Source: Flexistipes sp. (lineage in GTDB: Bacteria > Chrysiogenota > Deferribacteres > Deferribacterales > Flexistipitaceae). From it: DNA of 64,000 nt. The stretch lies in the NCBI RefSeq assembly GCF_036172515.1, contig NZ_JAXKVW010000001.1, forward strand, positions 62,001-126,000. The letters run 5' to 3'. Below are positions 1-64,000 of this stretch, piece after piece. Both the position numbers and the translations under genes were made by a program. Under the pieces are notes generated by a model. The model saw only the letters and a list, made by a program, of their open reading frames with translations, searched no databases and was not told the DNA's origin. How positions within the stretch are numbered: the stretch's first letter is position 1; each line of letters opens with the position of its first letter.

Positions 1-87
1 TTTTATGAAACCCTTATTAAACCGTTTAATCTGGCACAATTGGAAGAAAAAATCTCAAAAGCAGCTGAAGTAAATGTTGGAGAATAA
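1..87 (+). CDS. C-terminal end of a response-regulator-like protein (partial)
   Basis: Frame 1 is open from the window edge to a TAA at 85-87, giving 28 residues. The stretch YETLIKPFNLAQLEEKI matches the end of a receiver domain, where a conserved Lys-Pro pair precedes the last helix and helps read out phosphorylation of the Asp pocket. The rest of the gene, and so any output domain, lies outside the window. A fragment this short could belong to another protein with a KPF motif. Confidence 0.5.
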   Translation, partial: FYETLIKPFNLAQLEEKISKAAEVNVGE

Positions 88-159
88 ATCGTTCAACGTT
101 GGGAACCAATTCCAATAACGAATAAGTAGAGATGCAGAAATTATTGCATATAGATAGAG

Positions 160-466
160 ATCCCTCGGCTTCGCTCGCCCTGTTAAATATCAGCTTCACT
201 GATTGCCTGTGGCATTTAACGGGGCGAGGGATGACTTTTTGTCATCTCGACCGGAACGGAGTGGAGCGGAGAGATCTCTACTGTTATATTGCAAAGAGAC
301 CTCTCGGCTTCGCTCGAGGTGACAATTACATACATACTGTCTATCAGCGATAGCTAAATAGAATGTAAACATATTTACCAGTCTAAAAGACTGGTGCTAG
401 CCATAGGCATCCTTGCGAAACCCTGTGAAACAGGGTTTCGCAAGGACACAGAGAAGTGCGAAACTT
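160..466. repeat. Composite of nested palindromic repeats (A)
   Basis: The gene-free stretch 88-518 is mostly repeats. At 178-223 lies a copy of the palindrome starting CCCTGTTAAATATCAGC, inserted in a second repeat (ccctcggcttcgctcg before it, cgagggatgac after it). At 239-325 is a module with ends TTGTCA and TGACAA. At 354-466 is a truncated relative of the element at 1712-1927: it shares the hairpins around accagtctaaaagactggt and accctgtgaaacagggt and ends in the same AAGTGCGAAACTT, but no matching left end is found. Short ORFs across the region are translations of palindromes. Confidence 0.85.
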
Positions 467-518
467 TAATTAAATACTTAATTTTTTGAAAAAAACATGC
501 TTTTCCGATATCTTTTTC

Positions 519-1163
519 TCAGGCAACAATTGTCAGAATTTCACTGAAATTACCTGCATGATAATGAGGTTTGGCCTCCGCGTGAAATTTTCCATAACCC
601 CAGTCAGCAAATACGGACTTTATACCTGCATTTTTGCCGGCTGTAATGTCTGTATAATTATCCCCGATTATAAACGTGGATTCACGGTTCAGGTTCCCGC
701 CGTTATAAAGCTTTCCTATAAGATGAATCATCTCAGAATCGGGTTTGGGGTTATTTACTTTGCATGCGCCTATAATAAAATCGAAAAAATATTCTATCCC
801 GGCAGCTTTTAAAATCCTTTCTCCAAACTCAGTGGGTGCATTGGTAGCCACTGACATTTTCGCGCCTGTTTTTTTCAGAATTGTCAGAGTTTCAACCACA
901 CCATCAAATGGAGCAACATTTTTAATGCACTGATCCCGGTAATGTTCTTCAAAAACTGCTCTGTCTTCCGGCAGATAAGAATCGGTGTCATACAGCCTTT
1001 TAGCCAGCTCTTCCCTTTTATGATTTATAATTTCAAGCACTTCATTTTGTGTAAGAGGAGGCATGTTTTTCAGACCTCTTACATAGTTTATGGAAGTCGT
1101 TATATCGTGCCTGGTATCAACCAGTGTTCCGTCCATATCAAAAATTAACAGTTTTTCAGTCAT
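519..1163 (-). CDS. HAD-superfamily phosphatase, phosphoglycolate phosphatase-like
   Basis: Predicted to hydrolyse a small phosphorylated metabolite in the cytoplasm. The 214-residue length fits the Gph/PGP type of HAD hydrolase. Motif I FDMDGTLVDT supplies the nucleophile and acid Asp9 and Asp11, motif II is in SVATNAPTEF, the motif III Lys in NPKPDSEMI, and motif IV in IGDNYTDITAGKNAG. An alpha-helical cap lies between motifs I and II. The ATG overlaps the stop of the upstream ybaK gene by 8 nt, so the two are probably translated together. Substrate cannot be read from sequence; 2-phosphoglycolate is the family default, and other sugar phosphates or pyrophosphate are possible. Confidence 0.85.
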   Translation of the reverse strand: MTEKLLIFDMDGTLVDTRHDITTSINYVRGLKNMPPLTQNEVLEIINHKREELAKRLYDTDSYLPEDRAVFEEHYRDQCIKNVAPFDGVVETLTILKKTGAKMSVATNAPTEFGERILKAAGIEYFFDFIIGACKVNNPKPDSEMIHLIGKLYNGGNLNRESTFIIGDNYTDITAGKNAGIKSVFADWGYGKFHAEAKPHYHAGNFSEILTIVA

Positions 1164-1644
1164 TTATACCCACTCTCACCTTTTCAGCATTTAAGATTCT
1201 TTTAACATCCGAAGGATCTGCCTTAACCAAAAGCCCTCTTTTGCCGCCGTTGATAAATATTTCATCGAGATTTAATATGGTTTCTTCCATAAAAACATTC
1301 AATCTCTTTTTTGTCCCGAAAGGTGAAGTTCCCCCTGTTAAATATCCGGTGTGTTTGGTTACCGTATCAGCAGAGCAGGGTTGAACAGATTTTACCTTTA
1401 AAATCCTCGCCATATTTTTCAGGGAAACCTCTTTGTCTCCATGCATCAATACAATAAAGGGTTTGTTACTTTCATCTTCCATAACAAGCGTTTTTATTAC
1501 AACATGTTCACTCACACCCAATTCTCTAGCCGAAACCCTTGTCCCGCCTCTCTCCTCGTACTTGTAAAATCTCGGTTCAAAAGCAATACCGCATTGTTCC
1601 AGATATCTGATCGCAGGTGTTTTGGGGAGTTTTTGTTTTGCCAT
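1156..1644 (-). CDS. ybaK: YbaK/EbsC-family aminoacyl-tRNA deacylase
   Basis: Members hydrolyse mischarged tRNA, classically Cys-tRNA(Pro). The protein starts MAKQKLPKTPAIRYLEQCGI, the usual family N-terminus, and carries the conserved VIKTLVMED, MHGDKEVSLKNMARIL and GYLTGGTSPFG segments that line the active site. An in-frame ATG exists 36 nt upstream at 1680, but the start at 1644 is preferred: it leaves 162 residues, the normal length, and a TTGACT/TAATTT promoter sits directly before it, with the -35 box covering the upstream region. No Shine-Dalgarno precedes the ATG, so leaderless initiation is likely. The HAD phosphatase gene follows with overlap. Confidence 0.85.
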   Translation of the reverse strand: MAKQKLPKTPAIRYLEQCGIAFEPRFYKYEERGGTRVSARELGVSEHVVIKTLVMEDESNKPFIVLMHGDKEVSLKNMARILKVKSVQPCSADTVTKHTGYLTGGTSPFGTKKRLNVFMEETILNLDEIFINGGKRGLLVKADPSDVKRILNAEKVRVGIND

Positions 1645-1651
1645 AACATGA

Positions 1652-1680
1652 AAATTATTACAAATAATCATGCAAGTCAA
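1652..1680 (-). promoter_or_regulatory. Sigma-70-type promoter of ybaK, predicted leaderless
   Basis: On the minus strand TTGACT (1680-1675) and TAATTT (1657-1652) are 17 nt apart, and the ATG begins 7 nt after the -10 box. Transcription would begin within a base or so of the ATG, so the message would have almost no 5' leader. Confidence 0.6.
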
Positions 1681-1711
1681 AGCTTTTCAAAAACAGAGAT
1701 TAGTAATTACA

Positions 1712-1927
1712 CAAGTTTCGCACTTGCACTTATTACACGTCTTTGCGAGGAGTGGTAACGACGAAGCAATCTCTCTTTTTTATCATTTTGAGATTGCCAC
1801 AACCCTGTTTCACAGGGTTTCGCAAGGATGCCTATGGCTAGCACCAGTCTTTTAGACTGGTAAATATGTTTAACATTCTATATATTCGCTAAAAGCGAAT
1901 GCTAGACACAGAGAAGTGCGAAACTTG
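1712..1927. mobile_element. MITE-like element B with 14-bp terminal inverted repeats
   Basis: The 216-bp unit begins CAAGTTTCGCACTT and ends with its exact inverse AAGTGCGAAACTTG. It encodes no protein; inside are hairpins (cgaagcaatctc..gagattgc, accctgtttcacagggt, accagtcttttagactggt, attcgctaaaagcgaat). The 8-mer AGTAATTA occurs at 1702-1709, two bases outside the left end, and again at 1928-1935, directly after the right end, which may be a target duplication. A related element lies at 3504-3732 and a broken one at 354-466. Confidence 0.75.
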
Positions 1928-1981
1928 AGTAATTAGTTGATTGGTATAATTATTATTGGTTTATCGGTTGAGTGGTAATAG

Positions 1982-2026
1982 GTATTCCTTAGCACTTAGC
2001 GCTTAAAACTTAATCCTAAGGAATAC
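1982..2026. repeat. 11-bp perfect inverted repeat beside the racemase gene
   Basis: GTATTCCTTAG at 1982-1992 is repeated inverted as CTAAGGAATAC at 2016-2026, with a 23-nt loop. It lies just after the racemase stop codon, but no T-run follows on either strand, so a classic intrinsic terminator is not supported. It may be another palindromic repeat unit or an RNA-stabilising hairpin. Confidence 0.6.
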
Positions 2027-2029
2027 GCA

Positions 2030-2728
2030 TCACGGCATCCCCAGAGCTTTTTTCACAGCAGCATCGGCATGGATAAGGGTGGTGTCATACAGAGGGATAG
2101 CGGTATCCTCCTGTCCGATAATCATCGGAATCTCGGTACATCCCAGAATTACTGCCTCTGCACCGTTTTCACTCAGTCTCTTGATAATTTCCAGAATTTT
2201 CCCCTCGGAGGTATAATTCATTATCCCCCGGCAGAGTTCCTCATATATTATTTTATGTACAGTTTTCCTCTCTTCTTCTCCGGGAATTACTATATCGATA
2301 CCGAATTTTTCTCTGATTCTGTTTTTATAAAAATTCTGTTCCATTGTAAATTTTGTGCCCAGCAAACCGGCTTTTTTGACATTATTTCTGAGCAATTCCT
2401 CTGCCGTTGCATCGGCAATATGCAGAACGGGGATATCAATATTTTCTTCAATTTGATAAACAACATTGTGCATCGTATTTGTACATAAAAGCAGAAAATC
2501 GGCTCCGGCACACTGAACACCCTTTGCAGCTTCGGATAATAATTTACCGGCTTTATCCCACTGCCCGGTATTTTGAAATTCCTCGATCTCAGCAAAATCA
2601 ACACTGTACAGCACAATTTTTGCAGAATGAAATCCGCCCAATTCTTTTTTGACACCCTCATTTATAGCTTTGTAATAAATCAATGTGGATTCCCAGCTCA
2701 TACCGCCGAGCAGGCCGATTGTTTTCAT
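2030..2728 (-). CDS. Aspartate/glutamate racemase family protein
   Basis: Predicted cofactor-independent amino-acid racemase, most like aspartate racemase. The start MKTIGLLGGMSWEST is the family signature, and the two catalytic cysteines are visible in LLCTNTMH (about residue 83) and LGCTEIPMII (about residue 197), one for each face of the substrate. At 232 residues it is full length. The ATG follows an AAGGTG Shine-Dalgarno. D-aspartate or D-glutamate for peptidoglycan is a plausible product, but substrate choice is not decided by these motifs. It stands alone, divergent from the esterase gene at 2887 across a 158-nt spacer. Confidence 0.88.
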   Translation of the reverse strand: MKTIGLLGGMSWESTLIYYKAINEGVKKELGGFHSAKIVLYSVDFAEIEEFQNTGQWDKAGKLLSEAAKGVQCAGADFLLLCTNTMHNVVYQIEENIDIPVLHIADATAEELLRNNVKKAGLLGTKFTMEQNFYKNRIREKFGIDIVIPGEEERKTVHKIIYEELCRGIMNYTSEGKILEIIKRLSENGAEAVILGCTEIPMIIGQEDTAIPLYDTTLIHADAAVKKALGMP

Positions 2729-2886
2729 GATTCACACCTTTTTGTTTTATTATACCAAACTTTTCTGATCTTTTTACACAAATTTTTATAGAAAAATCCG
2801 CTTATTCAATTAAACTTAGAATATGAATAGTGCTCTCATCACCCGGCTTAAAGATGACCGGATAATTTTCACCTGCGGGGTAAACT

Positions 2887-3414
2887 ATGAAAACACTGTA
2901 TTTCCACGGCTTTGATTCATCCAGAGAAAAATCAACAACATATAAAGCATTAAAAGAGATTCTTGGCAGTGTGGACTGCTATTCTATTGATTACACGAAA
3001 GAAAATGTGACAGAGTCGGAAAAAATTGAAAATATCAAACAGTACAACGTTCTTATAGGTAACAGCTTTGGTGGATTTCCGGCATTATATTTCGGACTGA
3101 AAGAAAGAATTCCCTTCATGCTGATAAATCCGGCTGTTAATCCAACAGAAGTCCTTTTGAAACATGGTATAAAAAGCGTGCTTTACAAGAATTCTGAGAA
3201 ACAACTAAAACAGATGATTGATGAAGAACTTGAAAAAAATCGTGTGAAGAAAACAATCATTATTAGCAAAAATGATGATGTTGTGGACAATAGTATTATT
3301 CTGAACACCGGCCTTACAGAAATATCAACTTTTATTGAAACTGAATGGACACACAGGATTCCCAAAGACGGCATACCGATGATAGCAGAAGAACTGAAAA
3401 GATTAGCTGATTAG
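2887..3414 (+). CDS. YqiA/YcfP-like alpha/beta-hydrolase esterase
   Basis: The 175-residue protein begins MKTLYFHGFDSSREKS, with the strand-HG oxyanion segment of small esterases, and carries the nucleophile elbow IGNSFGGFPALY (Ser about residue 59). KNDDVV and the late His in TEWTHRIP fit the catalytic Asp and His. Family members YqiA and YcfP are small cytoplasmic esterases of uncertain natural substrate. The ATG follows GGGGTAA. The gene is monocistronic, divergent from the racemase gene, with a mobile element 90 nt downstream. Confidence 0.8.
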   Translation: MKTLYFHGFDSSREKSTTYKALKEILGSVDCYSIDYTKENVTESEKIENIKQYNVLIGNSFGGFPALYFGLKERIPFMLINPAVNPTEVLLKHGIKSVLYKNSEKQLKQMIDEELEKNRVKKTIIISKNDDVVDNSIILNTGLTEISTFIETEWTHRIPKDGIPMIAEELKRLAD

Positions 3415-3503
3415 ATTGATATCATATGTACATTGTAAACTTGAATAATCTCAAATTAACCTTGTTATATCCAGCATTGTGCATATCCTTAATTTAAATA
3501 AAT

Positions 3504-3732
3504 CAAGTTTCGCACTTCGTTTTGTCTAGCATTCGCTTTTAGCGAATATATATGCCATAGGCATCCTTGCGAAACCCTGTGGAAACAGGGTTGTGGCAAT
3601 CTCAAAACAAGAAAATAAAGAGATTGCTTCGTCGTTCTCACTCCCTGCCCTGTTAAATGCCACAGGCAATCAGCGAAGCTGATATTTAACAGGGTGAACA
3701 AAGACGTGAAAACAGTGTAAGTGCGAAACTTG
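3504..3732. mobile_element. MITE-like element C with 14-bp inverted ends and 7-bp duplication
   Basis: The 229-bp unit begins CAAGTTTCGCACTT and ends AAGTGCGAAACTTG. The 7-mer AATAAAT lies directly outside both ends (3497-3503 and 3733-3739), as expected for a target-site duplication, though the area is AT-rich. It shares internal modules with element B (attcgcttttagcgaat, gcaatctc..gagattgc) and also contains the nested palindrome at 3648-3694. Its right end is less than 30 bp before the ribosome-binding site of the next gene, so it may affect that gene's transcription. Confidence 0.8.
3648..3694. repeat. 47-bp palindromic unit nested in element C
   Basis: CCCTGTTAAATG...ATATTTAACAGGG forms a long hairpin with an inner stem ATCAGCGAAGCTGAT. 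The same unit, in the other orientation, is at 178-223, and a decayed copy is at 45976-46022. Its three different surroundings show that it moves or spreads independently of the larger elements. Confidence 0.8.
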
Positions 3733-3758
3733 AATAAATAATTATAAAGGAGGTTTTT

Positions 3759-4247
3759 ATGAAAAGGATTATCGTTTCATTTATAATATTCTTATTAGCA
3801 GCTTTCAGTGCCCAGGCACAGGAGTCAGAAAACACACCCGTCTCTCTGAAAGGGGTGGATACAGCCGAAATTGTTTTTGATGTAAATGTGGGAAATCCGA
3901 AACTTCTCTCATTGAGATTAAAACTTATTGAAAAAACACTTTCCGACATTTCATCTCATACCAAATACAGAGCTGTGGTTGCTTTCCGAGGTGCAGCTTC
4001 GGATTTTATGACAAAAAATGACAATCATATCGAAAAAGATGAAAAACAAATAAAGAAAGATATTTACCTAAGGCTGAAAACACTGAAAAATGACTATAAC
4101 GTTACATTGGAACAGTGTGCCGTAGCCATAGGACTTCGCGGCATTTCGCCGGAAGAAATTTATGACATTATCAATGTAGTGGAAAACGGTTATGTGTCTA
4201 TAATCGGCTATCAGAATCAGGGATATGCTTTTGTGCCGATGGACTGA
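3759..4247 (+). CDS. Exported DsrE/DsrF-like protein
   Basis: The first 20 residues (MKRIIVSFIIFLLAAFSAQA) are a clear signal peptide, so the mature protein is periplasmic. The rest has the layout of a DsrE-like domain: an early KLLSLRLKLIEKTLSDI segment, a conserved Cys in TLEQCAVAIGLRGI, and the typical end VSIIGYQNQGYAFVPMD. DsrE relatives carry or bind sulfur at such a cysteine; exported single-domain versions are of unknown role. The ATG follows a strong AAAGGAGG. Element C lies directly upstream, and no partner gene is linked. Confidence 0.7.
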   Translation: MKRIIVSFIIFLLAAFSAQAQESENTPVSLKGVDTAEIVFDVNVGNPKLLSLRLKLIEKTLSDISSHTKYRAVVAFRGAASDFMTKNDNHIEKDEKQIKKDIYLRLKTLKNDYNVTLEQCAVAIGLRGISPEEIYDIINVVENGYVSIIGYQNQGYAFVPMD

Positions 4248-4251
4248 ACAA

Positions 4252-4484
4252 TTGAGAACTTCAAATAATGAGTAAGTAGAGAGATAGAGAAATGGTGAGA
4301 TAGGTTCTATTTACGGGTAAATTAATAACAAATATACTAATACGAGATTTTTGAATAACTCTATTTGTCATGCTGAATTTATTTCAGCATCTCGTATTAT
4401 CAATAAGGTATGAGACCCTGAAACAAGTTCAGGGTGACAATATCCCAAATATTCAAAAGTCTCAATACACAATTAAACAAATAC
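4252..4484. repeat. Intergenic repeat region with a TTGTCA...TGACAA palindromic module
   Basis: At 4365-4440 a 76-bp unit starts TTGTCATGCTGAATTTATTTC and ends TTCAGGGTGACAA with inverted ends; the same end sequences bound the unit at 239-325. Similar catgctgaa...ttcagggtgaca units are known from memory to be common between genes in many bacterial phyla. Upstream, 4262-4310 is a low-complexity tract (agtaagtagagagatagag) like those elsewhere in the window. No gene is seen. Confidence 0.7.
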
Positions 4485-4892
4485 TCAAAGATCTTCGGAT
4501 TTAATTTTACTAAGCGCCTCCATGGCATCTTCTGCTTTCTGCACAGGGACAAAAATATGGTCGTGGTAGAATCCTGCCGTCATATTGGCCGGGATATTTT
4601 CCTCATAAAGCTTCGCCGATACTATTGCAGTCAAGCCGACGGCATCAAGACCGGAATGCACATTGAGAGTAATCTTTTTAAAAACGGTATCATATTTCAG
4701 GTTGTGTTTGTCAGCTTTGTTCTTTGAAATAACCAAAGAAATCCCCTCCTCCTCCAAGACGGCTGCCTCCGGTGATAAATATGAATATTCACTTAAGTCA
4801 CTTCCACTTAAGGAGCAAAAAATAAATTCATTTTCACCCAAACTGGGATTCATGAAACGAAGCAGTTTTTCAAGGCTCTTTTCTCCCGGCAC
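4485..4892 (-). CDS. ACT-domain protein (ACT_3/DUF2241-like)
   Basis: The 135-residue protein consists of two ACT-like halves. It starts at GTG after a strong AAAAGGAGGG. The segment LSEYSYLSPEAAVLEEEGISLV and the C-terminal half with LNVHSGLDAVGLTAIVSAKL and the HDHIFVPV strand are typical of the small stand-alone ACT_3 proteins, which are presumed amino-acid sensors. No catalytic residues are expected. The ligand and regulated partner are unknown. It is divergent from the gene at 4975. Confidence 0.7.
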   Translation of the reverse strand: MPGEKSLEKLLRFMNPSLGENEFIFCSLSGSDLSEYSYLSPEAAVLEEEGISLVISKNKADKHNLKYDTVFKKITLNVHSGLDAVGLTAIVSAKLYEENIPANMTAGFYHDHIFVPVQKAEDAMEALSKIKSEDL

Positions 4893-4974
4893 AATTCCCT
4901 CCTTTTATTAAAATATTTTTGAACTAAAGTTAACAATCATTATCATGTAAAAAACAAAAAATGACGAGGGAAAA

Positions 4975-5373
4975 ATGAAATTACGTTTTTTGATTATTTT
5001 CATATTAGTTGTGGGTGCAATTATCTCTTATGCTCTTTATCCAGTAATTCAGGAAGCAAACAAGCCCATTAACAAATTCATAAGAGAGGCAAAATCCCAG
5101 GGTGGAGCTCCACTGGTTCAATTTGTAATCAACAGCAGCCAGGCAAGTAAAGCTGCAAGACAGATCAGCATTTTCAATCAGACTTCAGGAACAAAAATCG
5201 TTGGTAAATCTTTTATTGCAAATAACGCCAACATGGAGTTCGTACAAAAATTCCAGTCAAACGTTCCGGGATATGTTATCTTTAATGCAGATGACAACAT
5301 AGCCTACAGGGGAAAAGGAATTGTGGATACAGAAACGCTTAAAAGGATTGTGCCGAGCATTCATCTGCACTAA
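4975..5373 (+). CDS. Small membrane-anchored protein of unknown function
   Basis: Not recognised as a named family. The 132-residue product has one N-terminal hydrophobic segment (about residues 4-23, FLIIFILVVGAIISYALYPV) that would act as an uncleaved anchor or signal peptide, leaving about 105 residues outside the inner membrane. The C-terminal part (VPGYVIFNADDNIAYRGKG, then ETLKRIV) resembles the last strands and helix of a thioredoxin fold, but there is no Cys anywhere in the protein, so redox activity is excluded. SD GAGGGAAA precedes the ATG, and a strong terminator follows. Confidence 0.65.
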   Translation: MKLRFLIIFILVVGAIISYALYPVIQEANKPINKFIREAKSQGGAPLVQFVINSSQASKAARQISIFNQTSGTKIVGKSFIANNANMEFVQKFQSNVPGYVIFNADDNIAYRGKGIVDTETLKRIVPSIHLH

Positions 5374-5412
5374 ATAAGCAAATACCGTTTCTTCATAGAA
5401 ACCTCCTATTAA

Positions 5413-5452
5413 ATTGAAAAACCCTGTTATCAGCAGGGTTTTTCAATTTTTT
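5413..5452 (+). terminator. Intrinsic terminator
   Basis: ATTGAAAAACCCTG at 5413-5426 pairs perfectly with CAGGGTTTTTCAAT at 5433-5446 around a 6-nt loop, followed by a T-rich tail. It ends the message of the gene at 4975. Confidence 0.85.
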
Positions 5453-5581
5453 CAAATCTTCTGTTGCTTTTTTTTAAACTTTTTATAAAATTTGCTATTC
5501 TGAACATTTATGGTATAGTGGTAGCACTTTTGCCTGAATGAATAAAAAAATTAAATAATTAAACCTAAATCAGGAGGAAAT

Positions 5582-6217
5582 ATGCTTGAAACTGTAAAAT
5601 GGGAAGCCATCCCAAGAGAAGATATGACAAAAGGTCAGCTTAAAGACAATAGGGAAAATGGGATGATTCCGGCTGTTGTCAGCAGCAGGGGAAAGGAAAG
5701 TACCTCTCTTTTTGTTAAACTTTCGGATTTGCAGAGAAGACCCTACGGAAACTTTATCGTCGATCTGGTTTTCCCGGATAAAAAGGAACCAATAAACTGC
5801 TTTTTGAAAAATATTCAGTTTTCACATGTGGGGTATAAAATTCTTCATGTGGATTTTCAGGAGCTTACCAAAGGGCAGGAAGTTGATATTGAAATTCCTC
5901 TAAGACTTACAGGAGAACCCGTTGGACTCGATAAGGGCGGCATAGTTAATCAGCTTATAGACAGCATAATGATCAGAACGCTGCCGAGACACCTTCCGGA
6001 AAAGTTTGAAATGGATATTTCGCATTTGGATGTAAACGATTCGATAGATATTACAGAGCTTGAACTGCCGGAAGAAATAACACTGCTTGATCCCACTGAA
6101 GGTACCGTGGCATCAATAATTGTACCGAAAGAAGAGCCTCTTGAGCCTGAAACTGAGGAAGAAGAAGAACTTGAAGAGGAAGAAGCTGAAACAGAGGAAT
6201 CTTCCGAAGAAAAATAA
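5582..6217 (+). CDS. rplY: Ribosomal protein L25, general stress protein Ctc type
   Basis: Binds 5S rRNA in the large ribosomal subunit. At 211 residues it is the two-domain form: an N-terminal 5S-binding barrel (to about residue 95, with RENGMIPAVVSSRGKES and CFLKNIQFSHVGYKILHVDF) and the C-terminal TL5 domain (EVDIEIPLRLTGEPVGLDKGG to ITLLDPTEGTVASIIVPKEE), ending in a Glu-rich tail common in this form. SD CAGGAGGAAAT lies before the ATG. The gene is separate from other ribosomal genes. It converges with the radical SAM gene, with only 2 nt between stop codons. Confidence 0.93.
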   Translation: MLETVKWEAIPREDMTKGQLKDNRENGMIPAVVSSRGKESTSLFVKLSDLQRRPYGNFIVDLVFPDKKEPINCFLKNIQFSHVGYKILHVDFQELTKGQEVDIEIPLRLTGEPVGLDKGGIVNQLIDSIMIRTLPRHLPEKFEMDISHLDVNDSIDITELELPEEITLLDPTEGTVASIIVPKEEPLEPETEEEEELEEEEAETEESSEEK

Positions 6218-6219
6218 AA

Positions 6220-7164
6220 TTATTTTTTCATAAAGGGTGAAACGTAAAATGTTTCGCCCTTTTCTTCAAATGAGCGGACAGAATTTTCAGCTACAAGCTG
6301 TTTCACAACAATATCAAGATTATCCTGTTTCCCGAAAAGCTTATGCAAATCACCATAGCTGCAGGGGCGCATATTTATCAACCGCAAAAGTGTTTTCTTC
6401 AAATCAATTTCAGAACTGATATCCAGCGTTTTGACAAAATTCTCCACAGGCTCCACAACTATTCCAAGTTTCTTCAGGCGCAATGCAGCATTTAAAAGCT
6501 CCACATCATTAAGTTTAACAGCTTCTTTGTAGGCACCTGGGCGGAATGCCGTATTAAGCTGAACTTTATCATAATCACAGCACCTGATAATATCAGCAAG
6601 CAGCTTAAGATGTTCGTCAGAATCATTTATCCCTTTTAACAGCAAAACTTCTATGTAAAGTTTCCCCTCAAATTCCTTTGAAAAAAGAATAAGCGAATCG
6701 ACTACCGCCTGAAGTGAAATGCTTTCAAACGGCCTGTTTATCTCTCTGAATGTATTTTCATCGGCTGCATCAAGGCTGGGAACAACAATGTCAAATTCAT
6801 GCAGCGCTTCTCTTACTTCCGGCTCCGTTATGAGTGTGGAATTTGTAAGAACAGCCAAAGGGTGGTGGATAATTTTCTTGATTTCCAAAGCTATTTCTTT
6901 CAGATCAATATTCAGCGTAGGCTCTCCACTCGCTGTTATAGTAACCACATCCAGATTGTCCCGGAATTTTTCATACTCATTGCTGAATTCCTCAATCAAT
7001 TCATCAACCGGGACAAAATGTCCTCTTTTAACAGTTCTTTTTGTCGTTTTACCCAACTCGCAGTACAGGCAATCCAGAGTACATATTTTTTTCTCTCCTA
7101 TTACATCAACACCAAGAGATCGCCCCAGCCTTCTGGAAGGCACGGGGCCGAATATATAATTCAT
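6220..7164 (-). CDS. Radical SAM protein (COG0731-type) at the end of the molybdenum operon
   Basis: The N-terminus FGPVPSRRLGRSLGVDV is characteristic of the COG0731 radical SAM group, and CTLDCLYC holds the CxxxCxxC ligands of the SAM-binding 4Fe-4S cluster (about residues 28-35). TITASGEPTL and VLTNSTLI are the following SAM-site strands. The last 70 residues resemble a winged helix. The reaction is unknown; distant relatives modify tRNA (Tyw1) or act in molybdopterin synthesis (MoaA). It lies 3 nt after moeA in a molybdenum operon, which suggests a link to that cofactor or to a Mo enzyme, but this is context only. Confidence 0.8.
   Translation of the reverse strand: MNYIFGPVPSRRLGRSLGVDVIGEKKICTLDCLYCELGKTTKRTVKRGHFVPVDELIEEFSNEYEKFRDNLDVVTITASGEPTLNIDLKEIALEIKKIIHHPLAVLTNSTLITEPEVREALHEFDIVVPSLDAADENTFREINRPFESISLQAVVDSLILFSKEFEGKLYIEVLLLKGINDSDEHLKLLADIIRCCDYDKVQLNTAFRPGAYKEAVKLNDVELLNAALRLKKLGIVVEPVENFVKTLDISSEIDLKKTLLRLINMRPCSYGDLHKLFGKQDNLDIVVKQLVAENSVRSFEEKGETFYVSPFMKK
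6232..6262 (+). terminator. Intrinsic terminator of rplY inside the convergent gene
   Basis: AAAGGGTGAAAC (6232-6243) pairs with GTTTCGCCCTTT (6251-6262; one G-T pair) around a 7-nt loop, followed by a short T-rich tail. It stands 15 nt after the rplY stop but within the last codons of the radical SAM gene on the other strand, so the hairpin also encodes protein. Confidence 0.65.
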
Positions 7165-7167
7165 AAT

Positions 7168-8355
7168 TTATAAACCTCTGACCGGTATAATATTCACAAT
7201 ACTGCCCTTTTCAAGACTCCCGACATTTTCATCCAACATTACAAGGCCGTTGACGTTAAAAAAACTCAGAAAATGCGACGTTTTCTGGGAGCCAGGGTCG
7301 TAAGCAACAGGCCCGCCGTCTTCAATTTTTACAATCGCCCTGTTAAAATACAGTGCATTAATTCTTGAGCGCATAGAAGTGCCCAGCTTTCCTTTAATAA
7401 TATTATTCTCAAAATTTTTTATGCCACAGCTTTTACGGACAAAAGGCAAAAGGTACAAAATCAGATTAGTGGCAAATGCAGCCGGGTACCCCGGCATCCC
7501 GAATATTGTACAATTTTCATTCCTTGCGACCATCAGGGGACTTCCCGGTTTTACAGCCGTTTTATTAATGATAATCTCATAATCGTATTCATGTAATATT
7601 TTCTTTACAAAGTCGTACTTGCCCATGGATACGCCGCCGGAGCTCACCAGGATATCATACTCATCTGATCTTTCCAGAACCTCTGCAATGTCTTCCTCGT
7701 CATCATTAAAACGTCCGAGATAATGTATATCGGCAGGTAAATGACTTAGCAGGGAATGTAATATATATCTGTTTGTATTAAACACATGACCTCTTTTGTA
7801 ATCATCCCCCGGCTCAAGTATTTCGTCACCTGTTACAAAAACACCAATTTTGGGCTTTTTATATACTTTTACCTCTTTTTTGCCGGAATAACAGAGAACA
7901 GGGAAAGCAAGCTTATCCAGCAATTTGCCGCACTCGGCAAAAAGAGTATTTTCCGAAAACTCTTCACCTGCCAGATTTATATTAACCCCTTTTTCAGGCT
8001 TTCGATTCAGCAAAATGTGATCATTTTCTTCCACCACGTCCTCCACCCGTACAACCGCATCAGCATTATCAGGGACAATTCCTCCGGTCATTACAAAAAT
8101 GCATTCACCAGCCTGAATATCTGCGTTTCTTAAATCCCCCGGTACTGACTCGCCTTTAATCGTATATTCCATTTTATCCCAGATAACGATTGCATAACCA
8201 TCGACAGCACTTTTTCTACAGTCCGGAAATGGGAAATCCGTATATAAATCCTCAGCCAGAACCCTGTTAAAAGCTTCATTGACAGCTACCCGCTCAGCTT
8301 TAAAATTCAGGGAAATATTGCTTAATATTTTAAGGGCCTCTTCATACTTGTTCAT
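7168..8355 (-). CDS. moeA: Molybdopterin molybdenumtransferase MoeA
   Basis: Inserts molybdate (or tungstate) into adenylylated molybdopterin, the last common step of Moco synthesis. All landmark segments are present: DFPFPDCRKSAVDGYA near the N-terminus, VMTGGIVPDNADAVVRVEDV, then the MoaB/Mog-like core with VFVTGDEIL, SSGGVSMGKYDF and PGSPLMVARNENC, PGYPAA, and the C-terminal domain IV. The start at 8355 (MNKYEEALKIL, 395 residues) follows GGAG with good spacing; an earlier ATG at 8376 would overlap modB by 17 nt and is less likely. It is cotranscribed with modB (4-nt gap). Confidence 0.93.
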   Translation of the reverse strand: MNKYEEALKILSNISLNFKAERVAVNEAFNRVLAEDLYTDFPFPDCRKSAVDGYAIVIWDKMEYTIKGESVPGDLRNADIQAGECIFVMTGGIVPDNADAVVRVEDVVEENDHILLNRKPEKGVNINLAGEEFSENTLFAECGKLLDKLAFPVLCYSGKKEVKVYKKPKIGVFVTGDEILEPGDDYKRGHVFNTNRYILHSLLSHLPADIHYLGRFNDDEEDIAEVLERSDEYDILVSSGGVSMGKYDFVKKILHEYDYEIIINKTAVKPGSPLMVARNENCTIFGMPGYPAAFATNLILYLLPFVRKSCGIKNFENNIIKGKLGTSMRSRINALYFNRAIVKIEDGGPVAYDPGSQKTSHFLSFFNVNGLVMLDENVGSLEKGSIVNIIPVRGL

Positions 8356-8359
8356 TTTC

Positions 8360-9136
8360 TCACTCCGCTTCTGCATTATATACTTTCCTTGAGAAAACCA
8401 TCTTTAAAACTAACACACAGAGGAATGCAAACACAACCACCAAAACACTTGCTGCCAGACCTTTCTGGAAATTACCTTCAGTCATGTTCAGATAAATATT
8501 TATAGGGATATTCGCCGTCATACCTGCAATTCCTCCACCAACCATAAGGGTGGCTCCGAATTCACCGAGGCTCCTCAACCAGCTGAGTATTAATCCGCCC
8601 ATTATTCCGTTAAAAGCGAGTTTAAACGTAGTATCGTAAAAAGATCTGAAGCGGGATGCCCCCAGAGTCATTGCAATTCTTTCATACACAGGGGGTACCA
8701 TTTCAAAAGCACTTTTGGAAGCTTTAACGGTAAAGGGAAAGGAGATAAAAAACTGAGCAGTCACAGCCCCTGTAAATGTAAAAACAATCTCAATCACCCT
8801 TGAAACAGCAGATATGTTAAAAAATGTTAAAAGTAAAACACCAACTATCAGCGGAGGGATAATCAAAGGTATGTCAAAAAGGCTGTCCCATATTCTGCTT
8901 AGCATACTTTTTTTCCTGGCCAGGTAATAGCCTGAAGGTATTCCCAGAACAGCTGAGAAAAAAGTGGCTGTCAGTGAACTTTTCAAACCGAAAACAACAG
9001 CTTCTGTAAAATTATCATCTTTTAAAAGGGATATTATGCTCCTCATATCCGTCAGCAGAAAACCGGCTGAAATTATCAGTAAAATAAAAAGCGCCAGTAT
9101 TAAAACGAAAACGCCGGAAATTGTTGTCAATTTCAT
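8360..9136 (-). CDS. modB: Molybdate ABC transporter permease ModB
   Basis: Inner-membrane channel of the molybdate importer. The 258-residue protein has about five to six hydrophobic segments and the EAA loop that docks on the ATPase, here ERIAMTLGASRFRSF followed by KLAFNGI. The SLGEFGATLMVGGG segment is typical of molybdate and tungstate permeases. Its ATG overlaps the modA stop codon by one base (TAATG), so translation is coupled. Choice between molybdate and tungstate cannot be made from the sequence. Confidence 0.92.
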   Translation of the reverse strand: MKLTTISGVFVLILALFILLIISAGFLLTDMRSIISLLKDDNFTEAVVFGLKSSLTATFFSAVLGIPSGYYLARKKSMLSRIWDSLFDIPLIIPPLIVGVLLLTFFNISAVSRVIEIVFTFTGAVTAQFFISFPFTVKASKSAFEMVPPVYERIAMTLGASRFRSFYDTTFKLAFNGIMGGLILSWLRSLGEFGATLMVGGGIAGMTANIPINIYLNMTEGNFQKGLAASVLVVVFAFLCVLVLKMVFSRKVYNAEAE

Positions 9137-9882
9137 TAATCTGCTCTCTTCATTACTACATTATAACCGTATTCCTCAAATATATGTGAATTGCTTCTTA
9201 CATATTCCAGGAATGATTTGGCAAGCTCCTTATTTTTGCTGTATTTCACCAAAGAAATATAAGCTGTTACTCCGGTATTGTACTCATCGGGAATTTCAAC
9301 ATAATCCAGCTTGTTTAGCTTTGCGCCGGAATCAAACATAAGACCGGCATCAACAGTGCCGCTTAATACATAATTAGTGGTTTGCGATACATTGGTGGGA
9401 TTAATTATTGTATTGTCTTTAATCTTTTTGGCAATGTGTTTTGGCATCTTGGGTTTTATTTTCATCTGGTAAGTTTTGCCTATAGCCATAGTATTCGGAT
9501 TTCCCAGGGCAATCTTTATCCCCGGCTTAAGCAAAGCCTCAAAACTTGCAATCCTGGTTTCAGCTCTTTTTGAAATACCAAAGACAGGTGTTTGGACAAG
9601 CAGTTTCTCCCCATTAAGAACCACATTATCAGAAGCCGCTTTTCTATAATATTTTTCGTTAGCAGATGTATAGATATCACCTTTTTTTGATAAAATAATT
9701 TTATTCAGAATCTGCCCGGAGCCGCCGAGGATCAATACAACCTCATCCTCGTGTGTTTTGTTGTACTGCTTAACAATAGCTTTTCCCGGCTTGGTCATTG
9801 AGGCTGCAAGATACCAGTAAATTTTTTCTGCGTACGCATTAAATGCAAAAAGACACACAACAAGACTTAATAAAAACTTCAT
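9136..9882 (-). CDS. modA: Molybdate-binding periplasmic protein ModA
   Basis: Captures molybdate for ModBC. Residues 1-18 (MKFLLSLVVCLFAFNAYA) form a signal peptide. The mature chain has the ModA order of motifs: LAASMTKPGKAIVKQYNK, LGGSGQILNKII (oxyanion site), GDIYTSANEKYYRKA, ALGNPNTMAIGKTYQ and VDAGLMFDSGAK. No lipobox Cys is visible, so it should be soluble in the periplasm rather than lipid-anchored. It lies between modC (12-nt gap) and modB (1-nt overlap). Confidence 0.92.
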   Translation of the reverse strand: MKFLLSLVVCLFAFNAYAEKIYWYLAASMTKPGKAIVKQYNKTHEDEVVLILGGSGQILNKIILSKKGDIYTSANEKYYRKAASDNVVLNGEKLLVQTPVFGISKRAETRIASFEALLKPGIKIALGNPNTMAIGKTYQMKIKPKMPKHIAKKIKDNTIINPTNVSQTTNYVLSGTVDAGLMFDSGAKLNKLDYVEIPDEYNTGVTAYISLVKYSKNKELAKSFLEYVRSNSHIFEEYGYNVVMKRAD

Positions 9883-9894
9883 ACAAACCTCCTT

Positions 9895-10965
9895 TTATCT
9901 GTCAGTTGTTAAAATTATACTCTGCTGTTTCAGGGAAACACTGATTTTTTTGTCGATACAGAGATCCATTTTTTCACAGGCGTGTACCGGTACAACTGAG
10001 TGTATAGTCAACCCGTTGTCAGATATAATTCTGATAAAATAATCTTTGCCTGCATTTTTCATACTGTTTATACGGCCGGTTACTATATTTTCTTTGAGAC
10101 TGGACTTTATATCGTGATCCGGTCTTATAATCATAACATTTTCCGGTCTGATGCAAATATGAGTGGCGTCTTTCTTTTTGCTTTCCTTATCCAGCGTAAA
10201 CTCATATCCATTGTCGCACAAAACACGGCCACCGGATACCTGATAGGCATTCCATACATTTTTAAACCCCATAAGACGGGCGGATTCAGTATATGCAGGA
10301 TTGCTGTACAACTCTTCCTTTTTACCGAATTCAACAATCCTGCCCCCCTCCACGAGAATCAGGTCTTTTGCAAACAGATAGGCATCACTCAGATTGTGGG
10401 TTATAAATATAGACGAAATATTCAGCTCATCTGAAATATCAGCCACCAATTCCCTTAAGGATTCGGCGGTACTGCTGTCCAGTGCGCTGAAAGGCTCATC
10501 CAGCAGGAGAATCGACGGTTTTAGTACAAGTATGCGCGCCAACGCTACCCGTTGTCTTTGCCCGCCGGATAGTTTTTGGACTGACGAGTCAAGTTTGTCC
10601 GAGATGCCGAGCTTCTCTGCAACCTCACCGATACTATATCCGGCTTTGCTTTTATCCGAAAATTTTAACCCGTATTGTATATTTTCCTTTACATTAAGAT
10701 GGGGGAAAAGTGTATATTCCTGAGGAAGATAGCCCACTTTACGAATATTTACCGGTAAATTTATTTTGCTGCTGCTGTCGAAAAATGTGTTTTCATTCAA
10801 CTTTATATGCCCTTTATCAGGACTGAAAAAACCGGCTATCATCTTGATAATAGAGGATTTGCCGGCACCTGAAGGGCCGAAAAGTACAATTCTGTTAGAA
10901 TCGGCATTGAATTTAAAATTAAATTCAATCCCTTTAAGTCTTTTTATAACGTCTAACTCAAACAT
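9895..10965 (-). CDS. modC: Molybdate ABC transporter ATPase ModC
   Basis: Powers molybdate import. Walker A is FGPSGAGKSS, the Q-loop is in YLPQEYTLFPHL, the ABC signature is LSGGQRQRVALARIL, Walker B is ILLLDEPFSALD and the switch His is in IFITHN. After about residue 240 comes a regulatory TOBE/MOP-like region (RPENVMIIRP to the end), as in ModC and related anion-transport ATPases. The start at 10965 (MFELDVIKRLKG, 356 residues) follows AAGGGTGT; an in-frame ATG at 11019 lies inside the upstream gene and is rejected. The start overlaps the upstream gene by 13 nt. Confidence 0.9.
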   Translation of the reverse strand: MFELDVIKRLKGIEFNFKFNADSNRIVLFGPSGAGKSSIIKMIAGFFSPDKGHIKLNENTFFDSSSKINLPVNIRKVGYLPQEYTLFPHLNVKENIQYGLKFSDKSKAGYSIGEVAEKLGISDKLDSSVQKLSGGQRQRVALARILVLKPSILLLDEPFSALDSSTAESLRELVADISDELNISSIFITHNLSDAYLFAKDLILVEGGRIVEFGKKEELYSNPAYTESARLMGFKNVWNAYQVSGGRVLCDNGYEFTLDKESKKKDATHICIRPENVMIIRPDHDIKSSLKENIVTGRINSMKNAGKDYFIRIISDNGLTIHSVVPVHACEKMDLCIDKKISVSLKQQSIILTTDR

Positions 10966-11984
10966 ACACCCTTCCCGAAAGAACATACCGGATAAACGCA
11001 AACCTTGCATTGATGGCACAGACCGCCGATTGCTTTTGATACAATGTCATTCTTTGTTACTTTTATTTCAGCCAGTATTTGAGGCAGGAAAATATCAAGA
11101 GATGTTATGTTATAAAACAGTGCTGCCGCAGGCACTGCACAGACAGTGGTGCTATTAAGATAGCCGATGGAAAAATTATTGCCCGGCTGTATTGGATTGC
11201 CTTTTTGTACAAATTCAACCCCGGCATTTTCTATCCCCAGCCTTGTTTTATCATCCGGATCCACAGATGTCCCGCCTGTAATTAGTATCAGTCCGCTTTG
11301 TTTTGACTCCTCTTTAACGGCTGAGGCAATCACCGTCTCATCATCCGGGAGTATCCTGCTGTTTATATTGTTTACTCCAAATTTTGTAAGCTTTTGTTTC
11401 AGTTTTTCCGTAAATTTATCCTCAATTTTACCATAATATATCTCATTACCTGTTACTATTATCGATACCCTGCTAATTGTGTATTTTTTTACCGACAGGA
11501 CTGGTTGCTTCATAATTGTTTTCATTTCATCAAATATTGCTTTTTTGCATGTCAGAGGGATAATCCTGAATGCTGCAACTTTTGTGCCTGCAGTAACAGG
11601 GTATTTGTCACTTATAGTCGGCATTGAAGGTATTTCCATACTGTTGATTTTTAACACAGTTTCAGTATCGACAGTAAAAATACCATCGGCAGCGGCAAAG
11701 AAATCTATTTTTCCTTCCTTGGGAGCTTCGCTGTAATAAATATTTTTTCCGGCTGCCAAAGGGGCTATTGCTGTTGCCACATCGTTTTCATGTACTTCAC
11801 CGGCTTCATCTTCTTCAACAAAGACATACTCTTTTCCCAGACGCAGAAGATGCTCAAGATCCTTTTCTTCAATAAAATGCCCCCTGTAAAATGCTACGCC
11901 TTTGAAATTAGTATCCAGATTAACTTCAGTGATATCATAAGCGAGTTTTTCGCCCACAGCATCTTCAACCTTTAATTTTTTCAT
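10953..11984 (-). CDS. Molybdopterin-binding protein with C-terminal cysteine cluster
   Basis: First gene of the molybdenum operon, controlled by the riboswitch just upstream. Residues about 175-310 form a MoaB/Mog/MoeA-type domain (IVTGNEIYYGKIEDKF, ILITGGTSVDPDD, KGNPIQPGNNFSIGYL, CAVPAAAL). The first 165 residues look like an SAF-type substrate-channel region (AGTKVAAFRIIPL). The protein ends in a cysteine-rich motif, GGLCHQCKVCVYPVCSFG, which could bind iron-sulfur or zinc and is absent from classical MoeA or MogA. It may sense or sort molybdenum cofactor, but its reaction is unknown. SD GAGGGTGAA precedes the ATG. Confidence 0.75.
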   Translation of the reverse strand: MKKLKVEDAVGEKLAYDITEVNLDTNFKGVAFYRGHFIEEKDLEHLLRLGKEYVFVEEDEAGEVHENDVATAIAPLAAGKNIYYSEAPKEGKIDFFAAADGIFTVDTETVLKINSMEIPSMPTISDKYPVTAGTKVAAFRIIPLTCKKAIFDEMKTIMKQPVLSVKKYTISRVSIIVTGNEIYYGKIEDKFTEKLKQKLTKFGVNNINSRILPDDETVIASAVKEESKQSGLILITGGTSVDPDDKTRLGIENAGVEFVQKGNPIQPGNNFSIGYLNSTTVCAVPAAALFYNITSLDIFLPQILAEIKVTKNDIVSKAIGGLCHQCKVCVYPVCSFGKGVCLS

Positions 11985-11995
11985 TTCACCCTCAA

Positions 11996-12032
11996 TAAAA
12001 AAGCCGGTTACCTGTAAACAGATAACCGGCTT
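11996..12032 (-). terminator. Riboswitch expression-platform terminator
   Basis: On the minus strand AAGCCGGTTATCTG pairs with CAGGTAACCGGCTT (12032-12001), followed by six or seven T. It lies between the Moco aptamer and the first gene, 12 nt before its ATG, as expected for a transcription-attenuating riboswitch. The aptamer contains ACCGGTT near 12128-12134, complementary to either arm, so an alternative pairing is possible. Confidence 0.8.
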
Positions 12033-12064
12033 AATATTTTATCAATATTATAAAACTACCAGTT

Positions 12065-12181
12065 ATCTCCTTTCCAAATTTCGGGAGGCATGGGCGTTTC
12101 CGTCCAAACCCTGGGGGCTGAACCCAACCGGTTCATAAGTCATATCGTATTTTACCGACTTAGACTTATAAACTCGGAGAT
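12065..12181 (-). ncRNA. Moco riboswitch aptamer
   Basis: Read on the minus strand, the RNA opens with AUCUCC and closes with GGAGAU (P1). The 3' half, CCAGGG - hairpin GGACGGAAACGCC - CCUCCC - seven nt - GGAAAGG, matches the conserved core of the Moco RNA found upstream of moaA and mod genes. A side hairpin AUAAGUC...GACUUAU corresponds to P3, which tungsten-cofactor variants are reported to lack, so molybdenum cofactor is the likelier ligand. It is followed by a terminator and then a molybdopterin and molybdate operon. The match is from memory, not from a covariance search. Confidence 0.85.
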
Positions 12182-12186
12182 AATTT

Positions 12187-12215
12187 TTTTTACAATTTCT
12201 TAAAATAATAGTCAA
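12187..12215 (-). promoter_or_regulatory. Promoter of the molybdenum operon
   Basis: TTGACT (12215-12210) and TAAAAA (12192-12187) on the minus strand are 17 nt apart. Predicted initiation near 12180 falls on the first bases of riboswitch helix P1, so the aptamer begins the transcript. Confidence 0.6.
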
Positions 12216-12227
12216 GCTTTAAAAAGC

Positions 12228-12300
12228 CGTGATGGGTAAAGAGTAATGGGTGAAGATGAGGTTGTTAAAGGTAATTGAGGTATTTGAGGTAATTAGAGGT
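12228..12300. repeat. Degenerate short-repeat tract with 9-mer array
   Basis: Lies in the 370-nt spacer before the Mrp operon. A gtgatgggt/gtaatgggt run is followed by degenerate units of the 9-mer family: GTTGTTAAAG, GTAATTGAG, GTATTTGAG, GTAATTAGAG. The remainder of the spacer (12301-12517) shows no gene; it contains cagcacttagttcttaacacta, resembling text at 1991-2015. Confidence 0.7.
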
Positions 12301-12517
12301 GCAAACGCGCACACAAAATTAAATTTTAGTTGTTTTATGCTAAACATTGAAAATTGTATATGTGGCAGTATGGGTTGAAACTTACACCTTGCTACTCGGC
12401 CCTGTAAACTCAGCACTTAGTTCTTAACACTAATACACCGTTTCACTTTTTTATAAAACCCTTTCAAATTAGTAGGAAATAGCTTTCATCTCAAAATAAA
12501 AAAGCTTTTGAATTTTC

Positions 12518-12547
12518 TTGACAGAGTAAAAAGAATTAACGTATAAC
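12518..12547 (+). promoter_or_regulatory. Promoter of the Mrp antiporter operon, predicted leaderless
   Basis: TTGACA (12518-12523), 18-nt spacer, TATAAC (12542-12547). The ATG of the first gene begins 7 nt after the -10 box and no Shine-Dalgarno is present, so transcription is expected to start at or next to the start codon. Confidence 0.75.
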
Positions 12548-12554
12548 CTAAGTC

Positions 12555-13022
12555 ATGAAATTTATTCTCACATTTATCGCTCTGCTGATTTTCTGGTTTA
12601 TGCTTTCAGGTCACTTTACAGTAATTATTGTGACCTCAGCAGTAATATATTCCCTGATTGCAGCTTACTTTACCTATAATTACTTTATTGAGGATATAAG
12701 TTTAGCCGGAATAAAGCGGATTTTTAAATTTATAGCCTATCTGCCGTGGCTTTTCTGGGAAATTATTGTAGCAAATCTTCAGGTTGCATACATTGTCCTC
12801 AGCCCAAAAATGCCTATATCCCCGGAACTGGTGGAAACGGAAACTGATCTGAAAACCGATTACGGGAAAACAGCTCTTGGCAATTCCATTACCTTAACCC
12901 CCGGTACAGTTACAATCGAAATTGAAAACAGCAAAATACTGGTGCATGCGATAACAAAGGAGCATGCTCAGGATATAAGAAACAAAGATATAGAGAAAAA
13001 AATATTGAGGATAGAAGCTTAA
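12555..13022 (+). CDS. mrpE: Mrp antiporter subunit E
   Basis: Small membrane subunit of the multi-subunit Na+(K+)/H+ antiporter. At 155 residues with two to three N-terminal hydrophobic segments and a cytoplasmic C-terminal half containing GNSITLTPGTVTIEI, the MrpE signature, it is full length. It is the first gene of a tightly packed operon in the order E-F-G-B'-B-C-D, the same order as the antiporter module of archaeal membrane-bound hydrogenases. The start has no Shine-Dalgarno and is predicted leaderless. Confidence 0.9.
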   Translation: MKFILTFIALLIFWFMLSGHFTVIIVTSAVIYSLIAAYFTYNYFIEDISLAGIKRIFKFIAYLPWLFWEIIVANLQVAYIVLSPKMPISPELVETETDLKTDYGKTALGNSITLTPGTVTIEIENSKILVHAITKEHAQDIRNKDIEKKILRIEA

Positions 13023-13024
13023 AA

Positions 13025-13279
13025 ATGTTCAGCTTTATAGCAGTGATAATCCTTATCGGTGTGTTTTGTGTACTCTTCAGGGCTGTAAAAGGGCCCACTA
13101 TATTCGACCGGGTGTTGTCCGTAAACCTGATAGGCACAAAAGCCGTTGTTGTAATCGCGCTAATAGGTTTTATGCATGGCAGGCCTGAGTTTATGGATAT
13201 AGCCCTGACATATGCACTTATTAATTTTATCGGAACAATAGCTTTTCTGAAATATATTGAAAAAAATAAACTGGATTAA
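13025..13279 (+). CDS. mrpF: Mrp antiporter subunit F
   Basis: An 84-residue hydrophobic protein with three membrane segments and the family's KGPTIFDRVLSVNLIGTK segment between the first and second. MrpF is required for assembly and ion exchange of the Mrp complex. It follows mrpE after 2 nt and ends in LKYIEKNKLD, a usual charged tail. Confidence 0.9.
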   Translation: MFSFIAVIILIGVFCVLFRAVKGPTIFDRVLSVNLIGTKAVVVIALIGFMHGRPEFMDIALTYALINFIGTIAFLKYIEKNKLD

Positions 13280-13296
13280 AGGTAAGTATTTGACGG

Positions 13297-13614
13297 ATGA
13301 CTATACTTGATGTGATTACTCTGATTTTACTTCTTGCCGGAAGTTTTTTTATGCTCGTGGCTTCCATAGGAATGATAAGGCTGCCGGATTTTTATACGAG
13401 AATGCACGCCGGCGGCAAAGCGGATACTTTGGGGCAGGGGCTGATTTTTCTTGCTTTGATAATTTATGAAGGATTCACTTTGATAAGCCTTAAAATGTTA
13501 ATAATTTTTGCTTTTATTTTCATAGCAAATCCCACTGCCACACACGCTGTGGCTAAAGCTGCCTATAAAGGCGGATTAAAGATATGGAGCAGAGACAAGA
13601 ATGATAGCAGTTGA
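13297..13614 (+). CDS. mrpG: Mrp antiporter subunit G
   Basis: A 105-residue protein with three hydrophobic segments. The signature RLPDFYTRMHAGGKADTLGQGL (residues about 28-49) and NPTATHAVAKAA identify MrpG. It overlaps the next gene by 14 nt, so translation is probably coupled. Confidence 0.9.
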   Translation: MTILDVITLILLLAGSFFMLVASIGMIRLPDFYTRMHAGGKADTLGQGLIFLALIIYEGFTLISLKMLIIFAFIFIANPTATHAVAKAAYKGGLKIWSRDKNDSS

Positions 13615-14161
13615 TTTTCTTCTCCTTTTACTTTTGGTAATTATTGCTATTGCTGCCATTTCGGCAAAAGATATCCTTACCAGTATAATGCTTCTTGGCA
13701 GCTACAGTCTTGTAATTGCAATGGAGTGGATGTTGCTTAATGCTGTTGATGTCGCTTTTACTGAAGCTGCTGTGGGGGCAGGAATATCAACGATACTGAT
13801 GATAGCGGTTCTTACCAGGGTACCGCGTTTTGAAAAGGAATTGACAGAGCAAAAACATTTTTTCAATCTTTTTAACCGTTCGGAGCTGCTGGCACTGGCC
13901 ACAGTTGTTATAACAGGTGTTCTGCTTATATCGGGAACCTGGGACATGCCCGCTTTCGGAGATCCGAATTCCCCGGCTAATTCCTATCTGTCACCTGAAT
14001 ACATCGAAAGAAGTTACCCTCAGACAGGATCACATAATATTGTCACCGCAGTACTGGCAAGTTACAGGGGTTACGATACACTCGGCGAAACAACCGTTGT
14101 TTTTACTGCTGCCGTCTGTCTGGTCTTATTAATAAGGAGCTATAAAAATAATGAAAGATGA
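13601..14161 (+). CDS. MbhD/MbhE-like antiporter subunit (DUF4040, MrpB N-terminal type)
   Basis: In classical Mrp systems this part is fused to MrpA; here it is a separate 186-residue polypeptide. The first three hydrophobic segments with EAAVGAGISTILMIAVLTRV are the DUF4040/MbhD domain. A further segment (ELLALATVVITGVLLISG), a long periplasmic stretch and a last helix with HNIVTAVLASYRGYDTLGETTVVF match MbhE. It overlaps mrpG and mrpB at its two ends. Confidence 0.82.
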   Translation: MIAVDFLLLLLLVIIAIAAISAKDILTSIMLLGSYSLVIAMEWMLLNAVDVAFTEAAVGAGISTILMIAVLTRVPRFEKELTEQKHFFNLFNRSELLALATVVITGVLLISGTWDMPAFGDPNSPANSYLSPEYIERSYPQTGSHNIVTAVLASYRGYDTLGETTVVFTAAVCLVLLIRSYKNNER

Positions 14162-14573
14162 TGTTATTTTAAGAACCATTACAAAATTTATGCTCCCCTT
14201 TATACAGATTTTTGCATTTTACACACTTGCCCATGGTGAAATCAGTCCGGGCGGTGGATTCCAGGCGGGAGTAATTTTCGGGGCAAGCTTTATACTTATT
14301 GCTCTGATCTTCGGCAAAAGTGAGGCAAGGTCGAAAATGCCTCGATCTCTTAATGACATACTTTTTTCATCCGGTGCTTTTATTTATGCACTTACCGGTT
14401 TGGTGTGCATATTTACCGGCGGTCTTTTTCTTGAATATGGAGAACTCCCCTTTCACTCGGCAAAAGAGGGTAACCACATAGGCATGATTATCATTGAACT
14501 CGGCGTTGCAATAACAGTGGCAGCTGTAATGATGACAATATTTTTCGAAATCGCGGGGAAGGAAGATGATTGA
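14151..14573 (+). CDS. mrpB: Mrp antiporter subunit B
   Basis: A 140-residue protein with four membrane segments. FYTLAHGEISPGGGFQAGVIFGA is the MrpB signature, and the last helix carries ELGVAITVAAVMMTIFFE. It overlaps its neighbours by 11 and 8 nt. MrpB lines the complex beside the NuoK-like subunit and is needed for cation exchange in studied systems. Confidence 0.9.
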   Translation: MKDDVILRTITKFMLPFIQIFAFYTLAHGEISPGGGFQAGVIFGASFILIALIFGKSEARSKMPRSLNDILFSSGAFIYALTGLVCIFTGGLFLEYGELPFHSAKEGNHIGMIIIELGVAITVAAVMMTIFFEIAGKEDD

Positions 14574-14955
14574 GTTCATAGCAGATAAATACAATTTCTG
14601 GATAGCAATAGTACTGATGATGATAGGTTTTTATGCTATTATCGCCAAACACAACCTGGTAAAAAAGGTGATCGGTTTAAACATCTTCCAGACTTCCGTA
14701 TTTCTTTTCTATATTTCCATAAGCAAGGTTAACGGCGGTACTGCACCGATAATATGGCATCCTGAAGAGCACGCCAAAGTTGTTTACGATAACCCGCTTC
14801 CCCACGTACTTATACTCACAGCCATTGTTGTTTCCGTCAGTGTTACAGCGGTGGCTTTGGGTATCATTGTAAAATTATACAAAAATTACGGTAGTATAGA
14901 GGATGATGAAATTAAAATCAGAGAGCTCAAAGAGCCGGAGTTGGATTCCAAATGA
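14566..14955 (+). CDS. mrpC: Mrp antiporter subunit C, NuoK-like
   Basis: A 129-residue, three-helix protein homologous to NuoK of complex I. It has the expected IAKHNLVKKVIGLNIFQTSVFLF stretch, a loop with PHVLILTAIVVSVSVTAVAL, and a charged C-terminal tail. It overlaps mrpD by 4 nt. Confidence 0.9.
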   Translation: MIEFIADKYNFWIAIVLMMIGFYAIIAKHNLVKKVIGLNIFQTSVFLFYISISKVNGGTAPIIWHPEEHAKVVYDNPLPHVLILTAIVVSVSVTAVALGIIVKLYKNYGSIEDDEIKIRELKEPELDSK

Positions 14956-16460
14956 TTGATTTTTTTACCGCACACGCACCTGTTCTTGCTATTGTGTTTT
15001 TTATTTTCGGAGCGTTAACGGCTCCTGTACTGGGAAAAATAAATAATTCCTTATCTTATTACTGTGCTCTCATAACCACTGCTCTTTCTTTTGTGCTGTC
15101 CGTTTACCTTCTTGTTTCGGTTTATAATAACGGCCCCCTTGAATATTTTCTCGGAGGGTGGAAACCACCGTACGGCATCGAATACCGCGCAGATATTCTT
15201 AACAGTTTTATTCTTTCGGTGGTATCCTTTGTATCTTTGCTTTCCATAATTTACGGATACGGAAGTATAAAAGCTGAAATCCATGAAAAAAGGCGTCCTG
15301 CCTTTTACTCCGTTTACCTGCTTTTTATTGGCGGAATGATGGGAATTCTCATAACAAACGACATCTTTAATATGTACGTTTTTCTGGAAATAACGTCATT
15401 GGCAGGATACGCGCTGATCGCTATGGGAAGGACAAGATACTCTTATATGGCAAGTTTCAACTATCTCATTTTGGGTTCAATTGGGGCAACGTTTTTTCTG
15501 ATAGGTATAGGTTATTTATACATGCAGACAGGGACACTTAATCTGACCGATTTAGCCCAACGGCTCCAGGGTCATTTTGATACAAATGTAGTACTTGTGG
15601 CAATAGCATTTATTATTGTCGGACTTATGCTTAAGATGGCCGTTTTCCCACTTCACTTCTGGCTGCCGGATGCTTACACCTATTCCCCTTCTGTGATAAG
15701 CGCAGCAATGGCGGGAACCTCAACAAAAGTGGCCGCCTATCTGCTGATAAGACTTATGTACACAATTTTCGGCATTCAGGCGGGTTTTTCAGGGATAAAC
15801 TTTTCAGGAATTATCATAGTAATCTCCAGTATAACTATTCTTGCAGGTTCAATTATCGCAATATCACAGACCGATCTGAAAAGGATGCTGGCTTTCTCCT
15901 CCATAGGCCAGATAGGTTATGTTCTCATAGGAACGGCAATGGTAAACAAATACGCTTTTGCCGGCGGGCTCCTTCATATATTAAACCATGCAATGATGAA
16001 AACAGCACTTTTCATGGTTGCCGGCGGATTTTTCTACAAGCTTACGTCTACAAAGATAAATAATTTGAAAGGTATGGGGCGGCAGATGCCGTTCACATCG
16101 ACAATGTTTCTCATTCTCTCCCTTTCAATGGTTGGAATACCTCTTACCGTGGGATTTATATCCAAATGGTACATTGTATTGGGAGCGGCTCAGTCGGGTA
16201 ACTGGATAGTCGTGCCGGTAATACTTTTAAGCTCTCTTTTAACGGCCGTATATTTCGGAAGAGTTATTAATACTCTGTTTTTTAAAGAATCAGAACCTTC
16301 CGGTGCAGAAAATTTGCCCGTAAAAATGCCTTATTCCATGATTGGCTCCACAGCGGTGCTTGTTTTCTTATGTGTCTTTTTCGGTGTTTTTGCATACCTG
16401 CCTGCCGAAATATCGCTGAAAGCCGCTGAAAGTATTATAGGGGCTATGCCATGGAAATGA
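14952..16460 (+). CDS. mrpD: Mrp antiporter subunit D, NuoM/NuoN-like
   Basis: A 502-residue proton/cation channel subunit with about 14 membrane helices. Conserved features include MYVFLEITSLAGYALIA (helix-5 Glu), KMAVFPLHFWLPDAYTYSPS (broken-helix Lys), and LKRMLAFSSIGQIGYVLIG with HILNHAMMKTALFM. These charged membrane residues are the proton-path residues of complex-I-type subunits. It overlaps the next large subunit by 10 nt. Confidence 0.92.
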   Translation: MIDFFTAHAPVLAIVFFIFGALTAPVLGKINNSLSYYCALITTALSFVLSVYLLVSVYNNGPLEYFLGGWKPPYGIEYRADILNSFILSVVSFVSLLSIIYGYGSIKAEIHEKRRPAFYSVYLLFIGGMMGILITNDIFNMYVFLEITSLAGYALIAMGRTRYSYMASFNYLILGSIGATFFLIGIGYLYMQTGTLNLTDLAQRLQGHFDTNVVLVAIAFIIVGLMLKMAVFPLHFWLPDAYTYSPSVISAAMAGTSTKVAAYLLIRLMYTIFGIQAGFSGINFSGIIIVISSITILAGSIIAISQTDLKRMLAFSSIGQIGYVLIGTAMVNKYAFAGGLLHILNHAMMKTALFMVAGGFFYKLTSTKINNLKGMGRQMPFTSTMFLILSLSMVGIPLTVGFISKWYIVLGAAQSGNWIVVPVILLSSLLTAVYFGRVINTLFFKESEPSGAENLPVKMPYSMIGSTAVLVFLCVFFGVFAYLPAEISLKAAESIIGAMPWK

Positions 16461-17935
16461 TTCAGTCACTTACGCCCGTATACGCTGTTCTGGTCTCGCT
16501 GATTGCAATCATACCTATCTATTTCTCCCGTCATAACCCCAATCTGCGGGAGTTCTGGACGATTTTTGCAGCAGTAATAAAATTTATAATCGTGTTGTCT
16601 CTGATTCCGCCTTTGATAAAGGGTTACACCGTCGGAATTAATCTTTTTGAAATACTTCCTGGTATCAGCTTCGGTTTCCGGGTGGATTTACTCGGTCTGA
16701 TATTTGCACTTATGGCTTCATTCTTATGGATTCTCACTTCGTTTTATTCCATCGGTTATATGAGAAGCCTGAAAGAGCATAACCAGACATGTTATTTTAT
16801 CTGTTTTGCAGGTTCACTTTCGGCTACAATAGGTGCGGCTTTCGCTTCAAATTTGTTCACAATGTATATATTTTATGAAGCACTGACACTTTTTACTTAT
16901 CCACTGATAGCTCATGAGGGAACAAGCGATGCATTCAGAGGGGCAAGGATATATCTCATTTATCTGCTCGGTACTTCAATAGCATTTCTGCTGCCTGCAA
17001 TAATCGGTACTTATCTTCAGGCAGGCTCCCTTGATTTTGTGAGCAGCGGTCTGCTTTCACAAACGATGACCTCTGAAGCCGGTACATTATTTCTTACTAT
17101 TATGTTTTTTATGTATTTCATAGGTGTTGCAAAAGCAGCGATAATGCCTCTTCATTCATGGCTTCCCAATGCAATGGTTGCCCCCACTCCGGTAAGTGCA
17201 CTTCTGCATGCCGTTGCCGTGGTCAAAATGGGGGTCTTTGTAATCCTGAGAATTGTTCTGAATGTATATGGAATAGACCTGCTGTCCAGGCTGGGAATTG
17301 CAACGATTCTTGTTTACATTGCAAGTATTACGATTATCTTTGCATCGGTTATTGCCTTAAGGCAGGATAATATAAAAGCCAGACTTGCATACTCCACAAT
17401 CAGTCAGCTCTCATACATAGTTGTGGGTGTCTGTCTTCTTACAATATCCGGCATTTCCGGAAGTATTATGCATATGGTAATTCACGCTTTTTCAAAAATA
17501 ACGCTTTTTTTCTGGGCCGGTGCAGTGGCGGTAAGCTTAAAAAAGAAATATGTCAGCCAGCTTAACGGTATCGGCGCAAGGATGCCTGTCAGTATGACAA
17601 TTTTCTCAATCGGGGCACTTTCACTTATTGGTCTGCCGCCTTTTGCAGGATTTTTAAGCAAATGGATGCTCGTATCCGGAGCTTTGGAAGCAGATATGCT
17701 GATTATTGCAGTTGTGTTTGCCACCAGTTCTTTTCTTAACGCGTGCTATTTCCTTCCGATTATTTACACCGCATTCTTCAAAAAGCTTCCCGAAGATGAA
17801 GAAACAACTATAAAAGAGGCTCCGCTTGCAATGCTGATACCTATGAGCATTACGGCAGCTATTACGATCTTGCTCTTTTTTATCCCGGGCAGCTTGACAT
17901 ACATGGTTAATATGATTTTGCAGGGGCTGAACTGA
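16451..17935 (+). CDS. Second NuoL/MrpD-type antiporter subunit
   Basis: A 494-residue paralogue of the previous gene's product with the same fold: MYIFYEALTLFTYPLIA (Glu), KAAIMPLHSWLPNAMVAPTPVSALLHAVAVVKMGVF and RLAYSTISQLSYIVVG. The LLHAVAVVKMG form is closer to NuoL and MrpA than to MrpD, so this may replace the N-terminal part of MrpA. Its stop TGA shares one base with the ATG of the following small gene. Confidence 0.88.
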   Translation: MEMIQSLTPVYAVLVSLIAIIPIYFSRHNPNLREFWTIFAAVIKFIIVLSLIPPLIKGYTVGINLFEILPGISFGFRVDLLGLIFALMASFLWILTSFYSIGYMRSLKEHNQTCYFICFAGSLSATIGAAFASNLFTMYIFYEALTLFTYPLIAHEGTSDAFRGARIYLIYLLGTSIAFLLPAIIGTYLQAGSLDFVSSGLLSQTMTSEAGTLFLTIMFFMYFIGVAKAAIMPLHSWLPNAMVAPTPVSALLHAVAVVKMGVFVILRIVLNVYGIDLLSRLGIATILVYIASITIIFASVIALRQDNIKARLAYSTISQLSYIVVGVCLLTISGISGSIMHMVIHAFSKITLFFWAGAVAVSLKKKYVSQLNGIGARMPVSMTIFSIGALSLIGLPPFAGFLSKWMLVSGALEADMLIIAVVFATSSFLNACYFLPIIYTAFFKKLPEDEETTIKEAPLAMLIPMSITAAITILLFFIPGSLTYMVNMILQGLN

Positions 17936-18081
17936 TGGACAGAGAAAAGCATATAAAAAGCAGTGAGGGTGAAGCACTGGACGTTCTGTCACATGAGCCG
18001 GTTAAAGGTTACAAAACCGCTTTTGGTATTGTTTTTAGTATATCGCTGATATATCTGCTTATTATTTTTATAGTAAGCTGA
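17935..18081 (+). CDS. Small single-pass membrane protein in the Mrp operon
   Basis: A 48-codon ORF beginning MDREKHIKSSEGEALDVLSH. It has a charged N-terminal half and one C-terminal hydrophobic helix (about residues 29-47, AFGIVFSISLIYLLIIFIV). The ATG overlaps the upstream stop (TGATG), and the next gene follows 13 nt later, so position strongly supports translation. No family is recognised. It could be an accessory or assembly subunit of the antiporter. Confidence 0.7.
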   Translation: MDREKHIKSSEGEALDVLSHEPVKGYKTAFGIVFSISLIYLLIIFIVS

Positions 18082-18094
18082 ATAAGGGGAAGTT

Positions 18095-18340
18095 ATGCAG
18101 GACAAACGGGGTATTTTTGATAATCCAAAAAATGTAAAACTTCTGCTGAAAATATTTTTCACATCATGTGTGATTATTTTTCTTACAGATTTAATAATCA
18201 GCAAGCACCCCCACTATGAGTGGGAAAAATGGACCGGATTTTATGCGGTTTTCGGCTTTGTGGCATGCGTCATTCTTGTCTTGGTGGCAAAGTATGTTTT
18301 AAGACCGATAGTTATGAGAAAAGAGGATTACTATGATTAA
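18095..18340 (+). CDS. Small two-helix membrane protein in the Mrp operon
   Basis: An 81-residue protein with two hydrophobic segments (about 20-36 and 48-68) separated by a short HPHYEWEKWTGFYA loop, and a charged tail RPIVMRKEDYYD. The ATG follows GGGGAAG, and its 3' end overlaps the next large subunit by 8 nt. No named family is recognised. Short proteins with a HPHYEWEKW-like loop may be accessory subunits of Mrp-like complexes. Confidence 0.8.
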   Translation: MQDKRGIFDNPKNVKLLLKIFFTSCVIIFLTDLIISKHPHYEWEKWTGFYAVFGFVACVILVLVAKYVLRPIVMRKEDYYD

Positions 18341-20075
18341 TGTTCTCCCTCCCGCTTTTATTTTCATAATTGCCGGGCTTATAGTGCCGTTTTTAAAAGG
18401 CAGGGCAAGGAATGTCTTTTTAACCGCAGTGCCGATTGTGACTTTTATCAATCTTATTAGTCTGCCCGAAGGTATTTCCATGGGGTATTCGTATTTCAGC
18501 TATGATATGCATTTATTAAGGGTGGACGAACTTTCTCTGATATTCGGATACATTTTTCTGATAATTTCTTTTGCTTCATTTATTTACGGCTACCATGTGA
18601 AAAACAACTGGGAATTCACCGCCGGTCTCTTTTACGCCGGAGGTGCCCTGGGTGTAATTTTTGCCGCCGACCTCGTTACCCTTTATTTTTTCTGGGAATT
18701 AATGACTGTTGCTTCCGTATTCCTTATCTGGGCGAGGAATACTGATAAGTCTATAGGCTCGGGAATGCGCTATTTTCTTTTTCATCTTGTGGGCGGTGTT
18801 ATTTTACTTATCGGAATCATTTTGCAGATCAAACAAACAGGAAGTGCAGCTTTTAATCATATGGAGCTCTCCTCTTTAAGCACTTACCTTATCTTTATCG
18901 GTTTTGGAATAAACTGTGCATGGCCTCTTCTTCATACATGGCTTGTGGATTCTTACCCCGAAGCCACAATTCTCGGAACAGTTTTACTAAGTACCTTTAC
19001 CACTAAAACAGCAATCTACACACTTGTCAGAGGTTTTGCTGGAACTGAAATACTGATATTTATAGGCGCTGCAATGGCAGCTTTCCCTATATTTTATGCC
19101 GTTATTGAAAACGATTTACGCAGGGTTCTTGCCTACAGTCTCATCAACCAGCTCGGATTTATGGTGGTGGGTATCGGTATCGGGACACCTCTGGCACTGA
19201 ACGGCACTGTTGCTCACGTGTTTGCCGATATACTTTTTAAATCTCTGCTTTTTATGGGAATGGGAGCTGTCCTTTACAGAACGGGCAAAATAAAGGCAAC
19301 GGAAATAGGTGGTTTGTATAAATATATGCCGTATACCGCAGCCTTTACCATTGTAGGAGCTGCTTCCATATCAGCTTTTCCTCTTTTCAGTGCATTTGCC
19401 ACAAAATCAATGGTGATGTCTGCAGCTGCCGGCAACCACTATACGATAACCTGGCTCATTCTGCTATTTGCATCCGCTGGTGTCTTTCATCACGCCGGAA
19501 TTAAAATTCCCTTTTTCGCTTTTTTCAGCCATGACAGCGGACTCAGACCAAAAGAAGCCCCGCTAAGCATGCTTATAGGCATGGGTATTCTTGCATTTTT
19601 AAACATATTTATCGGCATTTTTCCCGGATTCTTATATCAAATTCTCCCATTTGATGCCAATTATGTCCCGTACACTACTGCACACGTTGTAAGTCAGCTT
19701 CAACTTCTTCTCTTTTCAGCACTGGCATTCACACTTCTTCTCCGCTCCGGCATATACCCTCCGGAAATAAGATCGGTCAACCTGGATGCCGACCTTGTCT
19801 ACAGAAAAGTTTTGGGAGGTTTTATTAAGTTTGAAGATAAGATTATTTTACCCGCCCTGGACAATGTGAAATATCTTTTCTTCAATTTTATGCCCTCACT
19901 ACTTGGAACACTCACTTCCAATCCCTACAAGCTGGTCAATCAAATTATTACCGGCGGAGTAAAAGAAGAAAAGAGAGGGAGTGAAGCAGAAAGTTATTTC
20001 TGGCTGATCGGATGGTCTGTATTTATTATTACTGTATTTTTGGCCATATATCTTCTGGCTTTTATGCACTTCTGA
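18333..20075 (+). CDS. Third NuoL-type antiporter subunit
   Basis: A 580-residue protein of the proton-conducting membrane transporter family. It keeps LYFFWELMTVASVFLIW (helix-5 Glu), WPLLHTWLVDSYPEATILGTVLLSTFTTKTAIY, and LRRVLAYSLINQLGFMVVGIG. It has the PLFSAFATKSM loop and an extra C-terminal tail with an amphipathic region (SVNLDADLVYRKVLGGF) and a last membrane helix, resembling the lateral-helix extension of NuoL or the MrpA tail. It ends the operon; the hairpin at 20138-20154 lies beyond it. Confidence 0.88.
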   Translation: MINVLPPAFIFIIAGLIVPFLKGRARNVFLTAVPIVTFINLISLPEGISMGYSYFSYDMHLLRVDELSLIFGYIFLIISFASFIYGYHVKNNWEFTAGLFYAGGALGVIFAADLVTLYFFWELMTVASVFLIWARNTDKSIGSGMRYFLFHLVGGVILLIGIILQIKQTGSAAFNHMELSSLSTYLIFIGFGINCAWPLLHTWLVDSYPEATILGTVLLSTFTTKTAIYTLVRGFAGTEILIFIGAAMAAFPIFYAVIENDLRRVLAYSLINQLGFMVVGIGIGTPLALNGTVAHVFADILFKSLLFMGMGAVLYRTGKIKATEIGGLYKYMPYTAAFTIVGAASISAFPLFSAFATKSMVMSAAAGNHYTITWLILLFASAGVFHHAGIKIPFFAFFSHDSGLRPKEAPLSMLIGMGILAFLNIFIGIFPGFLYQILPFDANYVPYTTAHVVSQLQLLLFSALAFTLLLRSGIYPPEIRSVNLDADLVYRKVLGGFIKFEDKIILPALDNVKYLFFNFMPSLLGTLTSNPYKLVNQIITGGVKEEKRGSEAESYFWLIGWSVFIITVFLAIYLLAFMHF

Positions 20076-20126
20076 TAAATTTTTCACACACCATCTTACC
20101 TTGATTTTATCAACATATAGACGGGA

Positions 20127-20154
20127 CAAAAAATCCTCACACTTCGCAAGTGTG
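20127..20154 (-). terminator. Intrinsic terminator of recCBD
   Basis: On the minus strand CACACTT - GCG - AAGTGTG forms a hairpin (20154-20138) followed by AGGATTTTTTG. It lies 30 nt after the recD stop and 63 nt beyond the end of the convergent Mrp operon. Confidence 0.65.
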
Positions 20155-20183
20155 TGTATGTGTATAACTATGTGTTTGGATTA

Positions 20184-21995
20184 TCATGGAGTCGCACCGT
20201 GAATTTTTTCCCTTAAGCCGGACATTCTGGTTGTTTTTAGTGATACGGCTTCGGCCAATATGTCAGGATTGCCGATAATGACCACCGAATGCCGGGCTCT
20301 GGTGAGAGCTGTGTAAATAAGCTCTCTACTCAGAAAATCACTTTTTTCAGGCAAAACCAGCACAACATTTTCAAACTCTGAACCCTGGGATTTGTGGACT
20401 GTTAAACAGTAGGCGAACTCATATCCATAAATATCCTTAAGACGAAATTGCCTGAAGCCGCTATCCTCCTGTGAAGGAAAGCAGATTTTCAGTTCTGCTG
20501 AATTTTCGCCGAAGATTAACCCCAGATCCCCGTTAAACAGCCTGTTTGTATAATCGTTTTTGTTAATGAGAACAGGCATTCCGTTGAAATAAGATCTTAG
20601 TTTCGGTAAATGAAAATGCGTTTTCAGAGCATTTATAAAATAGTTGTTTATTGATTCTGTGGAAAAACGCCCCCTTTTGAGCGGGGTCAGTATTTGATAG
20701 TTAAACACCTTTTTATATGCCTTACCGATGTCATCACTTTTGCTTATATCAATGTAGTGCTGAAGGAGATTTCCCCTGAAAAATTCACTCAGCTGACTGT
20801 GACTAGTCAGCCTTACGCTTCCTTCTCCTGTGTCGCTGTGGTTTACCAAAAAATCTTTCAACCGGCTGCTTTCACCTTTTTCAATCATCCCGGCGGCTTT
20901 AGCAATATCGCTGTCACTTTTATACCTGTAACTTTTTCTAAGCTCCACAATATTATCACCCATAGGACTCTTAACCATCGTCTCTTTGATACATTCGCCT
21001 GAAAATAATCTGTATTCACCGGCAAACTGTTCAGAAAAAGCGTTTATATTCTCGATATCACAGATATCACCAAAAACGGCTCCCGGAGCAACGGAAGCAA
21101 GCTGCCTTCTATCCCCGAGGAAAACAAGTTTCGTCTCCAAAGGCAAAGCCTTTAAAAGATGAAACATCAAACTCAGATCTATCATCGACGCTTCATCCAC
21201 CACAATCAGGTCATACCCGAGTAAAGCCGGGTGATGTTTCTTCCTGCCGGATCTACAGTATCTGAATCCACCAAGATGCGGGCTGTAACCCAGCAGTCTG
21301 TGAATTGTCATTGTCTGTATATCGGAAAAGGTTGTATTTTCAAGATGGAAACGTTTCATTGAATCGGAGAGGGATTCGCCCATTCTGGCTGCGGCTTTGC
21401 CGGTGGGCGCCGCAAGCGCAATATTGATATTTTTATTCTGTAATAAGTGATAATAGAGAAGTCTGGCAACAGTAGTGGTTTTACCTGTTCCCGGACCTCC
21501 TGAAATAAAAGAGAGATTATTTCTGAGTCCCATAAACACTGCCAGATTCTGCAGATTCAGTTCTCCGTTTGCTTTGCACTGATCCTTTGCAAATGCATCG
21601 GCGCAGCGCTCATCTATCCCGTAATGTATCCTGCTCCTCTCGGAAAGGTTGGATGCAACAAAATTTTCATACTCAAAATATTTGTGGAGATAAATCCTTT
21701 TGCCGTCATAAATGAAAGGCTTGAATTCTCCGGGGGCGCCGATATATTGGTTATTTTTTTCAACGATATTTTTAATGTCATTGGTCCTGAAAATATCCGG
21801 AACTTTTTCCAAACGGTGCAGATTCTCAAAATCAACACAGATATGCCCCTCTCTGTTTAGAGAGGAAACAAGTGCTGCAAGTGAGGGCAGCTCACTTTGG
21901 CAGCTTTTTATTTTATCCAAAAAAAGGTGTCTGGCAAAATAATAATCCGCATCATTAATAAGATTTTTCTCTAAAAGCTCATCAAGGGTTCCCAC
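20184..21995 (-). CDS. recD: RecBCD exonuclease alpha subunit RecD
   Basis: The fast 5'-3' helicase of RecBCD. Walker A is FISGGPGTGKTT (residues about 164-174), Walker B is LIVVDEASMID, then LGDRRQLASVAPGAVFGD, and the C-terminal helicase motifs YCLTVHKSQGSEF and YTALTRARHSVVIIG. At 603 residues it matches RecD rather than the longer RecD2. It overlaps recB by 14 nt and is the last gene of recC-recB-recD. Confidence 0.93.
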   Translation of the reverse strand: MGTLDELLEKNLINDADYYFARHLFLDKIKSCQSELPSLAALVSSLNREGHICVDFENLHRLEKVPDIFRTNDIKNIVEKNNQYIGAPGEFKPFIYDGKRIYLHKYFEYENFVASNLSERSRIHYGIDERCADAFAKDQCKANGELNLQNLAVFMGLRNNLSFISGGPGTGKTTTVARLLYYHLLQNKNINIALAAPTGKAAARMGESLSDSMKRFHLENTTFSDIQTMTIHRLLGYSPHLGGFRYCRSGRKKHHPALLGYDLIVVDEASMIDLSLMFHLLKALPLETKLVFLGDRRQLASVAPGAVFGDICDIENINAFSEQFAGEYRLFSGECIKETMVKSPMGDNIVELRKSYRYKSDSDIAKAAGMIEKGESSRLKDFLVNHSDTGEGSVRLTSHSQLSEFFRGNLLQHYIDISKSDDIGKAYKKVFNYQILTPLKRGRFSTESINNYFINALKTHFHLPKLRSYFNGMPVLINKNDYTNRLFNGDLGLIFGENSAELKICFPSQEDSGFRQFRLKDIYGYEFAYCLTVHKSQGSEFENVVLVLPEKSDFLSRELIYTALTRARHSVVIIGNPDILAEAVSLKTTRMSGLREKIHGATP

Positions 21996-24900
21996 TGCTG
22001 CCTCCGTTTGAAAAAACCGGCTCTATTTGGAACGATTCAATCAGTCCGGCAATAACGCTCTGGGCGGGTTTGTGAAAGAATATACCATTTCTGCTGTTTT
22101 CGCCGCCGTCGATACCTCTCAGGAAAAGATAATATACCCCGCCGAAATGCCTTTCATAATCAAAATTTTCCATTTTACTGTTCAGATGGAGCGTTAAAGC
22201 AACCGTATAAATATGATATTGAAGAAAATATTGGGATTTCAGCATTGCCTGATTAAGGGAATCTTCACGATAATCTTCATATGTGGATCCGAGATAATTG
22301 GTTTTCCAGTCTATGATGTAATACCTGCCGTTATACCGGAAAATCATGTCTATATAACCTTTCATAAATCCGTAAATTTTTTCGGAAACATCCTCTCCCA
22401 TCGAACCGGCAATAATGCTTTCTGTTTCACCCTCTCCGGCATTTCTAATAAAAACATCTCTAATAAGACGGGAATCGATACTGCGGGAAGGAAAATAAAA
22501 CTCCATCTCCCGTAATGTGTCTTTATAAGGCACTTTTTTTAACTGAAAACCTTTTTCACCCCCCAGATTTTTTTTGCGCAGGTTGTTAATATTCTCGCTG
22601 ACAGCGTTTTTAAACTTTGCATCAATGTGGTATAAATTTAGGGTTCTTCTGACAATCTCCTTCAAACCGCTCTCTGTAACGGTATTTAAATCCGTATGTT
22701 CCAAAAGGTCGTGCAGAGCATTGCCCGTATTAACACCCCCCGGCAGGGAAAACATCGAATAATCCGCCTCCCTCTTTTCTTCACTGATTTCTGACACATC
22801 GAAAACCTCATCATCCATAAAGGTGGCAAATGTTCCGTGAGGATTCATTTTTCTCAAAAGGGATGAAAAACTTGATATTTTCCATCTCTCCGGTGTCTTA
22901 TTCTGGAATTGGCGAACCCGCAGATTTTTCTCCTCACCGCTTAATTCTTCTGCAGATCCTGACAGCTCAAAATCGGAGTTGATATCCGCTGATTCAGGTT
23001 TTGCAGGGAGAATGTCGATAAAATCAAAAGCCTCATTACCCAAAGCTTCCGTCACAAAGTTTTCCATACTTATTATACTATTAAACTCTTTTTTCCATTC
23101 TTTGCTAAAAATATCCCCGCCGGAAAAAAGATATGCAAAAGCCGATGTGCCTGCATTACGCGTTTTTGCCAATGCCGTGTAGCAGCGGTATTTTGCCCTT
23201 GTAAGTGCCACATAAGCCAGTCTCAGATTCTCCGAAAGACACTCAAGGGCATATTTTCTTTGGATATATTCATCACTCTCCAGCTGCAGATGCATCTCCA
23301 AATCGTCATCGTGATAAATAAACGGTTTAAAGCTGTGCATCAGGGAGCCGGCAAGCAGAAAGGGCGCAAAAACAACGGGAAACTGCAGCCCCTTGCTCTT
23401 ATGAATTGTCATAATATTCAGCGCATCTTCATCCGTCTCCATACGCAGCTCATACTCTTCCTCCTTCAAGAGGTTTCCGGAGCGCTGATTGCTCAGCCAG
23501 TTAATCAGCTCGTGCAGCTGTAAAGCATTTTCGGACTCTTTTTTATGCAGAATCTCTGACAATTGGTTTATATTGGCAATCTTTCTTTTGCCGTAAGGAG
23601 AATGTATAAGCCTTGGAATAATTTGCTCATCTTTTAGAAATTCGTTTACACAGTGCATAATGCCTCTGCTGATCAAAAGCTCTTTGTATCCCCTCAGCTT
23701 TATGGAATATCCCCCGAGACCTTCAGATTCTTCCATATTTTTAACATGGTGTGGTTTGAAACCCATTAAATCAGTTATCAGGAAATTTTTTATCAGATTC
23801 AGATTTCCCGGCTCTGAAATGCAGTTAAGCAGCAGGTGGATTTCATAAACCTCTTCTGACTCAAATATGCTTTTTGAAGAGCTGATAATATTTGCAATCC
23901 CCAGCTGATCCAAATATTTTTTTACAATGAATGCTTCTTTCGTTTTTCTGCAAAGAACGGCAAAATCAGCCGGTTTCAGCTGCTCATATTTATCTTTATG
24001 CTTTATGTATGCTTTGCTTTCCGCTGATAATTTCAGAAGCCTGGCAACTTCTCTCGCTGTTGTCAAGGCAGCCGTTTCATTGTATTCATCTTCATTAATA
24101 AGATTGCCATCAGAAGTCTCAAAAGCCCAGATTTTCAGCGGCTTATACTCCTCCCCCTCAACAATCAGCTTAGTTTCACCTTTATTCTCGGAATCCACAT
24201 CCGAATATCCTATATTTTCTATAACAAACGGGTTTTCCCGGCGGAAACGTGAATTGAATATCCTGTTAACCCCGTAAACAAGAGCCGATTCTGAGCGGAA
24301 GTTCGTTTTCATAGTATATCCGCTCTCCACATTTTCCTTAGCTTTAATATAGGAGTAAATATCCGCCCCTCTGAAGCTGTATATCGACTGTTTCGGGTCA
24401 CCGATGAAAAAAACTGCGGATTTATCAATAAATAGTTTTTTTATTATCTCGTATTGCAGAGGATCGGTATCCTGAAATTCATCTACAAAGACCAGCTGAT
24501 ACTCATCGGCAATTCTGTCTTTAAAATGGTCACCGGTTTCACTCAAGGCATCGTGAAGGATTGACAGCTGATCGTTAAAGTATAGTATCCCCCGGGCCGA
24601 CTTGTAAGCATTCAGCCTTTTGTGAACGAAATCTATCATATTTTTCTTAAAACCGGTCAGCCAACCGTCAGCAGCCTGCATATACTGCAAATAAATGTCA
24701 TAAAAATGTTCAATCATCTTAAAAATTTCGGGCATTTCATCGATTTCGTTGTTTTTCTTCAGGGACGATGTTATTTTTCTTGCGGTAAAATAAATTATTA
24801 TACTATCATCAAGTATCTCTTTGGCATAAAGGGGCTGATCACCGGAAATAAAATTTAGAAACTTTTCAGCTTTTGCTTCTATACTGGATTTTTGGTAAAT

Positions 24901-25674
24901 ATTACCTTTCAGCTTTTCAAAAGGAATCAATTCCAGAAAAGACGTTGTATCGGTATGTTTAAGTTTTTCATCCAGTTCGTTATGAATTTCCTCAGCGCTG
25001 TTATAACAATTCACGACCCTGTTACTGATACCGGTCATATTTTCTTCCTGCTGATTTATCCTTATATACGGATTTGACTCTTTGATTTTATACAGGCTTA
25101 TCAGCTCTGAAAATTCAAGCTTTTCAAGTTTGTTCATCACGCATTTGGGGGCAAAAAAAGCAAACTTTCTCCAGTAATCCACAATTGTTTCAAAAACAAG
25201 CAGAGACTGATCCGTCACCATATTTTTGTCAAAGGGCACACCGCTGGAAAAAGCATATTCGCTCAAAATGAGATTACAAAAACCGTGAATGGTATAAATT
25301 CCGTTTTCATCAAAATTTTTAACGGCATTAGAAATAATTTTCAATGCCTCAGAGCGCTCATCAAGGTAAGGTTTCAATATATCTCTGATGACAGGTTCTT
25401 TCTCAAAAAGATGCTCTCTGACATTCTCACTCGTTTCCTCAAGCATCCGTTTTGCAGTCAGCAGATTTTCATATATTCTCAGCTTTATTTCTGCGGTGGC
25501 AGCCTTGGTGAATGTCAAAACCAGAATATTCTTTACGCTTTTAACACGTTTTTGAAGAAGAGCTTTCAGGAAAAGTGAAGCAATGCTGTAGGTTTTACCT
25601 GTTCCGGCACTGGCTTCAATGAGATTGGAACCTTCAATAGGGCATTCCTGAATATTAAAGTAATTATGTCCCAA
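21982..25674 (-). CDS. recB: RecBCD exonuclease beta subunit RecB
   Basis: A 3'-5' helicase plus nuclease. The UvrD-type helicase begins with ASAGTGKTYS (residues 21-29) and continues with VFVDEFQDTDPLQYEI, FIGDPKQSIYSFRGADI, NFRS, IMTIHKSKGLQFPVVF and LAYVALTRAKYR. The C-terminal PD-(D/E)xK nuclease is marked by GYIDMIFRYNGRYYIIDWKTNYLG, with the catalytic Asp and Lys. Length, 1230 residues, is normal. The complex degrades linear duplex DNA and loads RecA after a Chi-like signal. It overlaps recC by 11 nt. Confidence 0.94.
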   Translation of the reverse strand: MGHNYFNIQECPIEGSNLIEASAGTGKTYSIASLFLKALLQKRVKSVKNILVLTFTKAATAEIKLRIYENLLTAKRMLEETSENVREHLFEKEPVIRDILKPYLDERSEALKIISNAVKNFDENGIYTIHGFCNLILSEYAFSSGVPFDKNMVTDQSLLVFETIVDYWRKFAFFAPKCVMNKLEKLEFSELISLYKIKESNPYIRINQQEENMTGISNRVVNCYNSAEEIHNELDEKLKHTDTTSFLELIPFEKLKGNIYQKSSIEAKAEKFLNFISGDQPLYAKEILDDSIIIYFTARKITSSLKKNNEIDEMPEIFKMIEHFYDIYLQYMQAADGWLTGFKKNMIDFVHKRLNAYKSARGILYFNDQLSILHDALSETGDHFKDRIADEYQLVFVDEFQDTDPLQYEIIKKLFIDKSAVFFIGDPKQSIYSFRGADIYSYIKAKENVESGYTMKTNFRSESALVYGVNRIFNSRFRRENPFVIENIGYSDVDSENKGETKLIVEGEEYKPLKIWAFETSDGNLINEDEYNETAALTTAREVARLLKLSAESKAYIKHKDKYEQLKPADFAVLCRKTKEAFIVKKYLDQLGIANIISSSKSIFESEEVYEIHLLLNCISEPGNLNLIKNFLITDLMGFKPHHVKNMEESEGLGGYSIKLRGYKELLISRGIMHCVNEFLKDEQIIPRLIHSPYGKRKIANINQLSEILHKKESENALQLHELINWLSNQRSGNLLKEEEYELRMETDEDALNIMTIHKSKGLQFPVVFAPFLLAGSLMHSFKPFIYHDDDLEMHLQLESDEYIQRKYALECLSENLRLAYVALTRAKYRCYTALAKTRNAGTSAFAYLFSGGDIFSKEWKKEFNSIISMENFVTEALGNEAFDFIDILPAKPESADINSDFELSGSAEELSGEEKNLRVRQFQNKTPERWKISSFSSLLRKMNPHGTFATFMDDEVFDVSEISEEKREADYSMFSLPGGVNTGNALHDLLEHTDLNTVTESGLKEIVRRTLNLYHIDAKFKNAVSENINNLRKKNLGGEKGFQLKKVPYKDTLREMEFYFPSRSIDSRLIRDVFIRNAGEGETESIIAGSMGEDVSEKIYGFMKGYIDMIFRYNGRYYIIDWKTNYLGSTYEDYREDSLNQAMLKSQYFLQYHIYTVALTLHLNSKMENFDYERHFGGVYYLFLRGIDGGENSRNGIFFHKPAQSVIAGLIESFQIEPVFSNGGSSGNP

Positions 25675-28600
25675 CGAACGACTCCTTTTGCAGCATAGGC
25701 AGATAGATTATCTGTGAAAGTTTTTTTAAATTTTCCGTTTCCGGGATAACATCGCCGTACAGCTTCTCCAAATAAAACTTATCATCGTTCTTATAGACGT
25801 TTTGCGCCCACCAGGAGCGTCCGAAGTCAGCCGATTCACCTTTCATAATTTTCTTTGCATAACTGCAGCCAAATACGGGAAAAAGGGGCAGGGGATTCAC
25901 TGAGCCGTAAAGATACGTTTCGACAATAAACCTAATATAACTCTGCAGGTTTTCATACATCTTTTCATCATTTTTGTATAAATCCGGATAGTCTTCAAAT
26001 TTAAGTATTTTATCCTCAGAATAAAAGAGTGTACTGAATTCTCCACTGAACCGGTTACTCTGTAATAAATCATAAAGAGCAAAAATATGATACAGCCATG
26101 CCTTTATTCTGTCGGAATCTTTTATTTTCGCCATTCGGGCAAGCATATTTACAGAGCCGGAAAGCATATATTCACCCCTGATGTTAATCTTCCTGTTTTT
26201 TACATTAAGGTAAAAATCCATTGCTTTTATTTCAGGCGGTTGTAACGTTTTCTTTATATTATTTATGAAAAAGGAGACATTATTTTTATTGATTTCTTTC
26301 ATATATTCACCGAATCTTCCGGGTGGGAAAAATCCGCTCTTCCGATAATAATTCAGCATCTCATCTAAAGAAATCTCCTGTTCATCCGAAAAGAGGGATT
26401 CTTTTGCAAGCTTGTCTTTCAATATGGTTTTTTGTAAATTGTTCAGATTCAAAGGCTCCACATCCTCATTATCCTGTGCCAGGTTTTCAGGATAGATGCC
26501 GAGATTATTTTTGAAATAATACCTCAGAGGGTTTTTAAAAAAATACGCTATCTCCTCGATATCTATTTCCGAAGGCGGTTTGGCATCTTCAGTTAATATA
26601 TCTTGCTCCCGATCTTCATCCGTCTCTGGTGCTTTTAAATAGGATTCGGCTATTTGAAAATTGGTTTTCGAATAGCTGAACATTTTTTCTTTTTCATCAA
26701 AATAGGCAATGCTGAAGGGGTGAAGTTTATGTTTATTAATCAGAGAGTATAAGCCACCGGATATTTGTCTTATATACTCCAGCAGTTCGGCAACCACGGG
26801 AGAAGGGGGGATATCGGAATTATCTTTTATACTTTGACCGGTATAGCTTATATATAGTTTTTTTCTGGCTGACATTATCGTTTCAAGAAAAAGATACCTG
26901 TCATTATCCTTGGTTGATCTGTCACCTTTTGCAGGATATACGGCGGTCAGGTCAAATTCCATAGGTTTATGAATGCGTGGAAAAGAAGTATCATTCATAC
27001 CTATCATACAGATAATTTTAAATGGGATGCTTCTCATTGGAATCATGGAGCAGAACGTAATACCTCCCTCCATATAACCGCCGCTTTTCTCAACACTTCT
27101 AAAATAAGATTTAAAAAATTCCGCAACAACCTCCACCGGTAACTCTTCACTGATAATTCCTGCTGTATAAGTACCGAATGCCCTTATACCATTGTTTATC
27201 TCCTGCAGACCCTCATTATCAGCAGTTCCGGAAAATAAGTCCTGCTGGAGATTATTTAATATGTCAAGCCACTCTTCGGCGGAATAATTTTTTTCCATTA
27301 CATCCCGGTATCTTTTTACAGTATAAACATATTTTACAAATCTGCCGAGAATTTCAAAATTCTCCCCCTCCACAGATACACTGGGAACAATATCATCAAA
27401 GCTGCTCCACTCGTAGGCAAGTACTGCAGAACCGAGCAAAAGACGGTCTATCCCTTTGGAAACAGTAAAGTCTTCATAATAGGGAAGATTGAAAAATTCG
27501 GCTATATCGCTGTCCCAACCCCATTTCATTGCCGAGGATTTACACCAGCTCTTTAACATCTCCACATCCGGTGGAATAAGGCCGAATTTGGTGTAAACAA
27601 TCTCCTTTTCAAGGAACTGGAAAATATCGGAAAACTTTAATCTCCCTGATGATATCTGCAAAAATGAAGTGAACAACTGAACGGATGAATATATCCCCGA
27701 AAGTGTTTTATCACTTATGGAATAGGGGATACTCACATCGTTGAAAGCTGCGGAACCAAATACCGCATTTATATAAGGTGCATATTCCTCAATATCAGGC
27801 GTCATTACAACAATATCAGACGGCGTAAGATTCGAGTCTTCATCAAAAAATCTCAAAAGATAATCGTATAAAACCTGGACTTCCCTCATCGGGCTGTGGC
27901 AGGAGTTTACAATGATACTTTCATCTTCAGTTTTATGTGTGTCTATAATTTTTTCAGGAGGTTTTAACGATATAATATCATTTTGAATACATTGGAGCAG
28001 TGATTCCTCTCCTTTCGGTTTCATATCAGAGGAAAAATAATCGATATATTCAGCAAGGAAATCAAAAAACTCGCTTCCCGTTCTGGCGAGATTTGCCACA
28101 AGGGGATTTACACCCTCTTTCAACTCTTCCCGATCTGCATTTTTGTAAAATCTTTCTGTTCCGAAATACTCTCTGCTGGGGGACTGCAGAAACATTTCGA
28201 TTTCAAAACGATAGCCTATGTTTTCGAAAATTTTAACATAAAGTGGCGGAAGTACAGATATTCCAAACACAAAAATATATTTGTTCTCATCTTTTGCACC
28301 ATCCGCTCCGGCATTATTAAGCATACGCAGATAAACATCACTTCTGTTAATCTCGTCTCGTTTGCAAAGATTTTGCCATAAAATCGGCTGCCACCAGTAA
28401 TCCTCAGGGAGTTTTTCGCCATTTTGATTGACATATTCTCCCTTTTCCCAGCTTTGAAGCATCCACGGCCTGTATACCTGATATTGGTCGAAAATATCTG
28501 CAATCTTTTCACTGAGCTGATACCGTTTAACTCCCGATCGGTCAATTGCTGTGTATCTTTTTATTTCATCAAAATATCTGTTTTCAAAATGTGAGGGCAG

Positions 28601-28888
28601 AGCAGAATAAATTACCCAGGCAAGTTTCTTTTTATCCGCTTTAATTTGTTCTCCCGTTATTCTGCCGGCAAGATGATTGATAATTCCGTTGGGTGTGAAA
28701 AATTTAATATTTGAGCATACGGAAAAACGCTGGGCAAGCATAAGAGAAAGCCACTTTTTCATCCCTTCTGTCTGAACAACGACAAATTCGGATTCCAGAG
28801 GATCTCTGCTCCTGTTTTTTTCCAATGAGTCAGCAAAAAGGTCAAATACGTTTTCAAGCTGAACATCGTAATAAACGTTAAGCGGCAT
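25664..28888 (-). CDS. recC: RecBCD exonuclease gamma subunit RecC
   Basis: The Chi-recognition and scaffold subunit. The N-terminus (EFVVVQTEGMKKWLSLMLAQRFSVCSNIKFFTPN) is the RecC signature for a degenerate helicase fold lacking Walker residues. Later landmarks are VNSCHSPMREVQVLYDYLL, DIVVMTPDIEEYAPYINAVFG, GGITFCSMIPMRSIPFKIICMIGMND and FPRIHKPMEFDL. The protein has 1074 residues. It is the promoter-proximal gene of the recCBD operon; its ATG follows TAGGATGATTA. Confidence 0.92.
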   Translation of the reverse strand: MPLNVYYDVQLENVFDLFADSLEKNRSRDPLESEFVVVQTEGMKKWLSLMLAQRFSVCSNIKFFTPNGIINHLAGRITGEQIKADKKKLAWVIYSALPSHFENRYFDEIKRYTAIDRSGVKRYQLSEKIADIFDQYQVYRPWMLQSWEKGEYVNQNGEKLPEDYWWQPILWQNLCKRDEINRSDVYLRMLNNAGADGAKDENKYIFVFGISVLPPLYVKIFENIGYRFEIEMFLQSPSREYFGTERFYKNADREELKEGVNPLVANLARTGSEFFDFLAEYIDYFSSDMKPKGEESLLQCIQNDIISLKPPEKIIDTHKTEDESIIVNSCHSPMREVQVLYDYLLRFFDEDSNLTPSDIVVMTPDIEEYAPYINAVFGSAAFNDVSIPYSISDKTLSGIYSSVQLFTSFLQISSGRLKFSDIFQFLEKEIVYTKFGLIPPDVEMLKSWCKSSAMKWGWDSDIAEFFNLPYYEDFTVSKGIDRLLLGSAVLAYEWSSFDDIVPSVSVEGENFEILGRFVKYVYTVKRYRDVMEKNYSAEEWLDILNNLQQDLFSGTADNEGLQEINNGIRAFGTYTAGIISEELPVEVVAEFFKSYFRSVEKSGGYMEGGITFCSMIPMRSIPFKIICMIGMNDTSFPRIHKPMEFDLTAVYPAKGDRSTKDNDRYLFLETIMSARKKLYISYTGQSIKDNSDIPPSPVVAELLEYIRQISGGLYSLINKHKLHPFSIAYFDEKEKMFSYSKTNFQIAESYLKAPETDEDREQDILTEDAKPPSEIDIEEIAYFFKNPLRYYFKNNLGIYPENLAQDNEDVEPLNLNNLQKTILKDKLAKESLFSDEQEISLDEMLNYYRKSGFFPPGRFGEYMKEINKNNVSFFINNIKKTLQPPEIKAMDFYLNVKNRKINIRGEYMLSGSVNMLARMAKIKDSDRIKAWLYHIFALYDLLQSNRFSGEFSTLFYSEDKILKFEDYPDLYKNDEKMYENLQSYIRFIVETYLYGSVNPLPLFPVFGCSYAKKIMKGESADFGRSWWAQNVYKNDDKFYLEKLYGDVIPETENLKKLSQIIYLPMLQKESFVGT

Positions 28889-28960
28889 TAATCATCCTAA
28901 ATGATATTATGAAAAATTATACGCCATTTAATAGTGTATTTCAACTGTTGCAGAGAAAGC

Positions 28961-29132
28961 CGTAATGCGTGATGTGTGATGCGTTATGGAAAGGTAATTA
29001 AGGGTATTATGGGTATTATGGGTATTAGAGTACTAGCTTCTATCAACATCCTCAAACATTTCAACCGGATCAACTCTCTCAACCTTTACCTTTACCTCTG
29101 ACTTTCTACCTCCCACTTCACTATCTTTCCAT
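28961..29132. repeat. Degenerate short-repeat tracts between recC and tolC
   Basis: The 411-nt gap 28889-29299 has no gene. At 28961-28986 is a run of gtaatgcgtgatgtgtgatgcg type, followed to 29028 by 9-mer units (GTAATTAAGG, GTATTATGG twice, GTATTAGAG). From 29041 to 29132 comparable tracts run in the opposite orientation (tcaacctttacctttacctctg). The remaining 3' part before the TolC gene carries no recognisable site. Confidence 0.7.
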
Positions 29133-29299
29133 CAACACGACTTTTTGAAAAATGGGGAGGCGCCGGCTGGAAATGCAATTGACACAGAAAAAAATTGGGA
29201 TTATCAATAACTGATGGGATATTCAGCTCTGGCAAAAAACATTATTATAAATTTAATCATTCGTTTATCATAAATATATAGTACATTCAGGAGTTCATT

Positions 29300-30592
29300 A
29301 TGAAAAAGGTGCTGATTCTTTTTATTTTATTTAGTCTTGCCGGCTCAATACAAGCACTTACAATAGATGAAGCAGTACAAGAAGGGCTGGCAAATAACTT
29401 CGGCCTTAAATCCCAAAGCAGTGTAATTAAAAGCTCGGAATACAGTATGAAGGCTTCAAAAGCAGGCAGGATGCCTTCTTTAATTCTTGAAGGCAGTTAT
29501 ACAAAAAATGACAGAGCTAAAAAAACTCAGATTTCCCTGCCGTCTCCCGGGATTCCGGACATTTCCATGACACAGGTGGAGCAGGAGTACACCGAAGCTA
29601 TGGCTGCACTTAAATATGATTTATATACAGGTGGAGCAGTAACACACGATATTAAATCAAAAAAGCTCAATTACAAATATGAAAAGCTCATCTTTGACGA
29701 GAAGAAACAAGAACTTATTTACAATATCCGTGCAGCTTTCATCAATATATTAAAACTGAAATCTCTTCTAAACAGCGCAAAACAGGAAGTTTCAGCACTT
29801 CAGTCGCATATGCAGGATGTAATCGATCTGGCAAAAGAAGGGCTGGTTCCGGAATTGGACAAACTGCATACAAAGGTAAAACTCAGAATGGCTCAGCAGA
29901 AAGTAACGGCTTTAGAAGGGAATTTAAAAAGTGCAAAGAGTCAGCTTTACTCACTTATGGGGATGAACCCTTCTGCAAAAGAATACACAATAGAGAAAAT
30001 TGACAGTATGAAAATCCTGCGGCTGAGACTTAAAGAACTTTTTAATTATGCAGAAGAAAACAGACCGATTTTAAAAGCTTTACGGATTAAGTACCATTCT
30101 GTGCTCCAAAAAGCACAAGCTGCAGAGAGCGGTTATAAACCAAAAGTTTATGTAATGGGCGGATATAAGTACTCCGACATGAATGAAAATGTTGAGCCAC
30201 AGGACAACGCTTTCATACAGGCGGGGGTATCTTTCAGACTGAACTGGACTAAAGACTTCAATATGGTAAACAGCCTAAAACAGAAGGCATATTCCGTAGC
30301 CGATACAAGACTTAACACGATTCTGCAAATTAAAACAGAAGTGAGAAATGCATTTGAAGATATGCAGTCCGCACTTGAAAACAAAAAAGTTGCAAAAACA
30401 GCTCTAAAAGAAGCAGAAGAGTACTACAGAATAATGAAACTCAAATACAAAAACACACTGGCAACAAATACCGATTTGCTGGATGCCGAAGCAATGCTTA
30501 CAAAAGCAAGGGAAGATTACACAATAGCTTTTTATAATTACGCTGAAAGTATTTATGCGCTTGAAAAAGCTGTGGGAAAACCGTTGAGGTGA
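29300..30592 (+). CDS. TolC-family outer-membrane efflux protein
   Basis: Forms the outer-membrane channel of a tripartite pump. Residues 1-19 (MKKVLILFILFSLAGSIQA) are a signal peptide. The remaining about 411 residues show the two-fold repeat of the family: long helical stretches rich in Ala, Lys and Glu, each preceded by a barrel strand (first repeat from TIDEAVQEGLANNFGL, second from LFNYAEENRPILKALRI). The end TNTDLLDAEAMLTKAREDYTIAFYNYAESIYALEKAVG is the typical last helix. SD AGGAG precedes the ATG, and the emrA-like gene follows after 4 nt. Confidence 0.9.
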   Translation: MKKVLILFILFSLAGSIQALTIDEAVQEGLANNFGLKSQSSVIKSSEYSMKASKAGRMPSLILEGSYTKNDRAKKTQISLPSPGIPDISMTQVEQEYTEAMAALKYDLYTGGAVTHDIKSKKLNYKYEKLIFDEKKQELIYNIRAAFINILKLKSLLNSAKQEVSALQSHMQDVIDLAKEGLVPELDKLHTKVKLRMAQQKVTALEGNLKSAKSQLYSLMGMNPSAKEYTIEKIDSMKILRLRLKELFNYAEENRPILKALRIKYHSVLQKAQAAESGYKPKVYVMGGYKYSDMNENVEPQDNAFIQAGVSFRLNWTKDFNMVNSLKQKAYSVADTRLNTILQIKTEVRNAFEDMQSALENKKVAKTALKEAEEYYRIMKLKYKNTLATNTDLLDAEAMLTKAREDYTIAFYNYAESIYALEKAVGKPLR

Positions 30593-30596
30593 AAAA

Positions 30597-31724
30597 GTGA
30601 ACAAAAAAGTCAAAATTGCACTGGGAATACTGATTTTAGGATTAATACTATTTGGTTTTGTGGCCTACAAATGGCTTAAATACAGAGAAATTTATGCAAC
30701 AACAAACGCCGCTTTCATTCGCAGCGAACAGATATCCCGCATTAATTTTAAACGTGTGGCAGGCAGAATATCAAAAATATACGTTGAAGAGGGGGAAACA
30801 GTAAAGAAGGGAGATATTATTGCCGAAATAAACGCTGAAGTTTATCGTTTAAAGAAGAAAGGTCTTATTCATAAAGTAAAGTCTCTTCAAAGCGAGATGT
30901 TAAGTTTAGAACACAAAATTTCCAAAATAAAAAATGAGATAAGCATTAACATTGAAAAGTTAAAAAAAGAAGAAAAAGCACTCAGAGAGGAAAAGAAGGC
31001 ACTGAATGCCAAAATCAATGAAGTTAACGCCCAACTGACCCAGGTTAAAAAGGATTATAAACGGTACAGGAATTTATATCAAAAAGGAGCTGTTTCAGAA
31101 AACAGTTTCGAGGACATCGCCACAAAACTGAAAGTATTGAAAAGCAAAAAAGGCTCACTTGAATACAAGCTGAGTTCCCTGGATTACAAAATATCGGCTT
31201 TTCAGGAAAGAATGCAGCTTATAAAGGAAAACAAAAAAGTTATAGCTGAACTTAAATCAAAGAAAGAATCGTTGAGAGAAAAGATAAACGGCCTTCAAAC
31301 GGAGATTGAGGACACCGAAAATCTAATTTCATATACAAAACTAAAAGCTCCGATGCAGGGCGTCATAGGCAAAAAATTTGCAAATGCTGGAACCGTCGTA
31401 AACAGTGAGACTCCAATTGTTTCAATAGTCGATACCAGACATATTTATGCAGAGGTGCTGTTGGAAGAGACCAAAATAAACGGGGTGGATAAAGGAGACA
31501 AGGTTTATATAACTCCCGATGCCGATTCAGGGCAAAAATATGAAGGCGTGGTCAGGGAGATTTATCCGGCTTCTGCTGCGACGTACGCACTGATACCAAG
31601 AGATATTACAGCGGGAGAGTTCACCGAAGTCGCCCAGAGAATACCCATTAAAGTTTCAATTACCGATGGGGATACCGGCCTTTTAAGAATAGGCATGGGT
31701 GTGGATGTTGAAATAAAGCGTTAA
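30597..31724 (+). CDS. emrA: EmrA-like membrane fusion protein
   Basis: Periplasmic adaptor linking an inner-membrane pump to TolC. A single N-terminal anchor (residues about 7-26) is followed by a biotinyl-lipoyl half motif (GRISKIYVEEGETVKKGDIIAEI), a long alpha-helical hairpin of coiled-coil character (residues about 85-235) and the second half motif (LKAPMQGVIGKKFANAGTVV), then a beta barrel with GMGVDVEIKR. The start is GTG, following GAGGTGAAAAA. It belongs to the HlyD/EmrA group and partners the DHA2-type pump encoded next. Confidence 0.88.
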   Translation: MNKKVKIALGILILGLILFGFVAYKWLKYREIYATTNAAFIRSEQISRINFKRVAGRISKIYVEEGETVKKGDIIAEINAEVYRLKKKGLIHKVKSLQSEMLSLEHKISKIKNEISINIEKLKKEEKALREEKKALNAKINEVNAQLTQVKKDYKRYRNLYQKGAVSENSFEDIATKLKVLKSKKGSLEYKLSSLDYKISAFQERMQLIKENKKVIAELKSKKESLREKINGLQTEIEDTENLISYTKLKAPMQGVIGKKFANAGTVVNSETPIVSIVDTRHIYAEVLLEETKINGVDKGDKVYITPDADSGQKYEGVVREIYPASAATYALIPRDITAGEFTEVAQRIPIKVSITDGDTGLLRIGMGVDVEIKR

Positions 31725-31727
31725 GCT

Positions 31728-33299
31728 ATGACATTCAATGACGAAACCCCCCTTTACGAACAAATTGATCTGCTTACCCGCATACTGATAACATTCGTGG
31801 TCATGACCGGTACTTTTATGGCCATTCTTGACACCACAATAGTAGACGTTGTTATCCCGAAAATGATTGCCCCGTTAAAAACCGATTTGTACGGTGTCCA
31901 ATGGGTAATCACTTCCTACATGGCAGCTGCAGCCACCGGCCTTTTGCTCATAGAATCCCTGGATAAAGTTCTTGGGTTGAGAGTCATGTTTATCATGGGC
32001 ATCACCCTTTTCACCCTTTCAAGCGTAGCATGCGGTTTCGCTGAGAACCTTACCCAGATGATCATTGCAAGGAGTGCCCAGGGGGTGGGGGAAGCCTTTG
32101 TTGTTGCAACAGCCCAAACTATTCTCTTTTCCATTTATCCGCCCAACAGAAAAGGTATTGCAATGGGCATTTACGGGATGGGTGTCAGTTTTGCACCGGC
32201 TCTCGGCCCCACCCTCGGAGGCTGGCTAACTGAACATTTGACATGGCGCTATATATTTTTCGTAAATTTACCGGTGGGGATTATGGTAGTCCTGGTGGGG
32301 ATACTTATTCTTCCCAAAATTATCAAACAGAAACAAAAACTCCGCTTTAATTTTATCAGCTACACCTTTCTGGGAACCTTTACAATATCGCTGCTGATAC
32401 TTTTATCAAAGGGGCAGCAGCTTGGATGGTTTCAGTCTGATTTTATAATTATAGCCTTTATCATAGCCGTTGCAGCGCTTTTACTTTACGCAATAGCTGA
32501 ACTGTTATCAAAACACAAACTTATCGATTTCAAAATATTCAAAGTTCCCCAGTACAGGTATGCCTGCGTTATTTATTTTTTCACACTGGGATTGTCCATC
32601 TATCAGCTCTTTTATATGATACCGCTATTTTATGAGAATCTAAAAGGCTATTCCACCCTGAATACCGGCTTACATATGCTGGGATTCGCTGTTTTTATAG
32701 GAATGACATCGCCGATAGCGGGAATTTTATCCGATAAATTCGGGGAAAAATATGTATTGGTTGTGAATGCAGCACTCTATATAACAACAAGTATTTTTCT
32801 GATGCCCAACCTCAACTACTTTACTCCCTCACTGAGAACGATACTGCTTACCATACCTTTGGGTTTTTCACTGGGAACGTTCTTTGCTCCTATAACAACA
32901 ATGGCAATGCGCCACCTGAGAGAGTACACAAGTCTGGGGGTCAGCCTTATGCATTATCTGAGATTTATGGGAGGGGCATTCGGCACGGCAATAGCCACCA
33001 ACACATTACAGTCAAAAACGGCTCTGCACTATGAAGGGATTATATCCATACAGAATTTTGATTATGTAAAAATGTATCTAAACAGCGTTTCGGAAAAATT
33101 TTCAGCCTATATGCCTGAACAAATGGCTGAACTCAGATCAGAAGCGCTTCTTGCAAAACTGCAGCAACTAATGGGATTGAATGAAGCTTTCCAGGATGTT
33201 TTTCTGCATGCCGGTTTTTTCGGTATCTTCGGTCTTTCATTTCTGATACTTATATTTCTGCACGATAAAAAGATTGAAAAAAATGACAAGACGGTCTAA
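31728..33299 (+). CDS. emrB: EmrB/QacA-type drug efflux transporter (MFS DHA2)
   Basis: An inner-membrane proton-driven exporter of 523 residues with about 14 membrane helices. The DHA2 signature is visible: GTFMAILDTTIVDVVIPKM (motif D1), a motif-A region around LDKVLGLRVMFI, and GMGVSFAPALGPTLGGWLTEHLTWRYIFFVNLPVG (motif C and the loop). It lies 3 nt after the emrA-like gene, so the three genes form a complete export system. Substrates are likely hydrophobic drugs or toxic metabolites, but cannot be specified. Confidence 0.9.
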   Translation: MTFNDETPLYEQIDLLTRILITFVVMTGTFMAILDTTIVDVVIPKMIAPLKTDLYGVQWVITSYMAAAATGLLLIESLDKVLGLRVMFIMGITLFTLSSVACGFAENLTQMIIARSAQGVGEAFVVATAQTILFSIYPPNRKGIAMGIYGMGVSFAPALGPTLGGWLTEHLTWRYIFFVNLPVGIMVVLVGILILPKIIKQKQKLRFNFISYTFLGTFTISLLILLSKGQQLGWFQSDFIIIAFIIAVAALLLYAIAELLSKHKLIDFKIFKVPQYRYACVIYFFTLGLSIYQLFYMIPLFYENLKGYSTLNTGLHMLGFAVFIGMTSPIAGILSDKFGEKYVLVVNAALYITTSIFLMPNLNYFTPSLRTILLTIPLGFSLGTFFAPITTMAMRHLREYTSLGVSLMHYLRFMGGAFGTAIATNTLQSKTALHYEGIISIQNFDYVKMYLNSVSEKFSAYMPEQMAELRSEALLAKLQQLMGLNEAFQDVFLHAGFFGIFGLSFLILIFLHDKKIEKNDKTV

Positions 33300-33342
33300 T
33301 TTCACGTTAAATTGAACAAATTAACTTTAAACAGGAGCAAAG

Positions 33343-34101
33343 ATGCTGGCAAAACGTATTATACCATGCCTTGATGTGGACAAAGGACGGGTTGTAAAAG
33401 GCACAAAGTTTCTCGACCTTGTGGATGCCGGTGACCCCGTACTGGTAGCTGAAGAATACGACAAACAGAGAGCGGATGAGCTCACTTTTCTCGATATAAC
33501 GGCATCCTCCGATGAAAGGGACACAATCATTGATGTTGTGGAAAAAACAGCCGAACGTGTTTTTATGCCGGTAACCGTAGGGGGCGGCATAAGAACGGTA
33601 AAAGATATCCGTAATCTTCTTAACGCCGGTGCAGATAAGGTTTCCATCAACACGGCGGCAGTATTCAATCCGGACTTTGTAAAAGAAGCGGCATACAGAT
33701 TCGGCTCTCAGTGCATTGTTGTTGCAATAGATGCCAAACAGACGGCAAATGATAAATGGGAAGTATTCACCCACGGCGGCCGGAAAAGTACCGGCATAGA
33801 TGCTATTCAATGGGCAAAGAAAATGGAAACATTCGGAGCCGGGGAAATCCTTCTCACTAGTATGGATAAGGATGGCACAAAGTCGGGGTATGATATCCCT
33901 CTTACATCAAATATAGCAGAATCGGTTAATATACCGGTAATAGCCTCAGGCGGTGTAGGGACACCGGAACATATAATGGAAGGACTTACAGAAGGAAAAG
34001 CCGATGCTGCTCTGGCGGCAAGTATTTTCCATTTTAAAGAATACAGCATTGATGAAGTAAAGCGCTTTTTAGCGGAAAACAATGTCCCTGTGAGAATGTA
34101 G
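33343..34101 (+). CDS. hisF: Imidazole glycerol phosphate synthase cyclase subunit HisF
   Basis: Converts PRFAR plus ammonia (from HisH) into imidazole glycerol phosphate and AICAR in histidine synthesis. The (beta/alpha)8 barrel has Asp11 in [16 protein letters not shown] and the second catalytic Asp in [10 protein letters not shown], with phosphate sites VTVGGGIR and ASGGVG. It has 252 residues, normal length, and SD CAGGAGC. HisE follows after 5 nt; hisH and hisA are not in the window. Confidence 0.95.
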
Positions 34102-34106
34102 GAGGA

Positions 34107-34394
34107 ATGATGGATCTGAAAATAATTGAAGAACTTTTAGAAACAGTAAGAGACAGAAAACAGTTCCCAAAAGAGGGCTCATATACAAACAAGCTTTTCA
34201 ATAAGGGAGAAAACGGACTCGTCAAAAAGCTCGGAGAGGAAAATGCTGAACTCATAAAAGCTTTTTTGGTGGAAAATGATGAGAGAATGGCATCTGAAGC
34301 AGCGGATTATCTTTATCATATTATTGTTGCTCTTGAGTACAGAGGGGTGCCTTTCGAAGATGTTTTAAACATTTTGAGGCAAAGGCATGCCTGA
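34107..34394 (+). CDS. hisE: Phosphoribosyl-ATP pyrophosphatase HisE
   Basis: Hydrolyses phosphoribosyl-ATP to phosphoribosyl-AMP, the second step of histidine synthesis. The 95-residue stand-alone MazG-like fold is complete: SYTNKLFNKGENGLVKKLGEENAELIKAF carries the ExxE metal ligands, and EAADYLYHIIVALEYRGV the ExxD ligands. The HisI cyclohydrolase is encoded elsewhere. It is cotranscribed with hisF. Confidence 0.94.
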   Translation: MMDLKIIEELLETVRDRKQFPKEGSYTNKLFNKGENGLVKKLGEENAELIKAFLVENDERMASEAADYLYHIIVALEYRGVPFEDVLNILRQRHA

Positions 34395-34456
34395 TGAGAA
34401 TCGATAAGCTGTTCTCAGACTTGCTTCTGGATGAATGCGGCAAAATCTGCAAATAA
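34394..34456 (+). pseudogene. Possible 20-codon remnant of an S4-domain gene
   Basis: An ATG overlapping the hisE stop (TGATG) opens a 20-codon ORF, MRIDKLFSDLLLDECGKICK. Its first ten residues resemble the start of S4-domain pseudouridine synthases (MRLDKFLSDLG type), but nothing more of such a gene follows. It could be a decayed gene tip, a tiny peptide, or chance. Confidence 0.2.
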
Positions 34457-34468
34457 TAATAGAGAGCT

Positions 34469-34570
34469 CGTGAGATAGCGAAGTAGCAATTTGTTGATTG
34501 GTGTATTTGTGTATTGGTTAAGAGGGTATTGAACTTTGAACGTCTCGCGTCACTCATCACGCTTTACGCT
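34469..34570. repeat. Dispersed low-complexity repeat (hisE-argC spacer)
   Basis: gtgagatagcgaagtagcaa, then ttgattggtgtatttgtgtattggttaag, then gggtattgaactttgaac and cactcatcacgc. The same blocks, in the same order, occur at 37922-38046 before the YdcF-like gene, so this is a dispersed repeat of roughly 100 bp. No gene is seen in it. Confidence 0.65.
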
Positions 34571-34665
34571 TTTACCGGTTGCTCAGGGAAACAGTATCTT
34601 TTCGGTTTGATTTTTAGCCGGAATTATGATTTAATTTTATTTAATCCAAAAAGAGAGGTGTTTTT

Positions 34666-35670
34666 TTGAACGTTTCAGTAATAGGTTCAACGGGATATAC
34701 AGGTAATGAGCTTGTAAAAATAATGGCAAAACATCCGTATCTGGAAATTTCATGTCTGACCAGCGACAATTACGCCGGTCAGAAATACAGCGATATCTAT
34801 CCTCCGCTGAAGAATATAGTGGGAACAGAAATAATCTCAAACGACTGGGACTATGTTAGTGACAAGTCTGACATTGTCTTTTTATGTTTGCCGCATGCCG
34901 CTTCACAAAAAGCAGCCGCTTTTTTCCACAGTAAAGGCAAACTGGTAGTTGATTTAAGTGCCGATTTCAGGATAAAATCAAAAGAAATCTATGAGAAAAC
35001 CTACAATGTAATACACAATTATCCGGATCTGCTGGCAGAAGCAGCGTACGGACTTCCCGAAATCTACGGAAACGAAATTAAGCAGAGCAGGCTTATTGCA
35101 AATCCCGGATGCTATCCGACATCGGTTTTACTTGCCGTCTATCCGCTGGTCAAAAACAAATTTGTGGATGAGAAATACATCATAGCCGACTGTAAATCTG
35201 GTGTCAGCGGTGCAGGAAAGAAATTAACAGAAAAAACGCAGTTTTGCGAGGTCAGCGATGATTTCAAACCTTACGGTATTTTTTCGCACAGGCACGGCCC
35301 GGAAATCAATGCCTGGCTTAGCGAAATATCTGCCGATATCCGGGTAATTTTTACACCGCACCTGCTTCCGATGATTAGAGGGATAGAATCAACGATATAC
35401 TGCAAAAGTGATAAAAATGAGGATGAAATCAGACAGTATTTAAAGGAATTTTACAGAGATTCCTTTTTTGTACGGATCATGGAAAAAGGTGTGACACCCA
35501 GAATAGCCAATGTCAGTGGAACAAATTTTGCCGACATCGGCGTTTTTAAAGAGGAAGATGACCTGATTATCGTAAGCTGCATTGACAACCTTTTAAAAGG
35601 TGCCAGTGGTCAGGCTGTACAGAATGTTAATATCGCCATGGACTTCGACGAGGAAACAGGGCTTATATAG
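34666..35670 (+). CDS. argC: N-acetyl-gamma-glutamyl-phosphate reductase ArgC
   Basis: NADPH-dependent reduction step of arginine synthesis. The Rossmann start NVSVIGSTGYTGNELVKIM and the active-site Cys149 in IANPGCYPTSVLLA are clear, with KSGVSGAGKKLT and FSHRHGPEI further on. Length, 334 residues, is normal. The start codon is TTG, placed 5-6 nt after AGAGAGGTG; no nearby ATG fits. ArgJ follows after 9 nt. Confidence 0.93.
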   Translation: MNVSVIGSTGYTGNELVKIMAKHPYLEISCLTSDNYAGQKYSDIYPPLKNIVGTEIISNDWDYVSDKSDIVFLCLPHAASQKAAAFFHSKGKLVVDLSADFRIKSKEIYEKTYNVIHNYPDLLAEAAYGLPEIYGNEIKQSRLIANPGCYPTSVLLAVYPLVKNKFVDEKYIIADCKSGVSGAGKKLTEKTQFCEVSDDFKPYGIFSHRHGPEINAWLSEISADIRVIFTPHLLPMIRGIESTIYCKSDKNEDEIRQYLKEFYRDSFFVRIMEKGVTPRIANVSGTNFADIGVFKEEDDLIIVSCIDNLLKGASGQAVQNVNIAMDFDEETGLI

Positions 35671-35679
35671 GGGATTTAA

Positions 35680-36888
35680 ATGAACATTATAAAAAATGCC
35701 GGGGTTTGTGCTCCTTTGGGATTTTCATCCGCTGCAACTGCTGCAGATATTAAAGGAAACGGCAGCGATAAGCTGGATTATGGCGTACTCGTTTCAATGG
35801 TTCCGTGTGAAGTTGCTGCTGTTTTTACAAAAAACAATGTTAAGGCAGCTCCTCTTATTTTTGCAAAAGAACGGCTGACATCCGAAAACAAAATTTTCGG
35901 CATTCTTGTTAACAGCGGAAATGCAAATGCCTGCACAGGCAAAGAAGGTCTGGAGAACTGTCGAATCTTAGCTGAAGAGGGCGAGAAAGTTCTAAAACTT
36001 GACAGTAATTCACTTCTCATTTCCTCAACGGGTGTTATAGGGGAACAGCTTCCGGTGAACAAAATGAAGAAACACCTCAGAGACTTTCCGGAGCTGCTAA
36101 CAGGCTATGATGAAGAGTTTGCCGAATGTATTTTAACAACGGATACAAGAACAAAACGGCTGGCTGTACTTGTGGAAACGGAAAACGGTGCTTATGTGAT
36201 CGGGGGCGTTGCAAAAGGATCCGGAATGATTGCTCCTGATATGGCAACAATGCTCTCTTTTATTACAACTGATGCAATGATTTCAGAAGAAAATCTCAAA
36301 AGCTGCCTGAACAGTGCGGTGGATGAATCGTTCAATTCCATAACTGTTGACGGGGACATGAGCACAAATGATTCCGTTTTTATTTTTGCCAGCGGATTAA
36401 GCGGCATCAATATTAACACGGAAAAACACCTGCGGGAATTTCAAGAATCGCTGAATTACCTTTGCAGAGAACTGGCTAAGGAGATTGTGAAAGATGGTGA
36501 GGGAGCCACCAAGTTCGTAACAATCAGAGTCAAAAATGCCGTTTCGAAAGATGAAGCAAAACGGTGCGGCATGAAAATTGCCAATTCACCCCTTGTAAAG
36601 ACGATGTTTTTCGGTGAAGACCCAAACTGGGGGCGGCTTATGGCATGCACAGGAGCAAGTCTTGTAACCATGCATGAGGATAAGGTGGATATCTACTTTA
36701 ACAATCTGAAATATGTTGAAAACGGTATACTTATTGATAAACAGCTTGAAAAAGAAGCAGCCGAAATAATGTCTGAAGAATCTTTCACAATCACTGTTGA
36801 TCTGAACACCGGTAATGCGGAAGCTGAGGTTTATACATCGGATTTAAGCTACGACTATGTTAAAATCAACGCAGATTACAGAACGTAA
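35680..36888 (+). CDS. argJ: Glutamate N-acetyltransferase ArgJ
   Basis: Transfers acetyl from N-acetylornithine to glutamate, and in bifunctional forms also uses acetyl-CoA. The precursor self-cleaves before the Thr in KGSGMIAPDMATML (Thr190), which becomes the nucleophile; VNSGNANACTGKEG and ISSTGVIGEQLP form the oxyanion and substrate sites, and FGEDPNWGRLM is in the beta chain. It has 402 residues. It is the second gene of argCJ and converges with the M23 peptidase gene after only 6 nt. Confidence 0.94.
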   Translation: MNIIKNAGVCAPLGFSSAATAADIKGNGSDKLDYGVLVSMVPCEVAAVFTKNNVKAAPLIFAKERLTSENKIFGILVNSGNANACTGKEGLENCRILAEEGEKVLKLDSNSLLISSTGVIGEQLPVNKMKKHLRDFPELLTGYDEEFAECILTTDTRTKRLAVLVETENGAYVIGGVAKGSGMIAPDMATMLSFITTDAMISEENLKSCLNSAVDESFNSITVDGDMSTNDSVFIFASGLSGININTEKHLREFQESLNYLCRELAKEIVKDGEGATKFVTIRVKNAVSKDEAKRCGMKIANSPLVKTMFFGEDPNWGRLMACTGASLVTMHEDKVDIYFNNLKYVENGILIDKQLEKEAAEIMSEESFTITVDLNTGNAEAEVYTSDLSYDYVKINADYRT

Positions 36889-36894
36889 ATTATA

Positions 36895-37824
36895 CTATTG
36901 GTTGCTAACCAACTTAAAATCACTTATAAATTCTAAAGGGTTAACGGGAATTCCATTTATCAGAACTTCGTAATGGCAGTGAGGCCCTGTACTTCTGCCG
37001 GTACTTCCGACTTTCGAGATAACCTCCCCTTTTTCGACCCTGTCACCTACATTAACCAAAATTTTGCTGTTGTGCCCGTAACGGGTTACATATCCGAACC
37101 CGTGATCAATTGTTACAAGTTTCCCATAGCCTGGTTTGTACCCTGCGTGTATAACAATACCGTTTGCAGTTGCTTTAACCGGGCTGCCGTAATTTGCAGC
37201 TATATCCAATCCCTCATGGAAAGTTCTTCTGCCCGTAAAGGGTGAAATACGGTATCCGAACTCGCTGGAGTACCAGCCATCAACGGGTTTTATGGAAGGA
37301 GTGGCCATCATTGTCAGCTTCTGCTCTTCCAGAAAATTAACCAGTTCGGCCAAACTCTTTTCCCTTTTTTCCAGCTGGGTGTCCAGAGCCATGAGTGTTT
37401 CATTCAAGTCTTCAAAAAACTGCTTCTCTTTTCTCTCGGCCACTGCAGAAAAATCCCTGAGTAAATCCACTTCTCTGCCGCCAACAGCCAAATCAACCTT
37501 TTTTGTTTTCAGGGATTTGGAGGCCATAGTTCTGACCTGATTTTCCAGTTTATCAATGGAAACTATCTTGCTCTGAATTTCATCCACTTCATCAGCATAT
37601 TCTGCTATTTTAAGCTTCAACAACTCGTTTTCCTTTTTATAGCTGAGCATAAGCTGCCTTTCAGAGTATAAATCAAAAAGCAGATAAAAAGAAACAGAAG
37701 ATATCACAACAAATAAAACGGCCGCTATTGAGATGGCTTTTATAACAGAAAGATCTATCTTTTTTGTTTTTACTTTCCCCAGATTATCATCATCGAAAAT
37801 CATTAACGTAAGTTTTCGCTTCAT
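36895..37824 (-). CDS. Membrane-anchored M23 peptidase (cell-wall endopeptidase or activator)
   Basis: Predicted to act on peptidoglycan in the periplasm. There is one membrane helix (about residues 30-52, IKAISIAAVLFVVISSVSFYLL), then a coiled-coil region to about residue 175, and a C-terminal LytM domain. FHEGLDIAANYGSPV holds the first zinc ligands His and Asp, and GPHCHYEVLING the HxH pair, so the zinc site is intact. The start at 37824 follows GGAGGTTTCC; an ATG 27 nt upstream lacks such a site. The layout resembles NlpD- or MepM-like proteins, and the coiled coil suggests a divisome or elongation role. Confidence 0.85.
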   Translation of the reverse strand: MKRKLTLMIFDDDNLGKVKTKKIDLSVIKAISIAAVLFVVISSVSFYLLFDLYSERQLMLSYKKENELLKLKIAEYADEVDEIQSKIVSIDKLENQVRTMASKSLKTKKVDLAVGGREVDLLRDFSAVAERKEKQFFEDLNETLMALDTQLEKREKSLAELVNFLEEQKLTMMATPSIKPVDGWYSSEFGYRISPFTGRRTFHEGLDIAANYGSPVKATANGIVIHAGYKPGYGKLVTIDHGFGYVTRYGHNSKILVNVGDRVEKGEVISKVGSTGRSTGPHCHYEVLINGIPVNPLEFISDFKLVSNQ

Positions 37825-37910
37825 GGAAACCTCCGCTAACATTAAAAACAAAAAATCTCAATTTGTCAATAAATTCATAGCTGGCGCCCTCCCATTTCGC
37901 TTAAAAAGCT

Positions 37911-38046
37911 ATGGTGGTGGGGAGATGGTGAGATCGGGAAGTGGGAAAATAGTCATTTGTTTAGTGGTCTATTAGTATACTGGTTATTGGTTAATTTGTG
38001 TATTGGTTGAGTGGGTATTTAACATTGAACACGCCACGCATCACGG
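37911..38046. repeat. Dispersed low-complexity repeat (upstream of the M23 gene)
   Basis: ggtggtggggagatggtgagatcgggaagtgg, then ttggttaatttgtgtattggttgagtgggtatt, then aacattgaacacgccacgcatcacg. It matches the blocks at 34469-34570 in order and partly those at 1928-2030. It carries no gene and has no visible terminator. Confidence 0.65.
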
Positions 38047-38814
38047 CTTTATAATATTGTAATACAGAAGCCCTGCATATTCATGAAGAGCATTCCATGA
38101 ATCTTTTAGATAGGACATATGGGGCATGAAGCTGTACCAGAGGTATCCGCTTCTGTCGGTTTTGTAATCGGTGGGTGCTGCAGTAACATGAACGCCTGCA
38201 CTTCTGAAACTTAAAACACTTCTCGGCATATGGTAGGCAGAAGTGACAAGAAGGGCATGATCCCACGTGTATTTCTCCATAATTTTTGCAGTAAATTCAG
38301 CATTCTGCATTGTATTCCTACTTTCATTCTCAGTATAAATCTTTTCTTTGTCAGCTCCCAGCATCACCAAAACAGATTTTATCACTTCAGCTGAAGAAGC
38401 AGTATTTGAAGACCGGAAAACCTTCCCGCCGGCAGCTATAACGGGCAGATTCAGCTCTCTTTGTAAATAAAACGCATACACAGTTCTTTTTAAGGAATCA
38501 GGTGATAAAGACGGTTCCATACCTTTTGCCGGAGATCTATCGTACATCCCTCCGCCGAGCACCACTATCACATCCTCATCCTGTGCCTCTGATATTTCAA
38601 AAGGGGGAAATTTATTTTCCAGCGGTAAAAGTAAAATATCTTTTACCGGTTCAACAGAAAGCAGATAAATTAAAAGCGATGTAAACAAAAGGATGACAGC
38701 AGCTGTTTTACGCAGTCCGGTGAAAATAAACAGTACCGCTTTAAGGATTATGGCTGAAAAAATACCGGGCGGGAGAATAAAATAGGTAAAAAGTTTGGAT
38801 ATTAAAAACATCAC
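38041..38814 (-). CDS. YdcF/ElyC-like DUF218 membrane protein
   Basis: Two N-terminal hydrophobic segments (about residues 9-29 and 36-55) anchor a DUF218 domain facing the periplasm. Domain marks are DVIVVLGGGMYDRSP, RTVYAFYLQRELNLPVIAAGG, TENESRNTMQNAEFTAKIM and ALLVTSAYHMPRSVLSFRSAGV. ElyC and SanA relatives affect envelope and lipid-carrier metabolism, but the reaction is unknown. It abuts the GT9 gene directly, as last gene of tex-GT9-GT9-ydcF, which supports an envelope role. Confidence 0.78.
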   Translation of the reverse strand: MMFLISKLFTYFILPPGIFSAIILKAVLFIFTGLRKTAAVILLFTSLLIYLLSVEPVKDILLLPLENKFPPFEISEAQDEDVIVVLGGGMYDRSPAKGMEPSLSPDSLKRTVYAFYLQRELNLPVIAAGGKVFRSSNTASSAEVIKSVLVMLGADKEKIYTENESRNTMQNAEFTAKIMEKYTWDHALLVTSAYHMPRSVLSFRSAGVHVTAAPTDYKTDRSGYLWYSFMPHMSYLKDSWNALHEYAGLLYYNIIKP

Positions 38815-39768
38815 CTATCCTTTGTATAAATCAAATTTTTCCAATACCATACCCACAGATATCTCTTTCATGCATCGGAAGTTTTTCTCAGGACATCTAT
38901 CACTGCCGTGCACATGGCAGGGACGGCAGTACAAGCCGTCAATTTCCAGTACACTGCAGTTGTTAAATACCGGGTAAAATCCAAATTCTTTTGTTGTGGG
39001 GCCGAAAATGGCAATCACGGGAGTTTCAGCTGCAATTCCCACATGCATAGGGCCGGAATCAGTGGTAATTAGGCAGCGGCTTTGCTTTATTATATCAAAC
39101 ATCTCCTGCAAATCCGTCTTACCTGAAAAATTATTAACATTTGCATGATTGTACTCAAAAAAAGTATCACCAATAATGTTGACTTTTTCCCCTCGCTTAA
39201 CCAGCTCATCTATCAATTCAGTGAAAAACGGCCATTCTTTTGTTTTTTTGCTTGCAAACGGATGAACAGTTACAGTACCAGACAGATTTTCATACAAATT
39301 ATTCGGATAAATTACCGGTCTTAAATCTTCATCAGAGGGTGTATCCATATCGAAAACTTTTTGGAAAGTTTTAAAATAACGCTGGATAACATGCTCCTGA
39401 AGACTCCCGGCAAATTTACCATATTTAACAAACAAACGCCTTTTCAAAGAATCCTTTTTATATTTATGATAACCTGCTGAAGTAAAAAATTTTAGAATAA
39501 TGCTCGAAAGCTTGGAATGCAGGTCAAAAATATGATCGTAATCATTAATATTTTTCTGTATAAAATTTAAGTACTTTCTGAATCCGCTCTTTTTATCAAT
39601 TTGGAGCACATTATTTATATAAGGGTTTTTAAAAAATACTCCGGAAAAATGTGTGTAGGTTAAAACATCCACCGTCAAATCAGGGTAAGCGGTTTTCAGG
39701 TATTTTATAACACCTGTTGTCAGTATAACGTCCCCCAGCGAACTGAATCTGACAACCAGTATCTTCAT
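38815..39768 (-). CDS. Glycosyltransferase family 9 (heptosyltransferase-like), second copy
   Basis: Predicted to transfer heptose from ADP-heptose to lipopolysaccharide core on the inner side of the membrane. The N-terminal domain begins MKILVVRFSSLGDVILTTG, and the C-terminal donor-binding domain has TTDSGPMHVGIAAETPVIAIFGPT. After this comes DGLYCRPCHVHGSDRCPEKNF, a cysteine motif also present in the neighbouring GT9. The start at 39768 overlaps the previous stop by 4 nt; the upstream extension to 39825 would sit inside that gene and is rejected. Confidence 0.85.
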   Translation of the reverse strand: MKILVVRFSSLGDVILTTGVIKYLKTAYPDLTVDVLTYTHFSGVFFKNPYINNVLQIDKKSGFRKYLNFIQKNINDYDHIFDLHSKLSSIILKFFTSAGYHKYKKDSLKRRLFVKYGKFAGSLQEHVIQRYFKTFQKVFDMDTPSDEDLRPVIYPNNLYENLSGTVTVHPFASKKTKEWPFFTELIDELVKRGEKVNIIGDTFFEYNHANVNNFSGKTDLQEMFDIIKQSRCLITTDSGPMHVGIAAETPVIAIFGPTTKEFGFYPVFNNCSVLEIDGLYCRPCHVHGSDRCPEKNFRCMKEISVGMVLEKFDLYKG

Positions 39769-40805
39769 TTTAGTAATTCCTCCGCAACAGCCATAACATT
39801 CTCCGGTTTTATATCTCTCATACACCTGAAGTGCTTTTCAGGACATCTTCTGCCCCCGTGTAATGCGCAGGGTCTGCAGTATAAGTCTTTAATCTCGACA
39901 ACTTCACTTGGACCGCTGCCGTACGGAAAGAAACCCAGACTTTGGATAGTCGGCCCGAATAATGCAACCAAAGGTATTTCAAGTGCAGCTGCTATATGCA
40001 TAGGTGCACTGTCGTTGCTTATCAAAAGGTCGAGATTGCCTATTATAGAAGCAAGTTCCGTTAAAGAAGTTTTACCTGCAAAGTCCAGAAAAGGCACGCA
40101 GCATTCTTCTTTCAGTTCCTCAATTACCCAGTATTCTTTGGGGCTCGAAACCACCAGCGAGTACACACCCTTAAAATACATTTTTTCAATAATAGTGGCA
40201 TAATTCTCAACAGGCCACCTCTTGGTCTCCCAGACACTTGCCGGGGCAATTCCTATTATTCTTCTATTGTCTTTTTTCAAAGTATTAAGAAAGGTGCTTA
40301 CCTTTTGCTTATACTCCATCTCTTCACAAACCACGGGATTGTTTCCTAATTTCTTTGCTTTTTCCAGTGTAAATTCATCCCATATATTACTAAGTAACGA
40401 CAGATTCCGCTCCACTTCGTGCAATTTCATATTTCTGTCTGATTTTTTATCAAGAAGGAAACTTAAGCTTGACTGCTTAAAGCCTATTATATTTTCACAT
40501 CCGGAAAGTTTGAGAGTGAGCAAAGAGCGGAACGATTTGTGAGCAGTCACAATCATATCAAAATTGTATCTTCTCAGTTCACGTGCATACTTCCAGAGTC
40601 CTGTCAAACCTTTATAATCACCTCTTTTATCAAAGGTTATTACCTCTTGAACATTTTCAAGGCACTTGAAAAGACCTGCAGACTCCGGACGGACACAGAA
40701 ATATATCTTTGCTCCGGGGTAAATTTTGCTCAGAGCATTTACAAGTGGTGTAGTAAGTATGCTGTCGCCTATGAAAGAGGGATTAAAAACGAGAATTTTA
40801 TGCAA
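39765..40805 (-). CDS. Glycosyltransferase family 9 (heptosyltransferase II-like), first copy
   Basis: Starts MHKILVFNPSFIGDSILTTPLV with the acceptor-domain signature, and has ISNDSAPMHIAAALEIPLVALFGPT in the donor-binding domain, then LYCRPCALHGGRRCPEKHF. The start is taken as the TTG at 40805, 6 nt after GGAG; another TTG two codons earlier is possible. It follows tex by 14 nt and overlaps the second GT9 by 4 nt. Two adjacent GT9 enzymes probably add successive heptoses of the LPS inner core. Confidence 0.85.
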   Translation of the reverse strand: MHKILVFNPSFIGDSILTTPLVNALSKIYPGAKIYFCVRPESAGLFKCLENVQEVITFDKRGDYKGLTGLWKYARELRRYNFDMIVTAHKSFRSLLTLKLSGCENIIGFKQSSLSFLLDKKSDRNMKLHEVERNLSLLSNIWDEFTLEKAKKLGNNPVVCEEMEYKQKVSTFLNTLKKDNRRIIGIAPASVWETKRWPVENYATIIEKMYFKGVYSLVVSSPKEYWVIEELKEECCVPFLDFAGKTSLTELASIIGNLDLLISNDSAPMHIAAALEIPLVALFGPTIQSLGFFPYGSGPSEVVEIKDLYCRPCALHGGRRCPEKHFRCMRDIKPENVMAVAEELLK

Positions 40806-40819
40806 CCGCAACTCCGTAA

Positions 40820-42934
40820 TTAAAGCAGAGAAAGGCTGATTCTGCCCCTTTGCTTATCAACATCTACAACTTTTGCACTAACGGTCTGCCCTACAGAAAC
40901 AACCTCCGAAGGATGCTTTATAAATCTTTCAGCCATTTCCGAAATGTGGACAAGACCGTCATTTTTGAGCCCGATATCCACAAAAGCACCGAAATCAACG
41001 ACATTGGAAATTTTACCGGTCAACTGCATGCCCGGCTTCAGGTCTTCTATCTTTAGAATTCCCTTTTTAAATACAAGGGGGTCAACATTATCCCTTATAT
41101 CCAGATCAGGTTTTTGCAGATTTTCAATGATATCCTGAAACGTCAGCTCCCCCACATCAAATTTATTTTTTATTTCACTGATATTCTTGTTTTTCAAAGC
41201 AAGGGAAAGCATATTGGCGTTTTTTACACTTACATTCAGTCGGCTTAAAAGCGAATATACAAAATCGTAACTTTCAGGGTGGATAAACATCTTATCCAGA
41301 GGTTCCTCACCGTCATATATCTTCAGAAAACCTGCACACTGTCTGAAAATGTCCTCCCCAATACCTGCAACCTTTAACAGATCTTTACGGGATGAAAACT
41401 TGTTCTTCTCCTGCCTCATCTTGTATATTTTATCCGCAATATTTCGGTTCAAACCGGCAACATATTTCAAAAGGGAAGGGCTGGCTGTATTTAAATCAAC
41501 CCCAACATTGTTAACCACGTCCTCAACCACCTCATCAAGGGTTTTCTGCAGCAGCTTCTGGTTTACATCGTGCTGATACATCCCAACCCCTATAGATTTG
41601 GGATCAATTTTTACAAATTCTGCCAAAGGGTCCAGAACCCTTCTGGCAATGGAAACAGCACCTCTTATGGTAACATCAAGACCCGGAAATTCCATTGCCG
41701 CTTCGCTGCTTGCAGAATATACACTGGCACCAGCTTCACTGATTATCGTATAGGTAATGTCAAGGTTTTCTTCCTGGATAACCTTGTCCACAAATTCTTC
41801 CGTCTGCCTGCTGCCCGTGCCGTTTCCGATTGTTACAATATTTACATTGTGCTTCTTTATTACTTCAAGCAGTGTGTTTTTGCTGTTAACATAGTCACTT
41901 TGCGGTTCAGTAGGATAAATAACACCGTAATCAAGCAGTACTCCCCTTTCATCCACAGCGGCAAATTTACAGCCTGTCCTGAAAGCCGGGTCTATCCCCA
42001 AAATCCGTCTCTTCTTTACAGGCGGTGTTAAAAGAAGATTTTTCAGATTCTCGGCAAAAACCTTTATCGCCTGTTTTTCAGCTTTCTCTTTCAGCTCATT
42101 TCTAATTTCAAGTTCTATTGAGGGTTCAAGCATACGCTTCATGGCACTGCGGATTGACTTAATCACAAAAGTGTTCAGTTCAACACCGTTTTTCAGCAGA
42201 ATACTGGCAATACTGTTGTATAACGCTTCTTCATCAGCGGAAATCTTAACTTTCAGTTCCTTTTGTGACTCCCCTCTGAATATTGCCAGAATTCTGTGCT
42301 CCGGCAAATCTTTTATAAATGACTTAAAATCATAATAATCCTCATAATGCCCTGTTTTTTTCTCTTTTAGAGAAGAGGTAAGAACACCTTCGAGACTGTA
42401 AATTTCCCTAAGACGATTTTTTACTTCAAGGTCATGCCCCACTTCTTCGGAAATAATGTCGCACGCCATCTTCAGCGCTTCATTTGCAGAACCTATGTCG
42501 TTCTTTTCTGAATACTTTTCGCCCTCAGCATATATGGCATTGTCATCATCAGAATATTTAACAAATTCTGCCAGCGGCTGAAGACCTTGGTCCCTGGCAA
42601 TGTCAGCCTTGGTTTTTCTTTTGGATTTATAAGGGGCATACAAGTCATCCACTTCTTTCAGTGTGGCCGCTTTTATTATGGAATCTTTCAGCTTATCCGT
42701 GAGTTTTCCTTTTTCCTCAATCCTTTTCAACACTTCATCTTTTCTGGCTTTCAAATTGAGCAGGTACTGATACTCTTCAATTATTTCCCTGATTTCATTT
42801 TCATCCATCCCGCCCGTCTGCTCTTTTCTATACCTTGCAATGAACGGAACGGTATTGCCTTCCTCGTGTAGATTAATCAGATTTTTTATATGATTTTCTT
42901 TTTTGGATGAAAATTTTTTAAACAATTCCTGCAT
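40820..42934 (-). CDS. tex: Tex-like RNA-binding transcription accessory protein
   Basis: A 704-residue cytoplasmic protein with the Tex order: N-terminal helical region (NTVPFIARYRKEQTGGMDENEI), a YqgF-like RNase H fold (RRILGIDPAFRTGCKFAAVDERG), helix-hairpin-helix segment (NRNIADKIYKMRQEKNKFSSRKDLLKVAGIG) and a C-terminal S1 domain (GMQLTGKISNVVDFGAFVDIGLKNDGLVHISEMA). The start at 42934 follows AGGCGGGG; an in-frame ATG at 42991 adds an unlikely N-terminus. The exact role is unsettled; it affects transcription and RNA turnover. Confidence 0.93.
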   Translation of the reverse strand: MQELFKKFSSKKENHIKNLINLHEEGNTVPFIARYRKEQTGGMDENEIREIIEEYQYLLNLKARKDEVLKRIEEKGKLTDKLKDSIIKAATLKEVDDLYAPYKSKRKTKADIARDQGLQPLAEFVKYSDDDNAIYAEGEKYSEKNDIGSANEALKMACDIISEEVGHDLEVKNRLREIYSLEGVLTSSLKEKKTGHYEDYYDFKSFIKDLPEHRILAIFRGESQKELKVKISADEEALYNSIASILLKNGVELNTFVIKSIRSAMKRMLEPSIELEIRNELKEKAEKQAIKVFAENLKNLLLTPPVKKRRILGIDPAFRTGCKFAAVDERGVLLDYGVIYPTEPQSDYVNSKNTLLEVIKKHNVNIVTIGNGTGSRQTEEFVDKVIQEENLDITYTIISEAGASVYSASSEAAMEFPGLDVTIRGAVSIARRVLDPLAEFVKIDPKSIGVGMYQHDVNQKLLQKTLDEVVEDVVNNVGVDLNTASPSLLKYVAGLNRNIADKIYKMRQEKNKFSSRKDLLKVAGIGEDIFRQCAGFLKIYDGEEPLDKMFIHPESYDFVYSLLSRLNVSVKNANMLSLALKNKNISEIKNKFDVGELTFQDIIENLQKPDLDIRDNVDPLVFKKGILKIEDLKPGMQLTGKISNVVDFGAFVDIGLKNDGLVHISEMAERFIKHPSEVVSVGQTVSAKVVDVDKQRGRISLSLL

Positions 42935-43130
42935 AAACCCCGCCTCTTTTATTAATTGCCAAAATTTCCGCAAACGTACTTTGCTGAACATTATATGTAT
43001 GTTGTTTTACAAAGCATAATTGTATCTTATTAAGTAATTTACGCAATAAATTATTGCATAAAATTTTTCAGGAAGAATGCACAAATAAATTATCTAATGG
43101 AAAAATTGAACAATTTTCCCGCAGTCAAAA

Positions 43131-43640
43131 TCAATAATCGCCCTGGGCTATGCGTTTTTTAATGCGTTTTTTTATCATGTCCCTTTTCATAGTGCTAAGC
43201 TTATCGATAAAAAGGATTCCGTCCAGATGGTCGACTTCATGCTGAATAACACGTGCTTTCAGCCCCGTTGTCTCTTCTTCATGCTCATCACCGTTTTCAT
43301 CAATGTATTTATACCTTATCCATTCGGCTCTTTTAACATCAGCATATTCCCCGGGCAGACTGAGACATCCTTCCTCGCCCGTCTGCTCTCCCTCATATTC
43401 CATAACTTCAGGGTTGATGAGCTTTTCCAGTTTCGGAGGCTCATCCTCTGCAGTGATATCCATCACCACAAGTCTTTTGTCGATACCAACCTGTGGAGCT
43501 GCCAATCCGACACCCGGAGCGTTATACATAGTCTCAGCCATATTGTTCAGCTTTTCCAAAATATCTTCAGAAACCTTTTCAACAGGTTTCGTCTTTCTTC
43601 TAAGTGTTTTATCCGGGAACTTTACTATATCTAATATCAT
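43131..43640 (-). CDS. def: Peptide deformylase
   Basis: Removes the N-formyl group from nascent proteins. All three metal and active-site motifs are present: GVGLAAPQV (residues 43-51), EGCLSLP (90-96, Cys ligand) and QHEVDHLDG (133-141, His ligands and Glu). At 169 residues it is the standard bacterial type. SD GGAGA precedes the ATG. It lies 37 nt after the DUF721 gene. Confidence 0.95.
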   Translation of the reverse strand: MILDIVKFPDKTLRRKTKPVEKVSEDILEKLNNMAETMYNAPGVGLAAPQVGIDKRLVVMDITAEDEPPKLEKLINPEVMEYEGEQTGEEGCLSLPGEYADVKRAEWIRYKYIDENGDEHEEETTGLKARVIQHEVDHLDGILFIDKLSTMKRDMIKKRIKKRIAQGDY

Positions 43641-43677
43641 TTTTATCTCCGAACTAAAAAATACATATTATTTAGAA

Positions 43678-44121
43678 TTATTCAAGAAAAAAATCTTTTA
43701 GTGAGTACCGTTTAAAATAGGATGTCAGAGCCCTCCGATAGGAGTCTCTCAATTCATCATCGTCAATGAAGGAAGCGAACCTATCGATAAAAACCTGTTC
43801 TTTTTCTGTAATTTTCCGCTGATACAGCTGCTTTTTCCCCGAAGACACCGGTTTAAATTTATGTATAAATTTTATCTCTTTTACATTTAAATTTTCAGAG
43901 TTTAACCTTTCAAGAATATCCTGCTTCAAAAAAGATAGCTCCTGAAGCCAGATATTATCAAAAACGGCTACAGTGAGCGTTCTGCCGTCAAACTTAATCG
44001 GCTTGGAAACCTTACTTATCCTCTTTCCAACGCATTTTGAGTAAATACTGTTGATTTTAATCAGTTCAGCAACATTCTCCGGCAGTATTTCCATCATAAT
44101 ACTGCCTATATTATTTATCAT
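43678..44121 (-). CDS. DUF721 protein (DciA-like)
   Basis: A 147-residue protein with the DUF721 layout: a short helical start, then CVGKRISKVSKPIKFDGRTLTVAVFDNIWLQELSFLKQDILERLN, in which the W-x-x-E-L motif is diagnostic. DUF721 proteins include DciA, which helps load the replicative helicase in bacteria without DnaC; this role is not proven for this short form. The second half is helical and charged. It overlaps obg by 11 nt and is preceded by GAGGA. Confidence 0.72.
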   Translation of the reverse strand: MINNIGSIMMEILPENVAELIKINSIYSKCVGKRISKVSKPIKFDGRTLTVAVFDNIWLQELSFLKQDILERLNSENLNVKEIKFIHKFKPVSSGKKQLYQRKITEKEQVFIDRFASFIDDDELRDSYRRALTSYFKRYSLKDFFLE

Positions 44122-45124
44122 TGCGGCTGTCCTCTTTTTCCAAACGCTCCCATAATGTTTTCAGCAATTCATCTATACCTTCACGTGCAACGGATGAAAT
44201 CTTATACAGCTGTTTATTTAAATCATTATTCACATATCTTTCGAACTCTTCAAGGTTATCTTCATTCTTCGAATCAACCTTTGTGGCGGCAATGATTTCT
44301 TCTTTTTCAGACAATTCTCCTGAATACCGTAAGATTTCATCTCTTATTGTTTTATATCTTTCAACCATGGAGTCCTCATCGGAAGCATCCACAAAATGAA
44401 GCAGTATTTCGGTTCTCTCTATATGTTTAAGAAATCTGACACCTAAGCCGGCATTTTCATGGGCACCTTCAATCAATCCCGGCATGTCAGCCAGGACAAA
44501 AGAACCGCCTGTTATGCTTTTAACAACACCAAGATTAGGCGTAATTGTGGTAAACGGATAGTCAGCTATTTTTGGTTTTGCTGCTGATACGGAAGCTATG
44601 AATGTTGATTTTCCTGCATTGGGCAGACCTATAATTCCCACATCGGCAATGAGTTTCAGCTCCAGCAGTAATGTTCTTTCTTCACCTTTTTCTCCGTCTT
44701 CGGAAATACGCGGTGCTCTTCTGGTGGAATTGACAAAAGACATATTGCCTCTGCCGCCTTTTCCGCCTCTGGCCGCAACGAGTCTTTGCCCGTCTTCGGT
44801 GATATCTCCCAACACTTTACCCGTCTCATAATCTTTAACTATTGTGCCGAGAGGTACGGTTATTTCCATATCTCTGCCTCTGCGGCCGTGCTGATCTTTA
44901 CCCCGGCCGTGTTCGCCACGCTCTGCAGCATAATTTGTTTTATAATTCAAATCAAGAAGGGTATATTTAGATCTGTTACCGACGATGACAATGTTCCCGC
45001 CGCTACCGCCGTTGCCGCCGTCCGGGCCGCCTCTGGGGACATACTTTTCCCGTCTGAAGCTTACACAGCCTCTGCCACCGTCTCCGGCTTTAATTTTAAT
45101 TTTTGTAGTGTCAAGAAATTTCAT
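44111..45124 (-). CDS. obg: GTPase Obg/CgtA
   Basis: A GTPase linked to 50S ribosome assembly and stress. The glycine-rich Obg fold is in residues 1-155 (DGGRGCVSFRREKYVPRGG, GGSGGNIVIVG). The G domain has G1 GLPNAGKST (166-174), G3 DMPGLIEGAHENAGLG, G4 ATKVDS and G5 SSVAREG. At 337 residues it lacks the longer C-terminal tail of some species. It lies downstream of rplU-rpmA, the conserved order. Confidence 0.95.
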   Translation of the reverse strand: MKFLDTTKIKIKAGDGGRGCVSFRREKYVPRGGPDGGNGGSGGNIVIVGNRSKYTLLDLNYKTNYAAERGEHGRGKDQHGRRGRDMEITVPLGTIVKDYETGKVLGDITEDGQRLVAARGGKGGRGNMSFVNSTRRAPRISEDGEKGEERTLLLELKLIADVGIIGLPNAGKSTFIASVSAAKPKIADYPFTTITPNLGVVKSITGGSFVLADMPGLIEGAHENAGLGVRFLKHIERTEILLHFVDASDEDSMVERYKTIRDEILRYSGELSEKEEIIAATKVDSKNEDNLEEFERYVNNDLNKQLYKISSVAREGIDELLKTLWERLEKEDSRNDK

Positions 45125-45135
45125 GGATACAGAAA

Positions 45136-45171
45136 GCCCCCTTATGAATTTTTAATTATAGCGAAGGGGGC
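45136..45171 (-). other. Hairpin between rpmA and obg
   Basis: On the minus strand GCCCCCTT and AAGGGGGC form an 8-bp GC-rich stem (45171-45136) with a 20-nt AT-rich loop. Only a weak T-run (TTTCTG) follows, so it is more likely a partial terminator or a processing hairpin that sets obg below the ribosomal genes than a full stop. Confidence 0.55.
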
Positions 45172-45181
45172 AGAATTTGAT

Positions 45182-45445
45182 TTATACGGATTTTTCTTCA
45201 AGAACGGATATGAATTTGCCTTTTCTTCCCTTATCTTCAAACTTCACATATCCTTCTTGTAAGGCAAAAATGGTATAATCCTTACCCAATCCAACATTTT
45301 TACCGGGCTTAAAACGTGTGCCTCTCTGTCTTATAATAATATTCCCGGGAATCACATGTTGACCGCCAAAACGTTTAACGCCCAAGCGTTTACTTTCACT
45401 GTCCCTTCCGTTACGGGTACTACCGCCAGCTTTTTTATGAGCCAT
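45182..45445 (-). CDS. rpmA: Ribosomal protein L27
   Basis: An 87-residue protein starting [18 protein letters not shown], whose tail reaches the peptidyl-transferase centre. The sequence [19 protein letters not shown] is standard. No extra N-terminal cleavage sequence of the Firmicutes type is present. It lies 13 nt after rplU. Confidence 0.96.
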
Positions 45446-45458
45446 AGCAGCCTCCTGA

Positions 45459-45770
45459 TTAAACTTTTATTTCTTTAACTTTTAACTTTGTAAAATACTG
45501 TCTGTGACCGTAATTCCTTCTGTAATCCTTTTTCGGTTTTCTTTTAAAAACGACCACTTTTTTACCTCTTATCTGATCTACAACCTCTGCCTCAACAGAA
45601 GCACTGTCAATATAAGGATTGCCCACATTAAATTTTTTGTCGTCAGATACGGCCAGAATATTTTTCAACTCGACGGTTCCGCCTTTTTCCGCATCTATTT
45701 TTTCAACATCAATAATATCACCCGGCTTAACTGTATACTGTTTGCCACCAGTTTTTAGAATTGCAAACAT
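45459..45770 (-). CDS. rplU: Ribosomal protein L21
   Basis: A 103-residue protein starting [20 protein letters not shown] and ending with the conserved [18 protein letters not shown]. The start at 45770 is preceded by GGAGG; an ATG 30 nt upstream gives an unlikely extension. It is the first gene of the rplU-rpmA-obg operon, with a promoter about 70 nt upstream. Confidence 0.95.
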
Positions 45771-45838
45771 TTCCAACACCTCCGCTGTTCTTAAACACAA
45801 ATAGACGGCACAAAGCCCTCAACATATTAAGGACAAAC

Positions 45839-45867
45839 TTTATAACAACATGAATTCACAAAGTCAA
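45839..45867 (-). promoter_or_regulatory. Promoter of rplU-rpmA-obg
   Basis: TTGACT (45867-45862) and TATAAA (45844-45839) on the minus strand are exactly 17 nt apart. Predicted initiation near 45832 gives a leader of about 62 nt containing the GGAGG site. Confidence 0.75.
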
Positions 45868-45933
45868 CAAAAACTTGTTAACCTCACAAAAATTATACAT
45901 TTATATGCCCTACGTGCAGTACGTAAAGAAAAT

Positions 45934-46122
45934 GTAGTTAAAGGTACTTGAAGTATTTAAGGTAGTTGAGGTTTACTCTGTTAAGTCCCGAAGACAATCA
46001 GCGAAGCTGATATTTAAGAGGGTTGTTGAGGTGAAACAGCATTTACCAATAACAAATATACCATTCAACAAATTACTATCTCGCCATTTCACCACTTCAC
46101 TCCCTCACTATCTCACTCTCTC
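45934..46122. repeat. Degenerate 9-mer array with inserted palindrome and low-complexity tract
   Basis: The 329-nt gap between the rplU promoter and the aminotransferase gene has no coding sequence. At 45934-45972 are 9-mer units (GTACTTGAA, GTATTTAAG, GTAGTTGAG). At 45976-46022 a decayed copy of the 47-bp palindrome (aatcagcgaagctgatattta) interrupts the array, with gttgttgaggtg after it. At 46072-46122 is a gagtgagatagtgagg-type tract on the other strand. Confidence 0.7.
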
Positions 46123-46196
46123 AAATCGGCATAGCTATTAAAAGAAAGGGAGGACTTCAAAAAGCCAATGTTATTTTTATCCCGGCAGTAAAACAT

Positions 46197-47480
46197 TTAA
46201 TTCGCTACAAACTCACACAACAGATCTACAGCCTTCAAAACCCTTTCGCAATAATACTCATGGAACCTTTCATCAATTTCCTGTTCAAAAGGAATCTGTT
46301 CTGCTGCTGCCAGTGCCCTGGAGCCGTCAAAATCAACATAAGCTATTCTTGCAGTAAATTCGTTTTCCGGCCTGCCGAAAGCACTTCCGGGAAGTATTGC
46401 CACACCCGTTTCGTTCAAAAGTTTCTCGCAAAATTCTCTGCTGTTAGAAATTCCCCTTTTTCGAAAGCTCTCTTTGTATTTGGAAAAATCAGGGAACATA
46501 TAAAAGGCGCCGTCAGGCCTGCTGACATCAGCACCTGCAGAATACAGTCTTTGATACACACTATCTGCCAATGATTTGAGGACACGCCTTGATTGACATA
46601 AATAACGTTCAATTTTCATCCCGCCTTTAAACGCTCTGACACCTGCATATTGAATAGGGGCGCTTGTCGAAGTAAATGTCTCACTTGCCACAGCAGACAT
46701 TCCCTCCAGGAGCCATTTAAGATTCTCCGGGAAAATGAATGTTCCGAGACGCCAGCCGCCCGCACCACACCATTTGCTCAAACCGCTGCTTATAATGGTT
46801 CCTTCCGGATAATACTTAGCAATCGAAGTGTGGTTGCCATTAAAATTGAGTTCTCCGTAAATTTCATCTGAAAGGATCAAAACTTTATATTTTTCAGCCA
46901 CCTGAGCAAGACCTTTCAACTCATCTCTATTGTAGGACATGCCCGTGGGATTATTGGGATAATTCAGAATAAGAAGCCTGGGACGCGTAGGATCTTGCCT
47001 GCAATGCCTGTCCAGCTCTTCAGGGGTAAGAAGCCATCTGTTTTCCTTTTTAGTGGAAAGCCAGTATACATGTCTGCCTACAATATGAGCCTGAGGAGCA
47101 TAAGACACCCAGCTGGGGGTGGGAATTATCAAATCCCCGTAATATACCAGCTGAATAATAAACATCAGTTCCTTGGAGCCCGGGCCGACAAGTATATTTT
47201 CGGAAGAATACTCCAGATTCTGACTCCTCCTGTAATAGTCAACAACAGCTTCCCTGAGTGAATACAATCCCAAAACGGGCAGATAATCCTTCTGATATGC
47301 ATTGGTGATAAGTTCATCAACAACTGGCTGCGGGACAGGGAAAGGAGACTGGCCCAGCCCAAGCTTATAAATAGGCCGCCCCTCCCTTTTAAGCTTATTA
47401 CTCAATTCGTTAATAAACAGTGTTGCAGAAAGCGGCAGACCTCTGACATTCAAATTTAAGTTTACATCCGGGCTGTTCAT
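46197..47480 (-). CDS. Class I/II pyridoxal-phosphate aminotransferase
   Basis: A fold-type I aminotransferase of 427 residues. NYPNNPTGMSYN, LILSDEIYGEL (PLP-stacking Asp/Tyr strand) and the Schiff-base Lys in ISSGLSKWCGAGGWRLG are clear, as is the C-terminal substrate Arg region (ARIAYVDFDG). The longer N-terminal segment (NVRGLPLSATLFINELSNKL) recalls a subgroup acting on aromatic or acidic amino acids. Substrate is not fixed by sequence. SD GAGGTGAGAG. It is divergent from the glutamate synthase genes, so a nitrogen-metabolism link is possible. Confidence 0.85.
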   Translation of the reverse strand: MNSPDVNLNLNVRGLPLSATLFINELSNKLKREGRPIYKLGLGQSPFPVPQPVVDELITNAYQKDYLPVLGLYSLREAVVDYYRRSQNLEYSSENILVGPGSKELMFIIQLVYYGDLIIPTPSWVSYAPQAHIVGRHVYWLSTKKENRWLLTPEELDRHCRQDPTRPRLLILNYPNNPTGMSYNRDELKGLAQVAEKYKVLILSDEIYGELNFNGNHTSIAKYYPEGTIISSGLSKWCGAGGWRLGTFIFPENLKWLLEGMSAVASETFTSTSAPIQYAGVRAFKGGMKIERYLCQSRRVLKSLADSVYQRLYSAGADVSRPDGAFYMFPDFSKYKESFRKRGISNSREFCEKLLNETGVAILPGSAFGRPENEFTARIAYVDFDGSRALAAAEQIPFEQEIDERFHEYYCERVLKAVDLLCEFVAN

Positions 47481-47616
47481 CTCTCACCTCACAAATGTCG
47501 ACAATCGACCATTAGCTTTTTTGCAACATAAAGTCAATATAAAGATAATAGCCCACAATGACCATTTGTTCTTAACAAAAAAGGCATATGCCAAGCTATT
47601 CATAATGAAATTATAC

Positions 47617-47645
47617 TTGACAAGTTTTATGTATGAGATTATTAG
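47617..47645 (+). promoter_or_regulatory. Promoter of the glutamate synthase operon
   Basis: TTGACA (47617-47622), 17-nt spacer, TATTAG (47640-47645). The first gene's AAGGAGG and ATG (47675) follow, giving a leader of about 22 nt. Confidence 0.6.
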
Positions 47646-47674
47646 GTAAAAGCAGCTCAAGGAGGTTTTTTATT

Positions 47675-48781
47675 ATGTGCAGAATAGGAGCGATTAAGTC
47701 TAAAAATTACATCCAACCGAAAACAGCTCTTCAGTTAATGCGGTCACAGCAAAAAGGTCACGATAATTCTGGTTTTGCTATGGTAATGCAGGATTTGGGA
47801 GGAGTATTTGAAAAATACAAAGGGCTTCCCATACTTTCCATGGCCTGTACTGACGACGGAATTAAAATTGCTGAAGATATCCTTCATAAAGAAGGGTTTG
47901 CAAGGGTCTTCCAATGGGCACCCCAGGTTTTTCCCAGAGAGGGCCTTAAAATAGAACCTATGCCGAACTATGTTTTTCAGGTTTATCAGCTTCCCAAATT
48001 ATATAAATATGCCCCTGAAAGCGAAAAAGAAGAACTGCTTGTGGAAATGAGACTTAAAATACGAAAAGCCCTGGATGAACTGGATGAAGGCTTTATCTAT
48101 TCCTTCTGGCCTGACGTTGTCACGTTAAAAGAAATTGGTGATCCTTCGGATATTGGAGAATATTTTGACTTATGGAGTGAAAACAAAGATTTTTCCGCAA
48201 AGATAATCAGTGCCCAGTGCAGACAAAATACCAATTACGACATTGTACGCTACGCTGCACATCCATTTTTTCTTCAGGGTTATACTGCAATGGCAAACGG
48301 TGAAAATACCTTTTATGAAAAAAATAAAAACTTCCAAAAAAATCTCTACAAAGGATATCTGGGGTTTGAGTCAGATTCCCAGTGTTTTTTATATACACTC
48401 CACTATGTGCACAAAGTTTTAAACTGGCCTTTAATATACTACAAACACACCATTACCCCTTTATCATTTGATGAAATTGATAAAAGAGAAGACAATGCAG
48501 TACTTTCAAAAATAAGATCATCACTGGCTAATCTGGAAATCAACGGTCCCAACACAATAATTGGCGTACTGCCTGACGGCAGTGTTTTCAACTGCTGCGA
48601 CTCCAAAAAGCTGAGACCGGTGGTGGTCGGAAAGAACAAAGATACCGTTATTATTACCTCTGAAGTATCCGGACTCAACGACGTAATGCCTGAGAGGAAC
48701 TGGGAAGATGACATATATACACATGAGCGGGAAATGATTTATGTAAACAATGACTTAGAGGTGCAAAGATGGCATCAGTAA
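47675..48781 (+). CDS. Glutamate synthase amidotransferase subunit (class II GATase)
   Basis: Releases ammonia from glutamine for the synthase subunit encoded next. The start at 47675 puts Cys at position 2 (MCRIGAIKSKNYIQ), which becomes the N-terminal nucleophile after Met removal; the upstream ATG at 47633 would bury it and lies within the promoter. MRSQQKGHDNSGFAMV is the class II signature. It has 368 residues. In common bacterial glutamate synthase this domain is fused at the N-terminus of GltB; here it is separate, as in archaeal-type enzymes. It overlaps the next gene by 13 nt. Confidence 0.88.
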   Translation: MCRIGAIKSKNYIQPKTALQLMRSQQKGHDNSGFAMVMQDLGGVFEKYKGLPILSMACTDDGIKIAEDILHKEGFARVFQWAPQVFPREGLKIEPMPNYVFQVYQLPKLYKYAPESEKEELLVEMRLKIRKALDELDEGFIYSFWPDVVTLKEIGDPSDIGEYFDLWSENKDFSAKIISAQCRQNTNYDIVRYAAHPFFLQGYTAMANGENTFYEKNKNFQKNLYKGYLGFESDSQCFLYTLHYVHKVLNWPLIYYKHTITPLSFDEIDKREDNAVLSKIRSSLANLEINGPNTIIGVLPDGSVFNCCDSKKLRPVVVGKNKDTVIITSEVSGLNDVMPERNWEDDIYTHEREMIYVNNDLEVQRWHQ

Positions 48782-50412
48782 AAGTAAACGATCTGGCAAA
48801 AGACGATCTTAGCTGGCGGATAGATTATGACAGCAGCCGGTGCACGATGTGCGGAAGCTGTGTTTCTTCATGTCCATTCGGTGCAATACATTCAAAAGTC
48901 GAAAAAAGAAGAAAAGTCGTAAGCGAAGATATCACGCCCAATCCAAAAATTATATTTCAGACTGTACCTGTAATTTCCCAGACTATTGATGAGTATATGT
49001 TCTGCAGAGGGTGCGGTGTATGCGAAAGGGTATGCCCCAATGAAGCCATAAGGCCTGTCAGGAATTCCGATGCCAGATTCGGTATGCGTTACAGAGGGGC
49101 TCTTGCTGATCCCTTCAAAAGGGGTGGACGATCCAATCTTGAAACAGACGGCAGAACACTTGACAAAATAAAAGTCGGTCGTATCTCACAAATGACCGAC
49201 CCATCCCTGGATGCCCAAAGGCATACGTTTGACATACTTTCCCCTTTCGGACGAACACTTCCGGCCGGAGAAATACCATTTAGTATAAGTGAGGACGGCA
49301 AGCTGAAATTTTCAGGTGATGCACCTCCTGTAAACTGGATTTATCCGATTATAATAGGAGATATGTCCATAGGAGCTTTGTCGTGGAGAGTATGGGAGGC
49401 AATTGCCATAGCCACGGCATACCTGAATGAAGAGTGCTCAATTCCCATCAGGATGTGTTCCGGAGAGGGAGGAGTCCCCCAGAGACTTTTGAAATCAAGA
49501 TTTCTTAAATATACAATATTACAGATTGCCTCGGGGCATTTCGGCTGGAACAGAATAATCAACGCAATGCCCGAAATGGTGGAAGATCCTGCGGGTGTAC
49601 TGATAAAAATAGGTCAGGGTGCAAAACCCGGTGACGGCGGGCTGCTTCAGGCTAAAAAAGTAGCCAGGCACATTCAGGAAATCAGAGGGGTTCCGAAAGC
49701 AGATCTTTTGAGTCCTCCCAACCATCAGGGGTTGTATTCTATAGAAGAAAGCGTTCAAAAGATGTTCCTTTCACTTAACTCAGCCTTTAAATTCAATGTT
49801 CCTGTGGCAATAAAAGTGGCTGCAAGTTCAACCAGCGTCTCGGTATACAACAATTTACTGCGCGACCCGTACAATATAGTTGGAGGATTTTTTCTGGACG
49901 GCATCGACGGCGGCACAGCTGCAGCTCATGAAATTTCACTGGATCATACAGGACATCCTGCAATTTCCAAGCTGAGAGACTGTTATCATGCTGCAGTACA
50001 CCAGGGTAAACAAAATCAGATTCCGTTATGGGCCGCAGGGGGTCTGGGTAAAACGGGCAATCTGGCATCGGATGCTTTCAAAATGATATGTCTGGGTGCC
50101 AACGGCGTTTTCAGCGGAAAACTTATCATTCAGCTGGCCGGCTGTTTGGGCAACGATCAGGGCAAATGCAACGCCTGCAATACAGGATTATGCCCTGTCG
50201 GCATATGTACTCAGAATCCGCTGTTGGTAAAAAGGCTGGATGTGGATAAGGTTGCAGAGAATATTGTCAATTACTTCCTCTCCGTGGACCAGGAGATGAA
50301 AAAGCTGCTCGCCCCCATAGGCAACAGTACCCTGCCGGTGGGCAGATCGGATGCACTTATTTCCACAGATAAAAATGTGGCTGACAGATTAAACATTCAG
50401 TATGCATGTTAA
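48769..50412 (+). CDS. Glutamate synthase, ferredoxin-type synthase subunit
   Basis: Condenses 2-oxoglutarate with ammonia using FMN and iron-sulfur clusters. N-terminal residues hold two 4Fe-4S motifs (CTMCGSCVSSCP and CRGCGVCERVCP, about residues 25-90). The central FMN barrel follows: GDMSIGALSWRVWEAIA, MCSGEGGVPQRL, IKIGQGAKPGDGG, SPPNHQGLYSIEE and DGIDGGTAAAHE. The cysteine set near the end, CNACNTGLCPVGICTQ, is the glutamate synthase 3Fe-4S site. It has 547 residues, the archaeal-type length. It works with the flanking genes' products. Confidence 0.9.
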   Translation: MASVKVNDLAKDDLSWRIDYDSSRCTMCGSCVSSCPFGAIHSKVEKRRKVVSEDITPNPKIIFQTVPVISQTIDEYMFCRGCGVCERVCPNEAIRPVRNSDARFGMRYRGALADPFKRGGRSNLETDGRTLDKIKVGRISQMTDPSLDAQRHTFDILSPFGRTLPAGEIPFSISEDGKLKFSGDAPPVNWIYPIIIGDMSIGALSWRVWEAIAIATAYLNEECSIPIRMCSGEGGVPQRLLKSRFLKYTILQIASGHFGWNRIINAMPEMVEDPAGVLIKIGQGAKPGDGGLLQAKKVARHIQEIRGVPKADLLSPPNHQGLYSIEESVQKMFLSLNSAFKFNVPVAIKVAASSTSVSVYNNLLRDPYNIVGGFFLDGIDGGTAAAHEISLDHTGHPAISKLRDCYHAAVHQGKQNQIPLWAAGGLGKTGNLASDAFKMICLGANGVFSGKLIIQLAGCLGNDQGKCNACNTGLCPVGICTQNPLLVKRLDVDKVAENIVNYFLSVDQEMKKLLAPIGNSTLPVGRSDALISTDKNVADRLNIQYAC

Positions 50413-50424
50413 AGGTGGATTATT

Positions 50425-52764
50425 ATGAACAATGAAAACAAACTCATTTTAAACGGTATAGAAAAAGACAAAAGAATTTCCACACAGGAACTGCTTAAAC
50501 AATTGTATGAAAAACTGGAAAGCGGCTGCTGTAACTATGAGATAAACGCCCTGGGCCAGCACAATATCGGCGGCCCCCTTTGGAACAGGGAAGGTAAAAA
50601 ACTGATTTTCAATGTTAAAAATCCCGGTCAGAGAGTGGGCTCCATGGGCATGCAGGGGACTTCCATAACCGTTGAAGGTTCTGCCCCTGCGGATGTTGGC
50701 TGGCTTAATGCCGGTGCAGAGATAATCGTAAAAGGTGACGGTGGGGACACAACAGCCCATTGTGCTGCCACAGGTAATATTTATATCGGAGGGCGAACCG
50801 GGACACGCTCGGGAGCACTTATGAAGTATGACCCGAAATTTCCGGCTCCCCAGTTCTGGGTATTAAAAAATACAGGTTCTTTCAGTTTTGAATTTATGAG
50901 CGGCGGAATCGCTGTAATCTGCGGATCAGGGTGTGAAAATGCTGAATCTGTCCTTGGCTACAGAAGCTGCGTAGGAATGGTTGGCGGCACAATTTATGTA
51001 AGGGGGAAAGTTGAAGACATTTCAGAAGATGTCTGGCTTATGGACCTGGATGAAAAGGATAAAGAATTTTTGGAAGAAGGAATACCTGTATTCCTGTCAA
51101 AAATTGACAGAAAGGACAAAGAAAAGGAGCTGCTTAATTTTTCACAATGGAGAAAAATTGTAGCCAAAACATATGAGGAAAGGATAACAAAACGCTATGT
51201 ACCCATAGCAGACTTCAGAAATTCCGTATGGGTAAAAGATGGTATTTTCGGCGACATGATTGAGGAAGACTTTGAGGTGGCAGATTTTGTAGAAAAGGGT
51301 GATCTGCGTCTGAAAAAACCTAATTGGAACAGCGGAGCCTACAGCTCACCATGTGAATACAACTGCCCTGTATTCATCCCCACTCAAAAAAGGGTTGCCC
51401 TTCTGAGGCAGTCAAAATTTGAGGAAGCATTAAAATTAGTGATGGATTACAGTCCGTTTCCGGCATCAGTATGCGGACAGGTTTGCCCCAACCTCTGCAT
51501 GGATGAATGTAACAGAAAGTACATTGATGTGCCGCTGAAAATTGATGACCTTGGTATGTTAAGCAGGGACATACTCCCGGAAACCGTGCGTGAAGAGAGA
51601 AAAGAAAAAATTGCGGTCATTGGCAGCGGTGCCGCCGGTCTGGCTTCCGCTTACCATTTAAGAAGACTAGGCTATCAAGTGGAAATTTTCGAAAAAGATA
51701 CTGTGATAGGGGGAAAACTGAAACAGGTGATCCCTGAAGAGCGTCTTGACAGGAATATTCTGGAGAATGAAATAAACAAAATCATTGATATGGGGATAAA
51801 AGCGCATACAGAATATTCTGTGGATGAGAACGCATTTGAAAAACTTACCGGCGATTTTAATGCTGTAGTTGTTGCCGTGGGGGCACATGAGCCGATTTTA
51901 CTTCCTGTAAAGGGAAGCGGGCTAATGATTAAAGGACTTGATTTTCTAAAAAAAATCAACAGAGGCGAAAGTGTTAATATCGGTAAAAAGGTTGTGGTAA
52001 TTGGAGCAGGCAACGCAGGAATGGATGTGGTGATGGGAGCTTATAAAATGGGTGCGGAAAAAGTCACTGCAATCGATATCCAAAAACCTGCGGCTTTTGA
52101 CGAAGAAATTGAGCATGCGAAATCACTCGGTGCTGAAATACGCTGGCCGGCCTTTACCCAGGAAGTGGCTGAAGAGGGAGTGTATCTTAAAAACGGTGAA
52201 TTCATAGAGGCTGACAGTGTCATTGTGTCTATAGGCGATAGGCCCAATCTGTCCTTTCTGCCGGACAGATACAAAGATGAGAAAGGTAAACTTTTAATTA
52301 ACGATTATCACCAGCTTAAAGGAAAGGAAAACGTATTTATCGCTGGTGATGTCATCAAATTAGGTCTTTTTACAAATGCATTGGGAGACGGCAGGAAAAC
52401 GGCCATCAATATCGATAATCTGCTCAACGGCAAACCTTTGGACAGATTCGAAAACGCCCCGATGATTCCTCAGGATAAGGTAAAAAATGAATTTTACCAT
52501 CCGATGAACCAGCAGGCTGTTGAGGACAGAGAAGCAGAGTCAGAGGTGGACAGGTGCCTGAGCTGCGGTTACTGCAGGGATTGCAGCTTCTGTATGGAAA
52601 TATGCCCCGAACAGGCTATAAGCAGAATCGAATCGGACAATGATTTTGGCTTTGAATATATCAGTGATTCTGAAAAATGTATCGGCTGCGGGATATGTGC
52701 TGGTGTCTGCCCCTGCGGGATATGGGAAATGACCGATAATCTTGAAAAATATATAGAAAGCTAA
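50425..52764 (+). CDS. GXGXG-domain/GltD-like oxidoreductase fusion of glutamate synthase
   Basis: A 779-residue protein joining three modules. Residues about 40-235 are the GltB C-terminal right-handed helix (GXGXG) domain, NAGAEIIVKGDGGDTTAHCA and GNIYIGGRTGTRSG. Residues about 310-395 are the GltD N-terminal iron-sulfur region (CEYNCPVFIPTQK, CGQVCPNLCMDECN). Then come FAD (IAVIGSGAAGLASAYHL) and NAD(P)H (KVVVIGAGNAGMDV) sites, ending with GDVIKLGLFTNALGDGRKTA. The last 75 residues hold two ferredoxin motifs (CLSCGYCRDCSFCMEICP and CIGCGICAGVCP). Electrons could enter from NAD(P)H or ferredoxin. In classical systems these parts belong to separate GltB and GltD. Confidence 0.88.
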   Translation: MNNENKLILNGIEKDKRISTQELLKQLYEKLESGCCNYEINALGQHNIGGPLWNREGKKLIFNVKNPGQRVGSMGMQGTSITVEGSAPADVGWLNAGAEIIVKGDGGDTTAHCAATGNIYIGGRTGTRSGALMKYDPKFPAPQFWVLKNTGSFSFEFMSGGIAVICGSGCENAESVLGYRSCVGMVGGTIYVRGKVEDISEDVWLMDLDEKDKEFLEEGIPVFLSKIDRKDKEKELLNFSQWRKIVAKTYEERITKRYVPIADFRNSVWVKDGIFGDMIEEDFEVADFVEKGDLRLKKPNWNSGAYSSPCEYNCPVFIPTQKRVALLRQSKFEEALKLVMDYSPFPASVCGQVCPNLCMDECNRKYIDVPLKIDDLGMLSRDILPETVREERKEKIAVIGSGAAGLASAYHLRRLGYQVEIFEKDTVIGGKLKQVIPEERLDRNILENEINKIIDMGIKAHTEYSVDENAFEKLTGDFNAVVVAVGAHEPILLPVKGSGLMIKGLDFLKKINRGESVNIGKKVVVIGAGNAGMDVVMGAYKMGAEKVTAIDIQKPAAFDEEIEHAKSLGAEIRWPAFTQEVAEEGVYLKNGEFIEADSVIVSIGDRPNLSFLPDRYKDEKGKLLINDYHQLKGKENVFIAGDVIKLGLFTNALGDGRKTAINIDNLLNGKPLDRFENAPMIPQDKVKNEFYHPMNQQAVEDREAESEVDRCLSCGYCRDCSFCMEICPEQAISRIESDNDFGFEYISDSEKCIGCGICAGVCPCGIWEMTDNLEKYIES

Positions 52765-52766
52765 AT

Positions 52767-52850
52767 AGTTGAATAGGGATGGGTTTTAGGTTTAGGGTGA
52801 TGGTTAGAGTTTAAAGGGACAAGGGCCGAGGAGCAAGGGCCAATGAGCAC
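52767..52850. repeat. Low-complexity tract after glutamate synthase
   Basis: Runs of gggttttaggtttagggtgatgg and gggacaagggccgaggagcaagggcc resemble the degenerate tracts elsewhere in the window, in G-rich form. Fills most of the 114-nt gap between convergent genes; no terminator hairpin was found. Confidence 0.5.
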
Positions 52851-52878
52851 GTTTTACGTCTTATGTTCAGGAGGGTAC

Positions 52879-55002
52879 TTAATTTTCTTGTTTGCATCTA
52901 TCAATAATAAGTTCAGAGGCTTTGCTCATAAGGTAGGGATTGAGACTGAACTTGGAATAACCCATTTCAATAAGTCTGTATAGAATTTCTTCCTCATGGG
53001 CAATCTCCCCGCAAATTTCAACATCTTTGCCGGTTTGAGAAAGTTTGTTACAGATGAATTCCATGAAATTCATAAAGCATTCGGATAATATTTTATAATT
53101 GCTGAAAATCTGTATATTGTTTCTATCTGCCGCAAAAAAATACTGAAACAGATCGTTGGTTCCAATGCTGTAAAAATCAGCCTCCTCGTCAAGTTTCTCC
53201 AGTGCAAAAGCAATGGAAGGAATTTCAATCATCACTCCTACAGGCGGCATACTAACCCTCATTTTTTCAGCCTTTTTTCTGATAATGTCCTTTATCCTGT
53301 AAAACTCTTCGGGTTTCGCCACAAAAGGAACAAGCACTTTTACTCTGGAATCATCCAAATCCAGTAAAGCTTCCAGCTGGGTTTCAAGCAAGTTTTCATT
53401 CTTAATAAGAAACCTTGCTCCCCTCAGCCCCATGGCAGGGTTCGGCTCTTTAACAGAATACTTTTCCATCTTATCCGCCCCTACATCCAGAAGGCGGAAC
53501 GTTACCGGTCCTTTAGTATATTTACTTAAAATAGACTGATATATTTTCTTTTGGGCATCAACATTGAAATTTTCATCTCCTTCAGCAAGATAAAAGATTT
53601 CCGTTCTGACAAGACCTATATCAAATGCGCCTAAATCCTGAGCTTTATCTGCATCAAGAATACTTGCAACATTTGCCCCCAAATAAACCTTGCGGCCCAT
53701 ATGACAGACTATTTCCCGGGGCAGTTTTTCTATAGTGACACCCGATATTTGCACCTGCGACTGCATGGACAAATATTTGTTTCTGTTAGCCTCTGAAGGA
53801 TTTATAATTATTTTTCCTTCGTACCCGTCTATTATCAAATCTTTAGCATATTCTGTTATGTCAATAACATGCTCAATGCCGCTTACTGCAGGGATTCCCA
53901 TCCCCTTGGCAACAAGTGCCATATGTGACGTCTGCCCGTCATTCTCCGTAACAATTCCCTTCACCTTTGAAAGATCAAGGGAGGCCGTATCACCGGGGCC
54001 CAGTTGATTTGACACAATTATGCTTTCCTTCTCCAGGGAAATATGACGCTCAATTACCCCCAGATTTTTCAGCAGTCTGTTGCAGACGTCCTCTATGTCG
54101 GCGGCACGTTCTTTCAGATAGGGATCATCGATTTTTTTGAAACGCTCTATAAATTTATCCGAAACATGTCTGATACTGTAAGCCGCGGAACGTCCCAAAT
54201 TAAGGACATGATGGAAAATATCATCCCTGAATGAACCGTCGGATAAAATCATAAGGTGAGTATGAAAAATTTCCTTGTCAATCCTGAGATTTCCTGAATC
54301 AATATTATTGATAACTGTCATGATTTCATTTTTGGTTTTGTCAAAGGAATATTTCAGCCTCTCTTCCTCTTTCTCAACATCCTTCACTTTACTGTCATCA
54401 TCAAGGAAATGATAAACCATATGAACGGGTTTGCCGATGGAAATCCCTTCGGATATAGGTATCCCCTGCAGCACCATCTCCTCATCATAATTCTGGGGTC
54501 TGGCAATGTTGCTGGTCAGCATGATATGATTTTTCAGAAAGCCTGAAATCATATTTCCTATAGTCTCAAGGAGCATTTTCAAAACATTCGAATTTTCAGG
54601 ATTATCTATAAACTGAAAAACCAGCACCCCGAACGTTTCATCCTGCTTTTTCAGTGGAATACCTATGAAGGTATTAAACGGTTCTTCACCAATGCCGGGG
54701 AAATATTTGAACTTAGGGTGCTTTGTGGCATTGGCAATAAACTGATAATCCCCGGAAGAAAAGGTGATACCTGTCAACCCCTCCTCAGGCAACATAGATA
54801 CATTGCCCACGGATGCCTGATTTAAGCCGTACGTTGCTTTGAGTACAAGCATTTCCTTATTTTCGTCGTAAATATATATCGAACATACTTCGGATGATAG
54901 GTACTTAGCCAATGAGTGGGTAAGCTCATTAAGCACATTTTTACTGCTGTCGAAATTTAAAAGCAGATTTGTAATATCCGATAAAAATTTTAAATTTTCC
55001 AT
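52879..55002 (-). CDS. ptsP: GAF-domain phosphoenolpyruvate-protein phosphotransferase PtsP
   Basis: The first enzyme of the nitrogen-related phosphotransferase chain. Residues about 1-155 form a GAF sensor domain (EEGLTGITFSSGDYQFIAN). Residues from about 175 on are enzyme I: the phospho-His domain has NDGQTSHMALVAKGMGIPAVSG with His360, and the PEP-binding barrel has ANVASILDADKAQDLGAFDIGLVRTEIFYL, EPNPAMGLRGARFLI, VGVMIEIPS, FYSIGTNDLFQYFFAADRNN and CGEIAHE. The latter is usually CGE-A in a catalytic Cys loop, so the site is intact. No HPr or EIIA gene lies in the window. In many bacteria this chain is regulatory, sensing nitrogen status. Confidence 0.9.
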   Translation of the reverse strand: MENLKFLSDITNLLLNFDSSKNVLNELTHSLAKYLSSEVCSIYIYDENKEMLVLKATYGLNQASVGNVSMLPEEGLTGITFSSGDYQFIANATKHPKFKYFPGIGEEPFNTFIGIPLKKQDETFGVLVFQFIDNPENSNVLKMLLETIGNMISGFLKNHIMLTSNIARPQNYDEEMVLQGIPISEGISIGKPVHMVYHFLDDDSKVKDVEKEEERLKYSFDKTKNEIMTVINNIDSGNLRIDKEIFHTHLMILSDGSFRDDIFHHVLNLGRSAAYSIRHVSDKFIERFKKIDDPYLKERAADIEDVCNRLLKNLGVIERHISLEKESIIVSNQLGPGDTASLDLSKVKGIVTENDGQTSHMALVAKGMGIPAVSGIEHVIDITEYAKDLIIDGYEGKIIINPSEANRNKYLSMQSQVQISGVTIEKLPREIVCHMGRKVYLGANVASILDADKAQDLGAFDIGLVRTEIFYLAEGDENFNVDAQKKIYQSILSKYTKGPVTFRLLDVGADKMEKYSVKEPNPAMGLRGARFLIKNENLLETQLEALLDLDDSRVKVLVPFVAKPEEFYRIKDIIRKKAEKMRVSMPPVGVMIEIPSIAFALEKLDEEADFYSIGTNDLFQYFFAADRNNIQIFSNYKILSECFMNFMEFICNKLSQTGKDVEICGEIAHEEEILYRLIEMGYSKFSLNPYLMSKASELIIDRCKQEN

Positions 55003-55113
55003 AAGCTCTATACTAATAGTTTTTCATAAAACTTAAAGCGAATTTTATAATAAAATATAAAAATAAAATTTTGCAAACATCCCAAACTTTTCGTATTTAT
55101 ATGCTTGATTGGA

Positions 55114-55190
55114 AGAGGTAGTTGAGGTATTTGAGGTATTTAAGGTAGTTGAGGTCTTATGGGTTGTATGGGTAGTAGGGGTTGCAGAAT
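55114..55190. repeat. Regular 9-mer tandem array upstream of hypA
   Basis: Seven consecutive 9-mers are almost perfectly in register: GTAGTTGAG, GTATTTGAG, GTATTTAAG, GTAGTTGAG, GTCTTATGG, GTTGTATGG, GTAGTAGGG, starting at 55118. The array ends about 18 nt before the hypA -35 box. It is the cleanest example of the 9-mer family in the window. Confidence 0.8.
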
Positions 55191-55199
55191 AAATTTCGG

Positions 55200-55228
55200 T
55201 TGACTGTATATTGTTTCAATAATAAATA
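55200..55228 (+). promoter_or_regulatory. Promoter of hypA, predicted leaderless
   Basis: TTGACT (55200-55205), 17-nt spacer, TAAATA (55223-55228). The ATG begins 6 nt later, and the intervening bases are only A and T, so there is no Shine-Dalgarno. Confidence 0.65.
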
Positions 55229-55234
55229 TATATT

Positions 55235-55576
55235 ATGCACGAAGTCGGTATTGCCCAAAATATTCTGGATATCGCTGTTGAAAGCGCGTTGAACAACAAG
55301 GCTGAAATTATAAATAAAATACATGTGAAAATCGGCAGACTGGCTGCAGTTGAGAATGATGCACTGCTGTTCGCTTTTGATGCCTTAAAAGAAGGAACCA
55401 TTGCTGCAAATGCCTTATTGAAGATAGAAGACATCCCCATAAAAGGCAGATGCACTGACTGCAAACATGAAGATTTTTATGATGAAATGTTCTTCAGCTG
55501 CAAAAAGTGCGGGTCATACAAAGTGGAACTCCTTACTGGTGAGGAACTGAATATTACCGAAATTGAGGTGGACTGA
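55235..55576 (+). CDS. hypA: Hydrogenase nickel incorporation protein HypA
   Basis: Delivers nickel to [NiFe]-hydrogenase. The N-terminal MHEVGIAQNILDI supplies the nickel ligands (His2 with the amino end). The zinc site CTDC and CKKC is at about residues 73-92. It has 113 residues, full length. It is translated without a visible ribosome-binding site and shares its last base with the hypB start (TGATG-type overlap). Other hyp genes and the hydrogenase itself are outside the window. Confidence 0.94.
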   Translation: MHEVGIAQNILDIAVESALNNKAEIINKIHVKIGRLAAVENDALLFAFDALKEGTIAANALLKIEDIPIKGRCTDCKHEDFYDEMFFSCKKCGSYKVELLTGEELNITEIEVD

Positions 55577-56244
55577 TGGGAAAAATCAACATAGAAGAAA
55601 AAATACTTTCAAAAAATATAAAAAAGGCTGACGCTTTAAGAGAATTGTTCAGAGAAAAGGGTGTTTTTGTTCTGAACCTTGTTTCCTCTCCCGGAAGCGG
55701 GAAAACCAGCATACTTGAGTCAACTCTAACCGGGATGCAGCATGAATATAATATCGGTGTAATTGAAGGTGATTTACAGACGGAAAACGATGCTGAGCGC
55801 ATCAGAAAGACAGGTATTAATGCAGTGCAGATTAATACCGGCGGTGCATGCCACCTGGAAGCTGAAGGCATAGGAAAAACCCTGGAAAACTTTGATTTGG
55901 ACAAGCTTGATTTTCTTGTAATCGAAAATGTAGGCAATCTTGTGTGCCCCTCCAGCTTTGATTTGGGTGAAGATTGCAAAGTGGTGGTGGTAAGCACACC
56001 TGAGGGGGATGATAAGCCTGCAAAATACCCTTCAATGATACGTGTTTCCTCAGCAATGATAGTCAACAAGATAGATCTGCTTGATTATCTGGATTTTGAC
56101 ATCGAAAAGTGTATTGATTATGCCAGGGGGATCAACCCAGACTTGGACTTTTTCAAAGTTTCATGCAAGACAGGCGAGGGAATCGGCACCTGGACGGACT
56201 GGCTCACAAAACAAATCGGTGACAAAAAGGTTCAGCAACAGTGA
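55576..56244 (+). CDS. hypB: Hydrogenase/urease accessory GTPase HypB
   Basis: A SIMIBI GTPase that works with HypA in nickel insertion. The P-loop is SPGSGKTS (residues 38-45), followed by IEGDLQTENDAERI, NTGGACHLEAEGI, VIENVGNLVCP (switch and metal-site residues) and NKIDLLDYL. The intersubunit metal ligands Cys and His lie in GGACHLE. The N-terminus has neither a His-rich nor a CxxCGC nickel-storage motif, so this form probably binds metal only at the GTPase-domain site. At 222 residues it is normal. Confidence 0.94.
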   Translation: MGKINIEEKILSKNIKKADALRELFREKGVFVLNLVSSPGSGKTSILESTLTGMQHEYNIGVIEGDLQTENDAERIRKTGINAVQINTGGACHLEAEGIGKTLENFDLDKLDFLVIENVGNLVCPSSFDLGEDCKVVVVSTPEGDDKPAKYPSMIRVSSAMIVNKIDLLDYLDFDIEKCIDYARGINPDLDFFKVSCKTGEGIGTWTDWLTKQIGDKKVQQQ

Positions 56245-56804
56245 GAAAAGCCGGTCTGGATGAAGTTGGAAGGGGATGCCTGGCCGGACCTGTGGTCGCC
56301 TGCGCTGTGGTGTTGCCGGAGGGGTTTACCGATGACCGGATTATTGACTCGAAGAAACTCCCGGCAAAAAAACGGAATATTCTGGCAAAGGTCATTACAG
56401 AAAATGCTGTTTCCTACGGGCTGGGAGTTGTCTGCAGCCTTACTATAGACAGGATAAATATCGTCAGAAGCACAAAACAGGCGATGCACTTGGCACTAAG
56501 TAATTTAAAGTGCAGTTTTGACGAAGTAATAACGGATGCCGTTGCACTTAATAACATTGAAGTCAAGCATATACACCCCTTTAAAGCCGAAGATAAATAT
56601 ATAGAGGTGGCTGCTGCTTCTATTCTGGCAAAAGTTTACCGGGACAGTCTGATGGAAAGATATCATTATTCCTATCAGGAATATAATTGGTTCAGCAACA
56701 AAGGCTACGGTACAAAAGAGCACAGACAGGCAATAATAGAGTGCGGGTTAAGCCCTATTCATCGCAGGAGCTTTGTAAAAAATGTTTACCCAGAAACGAG
56801 GTAA
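56241..56804 (+). CDS. rnhB: Ribonuclease HII
   Basis: Removes RNA from RNA-DNA hybrids and single ribonucleotides in DNA. The active-site start AGLDEVGRGCLAGPVVACAV gives the DE pair (Asp7, Glu8); IIDSKKLPAKKR, the Asp in EVITDAVAL, and VAAASILAKVYRD follow. The start is GTG and overlaps hypB by 4 nt. It has 187 residues. The next gene (yraN) overlaps its 3' end by 23 nt; the pairing of rnhB with yraN is widely conserved. Confidence 0.94.
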   Translation: MRKAGLDEVGRGCLAGPVVACAVVLPEGFTDDRIIDSKKLPAKKRNILAKVITENAVSYGLGVVCSLTIDRINIVRSTKQAMHLALSNLKCSFDEVITDAVALNNIEVKHIHPFKAEDKYIEVAAASILAKVYRDSLMERYHYSYQEYNWFSNKGYGTKEHRQAIIECGLSPIHRRSFVKNVYPETR

Positions 56805-57126
56805 AGAGGGCGAAAAAAAAGCGGAGCAATTTCTCAGGAAAAAAGGTTATCAAATAATTGCCAGAAACTACCGTACTCCTGTGGGCGAAATAGATATTAT
56901 TGCAGAAAAAAACGAGGAGCTTGTATTTATAGAAGTAAAAAAGCGGAGCAGCTCTAAATTCGGCATAGGTGCTGAAGCCGTAACAGCCCAGAAACAAAAT
57001 AAAATTATCAGATCAGCGCAACTCTACATGAAAAGATTCTGTGAAGGTGAGACCAACTGCCGCTTCGACGTAATTTCCATTGATGCAAAAAATATCAGAC
57101 ACATAGAAAACGCTTTTACTGCCTGA
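56782..57126 (+). CDS. YraN/UPF0102 family endonuclease-like protein
   Basis: A 114-residue protein with the restriction-endonuclease-like core: GKEGEKKAEQFLRKKGYQII, then GEIDIIAEKNEELVFIEVKKR holding the Asp and ExK residues. Family function is unknown, perhaps related to DNA repair or recombination. The ATG lies inside rnhB. The gene converges with the histidine kinase gene and overlaps its 3' end by 11 bp. Confidence 0.86.
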   Translation: MFTQKRGKEGEKKAEQFLRKKGYQIIARNYRTPVGEIDIIAEKNEELVFIEVKKRSSSKFGIGAEAVTAQKQNKIIRSAQLYMKRFCEGETNCRFDVISIDAKNIRHIENAFTA

Positions 57127-60100
57127 CAGATTTTATTGTCCTCTCCAATTCTTCCATTTTATACGGTTTGTGTATGGCCCCAGCAATCTTCTCATCATTT
57201 TCAAAAGATTGAAAACAACCCTTTTCCGCTGTTTCCGAGGCAATAACAACTGAAGAATCCTCAAGAAAGTCCTTCACAGAATGAAGAAATTTTCCAAAAT
57301 CCATGCAACTGTCAGAACGAATCGCTGCTATAATAAACTCGTAGTCTTCTCCGGCTCTGATAAGTTTTGAAGCTTCGGTGTATCCGGCTACACTCACGAC
57401 ATTGTAACCCAGAAATTCCAAAACATTTTTGAGACTTTCCCTGTCTTGAACATTTTCATCCACAATCATAAACCGTAAACTATTATCATCTCCTACTGAT
57501 TTCATGTCTCCTGCCGATGAAAAATGGTCGTCAAAGGCCGGTAGAAAAACGGAAAATGTCGTACCTTTATTTTCTTCGGAGCTCAAAATCACTTTTCCTC
57601 CATGGTTTAAAACAATATTTCTGGAATGAAAAAGCCCGAGTCCGTTATTATTTTTTCTTGTTGTAAAATAAGGTTCGAAAATCTTTGTTCTTATGTCTCT
57701 GGGAACACCAGTGCCGTTATCAGTAATATCGACACAAAGATACTTGCCTTCTTTCAAGTCGTAATCATTTTGCTTATTCATAAAAACATTACTTATTTTT
57801 ACATCAACCCTGCCTGAAGCGTCATCTTTTATCGACTGTTTTGCATTTAGAAAAATACTGTTAAACACCTGGCTTATCTTAACCTTATCAATATCAACAT
57901 CCCACAGCTCAGAACTTTTATCGATATTAACCGTAATCCGGGAATCAGCAAAAACTACATCAGATATATCCTTTACAATCTCATAAATGTTTGCTGTCTT
58001 CTTGCGCAGTGTGCCGGTCTGGGTATATTTAAGAAGATTGTTCGTTGTTTTCGTAGCCTGAAAAACAGACTGCTCAATCTTACTAATAAATTCAGCAGCC
58101 CGTTCATTGTCGCAATGCTGTTTAGCAAGATATGTATTGGTAAGTATACCCGTCAGAATATTATTAAACTCATGTGCCATACTTCCTGTAAAAACAGCTA
58201 TGGACTGAAGACTTTCCAATTTGGACTTCTTCTGCTGGAAAATAACGTTATCGGTAACATCCCTCAAAACAACAACAACACCCGTTAACCTCTCCCCGTC
58301 CTGGCATATAGGCGTAATAACTTTTGACACAATCCTCTCAACCCCCTGCCTGTCGATAATTTTAAGTCCGCTGAGATTGGAGTAACTTTTACCGGAATGT
58401 AAAACATTTTTGGTGCTGAAAATTTCGGCTTTACCCGAATTAAGCTCGTAGAACGAAAGCAAATTATCAAAATTTTTACCGAGAACTTCATCTCCGCTCA
58501 AACCTGTTATTTTTGTAAAAGCATTATTTGTATAAACAACATTGCAGTCCAAATCCACAATAACCACAGCATCTTTTATACTTTCAAGCATCGCTGATAA
58601 TTTATTTTTCTCATAAGCAAGAGCCTGCTCAGCCTCCACCCTCTTGGTTATGTCCCGCCATGTGCATAGTATAAAATTCTGAGGTTCAATAAAAGCCAGA
58701 ACAGTTGAAGTGTGCACCGGCATTCCGTCATATTTCAGATGGACCCACTCAAATTTCCTGGAGCCGTTCTTTCTGTATATTTCATCAATAATCTCATTAT
58801 AACTCTCAAAAGAATCTCTGCCGTCAGGCTGTTTATCAGGGGAAATAAAAGCCGGATGCTTAAGTATTTCCCTTTTTGACTTATATCCTAAAAACTCCAC
58901 TGCTGATAAGTTACAGTCGATTATGCCGTCTTTGTTAATTATCAGCATAGGCTCAGCTGATTTTTCAAAGAGGGATGTAAATTGTCTTTCTTTTTCTTTT
59001 GCTATTCTATTAAAAAGATGTTTTTCACCGAGAGTGGTGTTAAAAGACTTTATCAGAGAACTCAGCTCGCTCATTCTCGTTATATTTTCTGGAATCAGGC
59101 GGTCATCTTTTAACGACACATCAAAAGCATCGGCCACCATATCGATATCTTTTCCAAGCCTTTTGGCCAAATTTCTGGTAAGCAGATAGACGACTCCGTA
59201 AGCTATCAAAAGAGTAAAAAGGATAATCAGGCTGTTGCTGAAAGTTATATTTTTGTACTCCTCCTGTAGCTTCTTAAATGAGGAGCTGATTTCATCCACA
59301 TAAACTCCGGTGCCATAAAACATTCCAAGCTCATCAATTCCCTGAATATAACCTATCTTTTTAATGCTCTTATTGTCGGACAGAGATTTATAATACCACG
59401 TCATAAAACCGCCGCCGTTTCTGGCAACTTCCAGAGCATTTTTTATTACCGGAGTACCTCTGCTGTTGGTATAGCCGATCATGTTTGTCTGCTCTTTATA
59501 CCTATCAGGGGGAAGGTTAAGGCATTCCCCTGAATAATCGTATGCAAAGAAATACCCGTTTTTACCATACCTTCGGCTGTCTATAATATTAATGATGCTC
59601 TCTTTAAGTTCTTTAATATTACCATATGGATAATCACCTGTTCCGATTATCCAGTTAAAAGGCTCAAAAAGCTTCACAAAAGAAATCTTGTTATAAGAGG
59701 CTTTTGTGGAAACCGATCTGTTCTCCGGAATAAAAGTTTTATATCTGACGTACCCTTCGTAACTGCTTTCAACAACATTAATAAAACTTTTTACAACCGG
59801 CTTTCCCTCAACATCTGTAATGTTAATATAAGACTTGCCTTCCTCAGAAGGGCGTACAGGATACATTATAACTTCACCATCAAGAGAATCTATAAAATAA
59901 TACCCTCTTCCGTTAAAAAATCGAATGTCGCGGAGGGCTGTGATTATTAGATTTTTAATTTCATGAAGACTTTTTTCATTTTTGTATCTGTTGAAAATCG
60001 ACCATGCTATATCATATGCTTCATAAACCCTCCTTCTTATCTGAATTTTTACATCCTGCTTATTCTTTTCAATTTCATAATCAATGATACTGTATAACTG

Positions 60101-60283
60101 CTCCACTTCACGCCGGACTTTTTCTCTGGTATTTTTAACTTCCTGCCGGTATGCCAGTTTGGTGGAATCTTTGTAATACTGATACTGTGAAAACAGAAGG
60201 AAGGCCACGAGAATAATTAGCTGGACAAGAAACGCCAGACCTATAATAAAAATAAACTGTTTCTTTATACTTATGTTTTTCAT
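57116..60283 (-). CDS. Sensor histidine kinase with periplasmic sensor, PAS domains and pseudo-receiver
   Basis: A 1055-residue membrane protein. After a membrane helix (about 11-31) come two sensor (Cache/sCache_2-like) segments, each with a YFI/YFFAYD-type motif (GRGYYFIDSLDGEVIMYPVRP and KNGYFFAYDYSGECL), and a second membrane helix about residues 345-370. Two PAS regions follow. The kinase core has the phospho-accepting His704 in MAHEFNNILTG, the N box FLNAKQ, and GLGLFHS. The C-terminal receiver (934-1055) keeps VDE and the HKP lysine but has Ala at the phosphoacceptor position (about 987, IIAAIRSD). Because the ATPase motifs look intact, the kinase should be active; the receiver probably serves as a protein-binding module. 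No response regulator is adjacent. Confidence 0.85.
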   Translation of the reverse strand: MKNISIKKQFIFIIGLAFLVQLIILVAFLLFSQYQYYKDSTKLAYRQEVKNTREKVRREVEQLYSIIDYEIEKNKQDVKIQIRRRVYEAYDIAWSIFNRYKNEKSLHEIKNLIITALRDIRFFNGRGYYFIDSLDGEVIMYPVRPSEEGKSYINITDVEGKPVVKSFINVVESSYEGYVRYKTFIPENRSVSTKASYNKISFVKLFEPFNWIIGTGDYPYGNIKELKESIINIIDSRRYGKNGYFFAYDYSGECLNLPPDRYKEQTNMIGYTNSRGTPVIKNALEVARNGGGFMTWYYKSLSDNKSIKKIGYIQGIDELGMFYGTGVYVDEISSSFKKLQEEYKNITFSNSLIILFTLLIAYGVVYLLTRNLAKRLGKDIDMVADAFDVSLKDDRLIPENITRMSELSSLIKSFNTTLGEKHLFNRIAKEKERQFTSLFEKSAEPMLIINKDGIIDCNLSAVEFLGYKSKREILKHPAFISPDKQPDGRDSFESYNEIIDEIYRKNGSRKFEWVHLKYDGMPVHTSTVLAFIEPQNFILCTWRDITKRVEAEQALAYEKNKLSAMLESIKDAVVIVDLDCNVVYTNNAFTKITGLSGDEVLGKNFDNLLSFYELNSGKAEIFSTKNVLHSGKSYSNLSGLKIIDRQGVERIVSKVITPICQDGERLTGVVVVLRDVTDNVIFQQKKSKLESLQSIAVFTGSMAHEFNNILTGILTNTYLAKQHCDNERAAEFISKIEQSVFQATKTTNNLLKYTQTGTLRKKTANIYEIVKDISDVVFADSRITVNIDKSSELWDVDIDKVKISQVFNSIFLNAKQSIKDDASGRVDVKISNVFMNKQNDYDLKEGKYLCVDITDNGTGVPRDIRTKIFEPYFTTRKNNNGLGLFHSRNIVLNHGGKVILSSEENKGTTFSVFLPAFDDHFSSAGDMKSVGDDNSLRFMIVDENVQDRESLKNVLEFLGYNVVSVAGYTEASKLIRAGEDYEFIIAAIRSDSCMDFGKFLHSVKDFLEDSSVVIASETAEKGCFQSFENDEKIAGAIHKPYKMEELERTIKSVRQ

Positions 60284-60446
60284 AGCTTTTTGAATTTTAA
60301 CTAAATTATTATCATAACTTTACACATTAGTTAAGGTTTTTTTATAATAAATCAATTTTTTTGGCATGAATTCAACTGTTAATTCAGATTTTATTTATAA
60401 CCGGTAGCAGCCCTGAAAATTCTTTCAATGATGCAGAAGTAAAAAA

Positions 60447-60944
60447 TCACCCCGTTATCTTAAAAATAATCTGAAAAACAAATATAAAAGAAACGAAAAA
60501 AAGGATAGCAGGTGCTATTGTCTGCCAAGCCTTTTTCGGCGGAGCTGTTACAAACTTTTTCCAGTCGCCGTTGCTCACCAATACACCTGAAAGCTTAATA
60601 AGATTTTTCCAGAAGGGTGAAACCACAAAAACCCTCGCCGGTATATCACCATCTTTTGTTTGGATTTTTACCAGTTTCTCTTCATAACATGTCAGCAATG
60701 AGCCTATACCCTCATACCGCCTGAGGTCTTTCATCAAATTTTCGTCCACACTGTAGAGTTCCCCGGATACCTCACCGCCTTTTTTAGTGTTATAGATAAC
60801 TGCAGGATAACCGGAACCGGTATGGTACATAATTCCCTTTAAGGAGCCCTCAGTTATATAATTCCCCTTACACATATATTTTTTATACCCGTCAAAACCT
60901 TTCATTAGAGTCCCATATACAAAAACGTTATAATTTTTAGACAC
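60447..60944 (-). CDS. Gamma-glutamylcyclotransferase-like (AIG2/GGCT) protein with C-terminal membrane anchor
   Basis: Residues 1-130 show the GGCT fold: VFVYGTLMKG (residues 7-16, substrate loop), YPAVIYNTKKGGEVSGELYSV, and the Glu78 in DLRRYEG at the catalytic acid position. Enzymes of this type release gamma-glutamyl groups as 5-oxoproline or trim gamma-glutamyl amides. Unusually, residues about 140-162 form a single hydrophobic helix (IAPAILFFVSFIFVFQIIF), tethering it to the membrane with the domain in the cytoplasm. The start is GTG after GAGGAGG. It lies 9 nt after the amidoligase-like gene, so the two are cotranscribed. Confidence 0.72.
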   Translation of the reverse strand: MSKNYNVFVYGTLMKGFDGYKKYMCKGNYITEGSLKGIMYHTGSGYPAVIYNTKKGGEVSGELYSVDENLMKDLRRYEGIGSLLTCYEEKLVKIQTKDGDIPARVFVVSPFWKNLIKLSGVLVSNGDWKKFVTAPPKKAWQTIAPAILFFVSFIFVFQIIFKITG

Positions 60945-60953
60945 AATTCCTCC

Positions 60954-62234
60954 TCAAGCCGTTTTACCAGTTACAATAGATGTATTGAAAAAGTAAAGTT
61001 CTTTTACTTTTTCAACAATATATTCTTTATAATGCTCGGGTAAAGCTTTTTCCTCATCAAGGCCTTTTCTGATAAGCTCAAACATGTCGTTAGGATTTAA
61101 CGCCGGCAGATAGGGCCGTCTCCCCCACTGCCTGAGCTTATTTGTATAAGGAAAAATATCCGCAAACGCAAACAAATTCTTATATGCGACCATTAACATG
61201 ATTGACGGCTCATAGACATTTCGCCGAATAAAATCCCTGCACAGCCGCATATGACTGAACTCTACAGTATCCACCCATTTTTTGTAATTTTTGCGCTTTC
61301 TGAGCAGAACAATATCTTTCATGTTTTCTTCCACAATCCGGCTTTCAACAATTTTACCGTCTTTGCACAAAAACTGCCCGCTGCAAAACAGAAGAAAAAG
61401 TATCTCATCAAAAGAAGGCAGCGGCAGTTTGTGTTTTCCGGTATTTTTCTGTACGGTTATGTGAAGACTGTGAGGCTGCACAGGAGTAAACTTAACGGCC
61501 TCATCGATAAGTTTACCGGCAAAATCAGGACTGTTAGTCAGAGGCATAGACGTTTGCAGAAACTTATCCGGAACGGTAAACGTATATTCCAGAAATCCTC
61601 CCTTTTTAATAAATTGCTTAAAAGGGGTGTCAGAATCAATATAAGCACCGAAACGCCACATAAAATTTGTCAAATGGTAATAATGATATTTTGAAAAATT
61701 AACCAGAGGATCCCCTTTGCCCCTTTCAAGAAATCTGCCTGCTGCAGTACCCTTATTTGAAAACTCCATTTCAACACCTAATGGGGTATTGCCTTGAATA
61801 AAATGAATTCTATCAGGGTAAAGGTTTGTACATTTACAAAATTCATTAACCCGCGAATTAACTATGTAAATCAGTTCCCTGAGAAAAATAAACCGATCGA
61901 ACTCAATATTAAAATATCGCCTGTTGTTATTAAAGGCTCTAAGTGCCATAAACGTTGCCGGAGCGAATCTGGAGCAGCTGAGATCATAGAAACAACACAA
62001 ACGGGAAAGATAACGCTCAAACTTTCTGGCAAGAAGGTTTACTGTGAATACAGCTATTAAAATTTTAAGGTATCTTCTGAACCATTTTTCATGCCTTATA
62101 AACCTGTTATTAAAAAAATATTCTATTTCTTTCTCTGAATAGTTTCTTGCTTGACGGACAAAATCTTTGCTATCCAGGAAACTATAGTATTTAGAGCCGG
62201 CAAGAAGATAATATAACGCTGTACTATTCAACAT
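60954..62234 (-). CDS. Putative glutamine-synthetase-fold amidoligase (COOH-NH2 ligase)
   Basis: A 426-residue protein not assigned to a named enzyme. Its second part has the ordered motifs of this fold: LGVEMEF (residues 152-158, metal-binding Glu pair), FLEYTFTVP (about 214-222, corresponding to the E-x-S-x-P motif) and HSLHITVQ (255-262, the LHVHV strand). Such enzymes join a carboxyl to an amine using ATP. Residues 1-145 are a helical, Cys- and Arg-rich region of unknown function with a weakly hydrophobic stretch (about 56-70). The partner gene encodes a GGCT-like hydrolase, a pairing reported for amidoligase family 2. The product is unknown. The start has a promoter 5 nt upstream and no ribosome-binding site. 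Confidence 0.5.
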   Translation of the reverse strand: MLNSTALYYLLAGSKYYSFLDSKDFVRQARNYSEKEIEYFFNNRFIRHEKWFRRYLKILIAVFTVNLLARKFERYLSRLCCFYDLSCSRFAPATFMALRAFNNNRRYFNIEFDRFIFLRELIYIVNSRVNEFCKCTNLYPDRIHFIQGNTPLGVEMEFSNKGTAAGRFLERGKGDPLVNFSKYHYYHLTNFMWRFGAYIDSDTPFKQFIKKGGFLEYTFTVPDKFLQTSMPLTNSPDFAGKLIDEAVKFTPVQPHSLHITVQKNTGKHKLPLPSFDEILFLLFCSGQFLCKDGKIVESRIVEENMKDIVLLRKRKNYKKWVDTVEFSHMRLCRDFIRRNVYEPSIMLMVAYKNLFAFADIFPYTNKLRQWGRRPYLPALNPNDMFELIRKGLDEEKALPEHYKEYIVEKVKELYFFNTSIVTGKTA

Positions 62235-62239
62235 AATAT

Positions 62240-62268
62240 CTAATATACCATCGAAACCCTATTGTCAA
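62240..62268 (-). promoter_or_regulatory. Promoter of the amidoligase-GGCT pair, predicted leaderless
   Basis: TTGACA (62268-62263) and TATTAG (62245-62240) on the minus strand are 17 nt apart, and the ATG (62234) starts 5 nt after the -10 box. A second overlapping TTGACT lies just upstream. No Shine-Dalgarno exists. Confidence 0.65.
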
Positions 62269-62317
62269 GTCAACTATTTTTTTAGCAACCTCCCAAAAAA
62301 TTCACACAGTATTAGTG

Positions 62318-62398
62318 TTAAAGCGTGATATGTGATACGTAATGCATGAAGTGGAGATATTTAAAAGTATTTGAAGTAGTTGAATAAATTGATTGGGT
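62318..62398. repeat. Degenerate short-repeat tract between two leftward genes
   Basis: gcgtgatatgtgatacgtaatgc is followed by degenerate 9-mer units (GTATTTGAA, GTAGTTGAA) and ttgattgggtgg. The order, tgatgcg-type units and then 9-mers, is the same as at 28961-29028 and 12228-12300. Confidence 0.65.
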
Positions 62399-62452
62399 GG
62401 ACAATTCTATCAACCGAAAAGCTGCTCTGTTAATTTCAACAGTGTCTCTTTC

Positions 62453-63475
62453 TCAGTCAGACCGTCTATGAACCCTTGCAGGAATACCATCTATTCCCAC
62501 CTGGGCACCGACCAAAGCACCCGTAAGCATAGCTCTTGCCATATTCTGGCCTCCGCTGTTCACAGCATGCAGCACAGCCGATTCAAAATCATCTTTAAAC
62601 CGGGCAGCAAGGTAATAAACCGAAGGAAGTATATGATATATCGCACAGGGCATACCGTAAACGAGAGAAACTTTCCAGGCAGGCTCAATTGAAATACCGG
62701 GATCTCCCGCTGCCCTGGCAATGAAAGATGGTGTTAAAAGTGCATCGGGAGACGCAAAACGCCCCAAACGAGAAGGCTCGGGAACACCTTTTTTAGGAGG
62801 CGTCAAATCATCGCCGGTAACTGCATGAAACGGTAAGGACTTGTTTTTAACTTCCTGCATTAATTTGCCGGAAATTTTTTCATCCAGAGGATGACCGTTT
62901 ATAAGCTCCCAAAGCACGGCATTGAAGGCGACCGTCATTGAAACAACGAGCTCATCACTTTGAGTCAAAATAGTATTTGAGTAAACGTTTTTGCAGGCTT
63001 CCTTTAGATTACCTGTATAATAAGCCGTTATACCCAGTGTCCTCTCGATAGCTTCCGTTGTATCAGCATGACCTTCAAATTCGCCCCATTGCAGATTATT
63101 AACAACACGATTGCGGTAAGCATCCCTTATGGACTGACTGGTATAGTTTCCGGGCCCGCTGACCGGTGTTCCGTCCAACTGAGGAAAGAGGTCATTATCT
63201 ATCCTTCTGCAAAAATCTTTCTCTTCATAACCATTATTTCCCTTTATGCTTTCAAGCAGCATCTTCAGAATATAGCCTGACTGTGACAAGTCACCGGCCT
63301 TAAGCCCTTCATGGTACCTTCCCTTTTTCGGGGCAGTATAATCATCAACCCATTCTCCGTAATTTTCACGAAACTTCTCAAGGTCATAGTACCAGTGGGG
63401 ACCTAAAGCAAGAGCATCACCTATAAATGCCCCCATTACAGCTCCCTTGGCTCTCTCCTTTGTTTTTTCGGACAT
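62453..63475 (-). CDS. Divergent ADP-ribosylglycohydrolase (DraG-like) family protein, probably frameshifted at the C-terminus
   Basis: The 340-residue product begins with VMGAFIGDALALGPHWYYD, the family's first motif, and its last helix NSGGQNMARAMLTGALVGAQVGIDGIPAR aligns with the metal-site helix of DraG and ARH enzymes. In that helix the usual GGDTDT has become GGQNMA, and the early TDDT motif appears as GDLS, so the dinuclear magnesium site seems largely lost. The reading frame ends RVHRRSD at 62453. Removing one G from the GGG run (CCC at 62473-62475 on the plus strand) restores the expected family end, RFIDGLTEKETLLKL and onward to a stop at 62410. SD AAGGAG precedes the ATG. Confidence 0.75.
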   Translation of the reverse strand: MSEKTKERAKGAVMGAFIGDALALGPHWYYDLEKFRENYGEWVDDYTAPKKGRYHEGLKAGDLSQSGYILKMLLESIKGNNGYEEKDFCRRIDNDLFPQLDGTPVSGPGNYTSQSIRDAYRNRVVNNLQWGEFEGHADTTEAIERTLGITAYYTGNLKEACKNVYSNTILTQSDELVVSMTVAFNAVLWELINGHPLDEKISGKLMQEVKNKSLPFHAVTGDDLTPPKKGVPEPSRLGRFASPDALLTPSFIARAAGDPGISIEPAWKVSLVYGMPCAIYHILPSVYYLAARFKDDFESAVLHAVNSGGQNMARAMLTGALVGAQVGIDGIPARVHRRSD

Positions 63476-63667
63476 ATTAACTCCTTTTTTGCTAATAATA
63501 GCCCTGTGCTTTAATAATTCAAGGCAAATGCAGCTAAGAACTACTCAGCTTAGAAGAATAATACGCTCTGTCCTCAGAAACCATGAACCTTCCAATGTAC
63601 TTGAAATTTAAAACTATTTAAATTATGCTCTCTCCAAAGCAAATACTTGTTTAAACAGGAGCGTTAA

Positions 63668-64000
63668 ATGAAAGTCTCATGCAGAAAAAAGATAGCACTT
63701 AATTCCAAAAAGGAAGCCATTGTTATTCCCGTTTACAAGAATATGAGATCTATAAAGCAGCTGACAGGCAAGCGAATAGATGACGAAATTCACCGTATTA
63801 TCTCATCGGATTATTTTAACTACAAAGAAAAAGAAATAAAAAGTTTTTATATGGAAATAAATAAAAAGCTGAAAAAGATATATCTTGTCAATGTCCCCAA
63901 AGAGCTTGAAGAATATCGTTATTACATGGAGCTGGGAAGCAAATTCGCAAAAATCTGCAGACAGGATATGATCTATTCTTTTTCCATACTTTCTTTTGAA
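63668..64000 (+). CDS. pepA: Leucyl aminopeptidase-like protein, N-terminal part (cut by window end)
   Basis: The frame from the ATG at 63668 stays open for 111 codons to the window edge. It resembles the N-terminal domain of M17 aminopeptidases: an early strand with IVIPVYKN, an helix with LTGKRIDDEIHRII, a KEKEIKSFYME segment, then KKIYLVNVPKELEEYRYYMELGSKFAKICR, like the usual RVLLVGLGK stretch before the helix bundle. The catalytic domain with zinc ligands is beyond the window, so activity cannot be judged. GGAGCGTTAA precedes the ATG. Confidence 0.6.
   Translation, partial: MKVSCRKKIALNSKKEAIVIPVYKNMRSIKQLTGKRIDDEIHRIISSDYFNYKEKEIKSFYMEINKKLKKIYLVNVPKELEEYRYYMELGSKFAKICRQDMIYSFSILSFE

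Follow-up and report, generated by a model that had tools for sequence, protein, structure and literature searches.

The founding paper of the Rfam family RF01055 (Regulski et al. 2008; PMC2408646) described the Moco RNA motif, whose aptamer has helices P1-P5 including a P3 hairpin, a GAAA tetraloop with its receptor, and a molybdate/molybdopterin gene context; terminator-type expression platforms were already noted there. Because Moco is unstable, that paper did not demonstrate direct binding of the ligand, even with the E. coli Moco RNA (PMC2408646). The E. coli moaA riboswitch has a P3-containing aptamer with an expected OFF response to Moco. A translational mode of action was proposed for it (PMC2408646), and later work reported 3' ends that depend on Rho (PMC7815308) and modulation of termination (PMC12121620). 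In the window, by which we mean the whole 64-kb stretch of Flexistipes DNA analyzed, we found an element that shares the full-length aptamer and gene context of the class and would be expected to share the OFF response of moaA, but unlike moaA it has an intrinsic terminator and different downstream genes. Relative to the class as described, a specific antiterminator between the P1 3' strand and the terminator 5' arm is proposed here, the first gene encodes a MoCF protein with a Cys motif, and the host phylum, Deferribacterota, is absent from the 2008 list of groups. A literature search found no description of this Moco element in Flexistipes.

We consider it very probable that this P3-containing, Moco-class riboswitch controls premature termination ahead of a mod/moe operon by an exchange of the P1 3' strand with the terminator arm. 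This adds a little to a known class, namely the detail of the switching helix, a conserved link to a protein with a Cys tail, and the occurrence in Deferribacterota. The described range of the class is extended to a phylum of anaerobes that apparently uses both molybdenum and tungsten. Since direct binding of the ligand has been hard to show for this class, a termination switch that is compact and open to testing is also useful.

Scanning the whole window with Rfam release 15 (cmscan) gave RF01055 (Moco/molybdenum riboswitch) as the only match above threshold, at 12191-12051 of the minus strand. It scored 90.4 bits (E 8.2e-21), where the family's gathering score is 36 bits, and its alignment spans the whole model (positions 1-135 of 135). 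Both outcomes on which the initial annotation had made its Moco assignment depend, the Infernal score with the Moco_RNA model and covariation in relatives, came out in its favor. The conserved core that it had read from the sequence is present on the minus strand (CAGGG, CCUCCC, and GGAAAGG), together with the GAAA tetraloop, and its P3-like hairpin corresponds to P3 of the model in the Rfam alignment. The interval proposed for the block, 12065-12215, stops short of the terminator and holds the promoter with the greater part of the aptamer. Between 11900 and 12400, Rfam also matched trpB, sR52, the L20 leader, and others, but each of these fell short of its gathering score; they mostly reflect the terminator hairpin and were rejected.

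Model alignment, consensus folding, and covariation all recovered the P1-P5 architecture with its conserved junction. Both the GAAA tetraloop in P4 and the UAAG/UAUG receptor in P2 are present, and GAAA is invariant in relatives. P3 can adopt either of two registers and is ambiguous in this respect; the window forms it from GGUUG/CAGCC, and the relatives G009 and G016 from GGGC/GCCC. The 202-nt leader folds with -70.1 kcal/mol compared to a mean of -44.6 kcal/mol for dinucleotide shuffles (z = -6.2, 0/200 shuffles). The element is an ordinary, well-formed Moco-class riboswitch of a known RNA class. Its features, along with those of the operon, are collected in Table 1.

Table 1. Coordinates of the riboswitch, its expression platform, the downstream genes, and tungsten-related genes elsewhere in the genome
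Feature	Coordinates	Strand	Evidence
-35 box TTGACT	12210..12215	-	sequence; conserved spacing in relatives; inferred promoter
-10 box TAAAAA, 17 nt from -35 box	12187..12192	-	sequence; TAAAAA/TAGAAA in close relatives
Moco riboswitch aptamer (RF01055)	12051..12191	-	cmscan, full-length model match
P1 5' strand UUAUCUCC	12176..12183	-	Rfam alignment, fold, alifold
P2 with UAAG/UAUG tetraloop-receptor bulge	12131..12173	-	Rfam alignment; covariation
ACCGGTT segment, switch strand of the initial annotation	12126..12132	-	part of P2/P3 core
P3 hairpin, two alternative registers	12114..12129	-	Rfam alignment; possible in 8/8 phylum leaders
P4 with GAAA tetraloop (12100-12097)	12086..12111	-	Rfam alignment; covariation
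Putative antiterminator strand AGAUAACUGG (P1 3' strand plus 3' flank)	12059..12068	-	pairing with terminator 5' arm
Terminator 5' arm CCGGUUAUCU, common to antiterminator and terminator	12020..12029	-	folding, pairing ranks
Intrinsic terminator hairpin, 14 pairs, then U-run to 11997	12001..12032	-	terminator scan
First gene, MoCF_biosynth (MoeA-like), C-terminal CxxCxxCx4C	10953..11984	-	PF00994 E 2.6e-19
modC-like ABC ATPase	9895..11019	-	PF00005; TIGR02142 212 bits, WtpC 217 bits, both below cut-offs
modA, molybdate-binding protein	9136..9882	-	TIGR01256 92.6 bits, above cut-off of 62.5
modB-like permease	8360..9136	-	TIGR01581 176 bits, TIGR02141 159 bits, both below cut-offs
moeA	7168..8376	-	MoeA_N, MoCF_biosynth, MoeA_C all above cut-off
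Radical-SAM protein, last gene of run	6220..7164	-	PF04055 E 1.1e-16
AFOR_N proteins / TupB-like permease, own genome	C6:97832-98431, C1:14976-15572, C8:58979-59650		

The genome itself (2.47 Mb, 31 contigs) carries one RF01055 copy, and no second Moco RNA was found in the whole 2.47 Mb. Among 51 phylum genomes searched, eight have the element. Three belong to the same genus as the window, counting its own genome (this genus includes the assembly 'Deferribacteraceae bacterium UBA1873'), two are G005 and G012, two are G009 and G016, and one is G021. The G012 aptamer runs off the end of its contig, and the seven complete leaders were aligned; the relatives available for comparison are few and some are closely related. 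Their consensus fold recovers P1, P2, P3, P4, P5, and the terminator, with 97.2% of cells paired on the consensus structure. We found compensatory changes on both sides in 17 pairs compared to a shuffle mean of 7.7 (0/500 shuffles as high), including 8/11 main P2 pairs and 4/11 P4 pairs, and a covariation score of 0.271 vs 0.148 in shuffles. Sliding the partners by 1-3 columns lowered pairing to 35-45%; this control is biased toward the structure, which was derived from the same alignment, but the independent Rfam model agrees with it.

Upstream of the aptamer, TTGACT-17-TAAAAA matches nine of 12 consensus bases, with a weak -10 box that lacks the final T and, because of this, is missing from the list of the mechanical promoter scan. 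TTGAC[TA]-17-TA[AG]AAA is kept in the same-genus leaders and in G005, TTGAC[TA] is kept at the same spacing in four relatives, and G021 has TTGACT-17-TATATA at a nearly equal distance from P1. G002 and G005 keep the -35 box along with the spacer, while their sequence farther upstream has diverged; no comparable promoter was evident in the G009 and G016 leaders. Hence, the predicted promoter called in the initial annotation is conserved in close relatives, G005, and G021, though its -10 box is weak. Transcription would begin near 12180-12183, at or next to P1, which is reasonable because the promoter hexamers and their 17-nt spacing are conserved in relatives.

Downstream of the aptamer, the terminator scan gave a single site, 12032-12001 on the minus strand, and the gap between the end of its U-run and the ATG (11984) is 12 nt, exactly as first annotated. 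The hairpin is conserved in 8/8 phylum leaders, with 96.9% of cells paired in relatives. This bears on whether regulation is mainly translational, with the ribosome binding site hidden by the RNA, as proposed for E. coli moaA, where the ribosome binding site would be placed in P1 (PMC2408646). Here the ribosome binding site (near 11993) lies about 70 nt past P1 with a strong terminator in between, and since all eight phylum leaders keep that terminator, we regard a mainly translational mode as extremely improbable.

We found that the P1 3' strand with its 3' flank, AGAUAACUGG (12068-12059), can pair with CCGGUUAUCU of the terminator 5' arm (12029-12020) over 10 bp with one G-U (-15.6 kcal/mol). 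In nascent-transcript folding, which reflects equilibrium only, without tertiary contacts or kinetics, P1 kept a probability of about 1 (0.99) until the terminator 5' arm was transcribed. As the transcript end moved from about 12022 to 12007, P1 fell from 0.99 to about 0 and the antiterminator reached 1.00 (by 12019-12007); once the terminator 3' arm was complete, the terminator and P1 came back. Hence, the helices are mutually exclusive by computation. The exchange from P1 to antiterminator was found in the window and in all six relatives with complete leaders, and G012, whose 5' end lies beyond its contig, formed the antiterminator and then the terminator. In G021 (locus L007), the antiterminator, once favored, did not give way to P1 and the terminator at any later length that was folded; therefore, ligand binding there would have to pay for termination.

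Equivalent pairing was found in all relatives, with antiterminator duplexes of -10.0 to -15.6 kcal/mol and shuffle p values from below 0.001 to 0.06 across leaders; G009, G016, and G012 form a weaker, bulged duplex (p = 0.02-0.06). Against a background of terminator-like hairpins found mechanically in 380 kb of the same genome, pairing of the terminator 5' arm with the P1 strand ranked 2/127 with the strict set and 2/406 with the loose set. A single hairpin elsewhere pairs with the P1 strand a little more strongly (-17.0 vs -16.4/-15.6 kcal/mol); its sequence shows nothing obviously leader-like, and we tentatively took the match to be due to chance. In addition, nothing in the aptamer pairs with the CUGG on the 3' side of P1, but 8/8 phylum leaders keep it and RF01055 matches from other phyla do not, as expected if CUGG serves the switch rather than the aptamer.

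The initial annotation had instead assigned the switching role to ACCGGTT (12132-12126), which would couple ligand to termination by pairing with a terminator arm. In isolation such a duplex is possible, AACCGGUU with AGCCGGUU, up to 8 bp and -11.9 kcal/mol in the window, but in nascent folds its probability was 0.00 at every window transcript length, and in the relatives it never rose above a transient 0.17. The pairing is also weakened in G021 (-7.8 kcal/mol) and G012 (-6.5 kcal/mol), and the segment lies in the conserved P2/P3 core, which already explains its sequence. A switch through ACCGGTT is therefore very unlikely, and the P1 3' strand is, by folding, the better-supported antiterminator.

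With the P1 3' strand as antiterminator, the RNA would start at or next to P1 and, with Moco scarce, AGAUAACUGG would leave P1 and pair with CCGGUUAUCU once this arm is transcribed, so that the terminator would be blocked and the operon expressed. With Moco bound, P1 would be held closed, the CCGGUUAUCU arm would stay free, the terminator at 12032-12001 would form, and transcription would stop about 12 nt before the start codon, which makes an OFF switch. Closing of P1 by the ligand, formation of a terminator, and shut-off of the operon are usual riboswitch logic. For ligand binding, the OFF direction, and the timing of folding, we infer from the RNA class and the anatomy of the leader. On these grounds, the riboswitch most likely responds to plentiful cofactor by shutting off an operon for molybdate uptake and cofactor assembly.

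The downstream run agrees with this role, in that the element lies upstream of molybdenum-uptake and Moco genes (MoCF protein, modC, modA, modB, and moeA); hence, Pfam/NCBIfam domain matches bear out the earlier reading of an operon joining molybdate import to molybdopterin genes. Because they overlap or have short gaps, we infer that the six genes are co-transcribed. The listed GTG start of the modC-like gene is probably too early, with an ATG near 10965 as the likely start, and the radical-SAM protein shows a weak MoaA likeness, far below the MoaA cut-off.

The AFOR (aldehyde ferredoxin oxidoreductase) family is typically tungsten-dependent, and two AFOR_N proteins are encoded in this genome, so its host probably uses both molybdenum and tungsten. 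We therefore weighed whether the ligand of this RNA is the tungsten cofactor (Tuco), alone or along with Moco; that ModC and ModB score below molybdate-specific cut-offs would fit such a sensor as well. However, ModA scores above the cut-off of the molybdate model, the genome encodes a TupB-like tungstate permease at a separate locus (269 bits, below the strict cut-off), and there are 13 molybdopterin oxidoreductase (PF00384) matches in the genome. Moreover, P3 is present here, and P3-containing RNAs go with Moco genes while those lacking P3 go with Tuco (PMC2408646). Hence, sensing of Tuco is unlikely, and Moco remains our preferred ligand.

The same first gene follows the element in all eight phylum carriers. 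Its protein has PF00994 in mid-sequence and ends in GGLCxxCxxCxYPxCxFG, with the four tail Cys invariant in 17 sequences (Deferribacterota, Clostridia, Fusobacteria, and Desulfobacula). This protein had been called an unusual Cys-cluster protein at the start of the operon; the cluster and the position stand, but within a broad family of MoCF-domain proteins it is an ordinary member. No dedicated model in Pfam or NCBIfam matched its family (homologues L020-L057), so a conserved Mo-cofactor protein family without such a model is pointed out here. The predicted structure is confident (mean pLDDT 86.9), the Cys tail excepted, and a PDB fold search gave MoeA and gephyrin E as the best matches with a poor global fit (TM ~0.36).

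The first gene also occurs without an RF01055 match, in 12 genomes of family f5 (L043-L046, L048-L055) and two of the more distant family f10 (L056-L057). Because a permissive Rfam search of these 14 loci found no divergent Moco RNA upstream of the gene, the switch appears to be absent there rather than missed. A broader proposal is that Deferribacterota share a distinct lineage of terminating Moco riboswitches with a P1 3' strand adapted to form a 10-bp antiterminator. Their constant partner, the MoeA-like protein with the invariant CxxCxxCx4C tail, would then be an unrecognized factor of the same feedback loop that inserts Moco, carries it, or controls its quality; we hold the proposal as a whole to be speculative and rather unlikely.

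A related arrangement is found in Clostridium paraputrificum (L022, NZ_UAWH01000014.1), where an RF01055 match of 73.6 bits precedes moeA and molybdate-transport genes, with a first-gene homologue in the same run. At 1512-1753 of this locus, a terminator follows the Moco RNA, and its 5' arm CUUAUU can pair with the P1 3' strand AAUAAG, which suggests from sequence that the same switch design is used elsewhere. The gene order differs from that of the window in that moeA comes first and the first-gene homologue, still within the Moco operon, lies about 4.3 kb downstream. In Desulfobacula (L031), the homologue follows xanthine-dehydrogenase-type genes.

On the other side of the riboswitch promoter, 12216-12330 of the window is purine-rich and loosely repetitive (GGGTAA/GAGGTAATT-like units) and separates it from a divergent operon. 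The divergent genes (12555-20075, plus strand) have translations that read as a Mrp-type Na+/H+ antiporter/complex-I-like set.
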